Source of the DNA: Planctomycetota bacterium
GTDB lineage: Bacteria > Planctomycetota > Planctomycetia > Pirellulales > Pirellulaceae
DNA length: 64,000 nt
Direction: 5' to 3'
Assembly: GCA_014381825.1 (NCBI GenBank)
Contig: JACNKX010000149.1
Span: 124,001 to 188,000, forward strand
A model generated the notes under the pieces. The model had not been told where the DNA came from, searched no databases, and was given only the letters and a program-made list of their open reading frames with translations. A program made the position numbers and the translations under genes. How positions within the stretch are numbered: the stretch's first letter is position 1; the number at the start of each line of letters is the position of its first letter. Of this stretch, positions 1-64,000 are shown one piece after another.

Positions 1-3000
1 GGAGATGCCCTCCCTTATCTCGTTGGTTTTGATGATGTCGGCACTCCGCTTGAAGATGGTGCAATGTTTGATGTGCCTCGCGGTGCGACAGTGATGATCG
101 ACGAAGGTGTGCTATTCAAGTTGCAAGACACGATCATCGACGTTGGCAGCTCGACCGGCACGATCGATCGGCGTGGTGCCGCTCTTCAAGTCCTGGGTGT
201 TCCGGATTCACCTGTCTTCTTCCGATCCTTTCATAACGATGGCATTGGGGGCGACAGCGATGCGGTTGGTCCTGCTCCCGTTCCTGGAGATTGGGGCGGG
301 ATTGTTTTGCGAGACGATTCTGATTTCGAACAGGAAGGCATCTTTCTGAACTGGGTGAATTATGCGGACTTGAACAATGGCGGCGGCAAAGTCATCGTCG
401 GTTCGGTTGAAGAAGTCTTCACGCCAATTCATATCGAGACGGCGCGACCGACCATTTCGTTCAATCGTGTCTCAAATAGTGCCGATGCGGCAATTTCGGC
501 GAATCCAAATAGCTTTGAGGATTCCCTCAATAGGATCGGCCCTGATATTCACGGGAACACCTTGATCAACAACTCGGTCAATGGCTTGTTTGTGCGAATC
601 CAGACAAATGCGGGGGCTCCGGTCGAAAAACTCCAAGTATCGGCGCGGTTCGACGACGACGATATCGTCCACGTTATCACCGAGAACTTGCAGATTTCTG
701 GGGCACCGGGCGGCGTTTCCGTTTCCGACGAAATTCAAGAAATCAGCATTGTTGGTAATCCCACGAGTGGAGATACCTTTACCTTGACTTTCGGTGGCCA
801 GACAACTCGCCCCATCGAATTCAATGCGAATGCCAATCAAAACTCCAACGAGACGCAACGTTTGCAAATCCCCGGTTCGCCGGTTTCGGGTAGCTTTAGC
901 CTAGCTCAGCAAAACGAAGTCCAGACATTGTCTTTGGAAGGAGTGCCCATTCAGGGCGTGTTCCGGTTAAATTTCGAAGCGCCGAACGGTCGCGTCGGGC
1001 TGTCGTCGCCAATCCGCTTTAACGCCAGCGACAACGAAGTGTTATTGGCGTTGAACGACATGTCGAATATCAATCCGGGCGATGTCATTGTTACGGGTGG
1101 CCCATTTCCGAACACAATGCGAATCGAGTTTGCCGGGCAGTACGCTGGTCTAAGTGTCCACGCAATGACCGTCGCGGAGACAACACTAAACGATGGTACG
1201 ACCGTTCTCACGCCCGACATTACTGATAATGAAATTCAGGTGCTCTCGCTCAGTGGGATGCCCACTTTCGGCGAGTTCCGCTTGCAGTTCACTGCGCCGG
1301 ACGGGACAGTTGGTACTTCTTCTACGCTGAGTGTCGATGCAAATGCGGCTCAGGTTCAAGCGGCGCTGGAAGGGATGCTCTCGATCAACTCCGGGGACGT
1401 CATCGTTCGGGGAGGGCCACTTCCTGGAGCCATGACGGTAGAATTCGCCGGCGGATTGGCCGGCGCGAACGTGAGCGCAATCGCTCCGGATACAACCCCC
1501 TTAAGTATTAATGTTGTTGAGGCGAATCCCAATGAAGTACAAACCATCGCCGTCGTCGGCAGCCCGTTGTCCGGCACGTTTCAATTGACGTTCCAAGCTC
1601 CGGATACGTCCATTAGCACTTCCGCGACAATTCCATTTAACGCTACTGCCGCGCAAGTTCAGACTGCGCTGGAAGGGATGGCGAACATCGGAACGGGGAA
1701 CGTGGTGGTCACGGGTGGACCGCTCTCGTCTGGCAGCATCGACGTCGAGTTCGTAGGTGCTTTGGCCCTGACGAATGTCAACGCGATGACGGTGACTTCC
1801 GCCACTTTGACCGTGAACGTCACGGAAGCAGATCCTGCGAATGAACGTCAAACTGTGAGCGTCGCCAACAATCCTGGCTTTGGATTCTTCCAGCTTCGCT
1901 TCCAAGCCCCAGATAATTCGATAAGCACCTCCGCTCCACTGCACTTTGACGCAACAAACATTGAGATTCAGGCAGCGCTTGACGGAATGTCAAATGTCGG
2001 ATCGGGGAATGCGATTGTTACGGGCGGCCCTCTGTCGTCAAGCAACATCACCGTTGAGTTTACAGGTGTCTTTGCGGGACTCGACGTCTCCGCCTTGATT
2101 CCGGTCGTGGTGCAAGTTGCCGTTAATGTCAGTCAACTCGACCCGTATGTACCAAGAGATGTGTCGCTGCAGAGCAATCCGCTTGGCTTTACTGCGACAA
2201 CCGCGGAAGTTCGCGCCGCGCTCGAGGCCATGTTGAACATCGAGCCGGGTGACGTCGAAGTGACGGGATCGCAGCTGCCGTTGCCATTAGACATCGAATT
2301 CAAAGGACGGTTTGCCGGACTCGATATCAATCCACTCGGGGTCGTAAATAGCAGTGTCATGGACGCCAGTGGTTCGTTGTCACCCACAATTGCAGATAAC
2401 CACAATCCAGTTATTTTCAGTATCCGCAGCCGGCTCGAAGAGTTGTTGAATATCAACACTCCCGAACGCGGTGAGATCACGAATGAGCATATTGCAGCTG
2501 ACGTCGTTGTCACGGGTGGACCTCTGCCTGCTTCAGCGATTCGTGTTGAATTTGTTGGACAACATACGGGAGACAATGTTCCACTTCTGCATCTCGATTC
2601 CGCAGCGCCGAGTGTCACGGACGACGACGCAACTTCGTCGAAAACGCTGTCCAGTGGAGCGGTAGTGACGACGGCGGTCGTCAGCTCATCCGCGATCGAT
2701 AAGCGCCAGGCGGCGCGATTAAAGGTTGATCCGGGATTGGTTCTGAAGCTCGATGGTGCACGTATTGAGGCTGAGCGTGGTGAGGCTCAGTTCATCGCCG
2801 AAGGCAGTGCCGAGCGGCCGATTATCTTCACTTCTCGGTTGGATGACGGCTACGGAGCGAGTGGAACGTTTGATTTGACCAGTGATGGTACTACCGAAGG
2901 CACGGCGGGCGATTGGGGTGGCTTGGTCTTTAATGCTGGTGCATCCGCTTCGATCGATCACGCGCTAATCACGTTTGCCGGTGGTCGGATTCCGATTGAA

Positions 3001-6000
3001 GGGGACTTTGACCAGTTCAACACGATTGAGATCCATCAAGCGGACTTCCGAATGACAAACTCCGTGCTGGAAAACAATGCTTCAGGCTTGGCGAGCAGCA
3101 GCCGAAATGGTCGCGGAACGAATGCCGAAGCTGTCGTGTTCGTCCGTGGTGCCCAACCGATCATCGTCGACAATATCTTCCGAGATAACCTTGTTCACGA
3201 CAATACGTTGACGCCAAGTCATGTACCGATTGGCACGCACCTGATCAGCATCAACGCCAATTCGTTGACAAGTGAGATTCAGGGTGATTATGGGCGAACG
3301 ACTGGCGAGTTAGATCTCGTCATGGATTTGGCCAGCAACGCTCCGGCTTTTACGAATAATCATGGTCCGCTCGTTCGCCGCAATCTGGTCGAGAATAACG
3401 GTGTCAACGGCATGGAGATTCGCGGTGAAGAATTGACGACAGAAAGCGTCTGGGATGATAGTGACATCGTTCACGTGTTGCGAGACGAAATCGTCGTAAT
3501 GAACCATCACACGTTCAGCGGCTTGCGGCTACAGAGTAATCCGGGTGAAAGCTTGGTCGTCAAGTTTGGCGGCTCCACGCAAAGTCTTTCCCCCTCGACC
3601 CATAATGGTGTGACGTTTCCGTCAGGTGATGTGTCGTTCGTCGATCGTGTCGTGAGCTACGAGCCGAATTTTGGTGGCGGACCGAGCCCAACCGATCCCA
3701 GATCTACAAATCCAGCAGAAGCGCTCGGCCCTCCGAACTTTAACGGAAGCCAGTCGACTGGGTCAGTTGGGTTAGGCAACGGAGGTCGTGTTACGCTGCA
3801 GTTTACTGACAATTTGCTAACTGGCAGTGGTGACAGCCAGCCTGACCTGCACATCTTCGAGGCCGGTGTGCAACTTGAGAATACATTCGTCGAGATCAGC
3901 AGGGATGGTAATGTCTTCTTTCCCGTCGGGTTGATAAGTGGGGGTGTCAGTAACGTCGATATCGATGCCTTTGGCTTTACTCAGGCGGATTCCTTCAGCT
4001 TCGTTCGGTTGCGAGATGATCCTAGTCAGGGGCAGACCACCGGCTCGTTCGTCGGTGCAGACATCGACGCTGTTGGTGCAATTTTCTCCACTCCAAAACC
4101 GATCGGGATTACGGCAACTGGCATACCTCTCGATATTGATGATCGAATCGGCGGTACGGTCCAAGTGCTAGGCCAGCCCGACTTCCCCGTCATCTTGACT
4201 TCACTGCTGGACGATGATCAGGGCGCGAGCTTCACGGTCGATGGTTTGCCGCACACCGACACAAACAACGATGGTAACGCGACAACGCCGAGTGCCGGTG
4301 ATTGGCGTGGCATTCTCTTGGAGGAGTATAGCAACGATCGAAATGTCGTGGTTGTGAATGAACTTGAAGGTCCGTTCACAAACGGGAGCGACTTGAACCT
4401 TAGTCCGACGAAGGCACAGTTCCTCGGCGAGTTGGCGGCCGACGAAAAAAGTGGCGACGAGAACCGTGCCCTCGGGTTTACCGTGAATGGATTCATTGCG
4501 GTGGATGATCCTAGCGATGTTGACGTTTTTAGTTTCAAGGCACCGATTGGAACGGAAGTGTGGCTTGATATCGATCGAACGAACAATTCATTGGATGCCG
4601 TCGTCGAGTTGATTGCGTTCAACCAGAGCTTGTTTGCGAGGTCGATTGACAACGAAACATTGGTCAAGACACCGACGGTAATCGCCCAGACGATGTTCCG
4701 TGACGATCGACTCGGAGGAGATAGCTATTCGACCAATCCAGATGATCCGGGAATGCGACTCGTATTACCAGGCAGCGGCACGGGAATCGGAACGTATTTC
4801 GTGCGCGTGCGAAGTAACACGGATGCGGCTCAGATCAACGACGTGAATGCCGGCTTAACGCGAGGCGAATACCAGCTCCAGGTGCGGCTGCGGCAACAGG
4901 ATGAGAAAGGCGGATCGAACGTCCGCTTTGCGAACATTCTGTACCCTGAGACGGGTATTCACGCTGTCGGATTGCCGGCCCATTCACCGCTGTTGGGCGA
5001 GGCGACCGAGGCTGACGATGTGACGAACAATACTTTTGGTGGCGCTCAGAATCTTGGCAACTTGCTGGCGACAGATCGAAATACGATCTCCGTTGCCGGG
5101 AATCTGAGCAGCGCGACCGACGTGGATTGGTATCAGGTCGAATTGACTTACCAGGAAATCCAAGCGATCGCTGGAGTGAACGACGCCCCACGTGCGTTCG
5201 CGGCCATGTTTGACATTGACTATGCCGATCAACTCAGTCGCGCCGATTCGGTGATGAGCATCTATGACGAAGCCGGTCGACTGATCTTCGTGAGTCGCGA
5301 TTCGAATGTTCTGGACGATCAGCCGCTCGAAGGGCAAGCGACCGACTTCGATGATCTATCGCGAGGCAGCCTTGGGACGCTCGATCCGTTCTTAGGACCG
5401 GTCCATCTGCCGGCTGAAGTTCCCAGCGCGCGTGAAGTGTACTCGGTGGCGATTTCTTCGAATTTTAGATTGCCCAATCCGCTGGATCAGACGTTTAACG
5501 CGGCTACGAATTCTCCGCTTGTTCGACTCGAACCGATTCCCTCGGTGCAACGAGTTGTAGAAGATCATATCGGTTTTGGTGGAACGACAGGGCTGGGCAC
5601 ACAGATTGGTTACACGACCGGCGACGTGCTTGTGGGTACGCAGTTGGAAGGCCAGCGAGAAATATTGCCGGATACGCCCGCGCTTTTGAATCTGTCGTTC
5701 GACCCGAGCCGCGAAACGATTCCGCTGGAGACGAACGTCATTCCTTGGGGACTAACCGATGTGCAATTGTTCCTTTCGACCGGAGGTTCAGTTGTATCGG
5801 TCGATCCGTTCGATGGGGACCGCTGGTATACGCTGCAATCGGGGTTAGGCCAAGTTCGCGACATTGATATGCGAACGGATGGGCGGTTGTTCGTCTACCG
5901 TAATTCGACGGCCGGTAACGACAATTCGACGGGCGTGATCGATGAGATTGATGTTGGCAGCGGAGATACTCTGAACTACGCCGACCAAACCGACGAGGGG

Positions 6001-9000
6001 CCAAGCGTCGAGGCGCTGGCATTCCGAGCTGTTAACGCCACTAACTATGATTGGTTTGGTTCCGCCACTTTAGGCGGACAATCGTTCCTTGTTGGGGACG
6101 TGGATGTTGCCACGAATCGCGCTAATGGTTACATCGCTTTGGGAAGTACGCCAATTACGGGCCCCGGCGGATTGACCACCGGCTTGGCGTTTTTCAGCGA
6201 TGGTTCGGGCACGATGTATGGCGTGTCGGATACTGGCGATTTCTTCACGTTGAATACGGGCAGCGGCTTTGCAAATGTATTGACGAATTTCGGTGTCAGC
6301 TTCGCGGGACTGGCGCTGGGGCCGCAAAACGTTCAAAACGGTTTGTACAACCAGTTGTTCTTCGCGGTAACCGATTTTGGCCAGTTGCACGTTATCGATC
6401 CGCTGAACCCTACGAACAATTATCGCCCTGACTTTTTCGTGTTCGACACGGATAGTGATGGTGTTGCGGATTCTTATACGGTGGACACGGGCGTCGGTTC
6501 CACGGGCCTCGCGTTTTCGCGACTGGACTTCAATCTCTGGCATCCCACCTCGCTGCGCGGTGGCGACTTAGGACATGGGATCAATACGCCTTTCGACGAT
6601 AGCCGAAACGGAGAGTCGGGTGCCTTCAGTTACTACTTCGGCTTGGAAGAGTCAACGAACGCAACCTACGTGAGGTACTCCGGCCAGGGTGGCCAAGTCG
6701 GTGTGTTGAGCGGAACGCATCAGAACCATCTGACCCGAGGGGCAAACCAGATTGGAAATAACTTCAATCTTCCCGGTGGTGCTCACGGTACATTGCAAAC
6801 CGATCCCTTCAGTTTACAAGGCTACGATCGTACTGATAAACCGACACTCTATTTCGATTACTTCCTGGACACAGAAGCTCGGAACAGTCAGGTCGATATG
6901 CAAGACAGTGCCCGAGTTTTCATTTCGCGAGATGATGGCGTGTCCTGGGAGCAATTGGCAACAAATAACTCGACGCTGACGAGCATCGCGATACCGACAA
7001 ATCCGAATACGGAATTGCCGACCTACGTGACGACTTCGCGGGACGCTTATCCCGCAGCACCAAACCAGGGTACTCAAGAACTGTTCGACATTGACGAGCC
7101 CAATGCACCCGACGTTTGGCGGCAAGCTCGCGTCGATTTGGCAGATTTTGCTGGGGAGTCGAATCTAAAGTTTCGTTTCGATTTCAGTACGGCTGGCGTC
7201 ATCACAGACGACAATTCGATGCCAGGTGACTTTACTAACCGATTCGGTTTCCTGGATTCTGAGCGGGCTCGCAACAACAATCACGAAGGCTTTTACATCG
7301 ACGACATTATCGTCGGATTTGCTGAACGCGGCGAATTGGTGACGGATGACCAAAACGGCGGCGGCGCACCCTATTCTCAATTCGGTGCATCGCAGCGCAA
7401 CGACCAGAACTTCTTTACGGTCCCACAGAACCCGGTTTTTGGCGCTCCTACTCAATCGCTTGTTGGCGAGTATCAACTCGAAATCCGTCGCGGCACTGAG
7501 TTCATCGGAAACGACGTAATCAAATTTGATTTCAACGACGCGACAAATCCAGTTGGCATTGGTCAGCCGCTCTCGCCGATTGAGTCGACACTTGCGCCGG
7601 GAAGTCAAACTGGCGTTGGACGCGAAGTCAAAATCCTGACGACCTTCGATACCAACGAGCGATTTGCAGACGAGTTTACGTTGGTCATGCCGGAAGGGAA
7701 CGTGCTCGTTGACGGAGACTTGTTCTCCATCAGCGATGGCGTAACTGTCACGACATTCGAGTTTGATAGCGGTGGTGGGCTGTTGGGTAGTAACACCGTT
7801 GGCATCCAGTTTTTGGCGAGCGATGACGCTCAGCTGATTGCTCAACGCGTGACCGATCGCGTCAATTCGGTCTTGAACCTGAAGGTGACTGCGTCGTGGA
7901 CTCCAACGAGCGATTTAATTCAGTTGACCGGTGCCGCCGATGTTGTGCCGTTGTCTGCGGCTTCGGACCTGTCCGTGTCGATATTTGCAAATGAAATCTT
8001 GGAGTTTGACGGCTCGAACTTGGGTGTGAGTTCGGCCACGGTCAGCCGAGAAGGGTCGACCGCTGGTGATTTGGTCGTCAGTCTGTTCTCCAGCGACTCG
8101 TCGATCGCGACGGTGCCAGCGACGGTAACGATTCTCGACGGCTCCGCCTCAGCGAACTTTCCGATCACCTCCGTCAATGACGACATTGCGTATGGCGTGC
8201 GGACCGTCGTCGTGAGTGCGGTAAGCCTTGGATTCAGAAGTGAAACCGACACGTTGGACGTGATCGATGACGATGTGGCGCAGCTCAATATCACGTTCGC
8301 CGTTACCGATCAAGAACCGAATGACTCGCTCGCCGCGGCCCAAAGTATTGAGAACGCACACTGGACGCAGACGTTTGATCCCGACCTTGGCGATGCGACG
8401 CAGAACACCTCCGTTTCGATTCCTCACGCGACGATTACAGGCAGCGGTGACGGAACATTGGACTACTACTCGTTCTTCGCTTTTGGTGGGGAACGCGGCA
8501 TCTTTGATATTGACGATGCAAACTTCGATTCAGAGCTGTTTCTGTTCAACAGCAGCACTACGCAACTCTTCGCGAACGACAATGCATTGCTTACTGCTGG
8601 TGCCGCAGGCAGCAGTCTCGCGACCGATTCATTCCTAGACATCGTCTTCCCTTCCGACGACACCTACACGGTTGCGGTTGGTCGAGCTACGGGTGCTGCC
8701 CCGGCCTTGGGGGACATCTACACACTTCATGCTTCGGTGAGTGGTCATGCGTTGTCAACCGTTGGCACTGTTGCTGAGGATGCTGGGTTCGGCGCGGCTG
8801 CCGCTCGCATCACGCGAAACACGCCTGCCGACTTGGACCTGTCGGTCACGGTACTCAGCCGCGACGAAAGCGAGTTACTAGTCGGAGGAGCGCCCGGTTC
8901 CGGGGAAATCGACGAAGCTGAGCCCAACAATGCCTTCTCGGCTCCCCAAGATCTTGAAGCGGCCGATTGGACGCTGTCTGCGAACGTGAATATTGGCGAC

Positions 9001-12000
9001 GTCGCAACGGATACCTCCACGACCTTTCCCCATGTTACGGTACTCGGAACCGGAAACGACACGTTCGATTACTATACGTTCTCTGCCGACGGAAACGCGC
9101 GGGGCATCTTTGATATTGACAATTCTACGTTTGACTCAGAACTGTTCCTGTTTGACTCGTCGGGAAATCTGGTTGGGGAAAATGACAACGCACTTTCCGC
9201 GAACAATGGCCAAGGTGGTAGTACTTCCGTCAGTGACGCATTTCTGGAAGTTACATTCCCGGCGGACGACACGTACACGCTTGCTGTTGGAGCATTCAAT
9301 TCGATCGCCGGTACGGCGACCGTTGTCGGAGCCACGCCACCTTCGGGTAGCACTTATGAACTGCAGATATCCGTCGAGGACCATGAGCTCAACCTGCCCA
9401 CTGCCGAGCGATCGTTGCTTATTCCGACCGGCTCGTTTTCAGCCACGATGCCGCTGAAGTCGATTGAAGATTTTCTCGCCGATGGCGATCAGACTGTGCC
9501 CGTCACGGCGTTCGCCTCCGGTTTTCTTTCCGTGTCAAGCGAGATGGTCGTGCAAGATTCTGGTGTGCTCGACAGCCTGACACTGACGGCTATTGCCACG
9601 ACCATTGCAGAAGATGCGGGGCCGGCCGCGACCACGGCCACAGTGTCACGCCTCTCGGTCGGCACGCAAGACCTAACGGTCAGTCTAATCAGCCATGACG
9701 AGAGCGAACTGGCGGTTCCAACGACGGTCACCATTCCGGCCGGTCAGATGACGTCAGCGGCATTCCCAATCGATGCCGTCGATGACCTTTTGATAGACGG
9801 TTCCCAACTCGTCACGGTAACGGCCTTCGCCAGTGGTTTTCCACGGAGCGACGTGACGATTACGGTGAATGACGACGCGGTCGACACGATTCTCCCCGGT
9901 GTGATTTTGTGGACCGCAGAGGGCCCCGGGCCAGCTACGAATGGCCAAATCGAGAACGTCCGGCGTGCACCGGGCGGACCCGTTGTGAATGACGTCGTTG
10001 GGGCGCTTCAGACGGTGATCGCCCACCCGACGGATTCAGACATCTTGTATGCGGGTGGAACGAATTCCGGTGTCTGGCGAACGCTGAACGCGACGGCGCC
10101 GCTTCCGGATTGGGAGTCGTTAACGAGCCAGCAGTCCGCAAACTCGATCGGCGCCCTGGAATTCGACTTGGCCGATCCGACCAGCCAGACGATCGTCGCC
10201 GCGATTGGCCACTCGAGCAGCTTTGGTCGGCAGGGAAGTGCGTTAACCGGCTTGATGCTAACAACGGACGGAGGCGGCACCTGGACGGAGACGAGTGATC
10301 CACTTTTGGTTGGCCGAAACTTCTCCGGAGTGAGAAAGAACGGTAACTTGATTCTTGCGACCGCGAACAACTTCGGCGGAGGCGTCGGTGGTGGTGTCTA
10401 CCGAAGCCTGGATAGTGGCACTACGTGGTCGTTCGTTTCCGGCACGGGCGGTCTGGCAAGTGGAGCGTCGTTCGACATCGTTCACGATCCGACCACCGCG
10501 AATCGCTACTACGTGTCAGTCCAATCGTCAGGAATCTTCCGGACCGACGATGGTGGGACAACCTGGACCAACATTTCGTCGGGCGATGCAGCTTTGAACG
10601 GCGCACTCACGAATGCTGGGAACAATAATGCTGAGATGGCGGTTGGCAGCAACGGCCGGCTCTACGTCTTGGGAGTGATCAATGGCCAAGCTGCCTATAT
10701 CGGCTACACGGATAGCGCTGGAGTGACGTGGACGGCGATGGACTTGCCGTTGACTCCAGATGCGGGCGGCGGCGCGGATGAGGGGCTCAACCCGCGGGTC
10801 AAGCCTGGCGGTCAAGGCGCGATTCACTCGTCGATCGTCGTCGATCCATCGGATCAGAACATTGTGTACGTCGGCGGGGATCGGCAAGATACTCCCTTCC
10901 CGAACTTTATCGGCGCTGTCGCATTCAGCGCCCGGATGTTCCGAGGCGACACGCGACTGGCACCAAACGGAGCCTCGCCTTCTTCGCAGTGGGCGCACCT
11001 GACACACCGAAACGACATCGCAGCGATTCCCACCGGTGGTACGGCGATCAGCAGCAGTCCGCATGCTGACTCGCGCGAAATGGCGTTCGACGCAGCCGGG
11101 AACCTGATCGAAACTGACGATGGCGGTATCTATCGACGCACCAGTCCGCAGGATAATACCGGCGATTGGTTCTCGATTATGGGCAATCTTCAAGGCACCG
11201 AGATGCACGATGTGGCTTATGATCCCATCTCGAACATCATTATCAGCGGTAACCAAGACACCGGCACGACTCAACAAGTAGTAACTGGCTCGTTTGAATG
11301 GGACAGTGTCTCGCAGGCAGACGGCGGCGACGTGGCAGTCTCGGTGGATCCGTTCAATCCCACTCAATCGGTCAGGTACTCCAGCTTCCAGAATTTGGGT
11401 GAGTTTCGCCGCCGCGTGTATGATGCTGGTAACAACCTGATCAGCCAGACGTTCCCGGCGCTGACGGGTATGGGGGCCGATGTTCAATTCGTTACTCCGA
11501 TGGAGATCAATGCGGTCGATCCTCGGCGCCTGATCATCGGCGGTTCAGCGAATGTTTACGAGTCGTCTGATCAAGGTGATTCGGTGACGTCAATTTCAGC
11601 CAACGGCGTCAATGCTTTCTTTGGAGATCCGATTGCTTACGGAGGCCAGCGGTTAGGAGTGCCCAACCCTGACGTGTTGTACGTTGGATCGAATTTCAAC
11701 GTGCTGATCCGAACCACGGCTGGCGGCGCGTTAAACGCGTCGGCAACTTATCCGGGAGGATTTGCTCGCGATATCGTATTGGATCCCGACGACTGGCAAA
11801 CGGCATTCGTCATTGATGACAGCGATGTTTTCATGACCACCAATGCCGGTGGGAGCTGGACCAGTATCACAGGCAATTTGCCGGGATTCGATACGGAACT
11901 CCATTCGATCGTCTACTTCAACCATCCAACGAACCCAACTCTCTTTGTAGGTGGCCAAACCGGCGTGTCGCAGATGTCGCTCGGTGCGCTTGGCACGTGG

Positions 12001-15000
12001 ACCGAATACGGTGCCGGGCTCCCGACGGTTCCGGTGTGGGATCTCGATATCAGTTCCAGTCAAGGCTTTCTCGTCGCGGGCACGTTGGGGCGTGGGGCGT
12101 GGAGTGTTACGGCTAGTCCGACTTCCTCGGGGAGCAAGCTCGTGGTGGATATCGCGGCGGACTCGTTCGCGGAAGATGCCGGTGCTTCCGTGACCACGGC
12201 GACAATTACTCGTCTGCAAGCGGACGGCGTGCCGCTGTCCATCGGTGACCAGACGTTTACTATTTCTAGTAGTGACGATACTGAACTATTGCTGACGGAT
12301 CCGGTTTCCGGTGCGACTGGTTCCGCGATCACGGTAACGATCCCTGACGGATTCTCCTCCGTGACGATCGAGGTCGACGCGGTTGATGACCAGGCAACGG
12401 ACGGCCCACAGACGGTGATTGTGGCAGCGAGTGCCCAGGGTTTCGATTCCGTCACTGACGCTGTGGACGTCCTTGACTCCGCAGATGATATCGCCCCAGA
12501 GATCACGATAACCGTACTTGCGCCAGATATCATCAGCGAGAATCCGACCGGCGTTCTGCCGACAACGATTCTGCTTACGCGAACAGACACGTTTGGCGAC
12601 AAGGACGTGTTCCTCTCGGTCAGCGATCCGACGGAAGTAATCCTCTTCGAAACGACCGTCACGATTCCGGACGGACAGAAGTCGGTGACCGTCGCGCTGA
12701 GGGGTCTTGATGACTTCTTCGCCGATGGAACTCAGACTGCGATCATCCGCGCGTCGCAACGGCCCCCGATTGAATCTGGTCCCATTGTCCTGGATGGTGG
12801 TAACCGCGACGACTTTGGGCACGGTGACTTCAATCCGACGACCGGTCAAAACGAGGATGGTTGGAAGTTCATCGAGCAGGCGGTCGAGTTCTTATACACA
12901 AACTCTCGCAACACATCGGTTGATGAAGTGTTGGTGGTCGGCACCACGGCCGGCACAAGAGCCGGCGATGCAGTTACCAGCGCGCTTAGCGTTTTGGGCC
13001 TTCCTGCTCCCTTCTTCGTCTCTGGTGCGGCGATCGCGACGGTCGATTTCACGCAATATCGAATGTTCTATGTTCCATCCGACTTGAACACGAGCGGCGG
13101 TATTACGGATGCAGACATTGCGTTGTTGGCCACACGAGTCGACGATATCCGGGACTACATCAACCTTACTGGCGGCGGTGTGTTTGCTTTGACAGAAGCA
13201 TTCGCCGCAAGTCCGTATAGCTGGCTTGCCATTCCTGATCCCTTTACGATCTCAACACTATTTACGGGCCCGTCGTTCGGCATTGGCAGTCTGTTGCAAA
13301 CACCGCTTCTTGCGGCTGCCGGGTTCAATATCACGGACGCTGAACTGTCCGCCGGAACGCCGGTCCACAATCACTTCACCGGTCCCGCCGGCTTCAACGG
13401 CTTGGAAGTGTGGATGACAAACACCGTTGGTGAAATCATTACGCTCGGTTTGCCACCTGGAAGTGCGGGTATTGGTAACGTTGCAGAGAGGAACTACGAC
13501 CTAATTATCGACGTGATCGATGTGCTGGATGATGAGTCGCCCGTCACCATGTTGGTTCAATTGGACGATGTACAGGTCTTCGAGGACGCGGGAGCCGACG
13601 CCAGCAGCGGCACTGTTACGCTGTCCGCACCGTTAGATCATGACGTGACGGTGTTTCTAAACAGTAGCAACACCAGCGAAGCGACAGTGCCTGCGTCGAT
13701 CGTAATTCCGGCTGGCTTGACGTCGGCCAGATTCAGTCTGGATACCATTGATGAGTTCGTGTCGGACGGAACGAACCCGGTCACGATCACTGCGTTTGCG
13801 GTAGGTATCCGGAGCGCATCCGACTCGCTGGATGTGATCGCGGTCGACAACATTGACAAATACAATCGGCTTGGCGATTCGAATCTGCAGCGTCAGCAGG
13901 GACAGCTGCGTATCGAAGGGAACACGATTCGCTTTCCCTCCGTCTCGGGCATCGATGTCGATCCAGGAGCCACCGATAACGGCACACAGACGCATCCGGG
14001 ACCACTGCGCAACTTCCCAACGCTCAGTACGGACCAACTTGCTCCCGGTGTCTTCATCGTCAACAACATCGTTGCAGACATGTCTGTCGACGCTAACGGT
14101 ATTCGAGTGGCGGGACAGCTGCCTGGCACCGGAACGACGTCCAGTTCCTTCGCTCGAATCGTCAATAACACGATTTCGGGTGGAACGCCCGCCGTCGTCG
14201 GGGCGTCATCCGATGCGGACGTGATTTTCTTACAGGATACGACGATCAGCATGCGGCAAATCATCACCGAGGTCGTGGCACGTCTCCTGACGATGGACAC
14301 GGCATTACTGAACGCGGGCGTCGCCGCGTTGTACGGTGCAGTCCAGATGCCTGAATCAAACGGCGGCGAACCGATTCAGATCCAAGATCTCACTGACTTC
14401 GCCACGTTTAGCGCGCCCAACGCACCGTATCCCGACTTGGTCAACCAAATTGGTGGAGCTCGCGAGGCGGGTAGTGAAGCGGTGTTGGAGGCATTGAACC
14501 TGTTTGATCCAGCGTCAGCCCAGACGACCTTTACACACTCAGCCAACGCCCGCACCGTGGTCGTGTTGATCACGACCGAGGACGACGACAGCCAAGCTTC
14601 GCAAACGGCCGCCTTGGCGGCATTGCAGACCCCACCTGCCGGTCAGGCGGACAATCCGATTTTCTTCTGCATCTGCGATCCGACGTTCGGCACCACCGTC
14701 CAGGACTACACACCGTTCACAACTGCGTCGGGCGGACAGTTCCTCGACATTAATGTCTTTCAGAATAACCCCGACGTCTTCTTCGACACCTTCGTGCAAT
14801 CGTTGATCGGTGCCATTGGCAGCGGTCCAGCGGCCTCTGGTATCAAAGTAGAAGGAAATGCCAGCGCAACGATCCTTAACAACATCATCTCAAACACACA
14901 GACCGCGATCGAGAGCACTTCTAACGCAGAAGTTGTCATCGGATCGAACTTTTTCCAAGGAAATGCCAACAACGGTCCGACCGGGACCAGTGCGATTATT

Positions 15001-18000
15001 GACCCGACCGATCCAGCGACGGGGGACCCACTACAGCTGTTCGTCGCCCCGCGACGTGGGAACTACTACCTCGCGCCAGGAACTCCGGCGATCGATAGTT
15101 CGCTGAATAGCATCCCCGATCGTCCCGGTTTTGTTTCGGTGAAGCAGCCGTTAGGGCTTCCCGAGTCGCCAATTGTCGCACCCGAAATCGACGCCTTTGG
15201 GCAGAAGCGACGTGACGATCCTTCGCAACCCTCTGCCTCAGGTTTAGGGACTGATATCTTCAAGGACCGTGGGGCCGTTGAGCGGGCAGATTTTGATGGT
15301 GGCTTTGCGCGATTGGACATTCCTCGCGACAATGACAGCGACAATATCGACCGCGATCCGCGAGACACGATTGTTTGGCTCGCCGATCCCGAATTCCCCG
15401 ATCGGTTCGTTGTTGAGTTGGTCGACGAAGGTGTTGGAATCGACGACGAACTCGTCACCTCGTTGCAGTTTCAGCTGTACCAGGATGGAGTCTTGTTAAA
15501 CGATGGAGAAGACTATTTCTTTACTTACAATTCCAACTCGAATCGTGCGATTTTTACGGCATTGACAACCTTCGAGTTGGAACACGACTACACGATTTTG
15601 GTTGATCGATCACCCGTAATTGGAATTCGCGATCTCGCGGGCAATTTGTTGCTGGCAAACCAACCGGGTGGGACAATTCGCTTCGATATAGTTTTGACTG
15701 ACGAGGCGAACGACGCGCCTCGCAACGTGATTCCTGGTCCGCAAACAATTTCAGAAGGCGGAATGATTGCGTTCTCCAATGGAGGCGCTACGCTGTCATA
15801 CGATATCGCAGGTGAATCGCTTCTGTTCACAGAGAAATTGGGTATAACCGAAGCGATCGTGATCGATCTGATCATTCCCGGACCCGATGCTGCGCTAGAC
15901 GTAAGCGTTACGGGAATAGGCACGAAGCAAGCTACGATTCAGATCACTTTGGCGACGGGCGCGAGTGGCGTACCGATCTCGACGACCGATGAGATCGTCG
16001 AGGCGATTCATCGCAATGCTGATGCAAATTCGTTGGTACTCGTGACGGCAAGCGGGACCGAAGTGTTTGTGCCAACGCCGACACAGGCCGGTCCCCTTGA
16101 AATCGGCGGCTTGTTTGATTTTGCGGCCGGCGCGGAAACCATCACGTTTGATAAAGACATCTCCGTCCTAGATCGAGTTCAAGTCGAGCTTCTCGATCCC
16201 GGTGCTGTAAATCAAGCGTTGGCATTGTCCGTACTCGGAGCCGGATCGGGGTTGGCCACGATTCAGATCAGTCTGGCGACGGACGCGAATGGAGACCCAC
16301 GTTCCACGATCAACGACATCATCGCGGCAATCCAAAACTTGCCTGCAGCGGCGGGCCTCGTGACCGCAAGTACGACGGATTCAGGTGCCGGAATCGTCGC
16401 GCCGGCCGTGGGACCACGATCAACTACCAACGTGAATCCGATTCGCGTCGGAGATTCCGATGCCTTCTTGGATCGTAATCCGACGCCAGGTGTGCTGTTC
16501 ACCACCGAAGACGGAATTCTTACGGTAACCGTCGAAGCAGCGAATCTACCTGGTGCTGCCGGGACGCTCACGCTCGCAGGCACGACCGGGTTGGCGCTTG
16601 TTGGAGACGGGACTTCTGTCATTCAGATGACTGGTACCATTGCCCAAATCAACGCGGCGTTGAACGGGCTCCTGTACGTGCCGCCGATCGACCAGAACAC
16701 TGACGTTTCGACCACAACAATTACGATCACCGCGGATGATGGCGGACGCTTTGGTGTGCCGCCATCCGGGATGCTGAACTTGACCGACATTGATGTTTTG
16801 GAAATCATCATTGTTCCGGTGAACGATCCTCCATCGATCGCGTCCGGTCCACCCCAGACAGGAATCGAGGGAGTCAGTACGAGCGTGACCGTTGCGATTT
16901 CACCGATTGTCGTCACGGATATCGAAGCCACCGAGATTGGTGTTGGGAATTGGACGGTATCGCTAAGCATTCCCACCGGACTCGGCAGCCTTAATGTCAA
17001 CGAAACGTTGGCCTCGATTGTGGATGAGTCCGATCCAGAGAACATCATTATCCACGGCTCAATTGCAGAGTTGAACGCAATTTTAGGAACCGTCGAGTAC
17101 ACCGTGCCAGACGAGTTCTTTAACACCGATCTGAACGGTGGAGTCGTAACGATCACGGCGATGGTGAACGACAACGGCAACAACGGTGGCGGTTCGCTGA
17201 CGGATAGCACAAGCCTTGACGTGACGATTACAGCGACCCAAGATGCTCCAATTATCGATCTAAGCGCTGGTCGGATTTCCTTTGGAAGCATCTTTGAAGA
17301 TAGCGAAGATGGCGCTGGTGTCGTGATCACGGATCCAACCGGGATCGCTGTTGCGGACTTCTTGGCCTCGGCTGCTGCTCAACCAAATCCGAAGGTGTTC
17401 GATCCGGATGGTCCCGGCCCGTTGGGGCTGGCGGTCGTAAATGTAGATTCGGTAAATGGCGTTTGGGAGTATTCGACGCAAAGTGGTGGCGTCGGGACCT
17501 GGAACACCTTTACGGTTTCGGCAACCTCGGCGACGCTGTTGGGTACCGATCCGGTGAACAGGATTCGATTCACGCCGTCGGCAAACTTCAACGGCGAGGC
17601 AGAGATTGTCTTCCGCGCCTGGGATCAAAACGATATCACGACGAATGCAGATGGCAGCACGGGAGTCGATCCGAATCCGGTGGGAGGGGCGAACGCGTAC
17701 AGCAGCAATGAGGGAACTGCGACGCTGACGATCGCTTCTGTGAATGACCGACCAGACTTCCAGTTGAATGACGTTGATTTGACGACGACCCCGGCCATTG
17801 ACATTACGATCAACGAAGATGTTGGTGCCCAGTCGTTTGCGGGGTTTGCTTCGAGCATGACCGCCGGGCCTGCAGGAGCCCCGAACGAAGGTGTCTTGCA
17901 ACAGTTTAATCTTTCCGTAAATGCATCGCCCGGCTTTGTGTTTGCAGCGAGTGGGCAGCCGCAAATCGACGTGAGTACCGGCGATCTGGCCTTCGCCGTG

Positions 18001-21000
18001 GAGGACGACAGCAGCGGAACTGCCGTGGTTGCCGTGACGTTAATGGACGACGGCGGTACGGCAGACGGCGGCTTGGATACTTCGCTGCCACGAACTTTCA
18101 CAATCAATGTGACAGCGGCCAACGACAAGCCGGTCATCACCGTGCCGACGGCAGTTCTGGTGATGAACGAGTCAACCAATACGTCACTCGCAACGCTTCC
18201 GATCACCGGCGCGAATGCGATTGTTGTGGATGATGCCGACGCCGACGAAACGCCTGGCAATGTGGCGTCGACGAGAATGACCGTGATGTTGACGGTCGGA
18301 TCTGGTGACGGAACGGACGGTACTGTAAATGTGACGCCAGATCTTCTGAATGGAGTCGTGGCGGGAGACATTCTCGTAAGCGGCAGTGGCGCGATTGTGA
18401 CGCTGACCGGTTCGCTTGCCGAGCTAGCCGTGACGCTGCCGAGCGTTGTCTACACAGTTCCGACGGACTACTTCAACTTGGCGAATAACCCAGGCGATGT
18501 CCTGCTGATGGTCGATATGACCGACAGCGGGCATGATGGTCGATTCAGTCCTGCGTTGATGGCCGATCAACAGACGGTCACGATCAGCGTGAACCCCACG
18601 AATGACGTACCGGTTATCTCAATGCCGACCGCTCCAACTGGAACGGAAGGTGTCACGCCCACCTATTCGTTTGCCAGTACACCAATCACGGTTTCCGATA
18701 TCGACGAAACTCACGGCGAGACATTGGCCAACGCACAATGGTCTATGACCGTTTCGATACCGCTTGACACTGGGACGCTGATTGTTGATACCGCGGCGGT
18801 GGTGAACTTTGTCCCAAGTGGCAATATCATCGGCAGCGGTACGCGAGCGATCTCGTTGCTTGGCTCGATTACCGAATTAAACAACACACTCGGCACGCTT
18901 AGGTATCAGGCACTGGATGCTGATTTTAACGAGGTAACTCATGGTGGTGCGGTCGTCTTGATGGCAACAATCGATGACCACGGAAATACACCAACTCCGG
19001 CTTTGTCGTCATTTGAGACGCTTGATATTTTTGTCGCTACGGTGAACGACGAGCCGACTTTTTCAAAGGGCTCGAATCAGGCGATTCTCGAAGACGCGGG
19101 GCAAGTCGATGTTCTCAATTGGGCTACGGCAATCATGCCGGGGCCCAATGGCGCGTTGGACGAAGCTGGTCAGCTACTGACATTTGAAGTCGCGCGTGAT
19201 GTGTCGGACACGGGTGTCTTGCAATTCGCATCCTCGCTGCCGAGCGTCGATGTCGCTGGCAACCTGTCGTACGAAGTGGCCGATGATAGCAACGGCGTTG
19301 CCATTCTAAACGTGCGGCTCGTCGACGATGGTGGGACCGACCGTATGGGAGACGACACTTCGCCGTGGCAAACTTTCACGATCACCGTTACTCCCGTCAA
19401 CGATGCCCCATCCTTCACGTTGCCCAATGTTGAGCACACGATCGGAGAAAACACCGCGGACAATGCCACTTCGACATCGCTGACTTCAGTAGCAGGCTTT
19501 GCCGCGAACATCCTCGAGGGCCCAACCAATGAAGCAACACAAAACTTGACCTTTGTCGTTACTCAGGACATGGCACCTTCAGGTCAGACGCTAGCTTTCG
19601 TGACGGCACCATCGATCGACGGAGTGACGGGCGAGTTAACTTTCGAAACGGTGGACGATACGAACGGCATTGCCGTCTTCTCAATCATTCTTCAAGATGA
19701 TGCTGGAACCGCATTCAACGGTGAGGACACGTCCTTGCCTCCGATACAAACGTTCACGATTACAGTCACGGCTGAAAACGACGCGCCTGTTATCGGTAAT
19801 TCGGTCGCCGACCGTACCGTAAACGAAGACGCTGCCGATACAATTATTGAGCTGTTCCAAGATGTGTTCGATGATGTCGATATCGCAAATGATGGCGATA
19901 GCTTGACGTTTGGATTTACGATCGACTCGGATCCCAGTTCTCTCTTCGGACAGCAGCTTTTTGACGCGGGCACGCCAATCGAATACGGCGGTGGAAACGC
20001 GACGCTCACTGGTTCGCAGCTTGTCTTAAACTATGGCGCCAATCGACACGGCATCGCACAGATTACCGTTTCGGCCACGGATACCGGCAACGACAAAATG
20101 CCGGGTACCGACGACGAGACGGTGACGGATACGTTCCTTGTGACGGTGTCCCCAGACAATGATTCCCCTGTCATCATCAGCGCGTTGCCGGATATCACGG
20201 TTGTCGAAGGTGATGCGGATGGCGACCCACCCTTCAGCCGTGACCTGACGACAGTTTTCGGTGATGTCGACATCGCCACGGATAATCCAGCCGACGTCTT
20301 GGCATTTTCGCTGGTTGACGGCGGAAACTTAGTCACCACGATTACGAACACGCTGTTCGAGGCGACTGTGGCCGCCGGTAGCGAACAGCTGAGTGTGTCG
20401 TTCTTCAGCGACCAGAATGGTAGCGCGAACCTTGTGATTCGAGCGAGCGATGGCGACGCGTCCGTCGACGAGACGATTGTTGTGACGGCTACTGCAGTCA
20501 ATGACCCGCCGATTCCGAACATTGGCCCAGATCCCGACGATCTTAATACGGATGAAGACACTGCCATTGCGGTTGCAGAAGCGCTGTTACTCTCCAACGA
20601 TGCTCCCGGACCAATGAACGAACTGGGTCAGACACTCACGCTCGTTTCGGTGGACGATTCGAACAGTAGTGGATCGGTCGCGAGAAACACTGGCGGATTG
20701 ATTACTTACACACCCAGCTTGAACTTTAACGGTGTTGACACGTTTGTTTACACCGTCCGCGACAACGGCAAGACATTCAACACGACTTCCGGTCAGCTCG
20801 AGGACGACTTCCGGATGGTGGATGTTACAGTAACTGTCAATGTCGCTGGAGTGAATGATGCTCCGACGTTAAGCCCTAACGGAACACGGACACTCACGGG
20901 AACTAACGAAGATAACAACGCAAACCCGCCATCGACGGTGGTGCGAGACATTCTGAATGGGACGGACAATGATGTTGATGGGACCGAGAGCGGAATCGCA

Positions 21001-24000
21001 ATCATTTCGGCGACGGCGACCGATCTCGCGAACTGGCAGTTCTCGATCAACAACGGTGTCGACTTCGCGTCCTTCTCGACGCTGAGCGCACTCGCGGAAG
21101 ACGCGGCCTTGCTGTTGCGTCCTGACGATTTACTCCGCTATGTTCCCGACCAGAAGAATGGTGAGACGCCGACGCTGGAGTATCGTGCTTGGGATCAGAC
21201 TGGCGCGACTGCCGGACAACATGGCATGCAAGCCGATACGACGAACAACGGAGGTGAGACACCCTTTAGCGACCAGACCGATGTCGCGACGATCACGATT
21301 CAAGCGGTGAACGATGCTCCGCAGTTAGAGGCGTTCCCCTCAGGTACGCCGGTCTTGTTGACTGGAACGAACGAAGATGCGAATAGCGCCGGCGCTCAGG
21401 TTGGCGTGTTCATGGGGACGACGACCGACGTTGATAATGGCGCGTTGCGTGGCATCGCGATCACGAATCTGGATGGAAGTGGTTGGGAGTTCTCGCTGGA
21501 TGGCGGCACCAATTACCAGAAGGTCTCTGATGTCATCGCCCCGACCAGTATTTCCGCGAACGCTGCTTTGTTGCTCCGAGCCTCGGACTTCCTGCGATAT
21601 GTTCCGGATCGTGAGAACGGCGAGACCGTCACGCTGACTTATCGTGCATGGGATCAGACAAGCGCAGCAGCCGCAGGTGATATCGCTAATGTCGCTGTGA
21701 TAGGCCAAGGCGGGACGACGCCGTTTAGCGAGGACAATACGCCAAACCCAGGTGATGGAATTAATACCGTCTCGCTGATTGTGACGTCGGTCAACGACGC
21801 GCCTGTACTTGATATCAGCGGAACTACGACACTTCCGACTCAAACCGAAGATCAAGTGTCCCTCCTCGATAATCCTGGGACTTCCGTCGCTGCGATCCTC
21901 GCGACGGGAGCCGGCGGCGATCCCATCGAAGATGTTGACGCGATGTCTGTGGATGGCATTGCGATTATCGGAAAGACGGGTTTAAACACCGACGGCTGGC
22001 AGTACTCGTTGGACGGTGGCACGACTTACACTTCGGTCGGTGTGGTGACGAGCAACTCAGCTCGCTTGCTGCCGGCGACGGCTTGGCTTCGCTACGAACC
22101 GAACATGCTGAATGGCGAATCCGCCTCGATCTCGTACCGAGCCTGGGATAGTTCGACGGGAGTTGTCGGAGGATTGGGCTCGACGTTGATCAATGGTGGC
22201 ACGACTAGCTTTAGCACGACGGTGGAAATCGCCACGATTGCGATTGCACCTGTTAATGACAGTCCCGTTGCGAATGACGACAGCTATACAGTCAACGAAG
22301 ATGTTCAATTGACAGTCTCGGGACGGGGCGTCATTCAGAATGATACCGATGTCGATTTGCCAGAACAGTCGTTGAGCGTGACAGAGGTCAACGCGACGGC
22401 TCTGAGTGGAATTCCGCTTGCTACTTCCTTGAATGCGTCCGTCCTGGTTAACAGTAATGGCTCGTTTACTTACGATCCGACGACTTCCACGGAACTGCAG
22501 AAATTGCCGGCTGGGCAATCGCGACAAGACTCCTTCACGTATAAGATTCGCGACGATGGGACCGGCCCAAACAATGACTCGAACGAAGCGAATGTAACAC
22601 TGACCATTAGTGGCGTTAACGATCGTCCTGTTTCCGAAGATGTCAACATCGCTGCAGTTGAAGACGGTTCGCCGATATCGGGCGATTTTGATTCGAATGA
22701 CGTTGATACCGGCGAGACGGCCACTCTCATCTATACGATCCTCACTCAGCCGAGTGAAGGCACTGTCGTCTCAAGCAACGCTGCCGGAAATTCGCAGTTT
22801 ACTTTTGACCCCGGTAGCGATTTCCAGAATCTAGATGCGGGTGATACTCGACAAGTCGTCTTCACTTATCGGGCACGAGACGTCCAGAACATTGACAGTA
22901 ACATCGCGACGGTAACGGTAATTGTGACCGGCGTTAACGATTCGCCGGTGGCGACCGATGTCGATGTTACGACCTCCGAGGATGGACCGGTTGTGGGTGA
23001 CTTGTTCGCCGTGACGGATGTCGACGACGACTCCCTCACGTATGTGATCGTGGATGATCCGGTAAAGGGCACAGCTTCTCGATCGGGAACAGGGGGATTC
23101 TCCTATAATCCCGGCCTGGAATTCCAGTCACTCGATCGTGGCGACACGGAACTGGTGACGTTCACGTACATGGCAACCGATGATAGTAGCGCCATGAGCG
23201 CCGAGGCGACGGTGTCGATCATCATTGCCGGTGTGAACGACGCTCCGCAGGCCATAGATGACACGAACCAAACCACCGAGGACACGCTACTTGCTGTCGC
23301 CAGTTCGGATACGACGGCACTACTTCGGAACGATCTAGACGTCGACGCGGATGACACAAGAACGGTGACGCGGGCTGACGCAGTTAGTGCACTCGGTGCC
23401 ACCGTAAGCGTCGATGCCGCGGGCGGATACACGTATGATCCGACGACGTCGGCGACGCTTCAGTCCCGCACGCAGTCTTCACCCCCGATCATTGATACGT
23501 TTACTTACGCCGTTGCGGATTCAGTAGGCGTTACTGATACCGCGACCGTGTCGATCACCGTTAGCGGAGTCAATGATGCACCTGTTGCCGGTACTGACTT
23601 CGCCGTCACCTCGGAGAACTCGGTCTTGGATGTCCCGGCTCGCGGAGTTCTGACGAACGATACGGATCCGGATGAAGGAGAGACCGCTGGCCTACTTACC
23701 ATGCCGGGGAACGTGACGAGTACTCTCGGAGCGAACGTCACGATACATCCCGGTGCTCCGGGCAGTGACGGTGGTGAAGGTGATTACACATACGATCCTA
23801 GAAATGCTCCTCAGATCCAGGCGTTGAAGCAAGGGGAAATTACGACTGACACATTTGCTTATACCGTCCGAGATGTGAACGCCAGCACTTCGGTGGGTAT
23901 CGTTTCGATTACCCTCGTCGGTGCGAATGATGCTCCCATTGCCAACGACGACACAGCAGCGACGAACGAAGACTACTCACCAATCGCCAACGGTGCGGTG

Positions 24001-26463
24001 CCGATAATTGCGAATATTTTTGCGAACGATGTCGATCCTGACGACGCGGTCCTTGTGCTGAAGTCGTTCGACACCACCAGCCAGTTTGGCGCAACGGTGT
24101 CCATCAGCGCAGATGGTGAAGTGACTTATGATCCGCGGTTTGCTCCAACACTCCAAGCTTTATCGCAAGACCAGACGAAGACTGATACGTTCACGTATGA
24201 AGTCGTCGATGGACTCGGATTGACCGATACGGCAACCGTTACGGTCACGGTTACTGGGCGTAATGACGCACCCGTTACCGTCGACGATGGCACTGCGACG
24301 AACGAGGTTACAGCCATCTTCGTCGACTCGGCAAATGGCTTGTTGGTGAACGATACGGATGCAGAAGACGCCACTTTAAGCGTGGCCACCGTGAATGGCT
24401 TGGCGTCAAACGTCGGGTCCGCGTTCATTCTGCCGTCGGGAGCCACGTTGCTTGTCACCACTGGCGGAGCTGTCAGTTACGATCCGTCAACTTCGGCGAG
24501 TTTGAATCAATTACCAGTCGGTGCGAGCTTTATAGACACGTTTGCCTACGAAGCATTTGATGGGACATCGACTTCCGCGACACCGGGTACGATGGCAATT
24601 ACGAACACCGGTGTTAACGATCGCCCCACGGCCGCAGCGGATTCGTTCGCGACGAGCGAAGACGCACAGCTCTCGATCGCAGCGGCGGGGATTTTGTTAA
24701 ACGATTCCGATGTTGATGGCGACAGCCTCAGTGTAACGGCGTTCAATGGAGCCAGTTCGCGTGGTGCCGCAGTTGTCGTCAGTACGAACGGCTCGTTCAG
24801 TTACGATCCGCGTGGCATTTCTCAGCTGCAAGCATTGGCGAGCGGTCAGTCGTTAGACGACACGTTTATCTATACGATCTCCGACGGAAACGGGGGTACT
24901 TCTACATCGACCGTAACCGTCACGGTAAACGGGACGAATGATGTTCCTGTCGCCCGTGGCGACTCCTATCGCGTTGACGAAGACTCGACACTGGTCGTGT
25001 CAGGTGCGGGTGTCCTTGGTAACGACTCGGATGCGGACGTTAGCGACAATATCACCGTCGGTACGTTCGACGTGACGAGCGCGCTAGGTGCTCCGGTCAG
25101 TTTGAACGCCGACGGGACGTTCAGTTACGATCCGACGACTGTTGCGGCCCTGCAGCAGTTGGCCCCAGGGCAAAGCGTGACGGACACATTTACCTATCGC
25201 GTGAGCGATGGTACGACGCTATCGAATACAACCATCGTGACGATCACGGTTGATGGACTAAACGATGCACCAACGGTTGCCAACGATACCTATAGTGTCG
25301 ACGAAGACCAGCAGTTGATTGTCTCGGCCGCGAATGGTGTGCTGGCGAACGATTCTGACTTGGAAAGCAGCCCCTTGTCCGCTAGTTTGGAGACAAGCCC
25401 GACGAATGGTCGCGTTGTTCTGAACTCGAGCGGTTTCTTCACGTACACGCCGGACGAAAACTTTAACGGCAACGATTCCTTTACCTATTCAGCCGGCGAT
25501 GGTTCCGAGCGCAGCACCGCGACGGTGACCATCAACGTGCGAGGCATCAACGACGACCCAACTGCGACCGGGGACGCATATACCGTCAACGAGGGTAGCT
25601 CGCTAAGCGTTTCCGCTGCGGCTGGGGTATTGGCAAATGATGAAGATGTTGATCAAGAGGCTCTCCGAGCGGTTCTCGTTGGCGGAACTGGCCCCTCCAA
25701 CGGCTCGCTGTCGCTAAGTACAGACGGATCGTTTACCTACACTCCAAATTCAGCGTTCTTTGGGGCGGACAGCTTCCAATATTTTGCACAGGACGGAGTG
25801 GGCGAACAATCTAGCCCAGTAACAGTAGACATCACCGTCGCGAACACACGCCCGCGGCGAAATCCAGTGAACCCACTCGATGTCAATGGCGACGGATTGG
25901 TATCGGCGATCGACGCATTGCTGATCATCAACGAGATCAATAAGAACGGGCCGCACGAAATTCCAAGTACGATCGCTGCGATTGCACCGTTCTGGGATGC
26001 GAACGGAGATGGCTTTGTGTCTCCGCTAGACGTTTTGCGCGTCGTAAATGCTCTGAACAGTGGGGCTTTTGGTGAAGGCGAAGGCACGCTGCCGTCGTCA
26101 GACGCCCCGTTGACGAGCGAGCCGTTGACGAGCGAGCAAGGTCTCTTCGCGAGTCAATACAGCGATGGCATTACTATTCTTCCGTATGTAGAACAGTCGT
26201 TTTGGAGCCGCCAGCGCAGTGAAGCTCGACTCCCGTTAGCAGAATCGCACGCGAGCCATCAGGCGATCGATCACTTCACTTCCCCAGTCGATGCTGCTTT
26301 CGCGTCCGAAAGCGATTCTCACTCGGAGCGATCGCCTTACGAGCCGACCGTCGCAGATTTCGAGATTGGGACGTTGGTAGATCAATTGGCGAGTGATCAG
26401 CATGAGGACGACTCGAAAGACGTGTTCGAGGCTGCTCTCAACGATTTGTTCCGCTCTGAATAG
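1..26463 (+). CDS. Giant modular secreted surface protein (giant 1), 5' end outside window
   Basis: The frame is open from base 1, so the N-terminus is missing; 8820 residues are visible. Order seen: beta-helix segment (1-710); array of about 100-residue repeats (724-2630); more beta-helix (2690-3570, 4105-4350); discoidin-like insert (3571-4104); pre-peptidase-like domains (4380-5400); a secreted scaffold region (5400-7620); Calx-beta domains mixed with pre-peptidase, Asp-box propeller and amidotransferase-like domains (7980-13850); beta-helix with a VWA-like insert (13860-15300); about 25 cadherin/VCBS-like repeats (15700-25850); a dockerin-like pair (25861-26070); and an acidic tail. It is a paralogue of the next gene: its first codons align with about residue 1600 of that protein, so about 1600 residues are probably missing. 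Probable role: exported adhesion or matrix protein stabilised by calcium. No catalytic site is visible in the part present. Function is inferred from domain types only. Confidence 0.93.
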   Translation, partial: GDALPYLVGFDDVGTPLEDGAMFDVPRGATVMIDEGVLFKLQDTIIDVGSSTGTIDRRGAALQVLGVPDSPVFFRSFHNDGIGGDSDAVGPAPVPGDWGGIVLRDDSDFEQEGIFLNWVNYADLNNGGGKVIVGSVEEVFTPIHIETARPTISFNRVSNSADAAISANPNSFEDSLNRIGPDIHGNTLINNSVNGLFVRIQTNAGAPVEKLQVSARFDDDDIVHVITENLQISGAPGGVSVSDEIQEISIVGNPTSGDTFTLTFGGQTTRPIEFNANANQNSNETQRLQIPGSPVSGSFSLAQQNEVQTLSLEGVPIQGVFRLNFEAPNGRVGLSSPIRFNASDNEVLLALNDMSNINPGDVIVTGGPFPNTMRIEFAGQYAGLSVHAMTVAETTLNDGTTVLTPDITDNEIQVLSLSGMPTFGEFRLQFTAPDGTVGTSSTLSVDANAAQVQAALEGMLSINSGDVIVRGGPLPGAMTVEFAGGLAGANVSAIAPDTTPLSINVVEANPNEVQTIAVVGSPLSGTFQLTFQAPDTSISTSATIPFNATAAQVQTALEGMANIGTGNVVVTGGPLSSGSIDVEFVGALALTNVNAMTVTSATLTVNVTEADPANERQTVSVANNPGFGFFQLRFQAPDNSISTSAPLHFDATNIEIQAALDGMSNVGSGNAIVTGGPLSSSNITVEFTGVFAGLDVSALIPVVVQVAVNVSQLDPYVPRDVSLQSNPLGFTATTAEVRAALEAMLNIEPGDVEVTGSQLPLPLDIEFKGRFAGLDINPLGVVNSSVMDASGSLSPTIADNHNPVIFSIRSRLEELLNINTPERGEITNEHIAADVVVTGGPLPASAIRVEFVGQHTGDNVPLLHLDSAAPSVTDDDATSSKTLSSGAVVTTAVVSSSAIDKRQAARLKVDPGLVLKLDGARIEAERGEAQFIAEGSAERPIIFTSRLDDGYGASGTFDLTSDGTTEGTAGDWGGLVFNAGASASIDHALITFAGGRIPIEGDFDQFNTIEIHQADFRMTNSVLENNASGLASSSRNGRGTNAEAVVFVRGAQPIIVDNIFRDNLVHDNTLTPSHVPIGTHLISINANSLTSEIQGDYGRTTGELDLVMDLASNAPAFTNNHGPLVRRNLVENNGVNGMEIRGEELTTESVWDDSDIVHVLRDEIVVMNHHTFSGLRLQSNPGESLVVKFGGSTQSLSPSTHNGVTFPSGDVSFVDRVVSYEPNFGGGPSPTDPRSTNPAEALGPPNFNGSQSTGSVGLGNGGRVTLQFTDNLLTGSGDSQPDLHIFEAGVQLENTFVEISRDGNVFFPVGLISGGVSNVDIDAFGFTQADSFSFVRLRDDPSQGQTTGSFVGADIDAVGAIFSTPKPIGITATGIPLDIDDRIGGTVQVLGQPDFPVILTSLLDDDQGASFTVDGLPHTDTNNDGNATTPSAGDWRGILLEEYSNDRNVVVVNELEGPFTNGSDLNLSPTKAQFLGELAADEKSGDENRALGFTVNGFIAVDDPSDVDVFSFKAPIGTEVWLDIDRTNNSLDAVVELIAFNQSLFARSIDNETLVKTPTVIAQTMFRDDRLGGDSYSTNPDDPGMRLVLPGSGTGIGTYFVRVRSNTDAAQINDVNAGLTRGEYQLQVRLRQQDEKGGSNVRFANILYPETGIHAVGLPAHSPLLGEATEADDVTNNTFGGAQNLGNLLATDRNTISVAGNLSSATDVDWYQVELTYQEIQAIAGVNDAPRAFAAMFDIDYADQLSRADSVMSIYDEAGRLIFVSRDSNVLDDQPLEGQATDFDDLSRGSLGTLDPFLGPVHLPAEVPSAREVYSVAISSNFRLPNPLDQTFNAATNSPLVRLEPIPSVQRVVEDHIGFGGTTGLGTQIGYTTGDVLVGTQLEGQREILPDTPALLNLSFDPSRETIPLETNVIPWGLTDVQLFLSTGGSVVSVDPFDGDRWYTLQSGLGQVRDIDMRTDGRLFVYRNSTAGNDNSTGVIDEIDVGSGDTLNYADQTDEGPSVEALAFRAVNATNYDWFGSATLGGQSFLVGDVDVATNRANGYIALGSTPITGPGGLTTGLAFFSDGSGTMYGVSDTGDFFTLNTGSGFANVLTNFGVSFAGLALGPQNVQNGLYNQLFFAVTDFGQLHVIDPLNPTNNYRPDFFVFDTDSDGVADSYTVDTGVGSTGLAFSRLDFNLWHPTSLRGGDLGHGINTPFDDSRNGESGAFSYYFGLEESTNATYVRYSGQGGQVGVLSGTHQNHLTRGANQIGNNFNLPGGAHGTLQTDPFSLQGYDRTDKPTLYFDYFLDTEARNSQVDMQDSARVFISRDDGVSWEQLATNNSTLTSIAIPTNPNTELPTYVTTSRDAYPAAPNQGTQELFDIDEPNAPDVWRQARVDLADFAGESNLKFRFDFSTAGVITDDNSMPGDFTNRFGFLDSERARNNNHEGFYIDDIIVGFAERGELVTDDQNGGGAPYSQFGASQRNDQNFFTVPQNPVFGAPTQSLVGEYQLEIRRGTEFIGNDVIKFDFNDATNPVGIGQPLSPIESTLAPGSQTGVGREVKILTTFDTNERFADEFTLVMPEGNVLVDGDLFSISDGVTVTTFEFDSGGGLLGSNTVGIQFLASDDAQLIAQRVTDRVNSVLNLKVTASWTPTSDLIQLTGAADVVPLSAASDLSVSIFANEILEFDGSNLGVSSATVSREGSTAGDLVVSLFSSDSSIATVPATVTILDGSASANFPITSVNDDIAYGVRTVVVSAVSLGFRSETDTLDVIDDDVAQLNITFAVTDQEPNDSLAAAQSIENAHWTQTFDPDLGDATQNTSVSIPHATITGSGDGTLDYYSFFAFGGERGIFDIDDANFDSELFLFNSSTTQLFANDNALLTAGAAGSSLATDSFLDIVFPSDDTYTVAVGRATGAAPALGDIYTLHASVSGHALSTVGTVAEDAGFGAAAARITRNTPADLDLSVTVLSRDESELLVGGAPGSGEIDEAEPNNAFSAPQDLEAADWTLSANVNIGDVATDTSTTFPHVTVLGTGNDTFDYYTFSADGNARGIFDIDNSTFDSELFLFDSSGNLVGENDNALSANNGQGGSTSVSDAFLEVTFPADDTYTLAVGAFNSIAGTATVVGATPPSGSTYELQISVEDHELNLPTAERSLLIPTGSFSATMPLKSIEDFLADGDQTVPVTAFASGFLSVSSEMVVQDSGVLDSLTLTAIATTIAEDAGPAATTATVSRLSVGTQDLTVSLISHDESELAVPTTVTIPAGQMTSAAFPIDAVDDLLIDGSQLVTVTAFASGFPRSDVTITVNDDAVDTILPGVILWTAEGPGPATNGQIENVRRAPGGPVVNDVVGALQTVIAHPTDSDILYAGGTNSGVWRTLNATAPLPDWESLTSQQSANSIGALEFDLADPTSQTIVAAIGHSSSFGRQGSALTGLMLTTDGGGTWTETSDPLLVGRNFSGVRKNGNLILATANNFGGGVGGGVYRSLDSGTTWSFVSGTGGLASGASFDIVHDPTTANRYYVSVQSSGIFRTDDGGTTWTNISSGDAALNGALTNAGNNNAEMAVGSNGRLYVLGVINGQAAYIGYTDSAGVTWTAMDLPLTPDAGGGADEGLNPRVKPGGQGAIHSSIVVDPSDQNIVYVGGDRQDTPFPNFIGAVAFSARMFRGDTRLAPNGASPSSQWAHLTHRNDIAAIPTGGTAISSSPHADSREMAFDAAGNLIETDDGGIYRRTSPQDNTGDWFSIMGNLQGTEMHDVAYDPISNIIISGNQDTGTTQQVVTGSFEWDSVSQADGGDVAVSVDPFNPTQSVRYSSFQNLGEFRRRVYDAGNNLISQTFPALTGMGADVQFVTPMEINAVDPRRLIIGGSANVYESSDQGDSVTSISANGVNAFFGDPIAYGGQRLGVPNPDVLYVGSNFNVLIRTTAGGALNASATYPGGFARDIVLDPDDWQTAFVIDDSDVFMTTNAGGSWTSITGNLPGFDTELHSIVYFNHPTNPTLFVGGQTGVSQMSLGALGTWTEYGAGLPTVPVWDLDISSSQGFLVAGTLGRGAWSVTASPTSSGSKLVVDIAADSFAEDAGASVTTATITRLQADGVPLSIGDQTFTISSSDDTELLLTDPVSGATGSAITVTIPDGFSSVTIEVDAVDDQATDGPQTVIVAASAQGFDSVTDAVDVLDSADDIAPEITITVLAPDIISENPTGVLPTTILLTRTDTFGDKDVFLSVSDPTEVILFETTVTIPDGQKSVTVALRGLDDFFADGTQTAIIRASQRPPIESGPIVLDGGNRDDFGHGDFNPTTGQNEDGWKFIEQAVEFLYTNSRNTSVDEVLVVGTTAGTRAGDAVTSALSVLGLPAPFFVSGAAIATVDFTQYRMFYVPSDLNTSGGITDADIALLATRVDDIRDYINLTGGGVFALTEAFAASPYSWLAIPDPFTISTLFTGPSFGIGSLLQTPLLAAAGFNITDAELSAGTPVHNHFTGPAGFNGLEVWMTNTVGEIITLGLPPGSAGIGNVAERNYDLIIDVIDVLDDESPVTMLVQLDDVQVFEDAGADASSGTVTLSAPLDHDVTVFLNSSNTSEATVPASIVIPAGLTSARFSLDTIDEFVSDGTNPVTITAFAVGIRSASDSLDVIAVDNIDKYNRLGDSNLQRQQGQLRIEGNTIRFPSVSGIDVDPGATDNGTQTHPGPLRNFPTLSTDQLAPGVFIVNNIVADMSVDANGIRVAGQLPGTGTTSSSFARIVNNTISGGTPAVVGASSDADVIFLQDTTISMRQIITEVVARLLTMDTALLNAGVAALYGAVQMPESNGGEPIQIQDLTDFATFSAPNAPYPDLVNQIGGAREAGSEAVLEALNLFDPASAQTTFTHSANARTVVVLITTEDDDSQASQTAALAALQTPPAGQADNPIFFCICDPTFGTTVQDYTPFTTASGGQFLDINVFQNNPDVFFDTFVQSLIGAIGSGPAASGIKVEGNASATILNNIISNTQTAIESTSNAEVVIGSNFFQGNANNGPTGTSAIIDPTDPATGDPLQLFVAPRRGNYYLAPGTPAIDSSLNSIPDRPGFVSVKQPLGLPESPIVAPEIDAFGQKRRDDPSQPSASGLGTDIFKDRGAVERADFDGGFARLDIPRDNDSDNIDRDPRDTIVWLADPEFPDRFVVELVDEGVGIDDELVTSLQFQLYQDGVLLNDGEDYFFTYNSNSNRAIFTALTTFELEHDYTILVDRSPVIGIRDLAGNLLLANQPGGTIRFDIVLTDEANDAPRNVIPGPQTISEGGMIAFSNGGATLSYDIAGESLLFTEKLGITEAIVIDLIIPGPDAALDVSVTGIGTKQATIQITLATGASGVPISTTDEIVEAIHRNADANSLVLVTASGTEVFVPTPTQAGPLEIGGLFDFAAGAETITFDKDISVLDRVQVELLDPGAVNQALALSVLGAGSGLATIQISLATDANGDPRSTINDIIAAIQNLPAAAGLVTASTTDSGAGIVAPAVGPRSTTNVNPIRVGDSDAFLDRNPTPGVLFTTEDGILTVTVEAANLPGAAGTLTLAGTTGLALVGDGTSVIQMTGTIAQINAALNGLLYVPPIDQNTDVSTTTITITADDGGRFGVPPSGMLNLTDIDVLEIIIVPVNDPPSIASGPPQTGIEGVSTSVTVAISPIVVTDIEATEIGVGNWTVSLSIPTGLGSLNVNETLASIVDESDPENIIIHGSIAELNAILGTVEYTVPDEFFNTDLNGGVVTITAMVNDNGNNGGGSLTDSTSLDVTITATQDAPIIDLSAGRISFGSIFEDSEDGAGVVITDPTGIAVADFLASAAAQPNPKVFDPDGPGPLGLAVVNVDSVNGVWEYSTQSGGVGTWNTFTVSATSATLLGTDPVNRIRFTPSANFNGEAEIVFRAWDQNDITTNADGSTGVDPNPVGGANAYSSNEGTATLTIASVNDRPDFQLNDVDLTTTPAIDITINEDVGAQSFAGFASSMTAGPAGAPNEGVLQQFNLSVNASPGFVFAASGQPQIDVSTGDLAFAVEDDSSGTAVVAVTLMDDGGTADGGLDTSLPRTFTINVTAANDKPVITVPTAVLVMNESTNTSLATLPITGANAIVVDDADADETPGNVASTRMTVMLTVGSGDGTDGTVNVTPDLLNGVVAGDILVSGSGAIVTLTGSLAELAVTLPSVVYTVPTDYFNLANNPGDVLLMVDMTDSGHDGRFSPALMADQQTVTISVNPTNDVPVISMPTAPTGTEGVTPTYSFASTPITVSDIDETHGETLANAQWSMTVSIPLDTGTLIVDTAAVVNFVPSGNIIGSGTRAISLLGSITELNNTLGTLRYQALDADFNEVTHGGAVVLMATIDDHGNTPTPALSSFETLDIFVATVNDEPTFSKGSNQAILEDAGQVDVLNWATAIMPGPNGALDEAGQLLTFEVARDVSDTGVLQFASSLPSVDVAGNLSYEVADDSNGVAILNVRLVDDGGTDRMGDDTSPWQTFTITVTPVNDAPSFTLPNVEHTIGENTADNATSTSLTSVAGFAANILEGPTNEATQNLTFVVTQDMAPSGQTLAFVTAPSIDGVTGELTFETVDDTNGIAVFSIILQDDAGTAFNGEDTSLPPIQTFTITVTAENDAPVIGNSVADRTVNEDAADTIIELFQDVFDDVDIANDGDSLTFGFTIDSDPSSLFGQQLFDAGTPIEYGGGNATLTGSQLVLNYGANRHGIAQITVSATDTGNDKMPGTDDETVTDTFLVTVSPDNDSPVIISALPDITVVEGDADGDPPFSRDLTTVFGDVDIATDNPADVLAFSLVDGGNLVTTITNTLFEATVAAGSEQLSVSFFSDQNGSANLVIRASDGDASVDETIVVTATAVNDPPIPNIGPDPDDLNTDEDTAIAVAEALLLSNDAPGPMNELGQTLTLVSVDDSNSSGSVARNTGGLITYTPSLNFNGVDTFVYTVRDNGKTFNTTSGQLEDDFRMVDVTVTVNVAGVNDAPTLSPNGTRTLTGTNEDNNANPPSTVVRDILNGTDNDVDGTESGIAIISATATDLANWQFSINNGVDFASFSTLSALAEDAALLLRPDDLLRYVPDQKNGETPTLEYRAWDQTGATAGQHGMQADTTNNGGETPFSDQTDVATITIQAVNDAPQLEAFPSGTPVLLTGTNEDANSAGAQVGVFMGTTTDVDNGALRGIAITNLDGSGWEFSLDGGTNYQKVSDVIAPTSISANAALLLRASDFLRYVPDRENGETVTLTYRAWDQTSAAAAGDIANVAVIGQGGTTPFSEDNTPNPGDGINTVSLIVTSVNDAPVLDISGTTTLPTQTEDQVSLLDNPGTSVAAILATGAGGDPIEDVDAMSVDGIAIIGKTGLNTDGWQYSLDGGTTYTSVGVVTSNSARLLPATAWLRYEPNMLNGESASISYRAWDSSTGVVGGLGSTLINGGTTSFSTTVEIATIAIAPVNDSPVANDDSYTVNEDVQLTVSGRGVIQNDTDVDLPEQSLSVTEVNATALSGIPLATSLNASVLVNSNGSFTYDPTTSTELQKLPAGQSRQDSFTYKIRDDGTGPNNDSNEANVTLTISGVNDRPVSEDVNIAAVEDGSPISGDFDSNDVDTGETATLIYTILTQPSEGTVVSSNAAGNSQFTFDPGSDFQNLDAGDTRQVVFTYRARDVQNIDSNIATVTVIVTGVNDSPVATDVDVTTSEDGPVVGDLFAVTDVDDDSLTYVIVDDPVKGTASRSGTGGFSYNPGLEFQSLDRGDTELVTFTYMATDDSSAMSAEATVSIIIAGVNDAPQAIDDTNQTTEDTLLAVASSDTTALLRNDLDVDADDTRTVTRADAVSALGATVSVDAAGGYTYDPTTSATLQSRTQSSPPIIDTFTYAVADSVGVTDTATVSITVSGVNDAPVAGTDFAVTSENSVLDVPARGVLTNDTDPDEGETAGLLTMPGNVTSTLGANVTIHPGAPGSDGGEGDYTYDPRNAPQIQALKQGEITTDTFAYTVRDVNASTSVGIVSITLVGANDAPIANDDTAATNEDYSPIANGAVPIIANIFANDVDPDDAVLVLKSFDTTSQFGATVSISADGEVTYDPRFAPTLQALSQDQTKTDTFTYEVVDGLGLTDTATVTVTVTGRNDAPVTVDDGTATNEVTAIFVDSANGLLVNDTDAEDATLSVATVNGLASNVGSAFILPSGATLLVTTGGAVSYDPSTSASLNQLPVGASFIDTFAYEAFDGTSTSATPGTMAITNTGVNDRPTAAADSFATSEDAQLSIAAAGILLNDSDVDGDSLSVTAFNGASSRGAAVVVSTNGSFSYDPRGISQLQALASGQSLDDTFIYTISDGNGGTSTSTVTVTVNGTNDVPVARGDSYRVDEDSTLVVSGAGVLGNDSDADVSDNITVGTFDVTSALGAPVSLNADGTFSYDPTTVAALQQLAPGQSVTDTFTYRVSDGTTLSNTTIVTITVDGLNDAPTVANDTYSVDEDQQLIVSAANGVLANDSDLESSPLSASLETSPTNGRVVLNSSGFFTYTPDENFNGNDSFTYSAGDGSERSTATVTINVRGINDDPTATGDAYTVNEGSSLSVSAAAGVLANDEDVDQEALRAVLVGGTGPSNGSLSLSTDGSFTYTPNSAFFGADSFQYFAQDGVGEQSSPVTVDITVANTRPRRNPVNPLDVNGDGLVSAIDALLIINEINKNGPHEIPSTIAAIAPFWDANGDGFVSPLDVLRVVNALNSGAFGEGEGTLPSSDAPLTSEPLTSEQGLFASQYSDGITILPYVEQSFWSRQRSEARLPLAESHASHQAIDHFTSPVDAAFASESDSHSERSPYEPTVADFEIGTLVDQLASDQHEDDSKDVFEAALNDLFRSE
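724..2630 (+). repeat. Array of about 100-residue EVQT-type beta repeats in giant 1
   Basis: Each unit starts with a strand like NEVQTLSLEG, continues with G-F-L-F strands and an AAQVQAALEGM-type helix, and ends in GDVIVTGGP and a VEFAG strand. Unit starts lie near 912, 1231, 1534, 1843 and 2149. Two N-terminal halves (near 724 and 840) open the array without their own second half, and two C-terminal halves (near 2180 and 2410) close it. This looks like nesting at the ends. The repeat type is familiar from large planctomycete and other bacterial surface proteins, but I know no named function. Giant 2 has one similar unit near 29290-29520. Confidence 0.85.
3571..4104 (+). other. Discoidin-like surface domain inserted in giant 1 beta-helix
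   Basis: About 178 residues with ALGPPNF, a VTLQF strand, DLHIFEAG and a late FVRLRDD segment, the pattern of a discoidin/lectin-like beta-sandwich found in many bacterial surface proteins. Giant 2 runs straight from LVVKLSG to GRPLDIDDRIGG at the matching place (34220-34270), so the domain is an insertion in giant 1 or a loss from giant 2. Fold assignment is by pattern only. Confidence 0.55.
8308..9390 (+). repeat. Duplicated pre-peptidase-like domain embedded in one Calx-beta domain
   Basis: Two homologous modules of about 150 residues, 8308-8751 and about 8905-9390, each begin with an EPN(D/N) motif, carry GIFDID and FDSELFLF in the middle and end in a TYTVAVG/TYTLAVG strand. They resemble the bacterial pre-peptidase C-terminal (PPC) family. 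The sequence between and after them, 8756-8900 and 9391-9560, is a Calx-beta domain in pieces: EDAG near the start, SRDESEL in the middle, ADGDQTVPVTAFASGF at the end. The intact neighbour at 9580-9870 shows the same motifs without interruption. Confidence 0.75.
9898..12111 (+). other. Asp-box (BNR/sortilin-like) beta-propeller in giant 1
   Basis: About 740 residues with at least six Asp-box-like motifs (S/T-x-D-x-G-x-x-W): TTDGGGTW (10261-10284), SLDSGTTW (about 10405), RTDDGGTTW (about 10540), TDSAGVTW (about 10708), SSDQGDS (about 11562) and TTNAGGSW (about 11836). Spacing and the recurring ILYAGG/IVYVGG strands fit a large propeller like those in glycosidase-type and sortilin-type proteins. 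I see no sialidase arginine triad, so a binding role is more likely than catalysis. Giant 2 has no counterpart. Confidence 0.75.
12755..13486 (+). other. Class I amidotransferase-like alpha/beta domain nested in a Calx-beta domain
   Basis: About 245 residues beginning near DGGNRDDFGHGDF and containing DGWKFIEQAVEFL, VLVVGTTAG, RMFYVPSD and GGGVFALTEA. This matches an alpha/beta flavodoxin-like or glutamine-amidotransferase-like module seen in other secreted bacterial proteins. It interrupts a Calx-beta domain: the domain reaches FADGTQTAIIRAS just before it and resumes with YDLIIDVIDVLDDE just after (13490-13530). No catalytic Cys is visible, so it is probably not an active amidotransferase. 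Confidence 0.5.
14206..14826 (+). other. Von Willebrand factor A-like domain inserted in the beta-helix of giant 1
   Basis: About 205 residues with a first strand ending in DTTIS, which fits a slightly altered MIDAS metal-binding motif (D-x-T/S-x-S), then long amphipathic helices, a TVVVLITTEDDDS strand and a late FFCICDP strand. It lies between beta-helix rungs: RIVNNTI before and GIKVEGNASATILNN after. The matching region of giant 2 (about 44160-44250) continues through the same rungs without it. VWA domains usually bind proteins through a metal ion. The fold call is by motif and order of secondary structure. Confidence 0.65.
15700..25850 (+). repeat. About 25 cadherin/VCBS-like repeats in giant 1
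   Basis: Repeats of about 95-150 residues separated by (V/T/A)ND(A/P/R/S)P linkers. I count about 25 linkers. Early repeats are mixed types, including a pair of about 105-residue units at 15760-16420. From about 22260 the repeats are the VCBS form, with DDSYTVNED at the start, YDPTTS in the middle and DTFTYxVxDG at the end. The Asp-rich linkers suggest calcium-dependent stiffening of an extended stalk, as known for this superfamily. Confidence 0.88.
25861..26070 (+). other. Dockerin-type I-like EF-hand pair at the C-terminus of giant 1
   Basis: Two calcium-binding loops, DVNGDGLVSAID and DANGDGFVSPLD, each followed by a short helix (LLIINEINKNG and LRVVNALNSG). This is the type I dockerin pattern common at the end of planctomycete giant proteins. 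No cohesin domain is recognisable in the window, so the partner is unknown; it may act as a calcium-folded end cap rather than a cellulosome connector. Confidence 0.88.
26107..26136 (+). repeat. Perfect 15-bp tandem duplication in the tail of giant 1
   Basis: Two exact adjacent copies of ccgttgacgagcgag, encoding PLTSE twice. In-frame slippage product in the unstructured tail after the dockerin pair. Confidence 0.9.
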
Positions 26464-26479
26464 TGCCGTCACTGCAAGA

Positions 26480-26506
26480 GTTAGACGATCACTCGGCCTG
26501 TCTAAC
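26480..26506 (+). terminator. Possible weak terminator hairpin after giant 1
   Basis: GTTAGAC and GTCTAAC form a 7-bp stem around a 13-nt loop, 17 nt after the stop codon. No U-run follows, so intrinsic termination is doubtful. It could be a Rho-dependent end or a processing site. Confidence 0.3.
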
Positions 26507-26654
26507 ACCTTAAAAGCCTCCCCCGAGGGAGCGAGTGACGTGGCAGGCATTTGGAGAAATGCCTTAACAACTATAGAAGTTGCGACGGTCGTTTGAGCGT
26601 TGGGAACGGACCGACACAATTGAGAGGCCTATTTGGAGCCGTTTACCCATTTTC

Positions 26655-26682
26655 TTGCAATGGCTTTTGCCCCGACTATAAT
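26655..26682 (+). promoter_or_regulatory. Sigma70-type promoter for giant 2
   Basis: TTGCAA at 26655-26660 and a perfect TATAAT at 26677-26682 with a 16-bp spacer. Transcription would start near 26689, giving a leader of about 135 nt to the chosen start. This suggests giant 2 can be transcribed apart from giant 1. Confidence 0.65.
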
Positions 26683-26823
26683 CGACAGAATTGCCTAAAA
26701 GTAGAGTTCACAACAGCACTTAGGGCTACGGTCGGTCGAGACGCTCCCACTTCTGGGATCGTTATCGAAGATCGTACATAGGGAATGCGCACCCTGCGTA
26801 CCCTCCTAATTAAGGGTTTCTAT

Positions 26824-29800
26824 ATGGCCAAGCGACGCACGCCACGAAGACTTAGCCGTCATTCATCACGCCTGCACGAGCTGATTACGAAGCGGCAGAT
26901 GCTCTTAGAGCAACTCGAAAGCCGACAGCTGCTCGCCGTGTCACCAATTGGGGGCGCTGCGCATGAACATGCTGGTCTGGTGGCCCTTCCAGCTCAGCAC
27001 GAATTGATGAACTTCGGCGGGTATCTCTCCGAGCCATCGACGCAAGATCCGCTCGACATCGCCTCTGAGTTCCTTTCGGATAACGCGAGTTCGTTGGGGC
27101 TCACGTCCGAGAGCTTCGACGAGTATTTAATTAGTTCTGTGGTCGAGAGCGCTCACGTTGGGACAACCCACATTCATCTTCAGCAGACGTATAACGACTT
27201 AGAAGTTGCCAACGCGACGATCAATGTCAACGTTGCTGATGATGGTCAGGTCATCTCGGTCGGTAGCAGTTTCGTGTCAGGGCTACAGACTCTCGAACCG
27301 CCGCTAATCCCAGCACCTGTTTTGACCGCACCCGAGGCGGTCGACTCGCTGGCCGGCGAGTTTGGGTGGACGCTATCGCAACCGCCAGTGTTGATCACGT
27401 CGCAAAATGATGTTGCGCAAACTTCGCTAGTCACGTCGAGCGGTATTGCGCTGAACGACATTGCCGCTGAATTGCAATATGTACCACAGGGGAATGGTGT
27501 TGAACTGGCGTGGCGACTGAATGTGCAGACGGTTGATGGTGAACATTGGTATGACGTTAGCGTAAGCGCAGATGATGGCGACGTTCTAAATCTCATTGAT
27601 TGGTCGGCGCATGCGTCGTACAACGTGCTACCGTCACCCTTGGACAGTCCGTTGGATGGTCCGCGAGCGATCGTTGTCGATCCACAAGACGTCGTTGCCT
27701 CGCCCTTTGGTTGGCATGATACGGACGGTGTCGCCGGTAACGAGTTTACGACCACTCAAGGGAACAATGTTCTCGCCATCGAGGATCGAGACAACAATTT
27801 GGCGGGACCGTCGCCTGATGGTGGCGCTACGCTAACGTTTGATTTTCCCCTGGACTTCAATCAGAACGCGAGTCAGTGGACTGAAGCGGCAACCACGAAT
27901 CTGTTTTACTGGAATAATGTTCTCCACGATGTCCATTTTCAGTATGGATTTGATGAAGCCTCGGGCAACTTTCAGGAGACCAACTATGACGGGTCTGCTG
28001 GAGGGAGCGACGCCGTTCTAGCTGCTGCGCAATTCGGGGCCGACAACGGTATCGCAAACAACGCCACGATGCAGACTCCGCCGGACGGGATCTCGCCGAT
28101 CATGCGGATGTTTGAGTTCAACCTTACGAACCCGACTCGCGACAGTGATCTTGAGCCCGGAATTATCGTTCACGAATTCGGCCACGGCGTCAGTAATCGT
28201 TTAACGGGTGGTCCGGCTGACTCGGGTGCGCTCAGCGCGGTCCAAAGCCGCGGAATGGGCGAAGGTTGGAGTGACTGGTGGGCGCTGGTGTTTGCCCAGA
28301 CCAGCTCGGATGGTCAGTTCGATGCATATCCAATTGGGAATTGGGTTCTGGGACAGCCCGCTAGTGGCGGAGGGATTCGTTCGTTCCCCTACAGTTTCAA
28401 CTTGTCCATCAATCCGCTCACTTACGATGATGGGAACTCGAGATTTCCAGTTGGTTCTCCGCACGCGGAAGGAGAAATCTGGGCTTCTGTCCTGTGGGAT
28501 ATGAATTGGCTGCTTATCAATAAGCACGGATATGATTCGGACCTTTACAACGGAACAGGTGGCAACAACCTCGCGATGCAGCTTGTCATGGACGGCTTGA
28601 AGTTGCAGCCCGCGAACCCATCCTTCTTGGATGCGCGAGACGCAATTCTTGCTGCTGACTTGGCGTTGACGGGCGGTGAAAATCAGGACTGTATTTGGAC
28701 TGCCTTCGCCAGACGCGGGATGGGCTTCAGCGCCTCAGACGGCGGTAGCGGCAATGCGACATCGGTGATCGCGGCATTCGATTTGCCTCCGATTCCGATA
28801 TCGCCTCAGCTGATTAGCATCAACCCGAACGAAGGCGAGATCTTCAACTTTGACACAGACGCGGGAGTTAATCCTGGCGTTGACAATATCTTGCAGACGT
28901 CGCCTCGCGAGTTGACGTTTCGATTTGCATCCAATCCTGGACTTGATCTGAACACGCTGGACGGGATTCGCATTACACGATCTGGGTTCGACGGAACGTT
29001 TGCCGATGGCAACGAGGTCGAGGTCGTACCTGGGTTCGAAGGCTTCGGAGCTAGTTCGTCGATTGTGATCGCTCGCTTTGCCGAGGCGCTTCCGAACGAC
29101 AGCTACAAAATTGAGATCTTTGGCGAAGACAATGCAATTGCCAATGTGACAGCATTGCGCAACACCGACGGCGAACTGTACGTTGTCGCCGACGATACGA
29201 CGGTGGACGGATTGAATCAAGATACCATTTACTTCGAGTTGGCGCTTGGAGCGCAAGTCGTTTCCGTCGTGCCGCAGCCAGTTAGCCGTGTCAACGAAGT
29301 GTCACTTGGTGGGACTCCTGCTGGTGGAACATTCACGTTGACCTTCGATGGCGAGATGACCGGCGACCTTGACTTTGACGCGACCGCCATCGAGGTGCAG
29401 GGCGCACTTGAGGCGTTGTCCAACGTTAACCCGGGTGATGTCGTCGTTAATGACAACGGACCGTGGAATGTTGCGTTTCACGGACAGTATGGAGGCCGCG
29501 ACCTACCATTTTCGATCGACGGTTCTAATCTCGTTGGCAGTGGTTTGGCTCCAAAGGTCACAGAACGCGGCCTGTCGCAGGCTCGTAATCAGATCATCGT
29601 GCATTTCAACGAAGATGATTTGCACAGCATTGCCATCGAAACACCAGCGGATCCGAGTATGGGGCCGACGGTGGTCAATCCTTCGTTCTACAAACTGATT
29701 CAGACCAATGATACGGCGCGGAATACCGATGACAGCGTCGCGATCCAACCGACGAAGATCTATTACGACCCGGCCTCGAATAAGGCGGTACTAACATTTG

Positions 29801-32800
29801 CTGACGATATTGCCGAGTTAGCAGGCTCGGGTACATATCGGTTACGCATTGGAACGGATGAATTCGTTCCCAGTGTTGTCGCTCCAATAACCCCGGTGAA
29901 GCAAGTCGTCAGTGTCGATGCGGGCTCCAGTTTTGACAGTTCGAACAAAGTGCTCGGTGACTTGAGCGCGACAAGCAACACCAGCCAGATCATTGCTTCA
30001 ACGATTGAACGCCAAGCGTTGCCTCTCGACTACCCGGGCGATCAGGATGAACCCGGACATCGCGACCTTGAGTTTCCATTTGATTCGCATGTGACTCAAG
30101 CGGCGGATCAAATCGATGGCATAACCGTCGTGTTCTACAATTTTCGCAACGACTACGGTGTGAGCCCCAACGGCCAACAACTCTTTAACGTGATTACCGA
30201 GGCGCAGAAGCAACGAGTGAGGGAGTTGGTCGAACTTGCCAGTCAGTACTATGGTGTTCAGTTTGTTGAGACGGCTGATCAAGGAATCACTATCGCGACG
30301 GGTGATCCCCGCGCCTTAAATCCAAACGAGACGCTGGGTGAGAATGGCGTTGGAGTTATCGCTAGCGGGAACATCGAAAATGGCCTCGTGATTCTCAATG
30401 CCGCACACAATTGGTACGACGGCTTTGGGCAAGAGGACAGCGACATCAACACGATCAGCTGGTTTCAATCTGCGGCGAACGGCATCAGCTTGATTCTTGG
30501 CGGCGGCTTCTCGAACGATCTCCCTGCCCTTCAACTCCAGCAAGACATCGAAGATTCTCCGACTAACACGTCACCGGGACTCGTCGTTCCAAACGTAACC
30601 GTTCCGGAACCTGTTTTTCCAGGTGACGCCGATATCGTCCATGGCCAGTACTTGTATCGGCCCGACAGCCGAGACATCGACATCTATGAGTTCACACTCA
30701 ACGATTCCGGTTCGTTCACTGCCGAAACGATGGCCGAACGACTCAACAATTCGAGCCAGTTAGATACAGTGCTTCGGCTCTATCGCGAAGTCCAAGATGA
30801 CATGGGTGTTGCGGTATTGGACGGGAATGGCAATCCCGTGCGTGTCCTTATCTCGCAGAACGACGATTACTTTAGCGAAGACTCGTTGATTCGTCTCGAT
30901 TTGGATCCAGGCAAGTACTTTATCGGCGTCAGCGCGAGCGGAAATGCGAATTACGATCCCGCGATTGAGGACAGCGGTATTGGCGGTCTCACCGAGGGTG
31001 TGTACGAACTGCGACTGGAATTCCGGCCTAATGCTGACAAGAGCATCGTCGACGTTGATGGCACGCCTCTTGATGGCGATGCCGATGGTATTGCAGGAGG
31101 AGTTTACAACTTCTGGTTCCGAACGCAGGCGTTGAATCGCACGTTTGACATTGTCGTTGACGGCGATTCGTTCGGAAATGGTCGTGTCGTGACAATCACG
31201 AACGGCCAAGGTGCTCTTCGACGCTTCGAGTTCCGAACCAGTGGAGCCGCGTCTGGAGCCAATATTCAGATCGACGTATTGCCGACCGATACGAGCGACA
31301 TGCTGGCTGCTAAGTTGGCGATGGCGATCACCGATGTTGGTGGCTTCGATGTGGGGGCTACTGCCGTGGGCAGCAAGGTCGTATTGACCGGCGAGCGGGA
31401 TGCTCTGCTAAGCACCGATACCTTCGAGATCGAGTCGCATGGCAAGACGATTTTCGTCGACAAGACAGCCGCGACGTCCGGCTCGAATGGTTCGTTTTCC
31501 CAACCATTCAACAATATTTCGCGGGCCAACGTGGTCAATGCCTTCGACAATGCTCACGCCGGGGATGTCGTTCGCATCGTCGGGAACGGCGGAGTGGATG
31601 GCTCGTTGGATTCACTCAACGACGCGTTTGCCTATGAGATTGGACTTGGCGGTCCAGGGAATACAGTTCGTAGCGATGGCGCGACGATGGACGTGCCCAA
31701 AGGCGTGACTGTGATGATCGACGCGGGCGCGTTGTTCAAATTGCGACAAGCTAATATTGGCGTTGGAAGTTCAACTGCGTCAGTTGATCGCAGCGCGGGT
31801 GCTCTCCAGATCCTCGGAACGCCGGAGCAGAGCGTCTTTTTAACCTCGTATGATGATCGAAATACTGGGGTGAACACGAACACGGTCCTGACAACTCCTC
31901 AACAAGGCAATTGGGGAGGCATCCTACTTCGGGAGGATATCGATCGTGGCCTAGGTCGCTTCAGTTATGGACGAGAGGGGATATTCCTGAATTATGTCAA
32001 TCACGCCGACATTAAGTATGGCGGTGGCAATGTGCGGATCGACGGTGTGCTTCAGATCGTCAATCCGATTCATTTGACGGATACCCGTCCGACGATTTCT
32101 CATAACAACATCACGTTGAGTGCAGATGCCGCTATTTCGGCGGACCCGAACAGCTTCGAAGAATCAAACTTCCATTCGCCACGTGCCCAGTCCTTTGGGG
32201 CATTTGTGTCCGACTACGACCGGGTTGGGCCGGACGTTCATGGCAACACGCTGTCCGCAAATTCGAACAATGCAATGTTTGTTCGAATTGCTACGCCCGC
32301 AGGTGGTGCCTTGAAACAGTTGACTGTGCCCGGTCGATTTGACGATACGGACGTCGTCCACACGATCTCGGAAAACCTCGTAATCCAAGGCACGCCAGGC
32401 GGCTCCGTACTCGAAGAGTCTCCACCTTCGTTGGCGCTATTGGCGTTTGATAAGCTTGCCGGAGGTGACTTGCCGACGGGGGCTTATGAGTATCGAATCA
32501 CCTATGTCGACGCGAACGGGAGCGAGTCGCTGCCATCCATTGCGAGCGCAGAAGTAACGTTGCTTGGTGGTGCCGAACAAGGGACCGTGCGTCTGAGAAA
32601 CCTGCCTCTGGCGACTTCCGGCTTTGTCGCAAGACGGCTGTATCGGAGTGCTGTCGCGGGATCGGGGACTTATGATCTTGTAGCCCAAATCGATGGGGTT
32701 TCCACGACGTTTGTGGATACGGGGGCAAGTGCCGGCGGAAGTCTGCAAGTGCCCGCCTTAAACGCCTTGACGCTCACACCGGATGTGTCAGGGACACTGC

Positions 32801-35800
32801 CTACGGGGACATTCAAATACAAGATTTCGTTTGTGGATTCGCTCGGTCGCGAGAGCTTACTGTCCGACCCTTCGGGTGCAGCTACCCTAAGTGGTAGCGA
32901 CACCGCAATTCGGTTGGATAACATTCCGAGGCTTCAAGATCACACGCGAAGGGTCTATCGGAGCGCGGCCGACGGAAGCGGTCCGTACCTACTGATAGCA
33001 ACCTTATCGGATGATACGACAGCCACCCATTTAGATTCGGGGCCAGCTAACGCGCCGACGCCCATCGTGACATTTACGTCTCTGGCTCCCGCCAGCGGTG
33101 GCGTTTTGACGAGTGGCACCTACGACTATCGACTCACGTTTGTAGATCCGACCGGCGAGGAAGGGTTGCCATCGGCTTCAACCCCTTCTACGACGATTGG
33201 AGGACTGCTGGGTTCCATCCAGGTAAGCAACTTGCAGACGTTGCCGGGCCACACGCGCCGCATTTATCGCAGCGTTCCGAATCGCCCTGGTGATTACGTG
33301 TTGATCGCGGAGCTGAACGAGTCGAGTACTTCTTATATCGATTTAGGAGGGAATAGCCGTGCTGCGATCGAACAGATGACCTTGCGCCGGGCACGCCTCG
33401 ATGCGAGTCTCGTGATCGATCCAGGGCTGATCATTAAGCTCGAAGGGGCTCATGTTCGAGCCGATCTCGGGGCGCAACTTGTCGCCGAAGGGCACGAAGG
33501 ACAAGAAATCATCTTCACGTCGCGTGCAGACGATCGGTATGGTGCCGGCGGCGAATTCGATACGAATAACGACAATGCGAGTCTCTCGGGAGCAAACCAA
33601 CCAGCGCCGGGCGATTGGGGTGGACTCTTCTTTGGACAGACCAGCCGGGGAAGCATCGATCACGCGTTGATTTCGTTTGCAGGCGGCGTTAACCGCATCG
33701 AAGGTGATTTCGCCGGCTTCAATGCGGTGGAGATTCATCAGGCAGAGGTGCGTTTGACAAACAGTGTTATCGAGAACAACGCGTCGGGCGTTGGCGGTTC
33801 TGCATCGAGCGAGCGATTTGGTCGCGGATTTAACGCTCCTGGAGCGATCTTTATCCGGGGTGCGCAGCCCGTTATTGTTGGCAATGTGATTCGTGATAAT
33901 GGAGAAGTCTTAACCGACGTTGGCACGGCGGCAATCAATATCAACGTTAACTCGGTGAATTTCCGGCTCCTCGAAGACTACGGACGCAGTACCGGCGAAG
34001 TCAACTTGATAGAGAGGTTTCTCGACAATCAAGGTCCATTGATCCGCGATAATCAAATCGGAACCAACGAGATCAACGGAATGACAGTCCGTGGTGGCAT
34101 TCTGACGACGCAAGGCGTGTGGGATGACACGGATATCGTGCATGTCGTCTTTGATGAGATCATTGTCCCCGATTTCCACACCTATGGCGGATTGCGTCTT
34201 GAGAGCGGAACAGCCGAGGGCTTAGTCGTCAAGCTCTCTGGCCAGAACGCTGGGTTTACCGCGAGCGGTCGACCGTTGGATATTGACGACCGCATCGGTG
34301 GTTCCCTGCAAATTGTCGGTCGCGCCGGATTTCCCGTCGTGTTGACGTCTCTCGGCGATTCGTCAGTAGGAGCTGGGTTTCAGCCCAATGGGTTACCGCA
34401 AGTCGAGACGAATAATTTGGCAACGAGTGGGGTGCCCGGCGACTGGCGCGGTGTCTTGTTGGATCAATATGGAGCGGATCGAAACGTCGCGGTTGTGCTC
34501 GAGGACGAGGCCTCTGACGAGACGGCTCCCGGCCCGAACGCCACTCCTGATACCGCGGAGTTCATCGGTTCGCTTGCCGCTAATGAGAAATCTGGCGACG
34601 AGAATCTCAGACTGGGATTCGAGGTGCATGGATTTATTTCCGCATCCGCTGATATCGATGTGTACAGTTTCGTGGCTGATGGCGGAACGGAAGTGTGGTT
34701 AGACCTTGATCGGACTACAAGTTCGTTCGACTCCGTCATTGAACTGGTCGATTCGAGTGGCAACGTCCTTGCTCGATCAGATAACGCGTATGCTGAAGGA
34801 GTTGGTATAGGGCCGCTCGTACCGGATCCTCAGACTCTAGCCTTTGAACTAGACAAATCTCCATTCATCTCGAAAGATCGCTGGAGTACCAACGAACTGG
34901 ACGCCGGCCTACGCGTCGCGTTGCCAGGAGCAATCGGGGCTCGTTCGATTTATCATGTCCGCGTTCGCAGTAGTAACCCAACCGTCGATACGGACCTTAA
35001 CGGAGGACTGACGTCGGGTGTGTATCAGCTGCAGCTGCGGCTTCGTGAATTGGATGAAGTGCCGGGTTCGACGATTAGCTTTGCAGACATCCGTTATGCG
35101 CAAAATGGAATCGAGATTGTCGGCGGGCCAACGCATTCACCGCTCCTCGGCGAATTCAGGGAAGACGCATCTGATTCGAATAATGCGCGAACGAACGATT
35201 CGACCGGAAGTGCGCAACTTCTCGGTAACGTCTTGAATGCTGACCGCGGAACAGTTTCGATAGCAGGTTCGATTGATCCTGATTCCAGAACGATTCTAGT
35301 TCGCAACAATTCAAATGGCTTGCTCGTCACCGGGGAATCTGCTCAGGATGATGATTTTTATGAATTCGATTTGATTCGAGACTCTGTCGAGCATGCTTAC
35401 TCGAACATGGTCAGCACAACGTTTGACATTGACTTGGCGGATGGTCTCGGCCGCGCCGACACTTCACTGTGGGTATTCGCCGAAGTCGACGTGCCCGGAC
35501 AAGGCCGCGTCACGCGGTTGATTCTTAGCGGTCGCGACTCAAATATTGCGGAGGATCAAGGTGGTCCCCTGGAAGGCGCTGACCTTGACGATCTTGCGCG
35601 TCAGTCGTTTGGAACTCAGGATCCATACATCGGACCGGTCTATCTACCGGAAAACGTCAATTCACGACGCGACAATATTAACTTTAATTCATTCGGCGAT
35701 CCCTATACCTACTATGTCGTCGTGACTTCGAATAGCCATTCGCCGCGAGTTCTCGATCAGTTCTACAAAGAGAACTCCAACAACCAGGACGTGCGGCTCG

Positions 35801-38800
35801 AACCAATCAACTCGGTTGAGCGAATCGCAGAAGATCATATCGATGGCAACTTCTTCGGTACTTCGTCGTTCTTCAGTACCAATCCAATTGGCAACGAGCA
35901 GTTGCCCGTGCTGTTCGACAGCAACAACTTTAACACAGGCACTAATACTAATAGCACCAGCGCCGTACCGTTCCACTTGGGCGATGTCAATCTCTTCGTC
36001 AGTCGCGATGTTGGCTTGTTTGGTAACACGAGTTCGACCGTCTATATGGTCGATCCGTTTACTGGGGAGCAGGAAGTCACGATCGGATCGTTCTCCGGCG
36101 ACGCTGGGGATATCGCGATGCGCGAAGATGGTCGTCTGTTTGGATTCCAGACACGTGCGCAAAACGGCAATAGTGCAGATGGCGATACCCGAACCTATTT
36201 CAACGTCAACTTCAACAATGGCACGGCTGCAAGAACCGACGCAGGCAGCACCAATCTGACCACCTACGTTCTTGACGCGGCTGGCACCGGCCTCGACGTC
36301 TCTCCGTTGGGAAACAACAACGACGGTGTTGGCTTCCGAATCAACGCTATCGATTACCAAGGGACTTTTAACAGTGCGGGCTGGCTTGTTGGCAGCCGAG
36401 ACGACGACCGGTTCGGGGCCGGGTTCGAGTATGGTGCGAATATTCTCTACAATTTCGATATCCGCAATGGTTCGATTCCCGGTAACGACAAGGCCAACAA
36501 CGTTGGTCGGCTTTCGGGCGGCGGGATGCAAGAATTCGACCGAGGTCAAATTCTCACGTCGACAAAAGTCATACCGCTGAACGCGGCGACCGGCGATACT
36601 TTCACGTTGACGTTGGGTAACGAGAGCATCAGCTATACGGCGCAGGGCGTGGGTGGGCCATTGTTTCCTCTGGAAGGCGAAGTCGTGGCCGGTCTTCAGG
36701 CTGCATGGAATCAGGCCGCCCTCACCAAGCCCGAGTTTAACGCGTTTCAAGTAACACAAACGACCGAGTCGCAATTCTTGGTTCAAGGTCGGGTCCCGGC
36801 ATTGGATATCGAGTTGATCGATCCGCTCGGCGCTAGTATCGCGCCTGGTCCTTCGGGAAGCATTTTCTCGGGCTTCGCCACCGACGGTGGTATGAGCGGT
36901 GGCCTGGGTGGTTTCTTTAGCGAAGACTTGCTGGTGGATGGCTTCGGTCCGGGCGGAACGATTACCGGTTTGGCGATTCCGGAAAATACCTTTGGTACTG
37001 CGTATGCTGTTTCTGATGAGGGCGGATTGTGGGAAGTCGACCTTTTCGGCGGCTTCGGCGGCACCGGCAATGTCGGTGACTACGTCGAGACCTCAGCGGT
37101 CGACTTGCTCGTTGGCGACTTCGGTTCGCGGGTTCAGTTTGAAGGATTGGCCTTTGGTCCCCCGGACCTCTCGAACGGGGCTTATGCAAATACGTTGTTC
37201 GCGATTGATGGCAGCGGTGACTTGTGGGCGATGAACACAGTCGGTTCTCTGCAACCGATTTTCGAGAACGGTGCCCTGTCCGTTTCGACGAACCTTTCCA
37301 GTGCAACCGGCTTGGATTTTTCGACTCTTGACGAAAACCTTTGGCACGTGACGAGCAATCGTGGCGCGGATCCGGGCCACGGTATCGAATCGACGTTGGA
37401 TGGTCGCGGGTCGCTCACGGGCGGAAGTAGTTTCTACTTCGGAAACGAGGAATTTGGCGGCGGCAACAATTCAAGTGACGGCATCGCGGGCGGCAACTTT
37501 AATCAGCGGATTCGCGACTACAATTTCCCCGGCGGGGCTCACGGTACGTTGCAGAGCAATCCATTCAGCTTGGAAGGCTATGTGCCTGCGGACCAACCCG
37601 TACTGTACTTCAACTATTTCCTTGATACGGAAGATACCGAATACGACCCAGATGCGAATCCCACCAATTTCATGCGAGATGCGCTCCGCGTCTACGTTGT
37701 GAATGAAGATGGAGAGACCACGCTGGTTGCGACGAGCGATTTGTTCCAAGACGAGCGATCGGACGAGTTCGATATCGGCCAGAATGAGATATTTAATTTT
37801 GGAGGTTCCTGTAATCATCCAGACGGCGTGTTCGTCGGCCAGGAAAATCGCAATACTCCCTGCGTTCAGCCGCTGTTCGAGACGCAGACTAACGCCCAGA
37901 ATGACCAACAATGGCGTCAGGCACGGATCGACTTGGACCGTTTCGCGGGACAAAAGAATCTGAAATTGCGATTCGATTTTAGCACAGCCGCATCGTTCGA
38001 CTTTGGTAACATCAGCAATACAGGCGAGGAGTTGCGAGCGATCCCTGGCGCGGATGTTCGTGATGCTCAAATCGTCACCGTTCGAAATGGCAACACGTTC
38101 CAGACGACAACTCTCGAGTTCGATGCGGGGGTTACGCTAGTCGCTCCCACGGGTGCGAATATCAATCAAGGTGACGCATTTTCTCTCGACAATGGCGTCG
38201 ACCCGGCAGTTACGTTTGAGTTTAACGCGGACGGATTCTTCTCTAGCAGTCTCTCCGTGCCTGCTGCCGACCTGTTTGGCGATGGCGATGTTTTCCAAGT
38301 TGCCGACGGTGTGGCAACACAGCCATTCGCTTTCGAGTTTGATAGCGGGTTCACTTTGACCGTGCCACCCGCGGGCGCTGGCGCAGCTGGAGTCGCCGAT
38401 GGTGATTCCTTCACGATGACGGACGGCGTATCGAGTAGTGTTGAGTTTGAGTTCGACAGCGATGGCGTCATTGGCAGTTCGACACCCGTCAACATCGCTC
38501 CCAATCGCGTGTTAACAGTGGCTAGCGTTGGTGCTGGAGTTGCACAGGTCGATGAAGGAGATACGTTCACCGTCGACGATGGCCTGGGCGGTGTTGTCAC
38601 ATTCGAGTTTGACCGAGACGGTACGTTCACGGGAACTAATACGCGAATCGATATTGCGGATCAACAAATCCTATCCGTGCCGTTTGCGGCGACTGGTTTT
38701 GGTGGCGTCTCGGACGGCGACCTGTTCGCGGTCAACGAGGGGCTCGGTGGACCCGATGTTGTCTTCGAGTTTGATAACGACGGGGCATTTATCGACGGCA

Positions 38801-41800
38801 ACGCGGACCTCGTGCCGGACAACGAGTTGATTAATATCTCGGATCACATTTTTATCGACGTCCCGTTTCCTGGGCTAGGACCGGGAGGTGTGATGGACGG
38901 TGATAATTTCGCCGTTACCGTTGGCACAACGACGACGACGTTTGAGTTCGACACGGATGGAACGGTGACCGGCAGTCGGATCCCGGTTATTCTCGACATG
39001 TCGCTAGTAGCGGTTCAACGGACCAATGTTGCTAACGCGATGGTTGCGGCGATCAACGGCGCAGCAATCGGCGTCAGCGCGCAACGGATCGGTGCTGGGA
39101 CGGTGCGTCTCCGTAATCCCGATCCTTCCGTCACCGTCGATTTGACGGCGGCCGCTAGTCTGTCGGAGGCGCGAGTTGGATTGACTCAGCGGGAGCTAAC
39201 CGACCTCATTACGACTGCGATAACCAACGCCGCTTCGCTGAGCGTGACCGCAGTGCGCGAAGGCTCAGGAAGAGTTGTTCTCGTCAACTCGACGGCAGGG
39301 CACGTCATCACCGTTGCAAGTCCCGCCACGCTAATTGCGTCGTCGCGGGCGCTCTCACAATCTGTTGTAACTCAACGGACGTTGAATGCGATTCAACTGA
39401 GTGGCTTTGCGATCAACGCTGGACCGTTAACAACAGGGCAAATCCGGTTCACGAACGCGAATCCATCCACGATATTTAGTATATCGGGATCGGGCGGAAT
39501 AAGCAGTTTCACGATTGCACTTAGTCAAGACGAAGTCGCGGATCGTATTGTCAGCGCCGTTAACGGTACTTCGCTCGGGCTTACATCCTCCAACCTTGGT
39601 AGCGGTGACGTTCATCTCGGCGGCGATGCACACACGATTGACATCGCGAGTACTCCGACCTTGACCGTCGCTGGTGCGGCTGGCATCACGACGCTCGGAG
39701 CGACACGACTCGCCTTCGATCCGTCGGCCAACGCCAATCAGATGGCGATTTCGATTGCAAACGCAATTGCCACCGCGACCGCAACCACGGCCGCGCGATC
39801 CGGTAACTTGGTCGGGCTGGGAGCAGGTGCGACGTTCAATCCAGGAACGTCCCCGATCACTCCCGATGGAATTGTGCCTGTTTTATTTGCGGACGACCTA
39901 AGTGCGGACGAAGTCGCTCAGAACATCGAGGCGGCGATCCTGGGAGTCGGCTTGGCTGGTACTGGTGGTGGCGTGACATCTCAGTTCATCACCGAACCCA
40001 ATGACTTGCCGCCGAACACGTTCGACAGCGGGATTTCTGGAACTGGTGCGTTTCGCGGGACGGGGATTATGGGCGATGGATTGACGTTCACCGGTTTTGA
40101 CCAGGACGTTATCGCGGTGACGTTGAACGCTGGCGACACCATTTCGATTGACGTTGATACTTTTGGCGGGACGCTGGATGCACTCGTCGGTTTCGTAGAC
40201 CCCGCGTTTACACAATTTCTACTGTTAAGCTTTGATGATCCCGCGCCCGGTGAGACACCTTCGCTCGACCCATATATCGAGACAACGGTGACGACCGGTG
40301 GCACCTACTTTGCTTTGGTGCGAGCTGAAAGTGGTAGCGGTGCTTATGATATCGAAATCTCCGTTAACGGAAGTGGGACATTCGCCTCCTCTGGTGGTGT
40401 CTTCCGTAGCGAGCATCGCGTGAATCTCCCTGGCATTGCCATTGCGAGGAGTGCCGATTTGGCGGCCTTCTTCATCGAAGGCGACCAAGGTGTGGCTTCC
40501 AATAACACGCCGATTCACATCAACTCAGCGATGTCTGATTTCCAGGTTGCTGATGCGATCGCGCGAGCAACCTCCGGGGCGCTGGCTGGCTATGAGACCA
40601 CGATTTTGGCGAGAGATGGCTCTCAAATCACGGATGGCGATACTTTCACGGTATCGAATGTTCCAGATATTCAACCAAGCTCCGCGTTGCTCTTTGAGAC
40701 TAATGACACGCTTGGAAACGCCGTGTTCAGCGGATTGACCGGGGGAGCTGGATTCTATTCGGCCTCTGGCCAAATTGGTGACAACTTCCAAGTGACGACG
40801 AATCCAGCGTTAGATGTCGATTTGATAAGAGTGACTCTGCTGGCCGGCGATACGATCAACGTGGACATCGATGCTGCCGAACTCGGTTCGACCTTAGATT
40901 CCACCTTAGTGTTGTTTGATTCGCTGGGGACGGTGGTCGCGATCAATGCCGATGGAGTCGCTCACGGTGAGTTAGCGACAACCGATTCCTACCTTAGCGC
41001 GACGGTCGCGAACGCCGGAACGTATTATGTCGGCGTCAGTGCAGATACAAACAATGCGTACAATCCGTTGCTGCAGGGAAGCGGTGCCACGGCGACGACG
41101 ACCGGAACCTACAGTCTTGAAATCAGTCTCAATGAACACAACTCAGCCACATTCGAGTTTGATGCGGGCATCGTGCTTACGATACCCGAACCGCTGACGT
41201 TGCAAGTACCCAACAGCGGCGGGTTCGGCGGATTCGGCAGCCTTGTGTCCGACGGCGAGACTTTTTCGATTAGCGACGGCACCACTGTTGTCAATTTTGA
41301 GCTTGATCGCAATGGGTTCGTCTTCGGCTTGAACACGCCTGTCCCATTCACGTTTTTCTCTACGCAGGATGACATCGCGAAGAGCATTGCGAACGTGCTA
41401 TCGAACGCGGGCCTTGGATTGAATCCAAGCAACTTGGGCAACGGACAAGTATTACTTGGCGCGCAAGCGAACCACACGCTGAATCTCTCCGGAAGCTTCA
41501 ATCTGTCACAGACCGGACAGTCATCATCGCTTGCAGACGGCGAGGCATTCTTGATCAACGATGGAGTTGGTGGTGGGAATGTCGTATTCGAATTTGACAC
41601 TGACCTAATGACTGCGCTCGGTTCAATTCCAGTGTCGATCGTAGATACCGGAATCACTATTCCGGCGGCTGGTGGTGCGACGCTGGCGGGTGGTGTCGCC
41701 GATGGCGAGATTTTTTCAATTGACGATGGACAAGGAGGGTTACCGGTCTCCTTCGAGTTTGATAGCGACGGTCTTCTTACGACCCTGACAAACACACCGA

Positions 41801-44800
41801 TCCCCTTTTTCGATGACAGCATTCGGCCGCCGGCGGCAACGGTGTTGAGTGCCGGCATTAACAACACGGTGTTAACTATTCCAGTGGTCGACAGTTCCCA
41901 ATTTGCCTCGCACACGCTGCCCTTTGATATCCTCGTTGACACCGAACAGATGCGTGTCACTGCCATCAACGCGAATGATCTGACCGTGATACGGCCTGTT
42001 AACTTTACGGCGGCAGCAGCCCACGGTATTAACGCCGTCGTGCGGGCAGTGTCTATTATCCCGCCATCAACGCAAGATCAGCTAGTTGATGCGATCGTCG
42101 CTGTACTGGACAACGCAGGGCTCGGCCTCAGCCCGATCAATTCCGGTTTGGGTGCCGTCCGACTTAACACGAATGGCCACGTCGCATCGGTGATTTCCGC
42201 CCCGTCCCTTGGCTTGACCGCTTTGCCGCAGACCAGGGACCAAATTACGGCTGGTGTTCTGTCTGCAATTAGTGGTGCGGGGACCGGCGTTGTCGCGACA
42301 AGTCTCGGCGGTGGACAAATTCAGCTTGCGGGAACCACGCAGTTTGTTGACTCGTCTGGTACAGCCGCGTTGACCCAAACTGGAACGATCGGAGCGTCGA
42401 CCGCAGATGCGATCGTTATACCTTACACACCGACGCTCGTCTTTACGGCGAACGATGCAGCGCAGGCGATTTCCTCGGCGATACGTTCTGCCTCGTTGGA
42501 CATAGCAACTGTCGTCTCTGGTCGTCGTATCGAGCTCAGTGGTCAAGACATTGCGGTGAACTTGGCCGGAACTTTCGCGCTCTCCAGCGAGTCACCCAAT
42601 AACGCGATTACGACCGAGCGAGAATTAGTGCGACTGATTGGCGGACAACTGATCAGTCAAGACCTGGGGCCGTTTGGAGTTCAGCTTCTGGGGTTTGAGG
42701 ATGTCCTCGCGGGCGACGAATTTGGGGCGTACTCGCTCTCACGCGTTAATTCGGCGGCCTACCCAGCTGCGCTGCGGGCGCTCGACAATGCTCACGAAGG
42801 CGTCTATATCGATGACGTAATCATCGGATTTGCCGAACGTGGTGAGATGGTACTCAATTCAGGCGACAACACGATCATTGATGAGAATTTTGAACTGATC
42901 AACGACGAGTTGGAGGGCTTTCACGACCTGACGTTGGTTGGCGACTATCAACTCGAAATACGAGCAGGCGATGACTTCGGTGAATTTGCGAGTGGCACCT
43001 TCGCGGGTACATCGGGAGTTGCCGTCCTTACGGGCCTCAACACGAATTCACGCGCCGCATCTCAGTACACACTGATCGCGAACCCCGGAGCCGTGATTGC
43101 TGACGGCGACACTTTCGAGATTACTGACGGGATCCATAGTCGAACGTTCGAGTTTGACGATCTTTCGGGAGTCGTCGGCTTGGGCGTCGTGCCGGGTCAT
43201 GTTCGGATCGGTTATTTACCCGCTGATGACGCCAATGGAATCGCTGAGCGGATGCGAGATGCGATTAACGCCGAGCATCTTGCCGGTGGGTTTGCGATCT
43301 CGGCATCGCTTTCGGATGGTACTGATAGCGGGCCGGACAGCACGGGCTCGATGGTGGATCTGGTTGGCGATGTCGTCTTTTTCGGATCGCAAGGTATCAA
43401 CGCACAGGTTAACGCGGGGTATGCGATTGATAACGACGAGCTGTTCCGGTTCGAGAACACTTCACAAAGCGGCGAGAAGATCGATTCAATCACGCTGTCG
43501 CTGCCTGGCGGACTAAGTTTCAATACCGTGCTTCGGTCTGGTACAGCTGGGTTCAACGTGCATCGCAGTTCGAACCAAGTCGGTGCCGAGTTCACGTCGC
43601 TCAATCCCGATGAGATCACGATTGACTTCTCGCGTTTCGGGGCTGGGCAAAAATTCGTCTTCGGTCTTGATATCTTCGATGGAAGTTTCTTCAACCGCTT
43701 TGGTGCCGCACTGGGCCGCAACTTGGTCGGCGCAACGGCGACAATACGCTTCGATAGTGGCCGAGAAGTCATTGACACATTCACCCGGTTGCCGTCTGAC
43801 GGCGGCGTCGCCACCGTGCTGGGTGGAGATCATCAAATCACCGCCGTCGCGTTCTCCGGTCAAAGCGATCAGAACACGCACCGCGACCAAGGTCAAATTA
43901 TTGTCCACTCAAATCAAATCTCTGATTCGCAGGAATTCGCGATCATTTCCGATGCCGGCGCTCGCACACGAAACGACCTTGCGACGCTTGCCGGCAATAC
44001 GGCACATCCTGGTCCGCCAATCAACTTTGACAGTACGAACAATCAGAATCTTGCTCCGGGGCCGGTGATCGCGAACAATGTTATTTCCGGTGGTGGCCAG
44101 GGCGGCATTCTGTTTAGCGGCGATACGAATAATGGACAACAAGGAGCCGTACCTTTCGGGCGGATAGTCAATAACACGATCTACGGCGACATTGCGGCGT
44201 TCGCCGGCATTCAAGTTGAACAGTCGGCGAGCCCCACGTTGCTCAATAACATAGTCGCGGGATCATTCATCGGCGTCTCGGTGGATAATACCTCACTCTC
44301 GACCGTGATAGGGGCCACCTTATTCAAAGACAACGCCTTCAATGGAGTTATTGGCGGAACTGTTTTTGATTCGGCCACCGGAGTCGGTTCCGCTCCAATC
44401 GTACTGACTTCCACAGATCCGTTATTCGTCAACGCGGCCAGTGACAATTTCTACCCACAGGCTAATTCCCAGGCGATTGACAGTTCGCTTGACTCGTTGC
44501 AAGACCGTGACGATTTTGCCAATCGCATAAAAGCACCCCTTGGGATTGGACCGTCGCCAATTCTCGCACCCGATCGAGACGCGTTTGGTCAACTCCGCGT
44601 TGACGACCCGCTCGTTAGCACACCAGCCGCTCAGGGTTCTAACGTATTCAAAGACCGTGGTGCGCTGGATCGGGCGGATGTCACAGGACCGACTGCGATT
44701 CTGGTTAATCCGCGTGATAACGATGCGGAAGGTAACGATCTGGATCGCAGCACGACATTCGTCCGCTTGGATCGTGAGGGACTGTCTAATTTCGAAATCC

Positions 44801-47800
44801 TAATCGAGGATGGAGACGGGACCGGACCGGACCCTCGTAGTACCACAAGTCAGGCCTTTGTTCTCACCGAGAACGGGCGGACGTTGGTGGACGACGTTGA
44901 CTACATCTTTGGATTCAACGCGACGAGCAACACCGTTCGATTCACGCCGGTGTCGGGAATCTGGCGCTCTGGCAGTGTTTACGAGATCAGCGTAAACAAC
45001 CGTGATCGGATCGTTGTCAATGTGCCTAGTGCTGATACCGTCCGAGATGGTGATCGGTTTGTAGTAACCGACGCCACAGGCGTGTCTCAGCGATTCGAGT
45101 TCGAAAGTGGGTTTACGCTTGCCGTGCCAGAAACGCTTGCGATTCAGGTACCAGCAGCCGGTGCCGCTGCGATTTCAGATGGCGACACGTTCCGCGTGTC
45201 AGATGGCGTCACGACAAGCATCTTCGACTTCGACTTTGACGGAAACTCCCTGAATCTGGGCATCAGCCTTGATCCTGCAGACACAGCCAGTGATGTTGCC
45301 GACAAGATCGTCGATGCTTTGATCGCGCAAGCTGCCCTGGGATTCTCGCCGAGGGCACTTTCAGGCGGCATCGTTCACCTTGGCAGTCGACCGAACCACA
45401 CTCTAGACGTGAGCGGAAGTTCACTTACGCAAAGTGGACTGCCTGCTGGCGTCCAGGATGGCGAGCTGTTGCGAGTTGGAGATGGCACAAACGAACTCGT
45501 CCTCGAATTCGATAGTAACGGTACCGCCGACCCCGCGAATACCGTGATAAGTGTCGATCCTGCCCGTACACATACCGAAGTGGCATCGGATATTGCACAA
45601 GCAATTCGAGATGCGGGGTTAGGGCTGGACGCGACGTTGCATCTGGGCGATGGGAGTGTCAATCTCGGTGGTGATATCAATCACACCGTCGATATTAGCC
45701 TCTCGACGATCCTTTTGTCGGGCCAACCAGGGGTCGCGCCGGCTATCACGGTCTTCGTTCCTGACGGTGGTTTGGCAGTTACTGATGGTGGCACGTTCAC
45801 GATTGATGACGGGACGACGACGGTAACTTTTGAGTTTGACAAAGACGGCTCGACCGTACAGGGCAACGTATCGATTGCCGTTCTGGATGCTTGGACGCAG
45901 GATGAAGTTGCTGATGCTGTCGTCACGGTACTAAGTAACTCCGGGCTCGGTTTGAATCCTGTGAACATCGGCACCGGTGCGGTGACTCTTGGCGAATCTG
46001 CCCGACATTCGGTTGACGTGGGAAGCAGTGGTTTGACATCGATTGGTGTTCCTGGTGGTGCCGTTGCCGTGTTTTTCCGGCCGTCTTCGCTTGTATTCAC
46101 TCAAGCTCAAATGCAGGGTGCACTGCTCAACGCCGTGCGTACGAGTACTCTTGCCAGTATCGCGGCATCACCACGCGACCGGCAAACGATCTTTCTGGAT
46201 GGAGCTACCAGCGTCATCGGGCTTTCGAATTTCAATCTCGAGGGCGTCAAGGACGTTGCCGGCAACGCATTGCAACCGAATCGTCCGCCCGCTGACACTC
46301 GCTTTACCATTTTGACACCTGGCGTGGTTCTAGATTACGGCGACGCGCCCGATGGAGTAGCAGGGGCGGTCGCTTCATACGACACGTTGATCGCAAATAA
46401 CGGCGCCAGACATGCCGTCGTGAGCAGCGACGGCTTGCGTCTTGGGGCATTTGTTGATGTCGAGCCGGACGGGCAGCCGACGATCAGTGCGGATGGGGAC
46501 GATCTCGACAGCTCTGGGAATGACGACGACGGCGTTATCTTCGGCGGGATCTTGACGCCAAACTTTGCACCACTTCTCGAGGTGACGGCATCTGACTTTG
46601 GTTTTGTGGATGCTTGGGTCGATTTCAATCAGGACGGCGACTGGAACGACTTTGGCGAAAAGATATTGGATAGTGTACCGGTTGTTGACGGCACGAATCT
46701 TCTCAGCCCGTCGCTCGTCCCAGCGAATGCTGGATTAGGAGATACGTTTGCCAGGTTCCGGATCTCGCGCGTTGGGTCTACGTTCCCGACCGGATTGGTC
46801 GTCGACGGCGAGGTCGAAGACTACGCAGTTCGTGTTCTCCCGAACGACCCACCGTTTGTCGCGCCGCCGTTTAACACGAGTGGAGTGCCAACGCAAACTG
46901 GTATCGAAGATGGTGCAGATATAACGATCGATCTAGAGAACGTAGGCGGTCTTCCCATCTTCGCCGATAATGATATCGGCGTGACCGGCGATATGCTGAT
47001 CTACACTGCGGCGTTGGATGTCGCAGCGTCCGCCAACCCAGCGGTCGTCACCGTTAGCTTGGTGGGCTCGACTATCACTTTGGATCCTCAGCCGGAGCAG
47101 AATGGTGAAGCCACTATTGTGGTGACTGCGACCGACCAAGCAGGCCGTACGGCGGAGACATCGTTTACGGTATTCATTGCCGCGGTGAACGATTCGCCAG
47201 TGCTGACGCTTCCTGTTGGCGTCCAAGCCGCATTCGAAGATATCAGCAAAGTGATTCCCGGAATCACGGTAGCTGATATCGATTTGGCTCCGACCGATTT
47301 GGTTGAGCTGACGCTGACCGCTATGAATCCCGCGTCATTTCTGACCGTCAGTACGAGCGCGATTGGCGGCGTGACATTATCGAATCTCGGGGCGAATCAG
47401 AATGGTACCAGTGCGGTAACGATCAGTGCGACACTTGCGCAAATAAACGCGACCTTCTCGTCGGGGAACGGATTGGTGTATCTCGGCGCTCAAGACTTCT
47501 TTGGGGATGACGAGATTCACGTCGAACTTTCCGACTTGGGTCAGCATGCCGACCCACCAAATTCGCAAGCCCCAATTATTGTGAGCGGGGACATTTCGGT
47601 TGCGGTGGCTGCCGTTAACGATGCTCCGATAACTGCGATTTTGGGCGATCAAGAAGTGCCCGAAGACACAAACCTTGTGCTCAATGGACTCGTGATCACC
47701 GATCCCGATGCCGGTAACGCAAACCTGGAAGTATTGATTGACGTGGTCGAGGGAATTGTCCAATTGAACAGCGGAAACGCGGTCGTTCCTGGTGATCTCG

Positions 47801-50800
47801 TAATCGCTGGCGCAGATAACTCGTCTTCGGTTAACATAAAGGGAACTTTGAACGAGTTGAACGCCGTCCTTAACGGGATGAAGTTTCGCGGAAATCAAGA
47901 CTTCAATGGACTTGCGAGTCTGACGGTCACGGTGGACGACCTCGGTAATTCGCCAGCGCCCCCTCGACAGACGACACAGTTCATCGATATTCAAGTACTG
48001 GCCGTGAACGACGCTCCCTCGTTCACGATCTCGCAGCCGGTTCTTCCTGTGATCAACGAAGATGGAGGCTTGCAAAGCGTTCCGTTGGTTTCGCTCTTGG
48101 ATGTCACGCGTGGTCCTGTCACCGCTGTCGACGAAGTGGGGCAAGCTGTGAGCTTCCAACTCACTCGCGTTGTCGGCGCTGGCGACCTTGCGTTTAGCCT
48201 TGAGCCAGTCGTTAACCCGACTACCGGCGATCTTAGCTATGCGGCTGCCCCCAACGCGAACGGACAAGCGGTCTTCGAAGTCACCTTGATGGACAACGGA
48301 GGCGTCAGCACGTTAAACCAGAACGGTCAGGTCGTCGCGACAGGCGAGGATACCTCGGCGCCAGTGAGCATCACTATCACGGTGAACGCAGTTAACGACG
48401 CGCCTCGCTTTACAAGAGGTGCGAATGAGCAAATCAATGAAGACGAACTCGATTTGAATGATGTAGGCAATCTCAACGATGATACGCGGCTGCAAACGGT
48501 CGAAGCATGGGCGACTGATCTTACTCGTGGGCCGTTGAACGCGATCGACGAGATTAACCAGACGTTGCAATTCAATGTTACTCCGATTCAGTCGACGTTT
48601 CAGATCGGAAATCTGACGTTTGCTTCGCCGCCCGCGATCGATGCCGCAACCGGCGACCTCACTTACGAAACGACTCCAGATACGAACGGTGTGCGAGTCT
48701 TTAGAGTGACGTTGCAAGACGGTGGAAGTGGTGTATTCCCGAACGCTAATGTATCGCAAACGGAAACACTGACCATCAGTGTTGCGCCAGTAAATGACCC
48801 GCCAAGCTTCACGACCGCCGGGACTAGTCAGACGATTGACGAAGATGCCGCGCCGCAGAATGTTTCTGCATTCGTAACCGATATCTCGCGTGGTCCTGCG
48901 ATGCCTTCTGACGAAGATGGGCAGGTACTCACGTTTGTTGTGGAAACTGCCTTTGCCGGAACGACGACGGACGCTCGAGCGGCGTTCTCGCAGTTTCCAA
49001 GTGTTAGCGCATTGACGGGTGATCTAAACTATCAGGTCGCTCCAAACGTAAATGGTTCCTTTGTTGTTACGTTGCAACTTGATGACAGCGGAACCGGGGA
49101 CGCGTTCCCGCCGAATGATGACACGTCACCTACGCAGTCGTTCACGATTACAGTCGATCCGATCAACGATGCTCCTCAGTTCCAATTAATGGATCAGAAT
49201 ACGTCCACGCTCGGAGTCGTCGACGTCTTGATAGACGAAGATGCTTCGCTGGTATCCATTCCGGGATTTGCGACAGGTGTTTCTAAAGGCCCAAGCGACG
49301 AGAGTAATCAAGTCTTGGCGTTCGATGTAACGGTACAGTCGACAACGCGGAGCCTCGCGTTTACCGTACCGCCTGCGGTAAACCTGAACGGTGCGGAAGG
49401 TCAATTGACATTCCAAACGGCTCCGAATACCAACGGCTCCGCGACGATCGTGGTGAGCTTGCGAGACGACGGGGACGGGACGGCACCGAATTCGAATACT
49501 TCGATACCACAGACCTTTACCGTCAACGTCAATTCAGTAAACGATCCTCCGTTTGTTGTCACAGGCAACGAGATCGCCGACTTGGACGTGAACGAAGATG
49601 CGCCGAGTACCGACATCGAATTGTTCCCCAATGTCTTCAATGACTTTGATATCAATGCCTTCGACAACGATAGCCTCACGTTAACCGTTGTTAACGAAGC
49701 GACGCTCGCGACTCAAGGTATCATTAACGCAAGCATCGTACAGACAGCTCAATCCGCCATTTTGACGATCGACTATCTGCCGAATCAAAACAGTGACGTG
49801 AACGGGATCGAAGTCATCGTCCAGGCTGAAGACAGCTCGGGAGTTCCTGGTGCTCCCGGTATTCCTGGCATTCCAGGCGCCATCGTCCAAGATACCTTCA
49901 CGGTGACGGTGAATCCCGTGAATGATGCCCCGGTGATCGTCAGCACACAGCCACTGTCGGCACCTGAAGATGTCCTGGCGAATCTGGGTGGATTGTCCAT
50001 TTCCGACGTGGATGTCGCCGAAACTTCAAACGGTGGAATCGAAGTTACCTTCCAAGCAACGAACGGATCGCTGACGATCAATCCATTGATCGGATTAGGG
50101 ATTACCGATAACGGTACCAAGACCGTCATTGTGACGGGAACGCCGGCCTCGTTTAAGACGATGCTTGACGACCCGAACGGACTCCAATATCAAAGCGACT
50201 CGAATTACTACGGGCCTGATTCGTTGGTCATCACGGTTGATGACCAAGGCAATACCGGTCAGTCGGCGAGTACCAGCCTTACAGCAACGCTCACGGTACC
50301 GCTGACAGTGACAGCGGTTAACGATGCACCGACGGCGATAGGAGACGCCGTCGCGACTCCGGAAGACGTGCCGATCGTGATTAACGGTGCCACGCTTCGG
50401 GCGAACGACGAGCGAGGGCCGAGCAATGAGAATCAGCAGGCGCTTGTCGTATCGAGTGTTAGCGCGACGAGCACGAACGGTGGCATGGTAGAACTTGACA
50501 CGATAAACAAAACCGTAACATACACACCACCAGCGGATTTTATTGGCACTGACACGTTCACGTATCAAGTGACCGACGATGGTCTCACCGACGGTGCATC
50601 CGACTCGATGACGGCGACTGGTACTGCGACCGTAACGGTCAGTGCCGTTAATGATTCACCAGTCCCGGGACCCGATGCTCAAGCGATCGACGAAGATCTT
50701 CAACTCGTGTTCGATGCGGTCTCGTTAGTTGGAAACGACCTTCCCGGCCCGGTTACCGCCACCGACGAAGTTGGTCAGATTTTGAACGTCGTCGCAGTTA

Positions 50801-53739
50801 GTGCGACGTCGGCGAACGGCGCTGAAGTCTCGCTAACATCGGGTGCGATTTCCTATCAACCGCCCGTCGATTTCTTTGGAACTGATACGTTTACCTACAC
50901 GGTCCGAGACAACGGATCACCCGCCGCCAGCGCGACGGGGACGGTTACCGTGACCGTTCGTGAAGTAAACGACGCGCCGGTCCCAGTCGCAGATACGCGT
51001 GTTACTCCGGAGGATACGCGTCACGTCTTCAATGCCGCGGTCCTCGCGCAAAACGATGCTGCCGGTCCAAGTAACGAGAGTACGCAACTGCTGAGCGTGA
51101 CGGGCGTAAGTGCCGCAAGCGCGAATCAAGGAACTGTGTCGCTAGTTTCTGGAGTGATTACGTACACACCGCCTGCTGATTTTAACGGGGAGGATGTCTT
51201 TACATACACCGTTTCCGATAGTGGCTCGCCGTCGCGGACGGCGACCGGCGTCGTGACGATGAATGTGACTGCGGTAAATGATGCACCTTCGGCCGGTCCA
51301 GATTCGCGAAATACGTCGGAAGATATCGCGTTGACGATTTCGGCGGCAGCGTTGCTCAATAACGATGTCCGCGGCCCAGCGAACGAAAGCGGTCAAACGC
51401 TGACGGTTGAGAGCGTATCTGCGACGAGCGCTCAAGGTGGCTTTGTTACGTTCAACTCAAGCACCAAACAGCTCGTCTATACACCGAAGGCTGACTTCAA
51501 TGGTAACGATACTTTCACCTATACGCTTTCGGACAATGGCCTAACCAACGGTGCGCTCGACGAGAAGAACGCAACCACAACGGTTACAGTGACCGTATCG
51601 CCGGTGAATGATCCGCCGGTCGTTGTTCCAGATAATCTGGCAACCAGTGAAGACCGTACACTTGCGATTGATACGAGCATACTATTGTTGAACGATCTGC
51701 CCGGGCCATCACAGGCTGGAATCGATAACGAGTTGAATCAATCAGTTAACGTCACCAGTACCAGCCAGACGAGTACCCGTGGCGGCACGATCACCTTAGT
51801 TGGTACGACCGTCACCTATTCTCCACCCTTGGATTTTTCCGGTCTTGATACGTTTACATACACGATCCGGGACAATGGCACGACGAGTGGCTTGCCCGAC
51901 GCCATGTCCGCAACGGGTGTGATTTCGATCAGCATCTCCGCCGTGAACGATCCACCCATCATGAGTTCTTCTACAACTGGTACTCAAGAAGATCAAGTCA
52001 CCTCGATCGCTCCTTCGATATTGACACAAAACGATAATGGAGGTCCGGGGACTGAGAGTGCCCAACTGTTAACGGTCATTGGCGTAGTAAGCACCAGTGC
52101 CCAAGGTGGCGGACTGTCTTTGGACACTAACGGTGTCGTGACTTACACACCACCAGCGAATTTCAACGGCCTCGATACATTCACCTACACGGTTCGCGAC
52201 AACGGGTTGACGAACGGCGCTTCGGATCCACAGACAGCCATCGGTACGCATTCGGTCACCATTACTCCCTCAAATGATCCACCCAATGCCGTAAACGACG
52301 CGTTCGCGACCAACGAAGACGCCGTGCTTCTCGTTCCAGGTCTGGGTGTGCTGGCAAACGACTTTGACATCGATTTGCCCGCAGATACGAAGACGGTCAG
52401 CACTCCAACCGTCACACAGAGCGTTATGGGGGCTCTTGTTACGCTCGACCCGGATGGAACGTTTACGTACGACCCCACGTCGGCCGCAATTATCCAGGCG
52501 CTTCGACCCGGAGAGTCGCTGAACGACAGCTTCCTCTATCGGGCGTTCGACGGCACAATCGTGTCCAATCAAGCGACCGTAAATATCAACGTTACCGGAG
52601 TCAACGATGCGCCAGTAGCAATGGATGATACGTTTAGTATCTCCGAAGACTCCCAGCTTATCGTTGCCCAAGTGAATAGCATTTTGGCAAACGATACGGA
52701 CGCAGAACCCGGTGCCCCTCAGTCCTTGACGGTCGTTCGAATTAGCGGCCCGACGAACGGCACGTTGAATTTGGATTCTGACGGCACATTTACATACACG
52801 CCCGCACCGAACTTCAATGGCGCTGATTCGTTCGTATACCGGGCAAATGATGGCGCGACGAACTCGAATGCTGCGACCGTTGCCATCAACGTGGTGGCGA
52901 CGAATGATCCACCGAACGCCGGACCCGATGCTTATTCGACAGTGAGTTCGACGCAGCTCAGCGTGAATGCTGCAAACGGAGTCTTGAGTAACGATAGCGA
53001 TGGCGAGCAAACGACGCCACTGACGGCTCAACTTGCGACCGCAGCGTCAAGCGGCACGATCTTTCTGGATTCAGATGGTTCGTTCACTTACACTCCGAAC
53101 GTCGGATTTGCGGGAAATGATCGGTTCACTTACCGAGCGATCGACGACGGCGGTTTGCTGTCTGCACCGGCATCCGTAAACATCACAGTGTCAAGCGGGA
53201 CAGCGTTCCAGAATCCCACCAACCCTCGCGACGTGAATAATGATGGAGTAGTCTCGCCGATTGATGCATTGTTGTTGATTAATTACCTCAACGCGAATGG
53301 TTCACACCTGTTGACATCGGAATTGACTGGGATTCCATTCCCGGATACCAATGGTGACGATAACATCTCACCCGCCGACGTTCTCGTCGTGATCAATCAG
53401 TTGAACTCGCCAGGAAACGGAGAGGGCGAGGCACTTATTCAAGTCACGCACAGTGATGCGAATGAGCAGCTCTTGGTTCCCGACGCTGCCATTCAACCGG
53501 CGGAGCGGACGACGCTTGCCTCCGTCGAGCCCCTGACCGACCTGCGGCTCGCCGATGAGAACGAAGACTCTTCAGGCGAAGACTTCTTTGCTGATTTGGG
53601 GCGTCATGACTTTGCTCGTCAGCATCAAGCGATGACTCCGTCAGCTCGTGCCTCCCTTGCAGCAAAAGCGAAAGACCTCGAGAACGCTCTCAATAGTCTC
53701 GTCGGTGTGAACGACCTGAAAGACGACCTCATCGACTGA
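26824..53739 (+). CDS. Giant modular M36 (fungalysin-like) metallopeptidase/surface protein (giant 2)
   Basis: About 8971 residues. I chose ATG 26824, preceded by AAGGG, over the in-frame ATG 26785. The N-terminus is basic and ends in LEQLESRQLLA (residues 28-38), the planctomycete extracellular export signature. Then: FTP-like propeptide (about 75-220), M36 peptidase (about 285-660; HEFGH 450-454, Glu480), one EVQT-type repeat, a degenerate metalloprotease-like domain (about 1093-1245), pre-peptidase domains, beta-helix (about 1540-2540) with three Fn3-like inserts, a shared scaffold (to about 3720), nested repeat arrays (3749-5300 and 6060-6470), GEVED (about 6502-6671), about 18 cadherin/VCBS-like repeats (6673-8790), a dockerin-like pair (about 8797-8863) and a charged tail. 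Probable role: exported protease/adhesin fixed to the cell envelope or matrix. It is the paralogue and downstream neighbour of giant 1. Domain calls are by motif. Confidence 0.93.
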   Translation: MAKRRTPRRLSRHSSRLHELITKRQMLLEQLESRQLLAVSPIGGAAHEHAGLVALPAQHELMNFGGYLSEPSTQDPLDIASEFLSDNASSLGLTSESFDEYLISSVVESAHVGTTHIHLQQTYNDLEVANATINVNVADDGQVISVGSSFVSGLQTLEPPLIPAPVLTAPEAVDSLAGEFGWTLSQPPVLITSQNDVAQTSLVTSSGIALNDIAAELQYVPQGNGVELAWRLNVQTVDGEHWYDVSVSADDGDVLNLIDWSAHASYNVLPSPLDSPLDGPRAIVVDPQDVVASPFGWHDTDGVAGNEFTTTQGNNVLAIEDRDNNLAGPSPDGGATLTFDFPLDFNQNASQWTEAATTNLFYWNNVLHDVHFQYGFDEASGNFQETNYDGSAGGSDAVLAAAQFGADNGIANNATMQTPPDGISPIMRMFEFNLTNPTRDSDLEPGIIVHEFGHGVSNRLTGGPADSGALSAVQSRGMGEGWSDWWALVFAQTSSDGQFDAYPIGNWVLGQPASGGGIRSFPYSFNLSINPLTYDDGNSRFPVGSPHAEGEIWASVLWDMNWLLINKHGYDSDLYNGTGGNNLAMQLVMDGLKLQPANPSFLDARDAILAADLALTGGENQDCIWTAFARRGMGFSASDGGSGNATSVIAAFDLPPIPISPQLISINPNEGEIFNFDTDAGVNPGVDNILQTSPRELTFRFASNPGLDLNTLDGIRITRSGFDGTFADGNEVEVVPGFEGFGASSSIVIARFAEALPNDSYKIEIFGEDNAIANVTALRNTDGELYVVADDTTVDGLNQDTIYFELALGAQVVSVVPQPVSRVNEVSLGGTPAGGTFTLTFDGEMTGDLDFDATAIEVQGALEALSNVNPGDVVVNDNGPWNVAFHGQYGGRDLPFSIDGSNLVGSGLAPKVTERGLSQARNQIIVHFNEDDLHSIAIETPADPSMGPTVVNPSFYKLIQTNDTARNTDDSVAIQPTKIYYDPASNKAVLTFADDIAELAGSGTYRLRIGTDEFVPSVVAPITPVKQVVSVDAGSSFDSSNKVLGDLSATSNTSQIIASTIERQALPLDYPGDQDEPGHRDLEFPFDSHVTQAADQIDGITVVFYNFRNDYGVSPNGQQLFNVITEAQKQRVRELVELASQYYGVQFVETADQGITIATGDPRALNPNETLGENGVGVIASGNIENGLVILNAAHNWYDGFGQEDSDINTISWFQSAANGISLILGGGFSNDLPALQLQQDIEDSPTNTSPGLVVPNVTVPEPVFPGDADIVHGQYLYRPDSRDIDIYEFTLNDSGSFTAETMAERLNNSSQLDTVLRLYREVQDDMGVAVLDGNGNPVRVLISQNDDYFSEDSLIRLDLDPGKYFIGVSASGNANYDPAIEDSGIGGLTEGVYELRLEFRPNADKSIVDVDGTPLDGDADGIAGGVYNFWFRTQALNRTFDIVVDGDSFGNGRVVTITNGQGALRRFEFRTSGAASGANIQIDVLPTDTSDMLAAKLAMAITDVGGFDVGATAVGSKVVLTGERDALLSTDTFEIESHGKTIFVDKTAATSGSNGSFSQPFNNISRANVVNAFDNAHAGDVVRIVGNGGVDGSLDSLNDAFAYEIGLGGPGNTVRSDGATMDVPKGVTVMIDAGALFKLRQANIGVGSSTASVDRSAGALQILGTPEQSVFLTSYDDRNTGVNTNTVLTTPQQGNWGGILLREDIDRGLGRFSYGREGIFLNYVNHADIKYGGGNVRIDGVLQIVNPIHLTDTRPTISHNNITLSADAAISADPNSFEESNFHSPRAQSFGAFVSDYDRVGPDVHGNTLSANSNNAMFVRIATPAGGALKQLTVPGRFDDTDVVHTISENLVIQGTPGGSVLEESPPSLALLAFDKLAGGDLPTGAYEYRITYVDANGSESLPSIASAEVTLLGGAEQGTVRLRNLPLATSGFVARRLYRSAVAGSGTYDLVAQIDGVSTTFVDTGASAGGSLQVPALNALTLTPDVSGTLPTGTFKYKISFVDSLGRESLLSDPSGAATLSGSDTAIRLDNIPRLQDHTRRVYRSAADGSGPYLLIATLSDDTTATHLDSGPANAPTPIVTFTSLAPASGGVLTSGTYDYRLTFVDPTGEEGLPSASTPSTTIGGLLGSIQVSNLQTLPGHTRRIYRSVPNRPGDYVLIAELNESSTSYIDLGGNSRAAIEQMTLRRARLDASLVIDPGLIIKLEGAHVRADLGAQLVAEGHEGQEIIFTSRADDRYGAGGEFDTNNDNASLSGANQPAPGDWGGLFFGQTSRGSIDHALISFAGGVNRIEGDFAGFNAVEIHQAEVRLTNSVIENNASGVGGSASSERFGRGFNAPGAIFIRGAQPVIVGNVIRDNGEVLTDVGTAAININVNSVNFRLLEDYGRSTGEVNLIERFLDNQGPLIRDNQIGTNEINGMTVRGGILTTQGVWDDTDIVHVVFDEIIVPDFHTYGGLRLESGTAEGLVVKLSGQNAGFTASGRPLDIDDRIGGSLQIVGRAGFPVVLTSLGDSSVGAGFQPNGLPQVETNNLATSGVPGDWRGVLLDQYGADRNVAVVLEDEASDETAPGPNATPDTAEFIGSLAANEKSGDENLRLGFEVHGFISASADIDVYSFVADGGTEVWLDLDRTTSSFDSVIELVDSSGNVLARSDNAYAEGVGIGPLVPDPQTLAFELDKSPFISKDRWSTNELDAGLRVALPGAIGARSIYHVRVRSSNPTVDTDLNGGLTSGVYQLQLRLRELDEVPGSTISFADIRYAQNGIEIVGGPTHSPLLGEFREDASDSNNARTNDSTGSAQLLGNVLNADRGTVSIAGSIDPDSRTILVRNNSNGLLVTGESAQDDDFYEFDLIRDSVEHAYSNMVSTTFDIDLADGLGRADTSLWVFAEVDVPGQGRVTRLILSGRDSNIAEDQGGPLEGADLDDLARQSFGTQDPYIGPVYLPENVNSRRDNINFNSFGDPYTYYVVVTSNSHSPRVLDQFYKENSNNQDVRLEPINSVERIAEDHIDGNFFGTSSFFSTNPIGNEQLPVLFDSNNFNTGTNTNSTSAVPFHLGDVNLFVSRDVGLFGNTSSTVYMVDPFTGEQEVTIGSFSGDAGDIAMREDGRLFGFQTRAQNGNSADGDTRTYFNVNFNNGTAARTDAGSTNLTTYVLDAAGTGLDVSPLGNNNDGVGFRINAIDYQGTFNSAGWLVGSRDDDRFGAGFEYGANILYNFDIRNGSIPGNDKANNVGRLSGGGMQEFDRGQILTSTKVIPLNAATGDTFTLTLGNESISYTAQGVGGPLFPLEGEVVAGLQAAWNQAALTKPEFNAFQVTQTTESQFLVQGRVPALDIELIDPLGASIAPGPSGSIFSGFATDGGMSGGLGGFFSEDLLVDGFGPGGTITGLAIPENTFGTAYAVSDEGGLWEVDLFGGFGGTGNVGDYVETSAVDLLVGDFGSRVQFEGLAFGPPDLSNGAYANTLFAIDGSGDLWAMNTVGSLQPIFENGALSVSTNLSSATGLDFSTLDENLWHVTSNRGADPGHGIESTLDGRGSLTGGSSFYFGNEEFGGGNNSSDGIAGGNFNQRIRDYNFPGGAHGTLQSNPFSLEGYVPADQPVLYFNYFLDTEDTEYDPDANPTNFMRDALRVYVVNEDGETTLVATSDLFQDERSDEFDIGQNEIFNFGGSCNHPDGVFVGQENRNTPCVQPLFETQTNAQNDQQWRQARIDLDRFAGQKNLKLRFDFSTAASFDFGNISNTGEELRAIPGADVRDAQIVTVRNGNTFQTTTLEFDAGVTLVAPTGANINQGDAFSLDNGVDPAVTFEFNADGFFSSSLSVPAADLFGDGDVFQVADGVATQPFAFEFDSGFTLTVPPAGAGAAGVADGDSFTMTDGVSSSVEFEFDSDGVIGSSTPVNIAPNRVLTVASVGAGVAQVDEGDTFTVDDGLGGVVTFEFDRDGTFTGTNTRIDIADQQILSVPFAATGFGGVSDGDLFAVNEGLGGPDVVFEFDNDGAFIDGNADLVPDNELINISDHIFIDVPFPGLGPGGVMDGDNFAVTVGTTTTTFEFDTDGTVTGSRIPVILDMSLVAVQRTNVANAMVAAINGAAIGVSAQRIGAGTVRLRNPDPSVTVDLTAAASLSEARVGLTQRELTDLITTAITNAASLSVTAVREGSGRVVLVNSTAGHVITVASPATLIASSRALSQSVVTQRTLNAIQLSGFAINAGPLTTGQIRFTNANPSTIFSISGSGGISSFTIALSQDEVADRIVSAVNGTSLGLTSSNLGSGDVHLGGDAHTIDIASTPTLTVAGAAGITTLGATRLAFDPSANANQMAISIANAIATATATTAARSGNLVGLGAGATFNPGTSPITPDGIVPVLFADDLSADEVAQNIEAAILGVGLAGTGGGVTSQFITEPNDLPPNTFDSGISGTGAFRGTGIMGDGLTFTGFDQDVIAVTLNAGDTISIDVDTFGGTLDALVGFVDPAFTQFLLLSFDDPAPGETPSLDPYIETTVTTGGTYFALVRAESGSGAYDIEISVNGSGTFASSGGVFRSEHRVNLPGIAIARSADLAAFFIEGDQGVASNNTPIHINSAMSDFQVADAIARATSGALAGYETTILARDGSQITDGDTFTVSNVPDIQPSSALLFETNDTLGNAVFSGLTGGAGFYSASGQIGDNFQVTTNPALDVDLIRVTLLAGDTINVDIDAAELGSTLDSTLVLFDSLGTVVAINADGVAHGELATTDSYLSATVANAGTYYVGVSADTNNAYNPLLQGSGATATTTGTYSLEISLNEHNSATFEFDAGIVLTIPEPLTLQVPNSGGFGGFGSLVSDGETFSISDGTTVVNFELDRNGFVFGLNTPVPFTFFSTQDDIAKSIANVLSNAGLGLNPSNLGNGQVLLGAQANHTLNLSGSFNLSQTGQSSSLADGEAFLINDGVGGGNVVFEFDTDLMTALGSIPVSIVDTGITIPAAGGATLAGGVADGEIFSIDDGQGGLPVSFEFDSDGLLTTLTNTPIPFFDDSIRPPAATVLSAGINNTVLTIPVVDSSQFASHTLPFDILVDTEQMRVTAINANDLTVIRPVNFTAAAAHGINAVVRAVSIIPPSTQDQLVDAIVAVLDNAGLGLSPINSGLGAVRLNTNGHVASVISAPSLGLTALPQTRDQITAGVLSAISGAGTGVVATSLGGGQIQLAGTTQFVDSSGTAALTQTGTIGASTADAIVIPYTPTLVFTANDAAQAISSAIRSASLDIATVVSGRRIELSGQDIAVNLAGTFALSSESPNNAITTERELVRLIGGQLISQDLGPFGVQLLGFEDVLAGDEFGAYSLSRVNSAAYPAALRALDNAHEGVYIDDVIIGFAERGEMVLNSGDNTIIDENFELINDELEGFHDLTLVGDYQLEIRAGDDFGEFASGTFAGTSGVAVLTGLNTNSRAASQYTLIANPGAVIADGDTFEITDGIHSRTFEFDDLSGVVGLGVVPGHVRIGYLPADDANGIAERMRDAINAEHLAGGFAISASLSDGTDSGPDSTGSMVDLVGDVVFFGSQGINAQVNAGYAIDNDELFRFENTSQSGEKIDSITLSLPGGLSFNTVLRSGTAGFNVHRSSNQVGAEFTSLNPDEITIDFSRFGAGQKFVFGLDIFDGSFFNRFGAALGRNLVGATATIRFDSGREVIDTFTRLPSDGGVATVLGGDHQITAVAFSGQSDQNTHRDQGQIIVHSNQISDSQEFAIISDAGARTRNDLATLAGNTAHPGPPINFDSTNNQNLAPGPVIANNVISGGGQGGILFSGDTNNGQQGAVPFGRIVNNTIYGDIAAFAGIQVEQSASPTLLNNIVAGSFIGVSVDNTSLSTVIGATLFKDNAFNGVIGGTVFDSATGVGSAPIVLTSTDPLFVNAASDNFYPQANSQAIDSSLDSLQDRDDFANRIKAPLGIGPSPILAPDRDAFGQLRVDDPLVSTPAAQGSNVFKDRGALDRADVTGPTAILVNPRDNDAEGNDLDRSTTFVRLDREGLSNFEILIEDGDGTGPDPRSTTSQAFVLTENGRTLVDDVDYIFGFNATSNTVRFTPVSGIWRSGSVYEISVNNRDRIVVNVPSADTVRDGDRFVVTDATGVSQRFEFESGFTLAVPETLAIQVPAAGAAAISDGDTFRVSDGVTTSIFDFDFDGNSLNLGISLDPADTASDVADKIVDALIAQAALGFSPRALSGGIVHLGSRPNHTLDVSGSSLTQSGLPAGVQDGELLRVGDGTNELVLEFDSNGTADPANTVISVDPARTHTEVASDIAQAIRDAGLGLDATLHLGDGSVNLGGDINHTVDISLSTILLSGQPGVAPAITVFVPDGGLAVTDGGTFTIDDGTTTVTFEFDKDGSTVQGNVSIAVLDAWTQDEVADAVVTVLSNSGLGLNPVNIGTGAVTLGESARHSVDVGSSGLTSIGVPGGAVAVFFRPSSLVFTQAQMQGALLNAVRTSTLASIAASPRDRQTIFLDGATSVIGLSNFNLEGVKDVAGNALQPNRPPADTRFTILTPGVVLDYGDAPDGVAGAVASYDTLIANNGARHAVVSSDGLRLGAFVDVEPDGQPTISADGDDLDSSGNDDDGVIFGGILTPNFAPLLEVTASDFGFVDAWVDFNQDGDWNDFGEKILDSVPVVDGTNLLSPSLVPANAGLGDTFARFRISRVGSTFPTGLVVDGEVEDYAVRVLPNDPPFVAPPFNTSGVPTQTGIEDGADITIDLENVGGLPIFADNDIGVTGDMLIYTAALDVAASANPAVVTVSLVGSTITLDPQPEQNGEATIVVTATDQAGRTAETSFTVFIAAVNDSPVLTLPVGVQAAFEDISKVIPGITVADIDLAPTDLVELTLTAMNPASFLTVSTSAIGGVTLSNLGANQNGTSAVTISATLAQINATFSSGNGLVYLGAQDFFGDDEIHVELSDLGQHADPPNSQAPIIVSGDISVAVAAVNDAPITAILGDQEVPEDTNLVLNGLVITDPDAGNANLEVLIDVVEGIVQLNSGNAVVPGDLVIAGADNSSSVNIKGTLNELNAVLNGMKFRGNQDFNGLASLTVTVDDLGNSPAPPRQTTQFIDIQVLAVNDAPSFTISQPVLPVINEDGGLQSVPLVSLLDVTRGPVTAVDEVGQAVSFQLTRVVGAGDLAFSLEPVVNPTTGDLSYAAAPNANGQAVFEVTLMDNGGVSTLNQNGQVVATGEDTSAPVSITITVNAVNDAPRFTRGANEQINEDELDLNDVGNLNDDTRLQTVEAWATDLTRGPLNAIDEINQTLQFNVTPIQSTFQIGNLTFASPPAIDAATGDLTYETTPDTNGVRVFRVTLQDGGSGVFPNANVSQTETLTISVAPVNDPPSFTTAGTSQTIDEDAAPQNVSAFVTDISRGPAMPSDEDGQVLTFVVETAFAGTTTDARAAFSQFPSVSALTGDLNYQVAPNVNGSFVVTLQLDDSGTGDAFPPNDDTSPTQSFTITVDPINDAPQFQLMDQNTSTLGVVDVLIDEDASLVSIPGFATGVSKGPSDESNQVLAFDVTVQSTTRSLAFTVPPAVNLNGAEGQLTFQTAPNTNGSATIVVSLRDDGDGTAPNSNTSIPQTFTVNVNSVNDPPFVVTGNEIADLDVNEDAPSTDIELFPNVFNDFDINAFDNDSLTLTVVNEATLATQGIINASIVQTAQSAILTIDYLPNQNSDVNGIEVIVQAEDSSGVPGAPGIPGIPGAIVQDTFTVTVNPVNDAPVIVSTQPLSAPEDVLANLGGLSISDVDVAETSNGGIEVTFQATNGSLTINPLIGLGITDNGTKTVIVTGTPASFKTMLDDPNGLQYQSDSNYYGPDSLVITVDDQGNTGQSASTSLTATLTVPLTVTAVNDAPTAIGDAVATPEDVPIVINGATLRANDERGPSNENQQALVVSSVSATSTNGGMVELDTINKTVTYTPPADFIGTDTFTYQVTDDGLTDGASDSMTATGTATVTVSAVNDSPVPGPDAQAIDEDLQLVFDAVSLVGNDLPGPVTATDEVGQILNVVAVSATSANGAEVSLTSGAISYQPPVDFFGTDTFTYTVRDNGSPAASATGTVTVTVREVNDAPVPVADTRVTPEDTRHVFNAAVLAQNDAAGPSNESTQLLSVTGVSAASANQGTVSLVSGVITYTPPADFNGEDVFTYTVSDSGSPSRTATGVVTMNVTAVNDAPSAGPDSRNTSEDIALTISAAALLNNDVRGPANESGQTLTVESVSATSAQGGFVTFNSSTKQLVYTPKADFNGNDTFTYTLSDNGLTNGALDEKNATTTVTVTVSPVNDPPVVVPDNLATSEDRTLAIDTSILLLNDLPGPSQAGIDNELNQSVNVTSTSQTSTRGGTITLVGTTVTYSPPLDFSGLDTFTYTIRDNGTTSGLPDAMSATGVISISISAVNDPPIMSSSTTGTQEDQVTSIAPSILTQNDNGGPGTESAQLLTVIGVVSTSAQGGGLSLDTNGVVTYTPPANFNGLDTFTYTVRDNGLTNGASDPQTAIGTHSVTITPSNDPPNAVNDAFATNEDAVLLVPGLGVLANDFDIDLPADTKTVSTPTVTQSVMGALVTLDPDGTFTYDPTSAAIIQALRPGESLNDSFLYRAFDGTIVSNQATVNINVTGVNDAPVAMDDTFSISEDSQLIVAQVNSILANDTDAEPGAPQSLTVVRISGPTNGTLNLDSDGTFTYTPAPNFNGADSFVYRANDGATNSNAATVAINVVATNDPPNAGPDAYSTVSSTQLSVNAANGVLSNDSDGEQTTPLTAQLATAASSGTIFLDSDGSFTYTPNVGFAGNDRFTYRAIDDGGLLSAPASVNITVSSGTAFQNPTNPRDVNNDGVVSPIDALLLINYLNANGSHLLTSELTGIPFPDTNGDDNISPADVLVVINQLNSPGNGEGEALIQVTHSDANEQLLVPDAAIQPAERTTLASVEPLTDLRLADENEDSSGEDFFADLGRHDFARQHQAMTPSARASLAAKAKDLENALNSLVGVNDLKDDLID
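27670..28800 (+). other. M36 fungalysin-type zinc metallopeptidase domain of giant 2
   Basis: HEFGHGVSNRLTGG (from 28171) gives two zinc-ligand His residues and the catalytic Glu. GMGEGWSD (from 28252) gives the third ligand, Glu480, 30 residues after the first His, which is the spacing of fungalysins. GEIWASVLWDMNW and the late CIWTAFARRGMG segment are also family features. An FTP-like propeptide lies before it (about 27046-27480), so the enzyme is probably made as a zymogen. All catalytic residues are present. In the visible part, giant 1 has no equivalent. Confidence 0.9.
30100..30560 (+). other. Degenerate metalloprotease-like domain in giant 2
   Basis: About 150 residues: ITVVFYNFRNDYG strand, QQLFNVITEAQKQRVRELVELA helix, YYGVQFVET strand, GVIASGNIENGLVILNA, then AANGISLILGGG and NDLPAL. 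In related planctomycete giant proteins, as I remember them, this place holds an HExxH zinc motif followed by LGLGH and LPP. Here the matching residues read ANGIS, so the site appears lost. The following EPVFPGDADIVHGQ pre-peptidase region is typical of such proteins. Confidence 0.45.
32419..33365 (+). repeat. Three fibronectin III-like repeats in giant 2 beta-helix
   Basis: Three units of about 105 residues. Each has LPTG(A/T)YxYxI(T/S)FVD, then G-x-E-(S/G)-LPS, then HTRR(I/V)YRS or ARRLYRS, and ends in a YVLIAEL-type strand with a short FVDTG or YIDLG linker. They sit exactly where giant 1 carries its EVQT-type array, after the shared ENLxIxGxPGG motif. Confidence 0.75.
36553..36880 (+). 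other. Tube-like beta module (TFTLT...AAWN) inserted in giant 2
   Basis: About 110 residues with GDTFTLTLGNESISYTA, VVAGLQAAWNQ and PEFNAFQVTQT. The module recalls small beta domains common in planctomycete and phage structural proteins. Giant 1 lacks it at the matching position (near 6130), passing directly to the GLTTGLAFF strand. Confidence 0.5.
38070..42720 (+). repeat. Nested array of DGDTF/FEFD half-repeats in giant 2
   Basis: The full unit (seen whole at 41230-41520) has an N half, V-x-DG(D/E)TFxxxDG...FEFDxDG, and a C half, T-x-x-x-(V/I)A-x-x-I...AGLGL...V-LG. By eye: seven N halves in a row (38070-39000), then six C halves in a row (39000-39990), a pre-peptidase domain (39990-40380), one N-C unit (40385-40600), an N half split by a second pre-peptidase domain (40615-41200), one N-C unit, two N halves, three C halves, and one last C half (42610-42720). 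That is about 12 N and 12 C. Giant 1 has only about 80 nt here (7195-7275). The array sits between LKLRFDFSTA and HEGVYIDD of the shared scaffold. Confidence 0.7.
45003..46230 (+). repeat. Second nested half-repeat array in giant 2
   Basis: An opening N half (VRDGDRFVVTD...FEFESG, near 45040), three complete N-C units (about 45120-45430, 45440-45720 and 45760-46040), then a lone C half (FTQAQMQGALLNAVRTS, near 46095). The outer halves appear to be one unit enclosing three others. The whole block interrupts an Ig-like domain: YEISVNN lies before it and LEGVKDVAGNALQPNRP after, matching YTILVDRSPVIGIRDLAGNLL of giant 1 at about 15590-15660 without interruption. Confidence 0.7.
46327..46836 (+). 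other. GEVED-type domain in giant 2
   Basis: Starts LDYGDAPDG, has DDDGVIFGG and WVDFNQDGDWND, and ends GEVEDYAVRV, which are the defining motifs of the GEVED domain of secreted bacterial proteins. Asp-rich loops suggest metal binding. Giant 1 has no copy in the visible part. Confidence 0.88.
46843..53190 (+). repeat. About 18 cadherin/VCBS-like repeats in giant 2
   Basis: Repeats of about 95-125 residues with VNDAP/VNDPP/VNDSP linkers (about 18 counted). From about 50320 to 52250 six successive repeats share a PEDxxL start, LxxNDxxGPxNE, SVSATSxNGG, YTPPADFxGxDTFTY and DNG ends. The last three are the shorter form with VLANDTD and FTYTPxxxFxGxDxF. Likely an extended calcium-stiffened stalk. 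Confidence 0.88.
49840..49884 (+). other. Short collagen-like Gly-X-Y run in giant 2
   Basis: Five successive triplets, GVP GAP GIP GIP GAI, in a loop of a cadherin-like repeat. Too short for a stable triple helix; probably a flexible insertion. Confidence 0.6.
53212..53412 (+). other. Dockerin-type I-like EF-hand pair at the C-terminus of giant 2
   Basis: Loops DVNNDGVVSPID and DTNGDDNISPAD with following helices LLLINYLNANG and LVVINQLNSPG. The second loop has lost a Gly (DGD to DDN), so its calcium site may be weaker. Position and sequence match giant 1. Confidence 0.85.
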
Positions 53740-53917
53740 AAGGCCGATCTGGTTCCTGGATAGTGATTTCATCGTGCTTGAAATGCTGGGGCGGTAGACT
53801 TGCCTCGCTATTCGCAATCAAACAGGCGTTGCCCTCTTCTACGGGGTTTTCTACGCTGGAGCATGAGCTGTCCAAGCAGAAAGAAGGATGGCGACCAGGC
53901 GGCTGGCGGTGAAAGTG

Positions 53918-53943
53918 TGACAATGGAGTCTGCGTTATTGTCA
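53918..53943 (+). promoter_or_regulatory. Inverted repeat just before the zinc-ribbon gene
   Basis: TGACAAT and ATTGTCA, a perfect 7-bp inverted repeat with a 12-nt spacer, ending 13 nt before the ATG. It could be an operator or an RNA hairpin close to the ribosome site (GAAGG at about 53946-53950). The rest of the 217-bp gap from 53740 shows no gene and no clear promoter. Confidence 0.35.
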
Positions 53944-53956
53944 GCGAAGGGATCAT

Positions 53957-54640
53957 ATGTCATCTGAAGTCGTTGTTTGTCCGCAGTGCGCGACCAATCT
54001 TCAGAACAGCGCCGACATTGCTGGGCAGATCGTTGCTTGCCCGCAGTGCCAAACGCAGCTGCAACTGCCACCGTTAACGAAACCTGCCGATGGGTCGCAA
54101 CTGCCACTTCCACCAGCTTTGCCGCCCGCCATCGAACTTCCGCCCTTGGTCCAGCCTGAGGCTCCGTCGGGCTCAAATTCCGCCACTCTCGGATCGTCCT
54201 TTGAATCAAGGCAGCGGGCGGCGAGTGCTGCTGACCGCTTGCGGCGACGTTCTAACCCGTTGCTGATTGTATTTGTTGTCGCTGTGGTATTGGTCCTTAT
54301 CGTCGTGGGTACGATTGGTGTGCGGTGGGACCAAGCACAGAAGGAAAAGAAACAGTTCACACAACAGATGGTGGGAAATTGGGATCTTGTGCCGGGGCAG
54401 GCCGAACTGGAACGCTGGGACTTTGCGTTCCATGACGATGGTAATCTTCAGATGGCACTTGGAAATGCGCTGAGCGAAGGACACTGGAAAGTAACTTCGG
54501 TGCGTCAACAAACGGGGCACGTCTTGATCGCCTGGCCCGACGACGCTCCAGAGACAATGCGAGTCACGTTTGAAAGTGGCACGATGCGAGTCGATCTTGA
54601 TAGCGTTGGCAACTTCGTATTTCGCGCTGCAGTCCCTTAA
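53957..54640 (+). CDS. Zinc-ribbon single-span membrane protein
   Basis: 227 residues. An N-terminal zinc ribbon has CPQC at 8-11 and CPQC at 28-31 (CxxC...CxxC, MJ0042-like). A Pro/Leu-rich linker (about 38-75) follows, then a basic patch with RLRRRSN just before one membrane helix (about 101-122). A C-terminal domain of about 95 residues (MVGNWDL...FRAAVP) looks like a small lipocalin-like or TIGR03066-like beta domain that planctomycetes carry on membrane anchors. The positive charges before the helix suggest the ribbon is cytoplasmic and the beta domain outside. It is the last plus-strand gene, convergent with the peroxiredoxin. I do not recognise a precise function; the ribbon may bind nucleic acid or protein. 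Confidence 0.85.
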   Translation: MSSEVVVCPQCATNLQNSADIAGQIVACPQCQTQLQLPPLTKPADGSQLPLPPALPPAIELPPLVQPEAPSGSNSATLGSSFESRQRAASAADRLRRRSNPLLIVFVVAVVLVLIVVGTIGVRWDQAQKEKKQFTQQMVGNWDLVPGQAELERWDFAFHDDGNLQMALGNALSEGHWKVTSVRQQTGHVLIAWPDDAPETMRVTFESGTMRVDLDSVGNFVFRAAVP

Positions 54641-54670
54641 AGCGTGATGGCTCGGCGTGTGCCAAGAAAT

Positions 54671-54707
54671 GAAATAAAGAAAGCAGCCAGCGTGGAGCGC
54701 TGACTGC
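54671..54707 (-). terminator. Rho-independent terminator after the peroxiredoxin
   Basis: On the minus strand, GCAGTCAGCG and CGCTGGCTGC form a 10-bp stem with one mismatch around a 5-nt loop (54683-54707), followed at once by the T-rich TTTCTTTATTTC. It lies about 30 nt after the peroxiredoxin stop. In the plus direction no U-run follows, so it serves the minus strand. Confidence 0.8.
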
Positions 54708-54736
54708 TCGCAGCGAATACGGTCGCCGAGGTGCGT

Positions 54737-55333
54737 CTATTTCTTCGGCACGCCCAATTCGGTCAGCTTCTTAGAGACGTCAGAACCGTGCGTCTTTGCA
54801 CTTACCTTTTTGTCGATGAAGGTTAATTTCCCGTCGGTGCCCACGTAGAACGTCCATCGTTCGGGGACCTGTCGCGAGCCATGAACAACGCCATACGCTT
54901 CGGCGACTTGTTTTCCTGGATCACTAAGAATTGGATAGTCCAGTTTCAGAGATTCGGCATATCGTTTGTTGGTAGCTGAATCGTCACAGCTTGCCGTGAA
55001 ATAGGCGACCTGGAATTCATCCAATCCCGATCCGGAAGAAGCCGCCACTTCGAACTTTTTATTGCCGAGCAGCGTCACGCTGAATGAATTGTCAATTTCG
55101 CTGGCACGCAGCGAGTTGCATTGGGCCGTTCAGCCACCGGTGAACGCTTTGGGGAACCAAGCGAGTACGACAGCCGTTCCCTTTAGGTCGGAAAGCTTGT
55201 AGGTCTTACCGTCACTTCCTTGAAGTTCAAAGTCTGGGGCCGGATCGCCGACTTTTAGTTCTGCTTGTGCCGAGTTGGCGAACGTACCGCTCGCCACCGC
55301 AAGGCCAGCGACCAAGCTCAAGAAGTTCTTCAT
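54737..55333 (-). CDS. Secreted selenocysteine-containing peroxiredoxin (UGA at codon 68)
   Basis: 198 residues if UGA at 55130-55132 is read as selenocysteine. The start at 55333 has a perfect AAGGAG six nt upstream. Residues 1-24 are a Sec signal peptide ending AQA. The mature part is an AhpC/TSA, PrxQ-like thioredoxin fold: VGDPAPDFEL, then P-K-A-F-T-G-G followed by the UGA, which fills the peroxidatic position of the family motif PxxxTxxC. Cys72 lies four residues later, the usual resolving-Cys place in PrxQ-type enzymes. After the UGA the frame stays fully homologous: LDYPILSDPGKQVAEAYGV, ERWTFYVG, IDKKVSAKTHG. Role: reduction of hydrogen or organic peroxides outside the cytoplasm. The alternative is a nonsense mutation or base-call error, but the replaced residue being exactly the peroxidatic Cys, plus a SECIS-like hairpin, favours selenocysteine. 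Confidence 0.82.
55098..55114 (-). promoter_or_regulatory. Candidate bacterial SECIS hairpin
   Basis: Read on the minus strand: TCGCTG, loop CGTGC, CAGCGA, a perfect 6-bp stem. The loop begins 21 nt after the UGA, and G is the second loop base. Known bacterial SECIS elements lie within the coding region just after the UGA, with the loop about 16-37 nt away and a G among the first two loop bases, so this fits. SelB would bind it to deliver Sec-tRNA. The machinery genes (selA, selB, selC, selD) are not in the window. Confidence 0.6.
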
Positions 55334-55427
55334 GGTCAGCTCCTTCAGTATGAGAGTCAAAGTTGAAAACGACGCGTCTACAAGCTACCACACCGCCTTG
55401 CCCGAATCCAATTGAAACCCAATCTGC

Positions 55428-56180
55428 TTACCCCTTACTCAATTCGGCCATGACCTCGTCCGGAATATCGAAGTTTGCAGAAACGCTTTGAACGTCATCG
55501 TGGTCGTCAAGCACATCAAGCAGTTTCAAAACTTTGCGAGCGCCTGCCAAATCTAACTCGATTGTGTTGGTTGGAATGCGAGTGATATCCTTCGACTCAG
55601 GAGCTAATTCCGCGGCATCGAAGGCATCGGAAACGTCTGAAAACACATCGGGCTCGCACAGTACCTCTAGTTTGTCACCGTCGCGTTTAATATCCTCCGC
55701 GCCAGCTTCGAGTGCGATCTCCATGAGTTGCTCTTCGTTTGCCGATTCGGTGGAGAAGATGAACAAACCCTTTCGTTCGAATAGGTAGGCGACGCAGTTG
55801 GTCGCTCCGAGCTTCCCGCCGTTCACTTCGAAGGCTTTGCGAATCTCGGGGGCTGTTCGGTTGCGGTTATCGGTCAGGATGTCGCACAAGACGGCAACAC
55901 CGCCGGGGCCGTAACCCTCGTAGAGAACTTCATCGACGTTCCCGCCATCGAGTTCCCCCGTCCCCTTTTTTATGGCTCGCGAAATCGTATCGTTTGGCAT
56001 ATTTGCAGACTTGGCATCCGCCACGGCCAGGCGAAGCCGGGGATTGGTGTCCGCGTCGCCGCCCCCGAGTTTTGCGGCGACAATGATTGCCTTGGAGCAC
56101 CTGCTCCACACTTTGCCGCGCTTGTTGTCGATTACGGCCTTTTTGTGCTTGATTCCAGCCCAGTGTGAATGTCCAGCCAT
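55428..56180 (-). CDS. YebC/PmpR-family DNA- or ribosome-associated regulator
   Basis: 250 residues, a full-length family member. The diagnostic start MAGHSHWAGIKHKK is present, followed by the helical domain (ADAKSANMPNDTISRAIKKG), YEGYGPGGVAVL and TDNRNRTAPEIRKAF. Two alpha/beta domains follow, ending in VQSVSANFDIPDEVM. YebC proteins are cytoplasmic; some were described as transcription regulators and others as factors that relieve ribosome stalling. The start has AGAAGGA a few bases upstream. It lies 94 nt upstream of the peroxiredoxin and 155 nt after the Nth-like gene, so it may belong to the same transcription run as the translation genes, in line with a translation role. Confidence 0.95.
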   Translation of the reverse strand: MAGHSHWAGIKHKKAVIDNKRGKVWSRCSKAIIVAAKLGGGDADTNPRLRLAVADAKSANMPNDTISRAIKKGTGELDGGNVDEVLYEGYGPGGVAVLCDILTDNRNRTAPEIRKAFEVNGGKLGATNCVAYLFERKGLFIFSTESANEEQLMEIALEAGAEDIKRDGDKLEVLCEPDVFSDVSDAFDAAELAPESKDITRIPTNTIELDLAGARKVLKLLDVLDDHDDVQSVSANFDIPDEVMAELSKG

Positions 56181-56335
56181 TCTTCCTTCTCTACCTACAG
56201 ATCACTTGTGAAGATCGTGGTGATAACTGAAAACGCCATCGCGACGGATGTGATTACGGGCGGGTACGCTTCCTTGCCTGCCGAGGCCAACTGCGAAAGC
56301 GCGACGTGGGAGCGGACCGCGGCGAACGGCCAATT

Positions 56336-57172
56336 CTACCGAGGTTTCTTTTTTGCCAGCCGTTTGGTCGTTGACTTCTTCGCGGCTTTTTTCACCGTTG
56401 CCTTTTTCGTTTTCTTTGGCGCACGGGGCTTCGATGCTGGCTTAGCCTTGGCGGACTTTTTGGGAGCGGCTTTCTTTGCCGGCTTCTTCGGTGCCCGTTT
56501 GGGAAGTCGCTCTTTAGCCGACGGATCGATATCAAGGATGACGGCTCGATTCTTCGGAGAGAACGGTGAGGCGACGAAGTCAACTGAGAGTTGATGCAAG
56601 AGTGACCCAAACTCAACGGCCTTGCTCTTGGGAATCGTTCGCTCTAGTCCCGGGATACGGCGCTTCGCGGCTTCGGCCTCGGTGATGACGTCCAGGATGA
56701 GGAACAGTTTGAAGACCCCGGCATTCACTGGGATCGAATGGCCGGAAAGCGCGTTTTGAGTGACGTACGAAATGCCAAAAGGGGTGATTCCATTGATACT
56801 TTCGAATTCCTTAACCGCCTTTCCAAGGTTTCCCTTGCGAAGGATGTCGATATCAAAGGAGTAGTACTTCTCGAAGACGCCTTGTAAGGCCCGCTTGAGC
56901 CGACTCGCCGCTTTCGTTGGCGCGGGCAGCGGTGCCATCACCTCGGACAGTTCCGCGATGGTCGTGACACGGACTTCGTTCCAGTCGTAGTAACTCTCTT
57001 GGAGCTTGGCAAAAACATCGTCTGTCACATCGTGTTTTGCGTCCTCCAAGCAGCATGCATAGAGCAAATGTTCCAGCACCGATCGGTCGCTTGGCGGCAC
57101 GGAAGGCTTGTACTGCTTTTTCAGAATCTTAGCTGTTTTAGTCAGGATGTTGGCGCGGTTCGAAGCACTCAT
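56336..57172 (-). CDS. Nth-like helix-hairpin-helix protein without catalytic residues, with H1-like tail
   Basis: 278 residues. Residues 30-205 resemble the HhH-GPD fold of endonuclease III. The hairpin and following strand (126-156, INGITPFG...PVNAGVFKL) align without gaps to the Nth segment that carries the two catalytic residues. In this alignment the catalytic Lys is Phe132 and the catalytic Asp is Asn150. The C-terminal Cys motif for the iron-sulphur cluster is absent (the only Cys are 40-41). Residues 219-278 are a Lys/Ala/Pro-rich tail like histone H1. It is therefore probably a DNA-binding or scaffolding protein, not a glycosylase. It starts 26 nt after the rbfA stop, without a clear ribosome site, and is likely cotranscribed with nusA-infB-rbfA. 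Confidence 0.8.
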   Translation of the reverse strand: MSASNRANILTKTAKILKKQYKPSVPPSDRSVLEHLLYACCLEDAKHDVTDDVFAKLQESYYDWNEVRVTTIAELSEVMAPLPAPTKAASRLKRALQGVFEKYYSFDIDILRKGNLGKAVKEFESINGITPFGISYVTQNALSGHSIPVNAGVFKLFLILDVITEAEAAKRRIPGLERTIPKSKAVEFGSLLHQLSVDFVASPFSPKNRAVILDIDPSAKERLPKRAPKKPAKKAAPKKSAKAKPASKPRAPKKTKKATVKKAAKKSTTKRLAKKKPR

Positions 57173-57197
57173 GGTGTGTTATGTCGCTTGGGTAGAA

Positions 57198-57665
57198 CTA
57201 AGTAACAGAATTTGTCGACGATTCGGTCGAATCGTCGTCATCGAATGCATTTTCCGGTTCGTTCGTTTGGTTGTCTGGAAAAATGGTATCGGTATTAGAC
57301 TTCGCCGCGTTCGAGTCGTCACGATCGGGAAGGACGTCGTTCAATATCCTAGCTACGGCGAGCGAATGCTTAACACCTTGGTCGAGTACGAATTTCAGCT
57401 TGGGAGTATAGCGCGTGTCAATGCGATCTCCGACTTTGTTCTGAAGGAATCCACTGGCGCTTTCAAGCCCGCGCAGGCAGAGGTTCTGCTTGGTCTCGTC
57501 TCCCATTATTGATACATGCACGCGCGCGAGACGCATGTCCCCGGCAACTTCGACATAAGTCACGGTAACGTCGCTGATCCTGGGATCCGTTAAGTCGACA
57601 AGGATCGCCATGCTGACGACTTCGCGAATGGCTTCAGCGGCTTTGAGGAGTCGGCGGGAGTTCAT
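57198..57665 (-). CDS. rbfA: Ribosome-binding factor A
   Basis: 155 residues from ATG 57665, where the family homology starts (NSRRLLKAAEAIREVV). An upstream in-frame start at 57728 would add 21 residues unlike RbfA. Family features are the DPRISDVTVTYVEV strand, DMRLARVHVSIMG and the final KH-like motif TPKLKFVLDQGVKHS. RbfA acts in late maturation of the 30S subunit. A tail of about 45 residues rich in Asp, Ser and Asn (DRDDSNAAKS...TNSVT) is longer than in E. coli. It lies about 97 nt downstream of infB, the classical order. Confidence 0.95.
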   Translation of the reverse strand: MNSRRLLKAAEAIREVVSMAILVDLTDPRISDVTVTYVEVAGDMRLARVHVSIMGDETKQNLCLRGLESASGFLQNKVGDRIDTRYTPKLKFVLDQGVKHSLAVARILNDVLPDRDDSNAAKSNTDTIFPDNQTNEPENAFDDDDSTESSTNSVT

Positions 57666-57761
57666 AGGGATTTCGTTAGGCGTATGGAGGAAAGCCGATC
57701 CGGTTGGGCGGGAGATAGAAAACGACACGGCAAGACAAATTAGGATTGTGCTGCGGCGATG

Positions 57762-60476
57762 CTACAAGGTCCGTGCGAACTCCTCAATCTTATAGGCTTC
57801 AAGGACATCGTCCTGTTTGATGTCATTGAAGCCGGAGAGCCTCATGCCGCATTCCATCCCGCGAGGAACTTCTTTGACATCGTCTTTGATGCGTCGCAGT
57901 GAGTCGAGCGGATAGTCGCCGATCGTACGACCATCGCGATTGAGCCGAATACGACACCCACGTTCGATGGCTCCTTGGATGACGTAGCAACCGGCGATCG
58001 TCCCCGCCTTGCTCACGGCAAATACTTGCTTCACAAGAGCCCGACCCAGTTCGATGACGCGTTCTTCCGGCTTCAACTTCCCTTCCAGCATCGCCCTTAG
58101 ATCTTCGGTCATCTTGTAGATGATATCGTAGCGGCGAATCTCGATCCGTCGGTCGTCTGCCAACAGTCGGGCGGCTTCGTCGGGGATGACATTAAAGCCG
58201 AGGATGACGGCGTTCGAAGCGTCGGCGAGATGAACGTCTCCAGTTGTAATGCCGCCAACCGATTGTTGGAGGATCTTGATTTGAACTTCCGGGTGTTCGA
58301 GCTTCTCGAGCTCTTTGTTGATCGCTTCGATCGAGCCTTGGACGTCGGCGCGAATAATTACATTCAATACGGCTGCTTGTTCCATTTGACCCAGCCGTCC
58401 GTCCGCGAGTAGCTCTTGGAATCGCTCGAAGGAAATCTTTGTCGTGCCCTGCCCACTCAAACCTTGCTCGTGGCTGCTGGTTGCACGAGTTTCGGCGATT
58501 TCCCGTGCCTGCGAGACGTCATCAAGTACGTGGAACATATCGCCCGCACCCGGAGCGACGTCGAGGCCTGTAATGTTGACAGGTGTTGAAGGGCCTGCTT
58601 TTTCGACAGGCAGAGTTGGATCAAGTGCGTCGTACATCGCTTTCACACGACCGTGGGACGGCCCGCAGACAACGATGTCGCCCACTCGCAACGTACCCTT
58701 TCGGACGATCACCTTGGCAACGACGCCACGTCCCTGTTCTTGTTGGGCTTCGAGGCAGACACCGAGAGCATCCCGTTCAGGGTCTGCGGCGTATTCGTTG
58801 AGTTCCGCGATTGCTAACAACGTTTCCAGTAATTCGTCGATTCCCGTACCCGCAATCGCGCTAGTTTGAACGACTTCCACGTCGCCCCCCCATTCACTAG
58901 GCAGTAGGTCTCGGGTCGACAGCTCTTGCATCACACGGTTTGCGTCTGCACCGGGGAGATCCATTTTGTTCAATGCGACAACGATTGGAACGCCGGCAGC
59001 TTTGGCATGGCTAATCGCTTCTTCTGTTTGCGGCATGACACCATCGTCTGCGGCAACGACCAAGACAGCGATGTCCGTTACGTTAGCACCGCGGGCTCGC
59101 ATTTCCGTGAATGCTTCATGACCTGGCGTATCGACGAACGCCACGGGGCGACCGTTGTTGTCGACTTTGTAGGCTCGAATGTGTTGGGTGATACCACCAG
59201 CTTCCCCCGAGACGACATCGATACCCAACACTCGATCCAGCAGAGATGTCTTGCCGTGATCGACGTGTCCGAGGAATGTGACAATTGGCGGTCGCGGCTG
59301 GAGACGATCGGGGTCGTCCTCTTGGTCGCGAAGTTTCGTGATCAGTGATTCTTCGAGTGTCTCCTTGGCTTTGATCTCAACTTCGATGCCAAGTTCTTCG
59401 ATCAGCAAGTCGACATACTCGTCCTCGATCTGAGCATTGATGTTGAGGCTCTGGACGCCGAACTGTCGCATCAATGTTCCAAGGACCTGAGCCGCAGAAA
59501 TGCCTGCCGCTTCTGAAAATGTGCGAACGGTACAAGGCAGTTCGAGAGCTGCTTTTACTTTTCGTGGAGCGGCAGTGTTGTTGCCTTTCCGAGTGAGCGT
59601 CCGCCGCCGACGGCCTCGATACGAATCGTCGTCGCGACCGAACCCGCGGCCTCGTTGAGCAGGCCGCGACGTTCGGGCCTGTTGGCGTCCGGCGCGGGCG
59701 TTTGCCAAGCCGGACAGACCACGTTTTGCTGCTGTTCCGTCACCCTCCTCGGTCGTTTTCGCGCCTTTGCCACGTCTACCTCTCGCGGTACTCAGAGGAG
59801 CATCACCTTGGCCAGGTGTGGCAGGTGCTTTGCGGCCTAAGCCTCCTTTGCCTGACAGCGGTGATTTCGCGGGCTTCTCTGTAGCCTTGGCGGTGATCTC
59901 GTCGAGCGGTGCTGCCGTCCCCTTCTTCGCCCCGGCGATCGCGTCTTTGGGCAATCGGATCTCAGGTTGTTGAGCGACTGGTTCATTCGACGCGACTTGT
60001 GGTGTCGGCTGGGGAGCATCCGGCATTTCCGCGAGCCGAATTACAGGCTCGCGCTTCTTTTTTGGTTTCGGCTCGTCACTCCCCGGTTCCTTCTTTTTCG
60101 CTTCAGTTCCCGCAGCTCCGATGACCTTGATTTTTCCTTTGGCGACCGGTGTCATGTAGTCGTCTCGCGAATACACTTTCGGTGTCGCTGGTGCGTCGGG
60201 GGCCCCAGGCTTGGTCGAAGTCGTCCGCCGACTAGCGAGCGGGATGGATTTAGCCGATGCCGGCGCGACGGGAGCGTGCGCCGGCGGTGTGGGGGCGCTC
60301 TTCTTGTCACCACCAGCGAGATACGACTTCAGCTTATCGACTTCTGCATCTTCGAGGCTGGCCAACGCCGAGCCCTTGCCGGTAATTCCGGCCTTTGTGC
60401 AGATGTCGACCAGCTCTTTGCTGTCGAACTTTAGTTCTTTTGCTAACGCATAGATGCGAATTGGCACTCTCGGCAT
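57762..60476 (-). CDS. infB: Translation initiation factor IF-2
   Basis: 904 residues. The N-terminus (1-55) is an IF2_N domain, [20 protein letters not shown]. Residues 60-310 are a low-complexity Pro/Ala/Lys/Gly-rich linker, ending in an Arg-rich [11 protein letters not shown] stretch. A second IF2_N-like segment follows at about 315-345. The GTPase has G1 GHVDHGKTS (about 402-410), G3 DTPGHEAF and G4 NKMD, then domain II, domain III and the C-terminal fMet-tRNA-binding domain ending KIEEFARTL. It brings initiator tRNA to the 30S subunit in the cytoplasm. AAAGGA sits directly before the ATG, closer than usual. It follows nusA by 95 nt. Confidence 0.98.
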
Positions 60477-60571
60477 TCCTTTCGGGGACGTGGGACTCGC
60501 GGTTTTGGAGTCACGTTCCCAGGTTCAAATAAGTTGGATGCTACATGGTGAGCCTCTCCAAAATTCCTTGA

Positions 60572-61975
60572 CTAGGTGGCTTTGGCATCTCCATCTTGAT
60601 CACTATTCTCAACACTCTCGTCGGCCGGCGGAGGTTCTTCTATTTTTGTTTCTTCAATCGCTTCGGTGGCAACCGCCGCTTCCTCGACCGCGGGTGTCGA
60701 TACTTCTTCGGTAGGAGCTTCAGGCGCCGGTGCAGACTTCAGCGCGTCGGCCTCGGCCGCTGCACGCATCTCTTCCTCGATCTTCTCCTGCTTGCGCTTG
60801 CGACGTTGTTCCGCAGCGACGACCTCAGCTTGTTTGGCGCGCTCTTCAGCTTGGTTAACGATTAGTTCCACTTGTTCTTCTGTCAAGCCGCCCATTTCCT
60901 GTAACGCATCCGGCTCGATCACTTCGAGATCGTCGTACGAGAGATAGCCTTGTTCGACCAAGCTCTGGGCCAGCTCTTCCGTCATGCCTTCTAGCTCGCA
61001 GAACCCAGTCACCGCTCGTTCGATCTGTTCTTCGAGTTCGTCGGCCGTCATGATCTCGATGTCCCAGCCGGACAGCTTGCTCGCGAGCCGAACGTTTTGT
61101 CCACGTCTACCGATCGCCAACGACAGTTGGTCTTCGCGGACCAACACGATCGCACGTCCGATCATATCGCACAACAACACTTGCTCGACTTCCGCAGGTT
61201 GTAGCGAGTTTGGAATCAAGGCTTCTGGATCGTCGCTCCACCGAACAATGTCGATTCGTTCGCCGGACAGTTCGTCGACGATGTTCTTGATGCGATTGCC
61301 GCGAACGCCGACGCAGGCACCGACGCAATCGACTCGCGTATCGGAACTGCTGACCGCCACTTTGCTGCGATAACCTGGCTCGCGGGCCATCGCGTTGACC
61401 GTAATCACGCCGTCCATGATCTCGGGAATCTCTTGTTCGAACAGTCGGGCGACCAAGCTCGGATGATTGCGACTCAGGACAACTTTGACACGATTTCCTT
61501 GCGGCTTCACTTCGTACACAATCGCTTGCACGCGTTCGTTGGCGTGATGCGATTCGCCGGGAATCTGTTCACTTCGGGGCAAAATGGCTTCGACGGCACC
61601 TAGCGAGACCGTGGTGGCACCGCCTTCCGCGCGCTGAACGACGCCGGAAACCATTTGTCCGATTTGCTCCTCGAACTCTTCCACAAGCGAATCTCGCTCG
61701 GCTTCACGTAGCTTTTGGATAATTACTTGCTTCGCGGTCTGAGCACCGATCCGACCAATCACCTCCGGATCGATCACTTCGCCATCGCAAGTCCCTTGCA
61801 ACGTGCCGTCCGCGCGGTCGATCGTGATGACGATTTCCGACTCTTCGCCATATTGCTTGCGCGAGCCTGAAACAAGCGCCGACTCGATCGCCTGAAAGAC
61901 GTATTCCGAATCGATGTTCTTATCGCGATGCAATGAATCGACGAGTCGTAAGACTTCACCGGGATTCCAACTCAT
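60572..61975 (-). CDS. nusA: Transcription termination/antitermination protein NusA
   Basis: 467 residues. NusA_N (1-100), S1 domain (about 105-170), KH1 (about 200-245, with [11 protein letters not shown]) and KH2 (about 270-310, with [12 protein letters not shown]). One helix-hairpin-helix-type repeat follows (about 325-375). The tail is a charged coiled-coil stretch (about 375-400) and then acidic Glu/Ala/Pro-rich sequence. NusA binds RNA polymerase and nascent RNA to modulate pausing, termination and antitermination. Start ATG 61975 has AAGAGGG just upstream. The usual upstream neighbour rimP is absent; an ABC ATPase ends 61 nt before. Confidence 0.97.
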
Positions 61976-62036
61976 TGGGACCCTCTTGTTGTTTTCCTGT
62001 AGTTATCGCTCGCGGCCCATCTTGAGCCGCCAAGGA

Positions 62037-63242
62037 CTATCCTCTGTCCAATAGTAAGTTCTGTCCGCTCATCGCATTAAACAAATGCAAGTTCGCGGAG
62101 TTGAAATCCAAACGAACGCAGTCGCCTTTTTCGATGCTCGCACGCGGTTCAACTTTGCAAACCAGTTTCGAAGCTTCGCGAGGTGAACGACCGTCGTCCG
62201 AACCAGCCGAGATGTGCAGTAATTTGCAGTCACCAAGTGGCTCGACCATCGATACGTCTCCGCAATTCACGTCGCCGTCTGACTCACACTTCTCTACAAC
62301 TATGTCTTCGGGCCGCACACCTAATTCGACGGATTCCGCCTCGACGGTGACAGCTCTAAGCCTCTTCTTTCTCTTCTCGCCAAACTCCAACTGCAATCCA
62401 GTGGCAACAAACGAAAGTTTGTCTTCGACCGCGACCAGGCCACCGGTCACGAAATTCATCGGTGGTGAACCAATGAACCCCGCGACAAATCGCGAGTCCG
62501 GTCGGTCGTAGATCTCCATCGGGCTTCCAATTTGTTGTATTTCGCCATCTTTCATGACGACGATGCGTTCTCCTAAGGTCATGGCCTCGGTCTGGTCATG
62601 GGTGACGTAAATCATCGTTGTCGACAGTCGCTGATGTAATTCGTTCAGCTCGCGCCGGGTTTCCAATCGAAGCTTTGCATCTAAGTTCGACAACGGCTCA
62701 TCAAATAAAAAAACCGCCGGTTGGCGGACGATGGCTCTGCCTAGTGCAACGCGTTGCCGCTCTCCACCAGACAGTTGCCGAGGCATTCGGTCGAGCAAAT
62801 GCTGGATCCCTAGTGCCTGCGCCGTTTGTCGAACCGTGTCACGAATTCCGTGACGTTTCGCTGCCAAATTGGCTGCCTCGGTTGGGCTCGTCAACCGTTT
62901 CCAAGTTCTATGAAGGCTATTCCCTCCGTAACGCAGTTCCAATCCAAACGCCATGTTCTTGTACACCGACATGTGTGGGTACAAGGCATAGTTTTGGAAC
63001 ACCATCGCGATGTCCCGGTCTTTCGGAGCCACATCATTTACGACGCGATCTCCGATTCGCATTTCACCATCTGTCGCTTCTTCGAGTCCCGCGATCATCC
63101 GGAGCGTCGTGCTTTTGCCACAGCCGCTGGGGCCGAGCAAAACCAAGAACTCTCCGTCATCCACTCGAAGGCTGATATTATCCACCGCCTTCACATCACC
63201 GGCGAAGACCTTCGAGACGCTTGCTAATGAAACGCTCGCCAT
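62037..63242 (-). CDS. MalK/UgpC-type ABC transporter ATPase
   Basis: 401 residues. Walker A GPSGCGKST (37-45), Q-loop VFQNYALYPH (81-90), signature LSGGERQR (157-164), Walker B VFLFDEP (177-183) and switch His215 in YVTHDQ. After the ATPase domain comes a TOBE/MOP-like regulatory region (about 240-395) typical of sugar and polyol importers of the MalK/UgpC/MsmK group. Between the Q-loop and the signature there is an extra segment of about 25 residues (about 105-135, NSLHRTWKRLTSP...) compared with MalK. No permease or binding protein is encoded nearby, so it may be a shared ATPase for several importers. It has its own strong promoter and could lead a run with nusA. Confidence 0.92.
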   Translation of the reverse strand: MASVSLASVSKVFAGDVKAVDNISLRVDDGEFLVLLGPSGCGKSTTLRMIAGLEEATDGEMRIGDRVVNDVAPKDRDIAMVFQNYALYPHMSVYKNMAFGLELRYGGNSLHRTWKRLTSPTEAANLAAKRHGIRDTVRQTAQALGIQHLLDRMPRQLSGGERQRVALGRAIVRQPAVFLFDEPLSNLDAKLRLETRRELNELHQRLSTTMIYVTHDQTEAMTLGERIVVMKDGEIQQIGSPMEIYDRPDSRFVAGFIGSPPMNFVTGGLVAVEDKLSFVATGLQLEFGEKRKKRLRAVTVEAESVELGVRPEDIVVEKCESDGDVNCGDVSMVEPLGDCKLLHISAGSDDGRSPREASKLVCKVEPRASIEKGDCVRLDFNSANLHLFNAMSGQNLLLDRG

Positions 63243-63357
63243 GTCTTACCACCGACAAAATGTGCGCTAATCCAAAGCTGGCAAAAGCACTTTGAACCAA
63301 CCCGAGTCGCTCGAAATCCGCTTAAGTACAGAACTTAGTGGAATTCTAAAGCCCGTC

Positions 63358-63386
63358 AACATACTGGTCGCGCGGGGAAGTGTCAA
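63358..63386 (-). promoter_or_regulatory. Sigma70-type promoter before the ABC ATPase
   Basis: On the minus strand: perfect TTGACA (63381-63386), 17-bp spacer, TATGTT (63358-63363). Transcription would start near 63351, giving a leader of about 110 nt. It may drive the ABC ATPase and read on into nusA-infB-rbfA, since no terminator with a U-run is seen in the 61-nt gap before nusA. Confidence 0.75.
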
Positions 63387-63447
63387 GCTGGCACGGTTGC
63401 AGCGGCGGCGAGCTGAAATGCTTTAGATAATTGCGGTTAGAGTACTT

Positions 63448-64000
63448 TCATGCGAACTCATTGATGTCTTCCAGAGTCAAGCTGCCGTTGTGAATCGCCG
63501 ATGCAACCAACGCCACATCACAGCCAGCTTCTGCGAGTTGATACAGATCGGACTTATCCCGAACCCCTCCACCGGAGGTAATTTCAACATGCGGATATCG
63601 CGCTCGCGTTGAAGAACAAAGTTGTTGGACCGCGACACCCTCCCCCACACCGACATACGCCAGGTCCAACACGATCAGCCGTTTGAACCCGGCATCGACG
63701 ACTGCATCGACGATTTCGTCCGGATGCGACTTGCGCCAGTCCGATATATCGGTCAGGGCCTTGCCGTTTCGAAGGTCCAGGCTGAATAACGCTCGTTCGA
63801 CGCCGACAGCATCGAGCAGTGCTGGCAGATCTCGCTCATTTCTCAGGGATTCCAAGCCGAAGACGACACCGATGCACCAGCCGTTCACCGGCTTGTCGGC
63901 GAACCACGGAGCCTGATCAACGCGGTTCGTGCCCGCGTCGACCAAAAGGCGAAGTCCGGACGAAGCGATGGCATCGTAGGCTTCCCAGTTAGGTGGGGCT
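63448..64000 (-). CDS. HisA-related TIM-barrel protein, 5' end outside window
   Basis: The frame stays open to the right edge, so the N-terminus is missing; about 183 residues are visible. The C-terminal part of a HisA/HisF-type barrel is clear: RLIVLDLAYVGVGEG holds the Asp that corresponds to the second catalytic Asp of HisA, and ITSGGGVRDKSDL is the phosphate-binding GGVR loop, followed by GCDVALVASAIHNG. The middle (WCIGVVFGLESL, RALFSLDLRNGK) differs from histidine-pathway HisA. It fits the HisA-related group of unknown or alternative function. I recall that methanogens and planctomycetes have such proteins with tetrahydromethanopterin C1 genes, but nothing else here supports that. Substrate unknown. 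Confidence 0.8.
   Translation of the reverse strand, partial: APPNWEAYDAIASSGLRLLVDAGTNRVDQAPWFADKPVNGWCIGVVFGLESLRNERDLPALLDAVGVERALFSLDLRNGKALTDISDWRKSHPDEIVDAVVDAGFKRLIVLDLAYVGVGEGVAVQQLCSSTRARYPHVEITSGGGVRDKSDLYQLAEAGCDVALVASAIHNGSLTLEDINEFA

Follow-up and report, generated by a model that had tools for sequence, protein, structure and literature searches.

An array of split repeats in a giant, probably secreted planctomycetal protein is very probably the product of nested self-insertion, in which a unit of about 91 residues was repeatedly inserted into its own copies and the interrupted units fold from mirror-paired halves. The array lies in the window, the whole stretch of 64,000 nucleotides that was analysed, and all of its features are on the forward strand. 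In the proposed mechanism, copies of the unit that occupy a single loop of a host domain would have received further copies again and again, at either of two points. One lies between strands S2 and S3, at the three outer levels and in N8; the other lies between S3 and the helix, at the inner levels. Each interrupted unit would still be one domain built from two separated halves and, because the halves pair in mirror order, the chain would traverse seven domains on its way out and the same seven on its way back. The mirrored order, the S3 complementarity of the halves, the relatives at several depths and the predicted fold of one doublet are the parts of this account that the analysis demonstrates.

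Layout of the array

The array occupies residues 3757-5268 (window 38053-42588) of an open reading frame of 8984 amino acids, which runs through 26785-53739 in one intact frame. Together, an N half and a C half make up a unit of about 91 amino acids, with the order strands S1, S2 and S3, one helix and further strands. A single set of unit models matches the halves at every level, so that receiving and inserted units are homologous. Profile calls and a coordinate check give 11 N and 11 C halves, which form the bracket string ((((((()))))))(()(())), a seven-deep nest followed by a four-unit block, both lying within one host domain. The N-terminal part of this domain (LKLRFDFSTA...GEELRA, 37951-38040) is present as a flank in 26 of the 40 relatives searched, and its C-terminal part (VRLIGG...EGVYIDDVIIGFAERGEMV, 42628-42852) is kept in relatives; in the neighbouring giant protein P0002, the host domain is uninterrupted, with 40 residues between the flank motifs.

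The first block opens with seven consecutive N halves (N1-N7, 38053-39003), as the initial annotation had noted. The outermost half N1 (38053-38148), N2 (38161-38235) and N3 (38275-38367) are of type A, without S3, while N4 (38389-38505), N5 (38545-38664) and N6 (38704-38844) are of type B, with S3; N6, the outer N half of the doublet modelled below, carries a short insert ahead of S3. N7 and C1 form the contiguous innermost unit (38887-39174). Seven C halves follow at 39004-40590, not six as first counted, four of them plain and three starting with S3. C2 (39175-39348), C3 (39349-39513), C4 (39514-39675) and C5 (39676-39864, S3 at its start) are the mirror partners of N6, N5, N4 and N3, respectively. 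C6, the mirror partner of N2, is itself split by the pre-peptidase domain PPC1 (39991-40371) into a first part with S3 and helix (39865-39960), which scores highest in the array, at 21.6 bits, against the C6 strand-helix profile from two-deep relatives, and a tail (HRVNLPG...FFIEGDQG, 40408-40491), a matching tail being the top match in 13 of 13 deep arrays. C7 (40492-40590), with S3 at its start, closes N1.

The second block (40618-42588) has the order N8, N9C9, N10, N11, C11, C10, C8. It had been described as mixed blocks; the order is indeed mixed, and it amounts to a second balanced block from N8 to C8. N8 consists of a first part (GSQITDGDTFTVSN, 40618-40659) and a second part (NSATFEFDAGIVLTIP, 41140-41187) split by PPC2 (40660-41136), in keeping with the earlier placement of a pre-peptidase domain within an N half at GDTFTVSN / SATFEFDAG. 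The contiguous unit N9+C9 within unit 8 (41242-41517, 95.9 bits to the unit model) is followed by N10 (41530-41646) and N11 (41692-41820), an unrelated insert of 81 amino acids (41821-42063) that separates N11 from C11 (42064-42219), C10 (42229-42384), which closes N10, and C8 (42394-42588, S3 at its start), which closes N8. In the probable ortholog L061, N8 is unsplit, and PPC2 and the 81-residue insert are both missing at the same sites; inserts at the site of PPC1 occur in two-deep arrays such as L037, L072 and L101. PF04151 passes its cut-off over the region (E 7e-07, 30.5 bits against 25.9) with two stretches, of which only the best, residues 4677-4753, was positioned by the search and corresponds to PPC2; PPC1 was assigned to the second by eye.

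The raw profile output read ((((((()))))))((()(())), with 12 opening and 11 closing matches. The twelfth opening match arises because N8, split by PPC2, is matched twice; with N8 counted once, the string is balanced at 11/11 and can be read as a closed bracket expression, as had been proposed. The earlier estimate of about 12 N and 12 C halves is corrected to 11 and 11 by the recount with profile models, which had been suggested to see whether the halves are unequal in number and found them equal. Chance matches of the same models came to one in 13 shuffled arrays and four in three other stretches of the two giant proteins. A simple tandem order, each N half followed by its own C half, is not met in the first block with its seven consecutive N halves; the order N-C-N-C is met in a later array of the same protein (residues 6130-6421). 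Half-domain counts and tandem-repeat tools misread nested arrays; within the region, Tandem Repeats Finder returned one row only, of 18 bp and 2.2 copies.

Evidence for mirror pairing of the halves

In interrupted pairs, S3 is carried by the N half or by the mirror-placed C half, and seldom by both. Exactly one partner carries it in 75 of 89 interrupted pairs under mirror pairing, compared with 39 of 89 under same-order pairing, and 20000 shuffles of this yes/no count gave a mean of 50.3 and a maximum of 67; the second match of the split N8 in the window had been removed beforehand. Expressed as a continuous score, S3 is anticorrelated between mirror partners in the 13 deep arrays (r = -0.611, 89 pairs; same-order 0.07), with one array per family (r = -0.709, 53 pairs, 8 arrays; same-order 0.11) and in 10 strictly new arrays (r = -0.649, 44 pairs; same-order -0.04), and in each case none of 5000 shuffles reached the observed value. 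The yes/no test was weak in the strictly new arrays (29 of 44 against 25, p = 0.055) and in an earlier selection of later arrays (p = 0.06); the continuous score was adopted after the weak yes/no result, and the signal in new arrays is strong only in that form. N-N and C-C similarities are correlated under mirror pairing with r = 0.19 (p = 0.005; p = 0.014 when interrupted pairs alone are shuffled).

Balanced strings were obtained at E<=1 for 10 of the 13 deep arrays, including 7/7, 10/10, 11/11, 12/12 and 14/14, and for seven of the 10 strictly new arrays, including 14/14, 13/13, 11/11 and 9/9, the unit and half models having been built on the first array set and frozen for the new arrays. 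At E thresholds of 0.05, 0.3, 1 and 3, the numbers are 9, 9, 10 and 8 of the 13 deep arrays and 5, 7, 7 and 4 of the 10 new ones. The whole first set balances in 24 of 45 arrays, many of the shallow ones being without a half or containing other domains, and the 13 arrays termed deep include L080, which is only four deep. For the 13 later loci, the array was cut directly in seven and through a head profile or by hand in six; L144 was re-cut since its initial start was too late, and L148, without an end flank, extends to the locus end. The strictly new arrays include L143, from another place on an already sampled contig, and leave out L145 (the same as L107), L152 (the same as L096) and L150 (5 of 15 probes in common with L056). 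The arrays are related to one another and are therefore not independent samples.

The doublet made of N6 (outer N), N7+C1 (inner unit) and C2 (outer C) was predicted by AlphaFold2 with a pLDDT of 85.8 and a pTM of 0.75; the larger model, of 860 residues, is of moderate quality (pLDDT 68.6, pTM 0.46). Of 50 rows in the structure search with the doublet, 10 begin at model residue 1-2, end at 231-234 and align 87-96 residues; in nine of these the matched chain stretch is 101-125 residues long, and most of the remaining rows cover only the inner unit. The predicted model suggests that the outer N and outer C halves surround the inner unit and together form one flagellin/tail-sheath-like domain. 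This pairing was inferred without coordinates or an error matrix, solely from the first and last residues of the alignments, and the Z of the outer-unit rows, 5.7-8.3, lies in a range rated common by the search tool. A FliD row over model residues 109-552, which bears on C4, aligns 86 residues with Z 5.7.

Balanced strings, S3 mirror complementarity, the depth series in relatives and the predicted doublet together support the nested pairing of N and C halves. The earlier expectation that the outer halves pair in mirrored order is supported, through S3 complementarity at the level of sequence and apparent co-folding in one predicted doublet. The local runs NNNNNNN and CCCC do resemble two simple repeats, as they would if N halves and C halves were separate domains, tandemly duplicated independently and equal in count by coincidence. 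We regard this as very unlikely: of two mirror partners, one carries S3, in mirror order; two-deep relatives and other parts of the same protein have N and C halves joined as a single contiguous unit; and the outer halves appear to co-fold in the predicted doublet.

Relatives and the route of growth

Among relatives, the same site is empty or two, three, five, six or seven deep. The empty site has 37-40 residues between flank motifs (L125, L031 and P0002). Two-deep forms are present in loci of many different assemblies; N2 there adjoins its C half directly, the N2-C6 gap being -2 to 5 residues in 17 of the 25 listed arrays and about 545 residues in the window. Because the two-deep profiles were hand-cut from 17 arrays, the gaps in those arrays partly echo manual cutting. 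L151 is three deep, and so, by eye, is L143. L061 shares the nest seen in the window, with one further complete unit lying between N3 and N4. In a unit tree without support values, the level-2 units of six of seven arrays cluster together and inner units are not grouped by level across arrays. The C6 strand-helix profile ranked C6 first in 9 of 13 deep arrays; the N2 profile is unspecific (N2 was its top match in 2 of 13) and failed as an orthology test. In G001, the array of an apparent ortholog is interrupted by a break between two contigs, which might point to an assembly or gene-model artefact caused by repeats, but such an artefact is scarcely credible, as the order of N1-N5 is retained in G001, with 73% identity over 230 residues, and the same kind of nest occurs in other genomes.

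That each step was the one-event insertion of a whole unit is inferred. Since the insertion points lie between halves, half-unit duplications could yield the same string, and the nested fold could have been reached by duplicating an N half and then a C half, via unbalanced intermediates; the modest N-N/C-C correlation would fit such a course. It is nonetheless unlikely, because no deep array was found to stay unbalanced once inspected and the difference between L061 and the window is a single whole contiguous unit. The apparent imbalances trace to one half split in two (window and L021), a surplus match of a profile with a wrong stretch among its seeds (L030), a degenerate N2 missed by the models and visible by eye (L146 and L149) and an N2 matched twice (L143). 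An old nest of two or three levels is further inferred as the starting point, with growth by whole-unit insertion proceeding inward. If the deep nest were ancestral and the shallower relatives had lost inner units, the depth series would look identical, and the outer levels common to many arrays would fit; we consider it decidedly unlikely, although the evidence against it, namely two-deep forms in many assemblies and inner units not grouped by level, is not decisive.

The earlier proposal of growth by self-insertion instead of tandem duplication holds for self-insertion but not as the sole mode, since L074, L080 and L147 also contain tandem repeats of whole units and of whole nested doublets within a host unit. 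Recursive insertion could be an open growth rule, by which the loop of any unit can take in another unit, several in a row or a nested doublet, with a branched object as the result; the chances of this appear to us even. Under such a rule, a balanced bracket string would describe a rooted tree, and an unbranched polypeptide would therefore encode a branched object. If the rule is true, the window would specify a seven-domain spike with a forked side arm, and L080 a trunk with four two-domain arms. For the window, the inferred product is a stiff side spike, a branch that stands out from the host domain and that tandem repeats would be unable to build. As related bacteria have the same stack at other depths, this looks like a route to protein side branches, beyond lengthening. 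Repeated self-insertion with several depths in relatives makes the steps of nested growth directly studiable, and the fold's tolerance of splitting and the folding of a chain with seven interrupted domains can be studied as well.

Fold of the unit and known systems

Neither Pfam nor NCBIfam holds a family that the unit matches at its cut-off. Pfam searches at E up to 10 gave sub-cut-off matches only, such as Peptidase_M60_C (0.016, unit consensus) and LpxR (0.0098, array); the Flagellin_IN (PF07196) cut-off of 22.7 bits was not reached by the unit consensus (11.3 bits), and two window units were unmatched. In PHROGs, two families each received one weak match (E 0.079 and 0.086) among 15 doublets, and protein searches of an annotated phage collection gave no match. 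On an IMG/VR contig, N halves lie inside a protein that is sheath-like by eye. Foldseek against the PDB found nothing below E 0.001 for either predicted model (doublet or 860-residue); a viral structure library gave six matches, the best to 'Baseplate protein J-like' at 3.8e-12. The top structural matches of the doublet model's inner unit are to phage tail sheath (8kee_C and 9cba; Z 10.5, rmsd 2.0-2.3), N7+C1 aligning 89 residues with a phage sheath-tube chain (VIA Z 10.5, rmsd 2.0), and the closest solved cellular folds are the outer domains of FliC and FliD (VIA Z 5.5-7.5). In the predicted model, the outer split unit aligns 91 residues with the flagellin/FliD/tail-sheath fold (Z 8.3, rmsd 2.6). 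As far as predicted models can tell, the standard for a domain fold shared with flagellin, FliD and tail sheath, a structural match across most of one domain, is met, for the fold only. The HABAS/sandwich-barrel fold is not among the matches listed for the predicted models and is not thereby excluded.

Contractile phage tail sheath domains are thus the best structural matches to the unit, without a protein-search match in annotated phages. The outer domains D2/D3 of flagellin (FliC) and FliD are alike in fold, with a sequence link below the Pfam cut-off. In flagellin, D3 is inserted in D2; flagellins are not known to go beyond a few nested levels. Very long planctomycetal proteins are known (PMC6461901), and the word 'nested' is absent from the main text of that paper on planctomycetal giant genes, as far as its available part goes. 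No report of this array was found in the accessible portions of the literature on nested or self-inserting domains and planctomycetal giant proteins.

According to the available parts of two papers, domain gain usually occurs at the ends, insertion is rarer and most insertions are single-level, and HABAS domains in the Si3 region of the cyanobacterial RNA polymerase beta' subunit show six-level recursive self-insertion (PMC11515920, PMC13114784). The initial annotation had called this way of building a protein unusual; it is rare, but with HABAS-in-HABAS insertion published in those papers it is not unknown. The criteria of recursive self-insertion, homologous host and insert and closing in mirror order, are met in the window by sequence and in one predicted doublet. 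As in the HABAS or sandwich-barrel Si3, copies of one domain are inserted into other copies. Unlike the window array, Si3 belongs to a conserved enzyme and strand swapping is reported for it, whereas the window array occurs in giant secreted-type proteins, has seven levels (eight counting the host domain) and varies in unit number and branching among relatives. Recursive self-insertion is already known, and the window array is a deeper, more variable version of it, not a new kind.

A balanced array at a single site in a giant protein

Two giant open reading frames (ORFs) occupy most of the window, one at bases 1-26463 and the other, P0001 (8984 aa), at 26785-53739. In P0001, an M36 fungalysin domain lies close to the N-terminus, and the protein also has tandem-95/Big_9 repeats and a dockerin close to the C-terminus. 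The dockerin and Big_9 matches in the window, together with a Planc_extracel match below the cut-off, mark the genome as planctomycete-like. The nested array corresponds to residues 3762-5312 of P0001 and is composed of a unit of about 91 residues with an N half and a C half, the same unit that forms plain N-C tandem repeats further on in the protein (residues 6130-6421). No Pfam or NCBIfam family matches the unit at cut-off.

Three kinds of profile, one for each half and one for C halves that start with a third strand (S3), were built from window seeds first and from relatives afterwards. With "(" denoting an N half and ")" a C half, the array is read by machine as ((((((()))))))((()(())), in which N8 appears as two N halves, being interrupted by a pre-peptidase domain (PPC). 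The corrected string is ((((((()))))))(()(())), or 11 N and 11 C halves. The initial annotation had proposed a bracket-like array of about 12 halves of each kind; the recount retains the closed string and lowers the numbers, and the PPC described as lying inside an N half is indeed the one that splits N8. With the half profiles, the chance level was 1 match in 13 shuffled arrays, and three control stretches from elsewhere in the two giant proteins gave 4 matches in total.

All arrays are located at one site in a host domain, between the motifs 'RFDFSTAG...ELRA' and 'EGxYIDDxxIGFAERGE', which are just 37-40 residues apart in the neighbouring giant protein P0002 and in the relatives L031 and L125. 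The ORF at window 1-26463, whose open frame extends to 10674 aa when the full contig is considered, has an uninterrupted host domain and a single N-half match, around residue 2550.

Mirror pairing of the halves

The unit, strands S1-S3 followed by a helix and further strands, is split in two ways. In type A the N half stops after S2 and the partner C half starts with S3, and in type B the N half retains S3 and its partner starts at the helix. In the seven-deep nest of the window the contiguous unit N7C1 stands at the centre, with A A A B B B before it and B B B A A A after it. The S3 score is higher on the expected side in 9/9 interrupted window pairs, and the yes/no call agrees for 7/9.

Across the 13 deep arrays of the first set, exactly one S3 per pair is found for 75/89 interrupted pairs under mirror (stack) pairing versus 39/89 under same-order (queue) pairing; partner shuffles gave a mean of 50.3 and a maximum of 67 in 20000. 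The correlation of S3 scores is r = -0.611 for mirror and 0.068 for same order, and when each family is represented by a single array (53 pairs in 8 arrays) it is -0.709 and 0.113, respectively. N-N and C-C similarities are only weakly correlated under mirror pairing (r = 0.19, p = 0.005).

When 241 family genomes were searched with N1-N4, 163 gave some match; this led to 13 further loci, and 10 of their arrays proved strictly new after an overlap check. With frozen models at E<=1, 7/10 of these are balanced (14/14, 13/13, 11/11, 9/9, 6/6, 3/3, 2/2). L146 and L149 have one N too few by machine, a degenerate N2 being discernible by eye, and in L143, three-deep by eye, N2 is matched twice. Counting every depth, 24 of the 45 first-set arrays balance, including 10 of the 13 deep ones. 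Balance depends on the threshold: at E 0.05, 0.3, 1, and 3 it holds for 5, 7, 7, and 4 of the 10 new arrays and for 9, 9, 10, and 8 of the 13 deep ones. For the new arrays, the yes/no call of S3 gives only weak evidence (29/44 versus 25, p = 0.055). The continuous score, chosen post hoc once a weak yes/no result had been obtained, is -0.649 for mirror versus -0.043 for same order, with 0/5000 shuffles as low.

Relatives at other depths

In a sample of 294 genomes of the phylum, 21 matched the unit, each genome contributing no more than 17 scored candidates. Many relatives have two-unit arrays, (()), in which N2 adjoins C6; in 25 listed cases the gap is -2 to 5 residues in 17, 9-14 in 3, and at least 27 in the remaining 5, which are misplaced matches or a different architecture. 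In the window this distance is about 545 residues, with five further units in between. A C6-tail profile has its best match at the expected place in 13/13 deep arrays, a C6 strand-helix profile in 9/13, and an N2 profile in only 2/13.

Intermediate depths include three (L151 by machine), five (L056, L107), and six (the L021 and L022 groups), and seven is reached in L025, L061, L148, and the window; depth of at least 5 was parsed in 13 genomes, the window's own counted, and in the record of L061. Judged by sequence, L061 is probably an ortholog of the window protein (30% identity over window residues 3692-5508). Its nest is that of the window plus one complete extra unit between N3 and N4, with a PPC inside C2, where the window has none, and without the PPC inside N8. 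It also lacks an unrelated 81-aa insert that lies between N11 and C11 at window 41821-42063 (ATVLSAGINNTVLTIPVVDSSQF...EQMRVTAI). L080, with the string (((())(())(())(()))), carries a nested doublet four times within two outer levels. The level-2 units of 6/7 arrays cluster with one another in a unit tree that carries no support values, and inner units are not sorted by level. In the L074 ORF (residues ~210-1030) similar units stand in tandem within one host unit (8 closing matches), and thus tandem growth also occurs inside a nest. Two N halves of the L021 ORF are separated (residues ~1455-1506) by an insert that is rich in D, N, and G and resembles calcium-binding DxNxDG repeats; it also occurs in L065 and L064.

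Predicted structure, possible role, and known systems

For residues 3746-4605, an AlphaFold2 model based on an alignment of nine arrays reached pLDDT 68.6 and pTM 0.46 (model residues 40-640 mostly 70-90). The doublet N6(N7C1)C2, modelled with 15 sequences, reached pLDDT 85.8 and pTM 0.75, with identical strand/helix order in the outer and inner unit. VIA-align rows for the doublet fall mainly into two groups. The inner unit (model ~62-177) best matches 8kee_C, a phage sheath-tube chain (Z 10.5, rmsd 2.0, 89 aligned). The outer split unit (model 1..234) accounts for 10/50 rows (Z 5.7-8.3), including 8fqc_K1 (Z 8.3, rmsd 2.6, 91 aligned on chain 93-199), 7y22_Y (Z 8.1, 87 aligned), and FliD, 5fhy_A (Z 6.8, 95 aligned). 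Four rows cover both units together at an rmsd of more than 6. The larger model aligns with 5fhy_A over 86 residues between 109 and 552 (Z 5.7), which fits N4 paired with C4. These ranges give the first and last residue only, and Z below 8 is common according to the tool's own note. The predicted models thus support mirror pairing but are not final, the aligned ranges being without coordinates.

A phage 'Baseplate protein J-like' entry (BFVD A0A6J7WUL1_2) also matched the doublet model (261 columns, E 3.8e-12), and a PHROG search gave no match to the unit better than E 0.079. N halves with FEFDSD motifs are present in two viral proteins of an IMG/VR contig (L141+2_2469 and L141+0_3781), one sheath-like by eye and the other with two closely spaced N-half matches. 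From these N halves, the unit is possibly of phage origin.

In the architecture judged most likely, each unit would accept a guest at its S2-S3 turn or S3-helix loop, so that the chain would pass outward through N halves and return through C halves, forming a spike that projects sideways from the host domain, whereas tandem repeats would only extend the main chain. Brackets would then be branches. The spike itself, and an adhesion or display role of this peptidase-dockerin protein, are inferred.

Recursive self-insertion is already known, described at six levels, for HABAS domains in the Si3 region of cyanobacterial RNA polymerase (PMC11515920, PMC13114784). The window array differs in the protein concerned, in depth (seven, or eight with the host), and in that depth and branching vary from one relative to the next.
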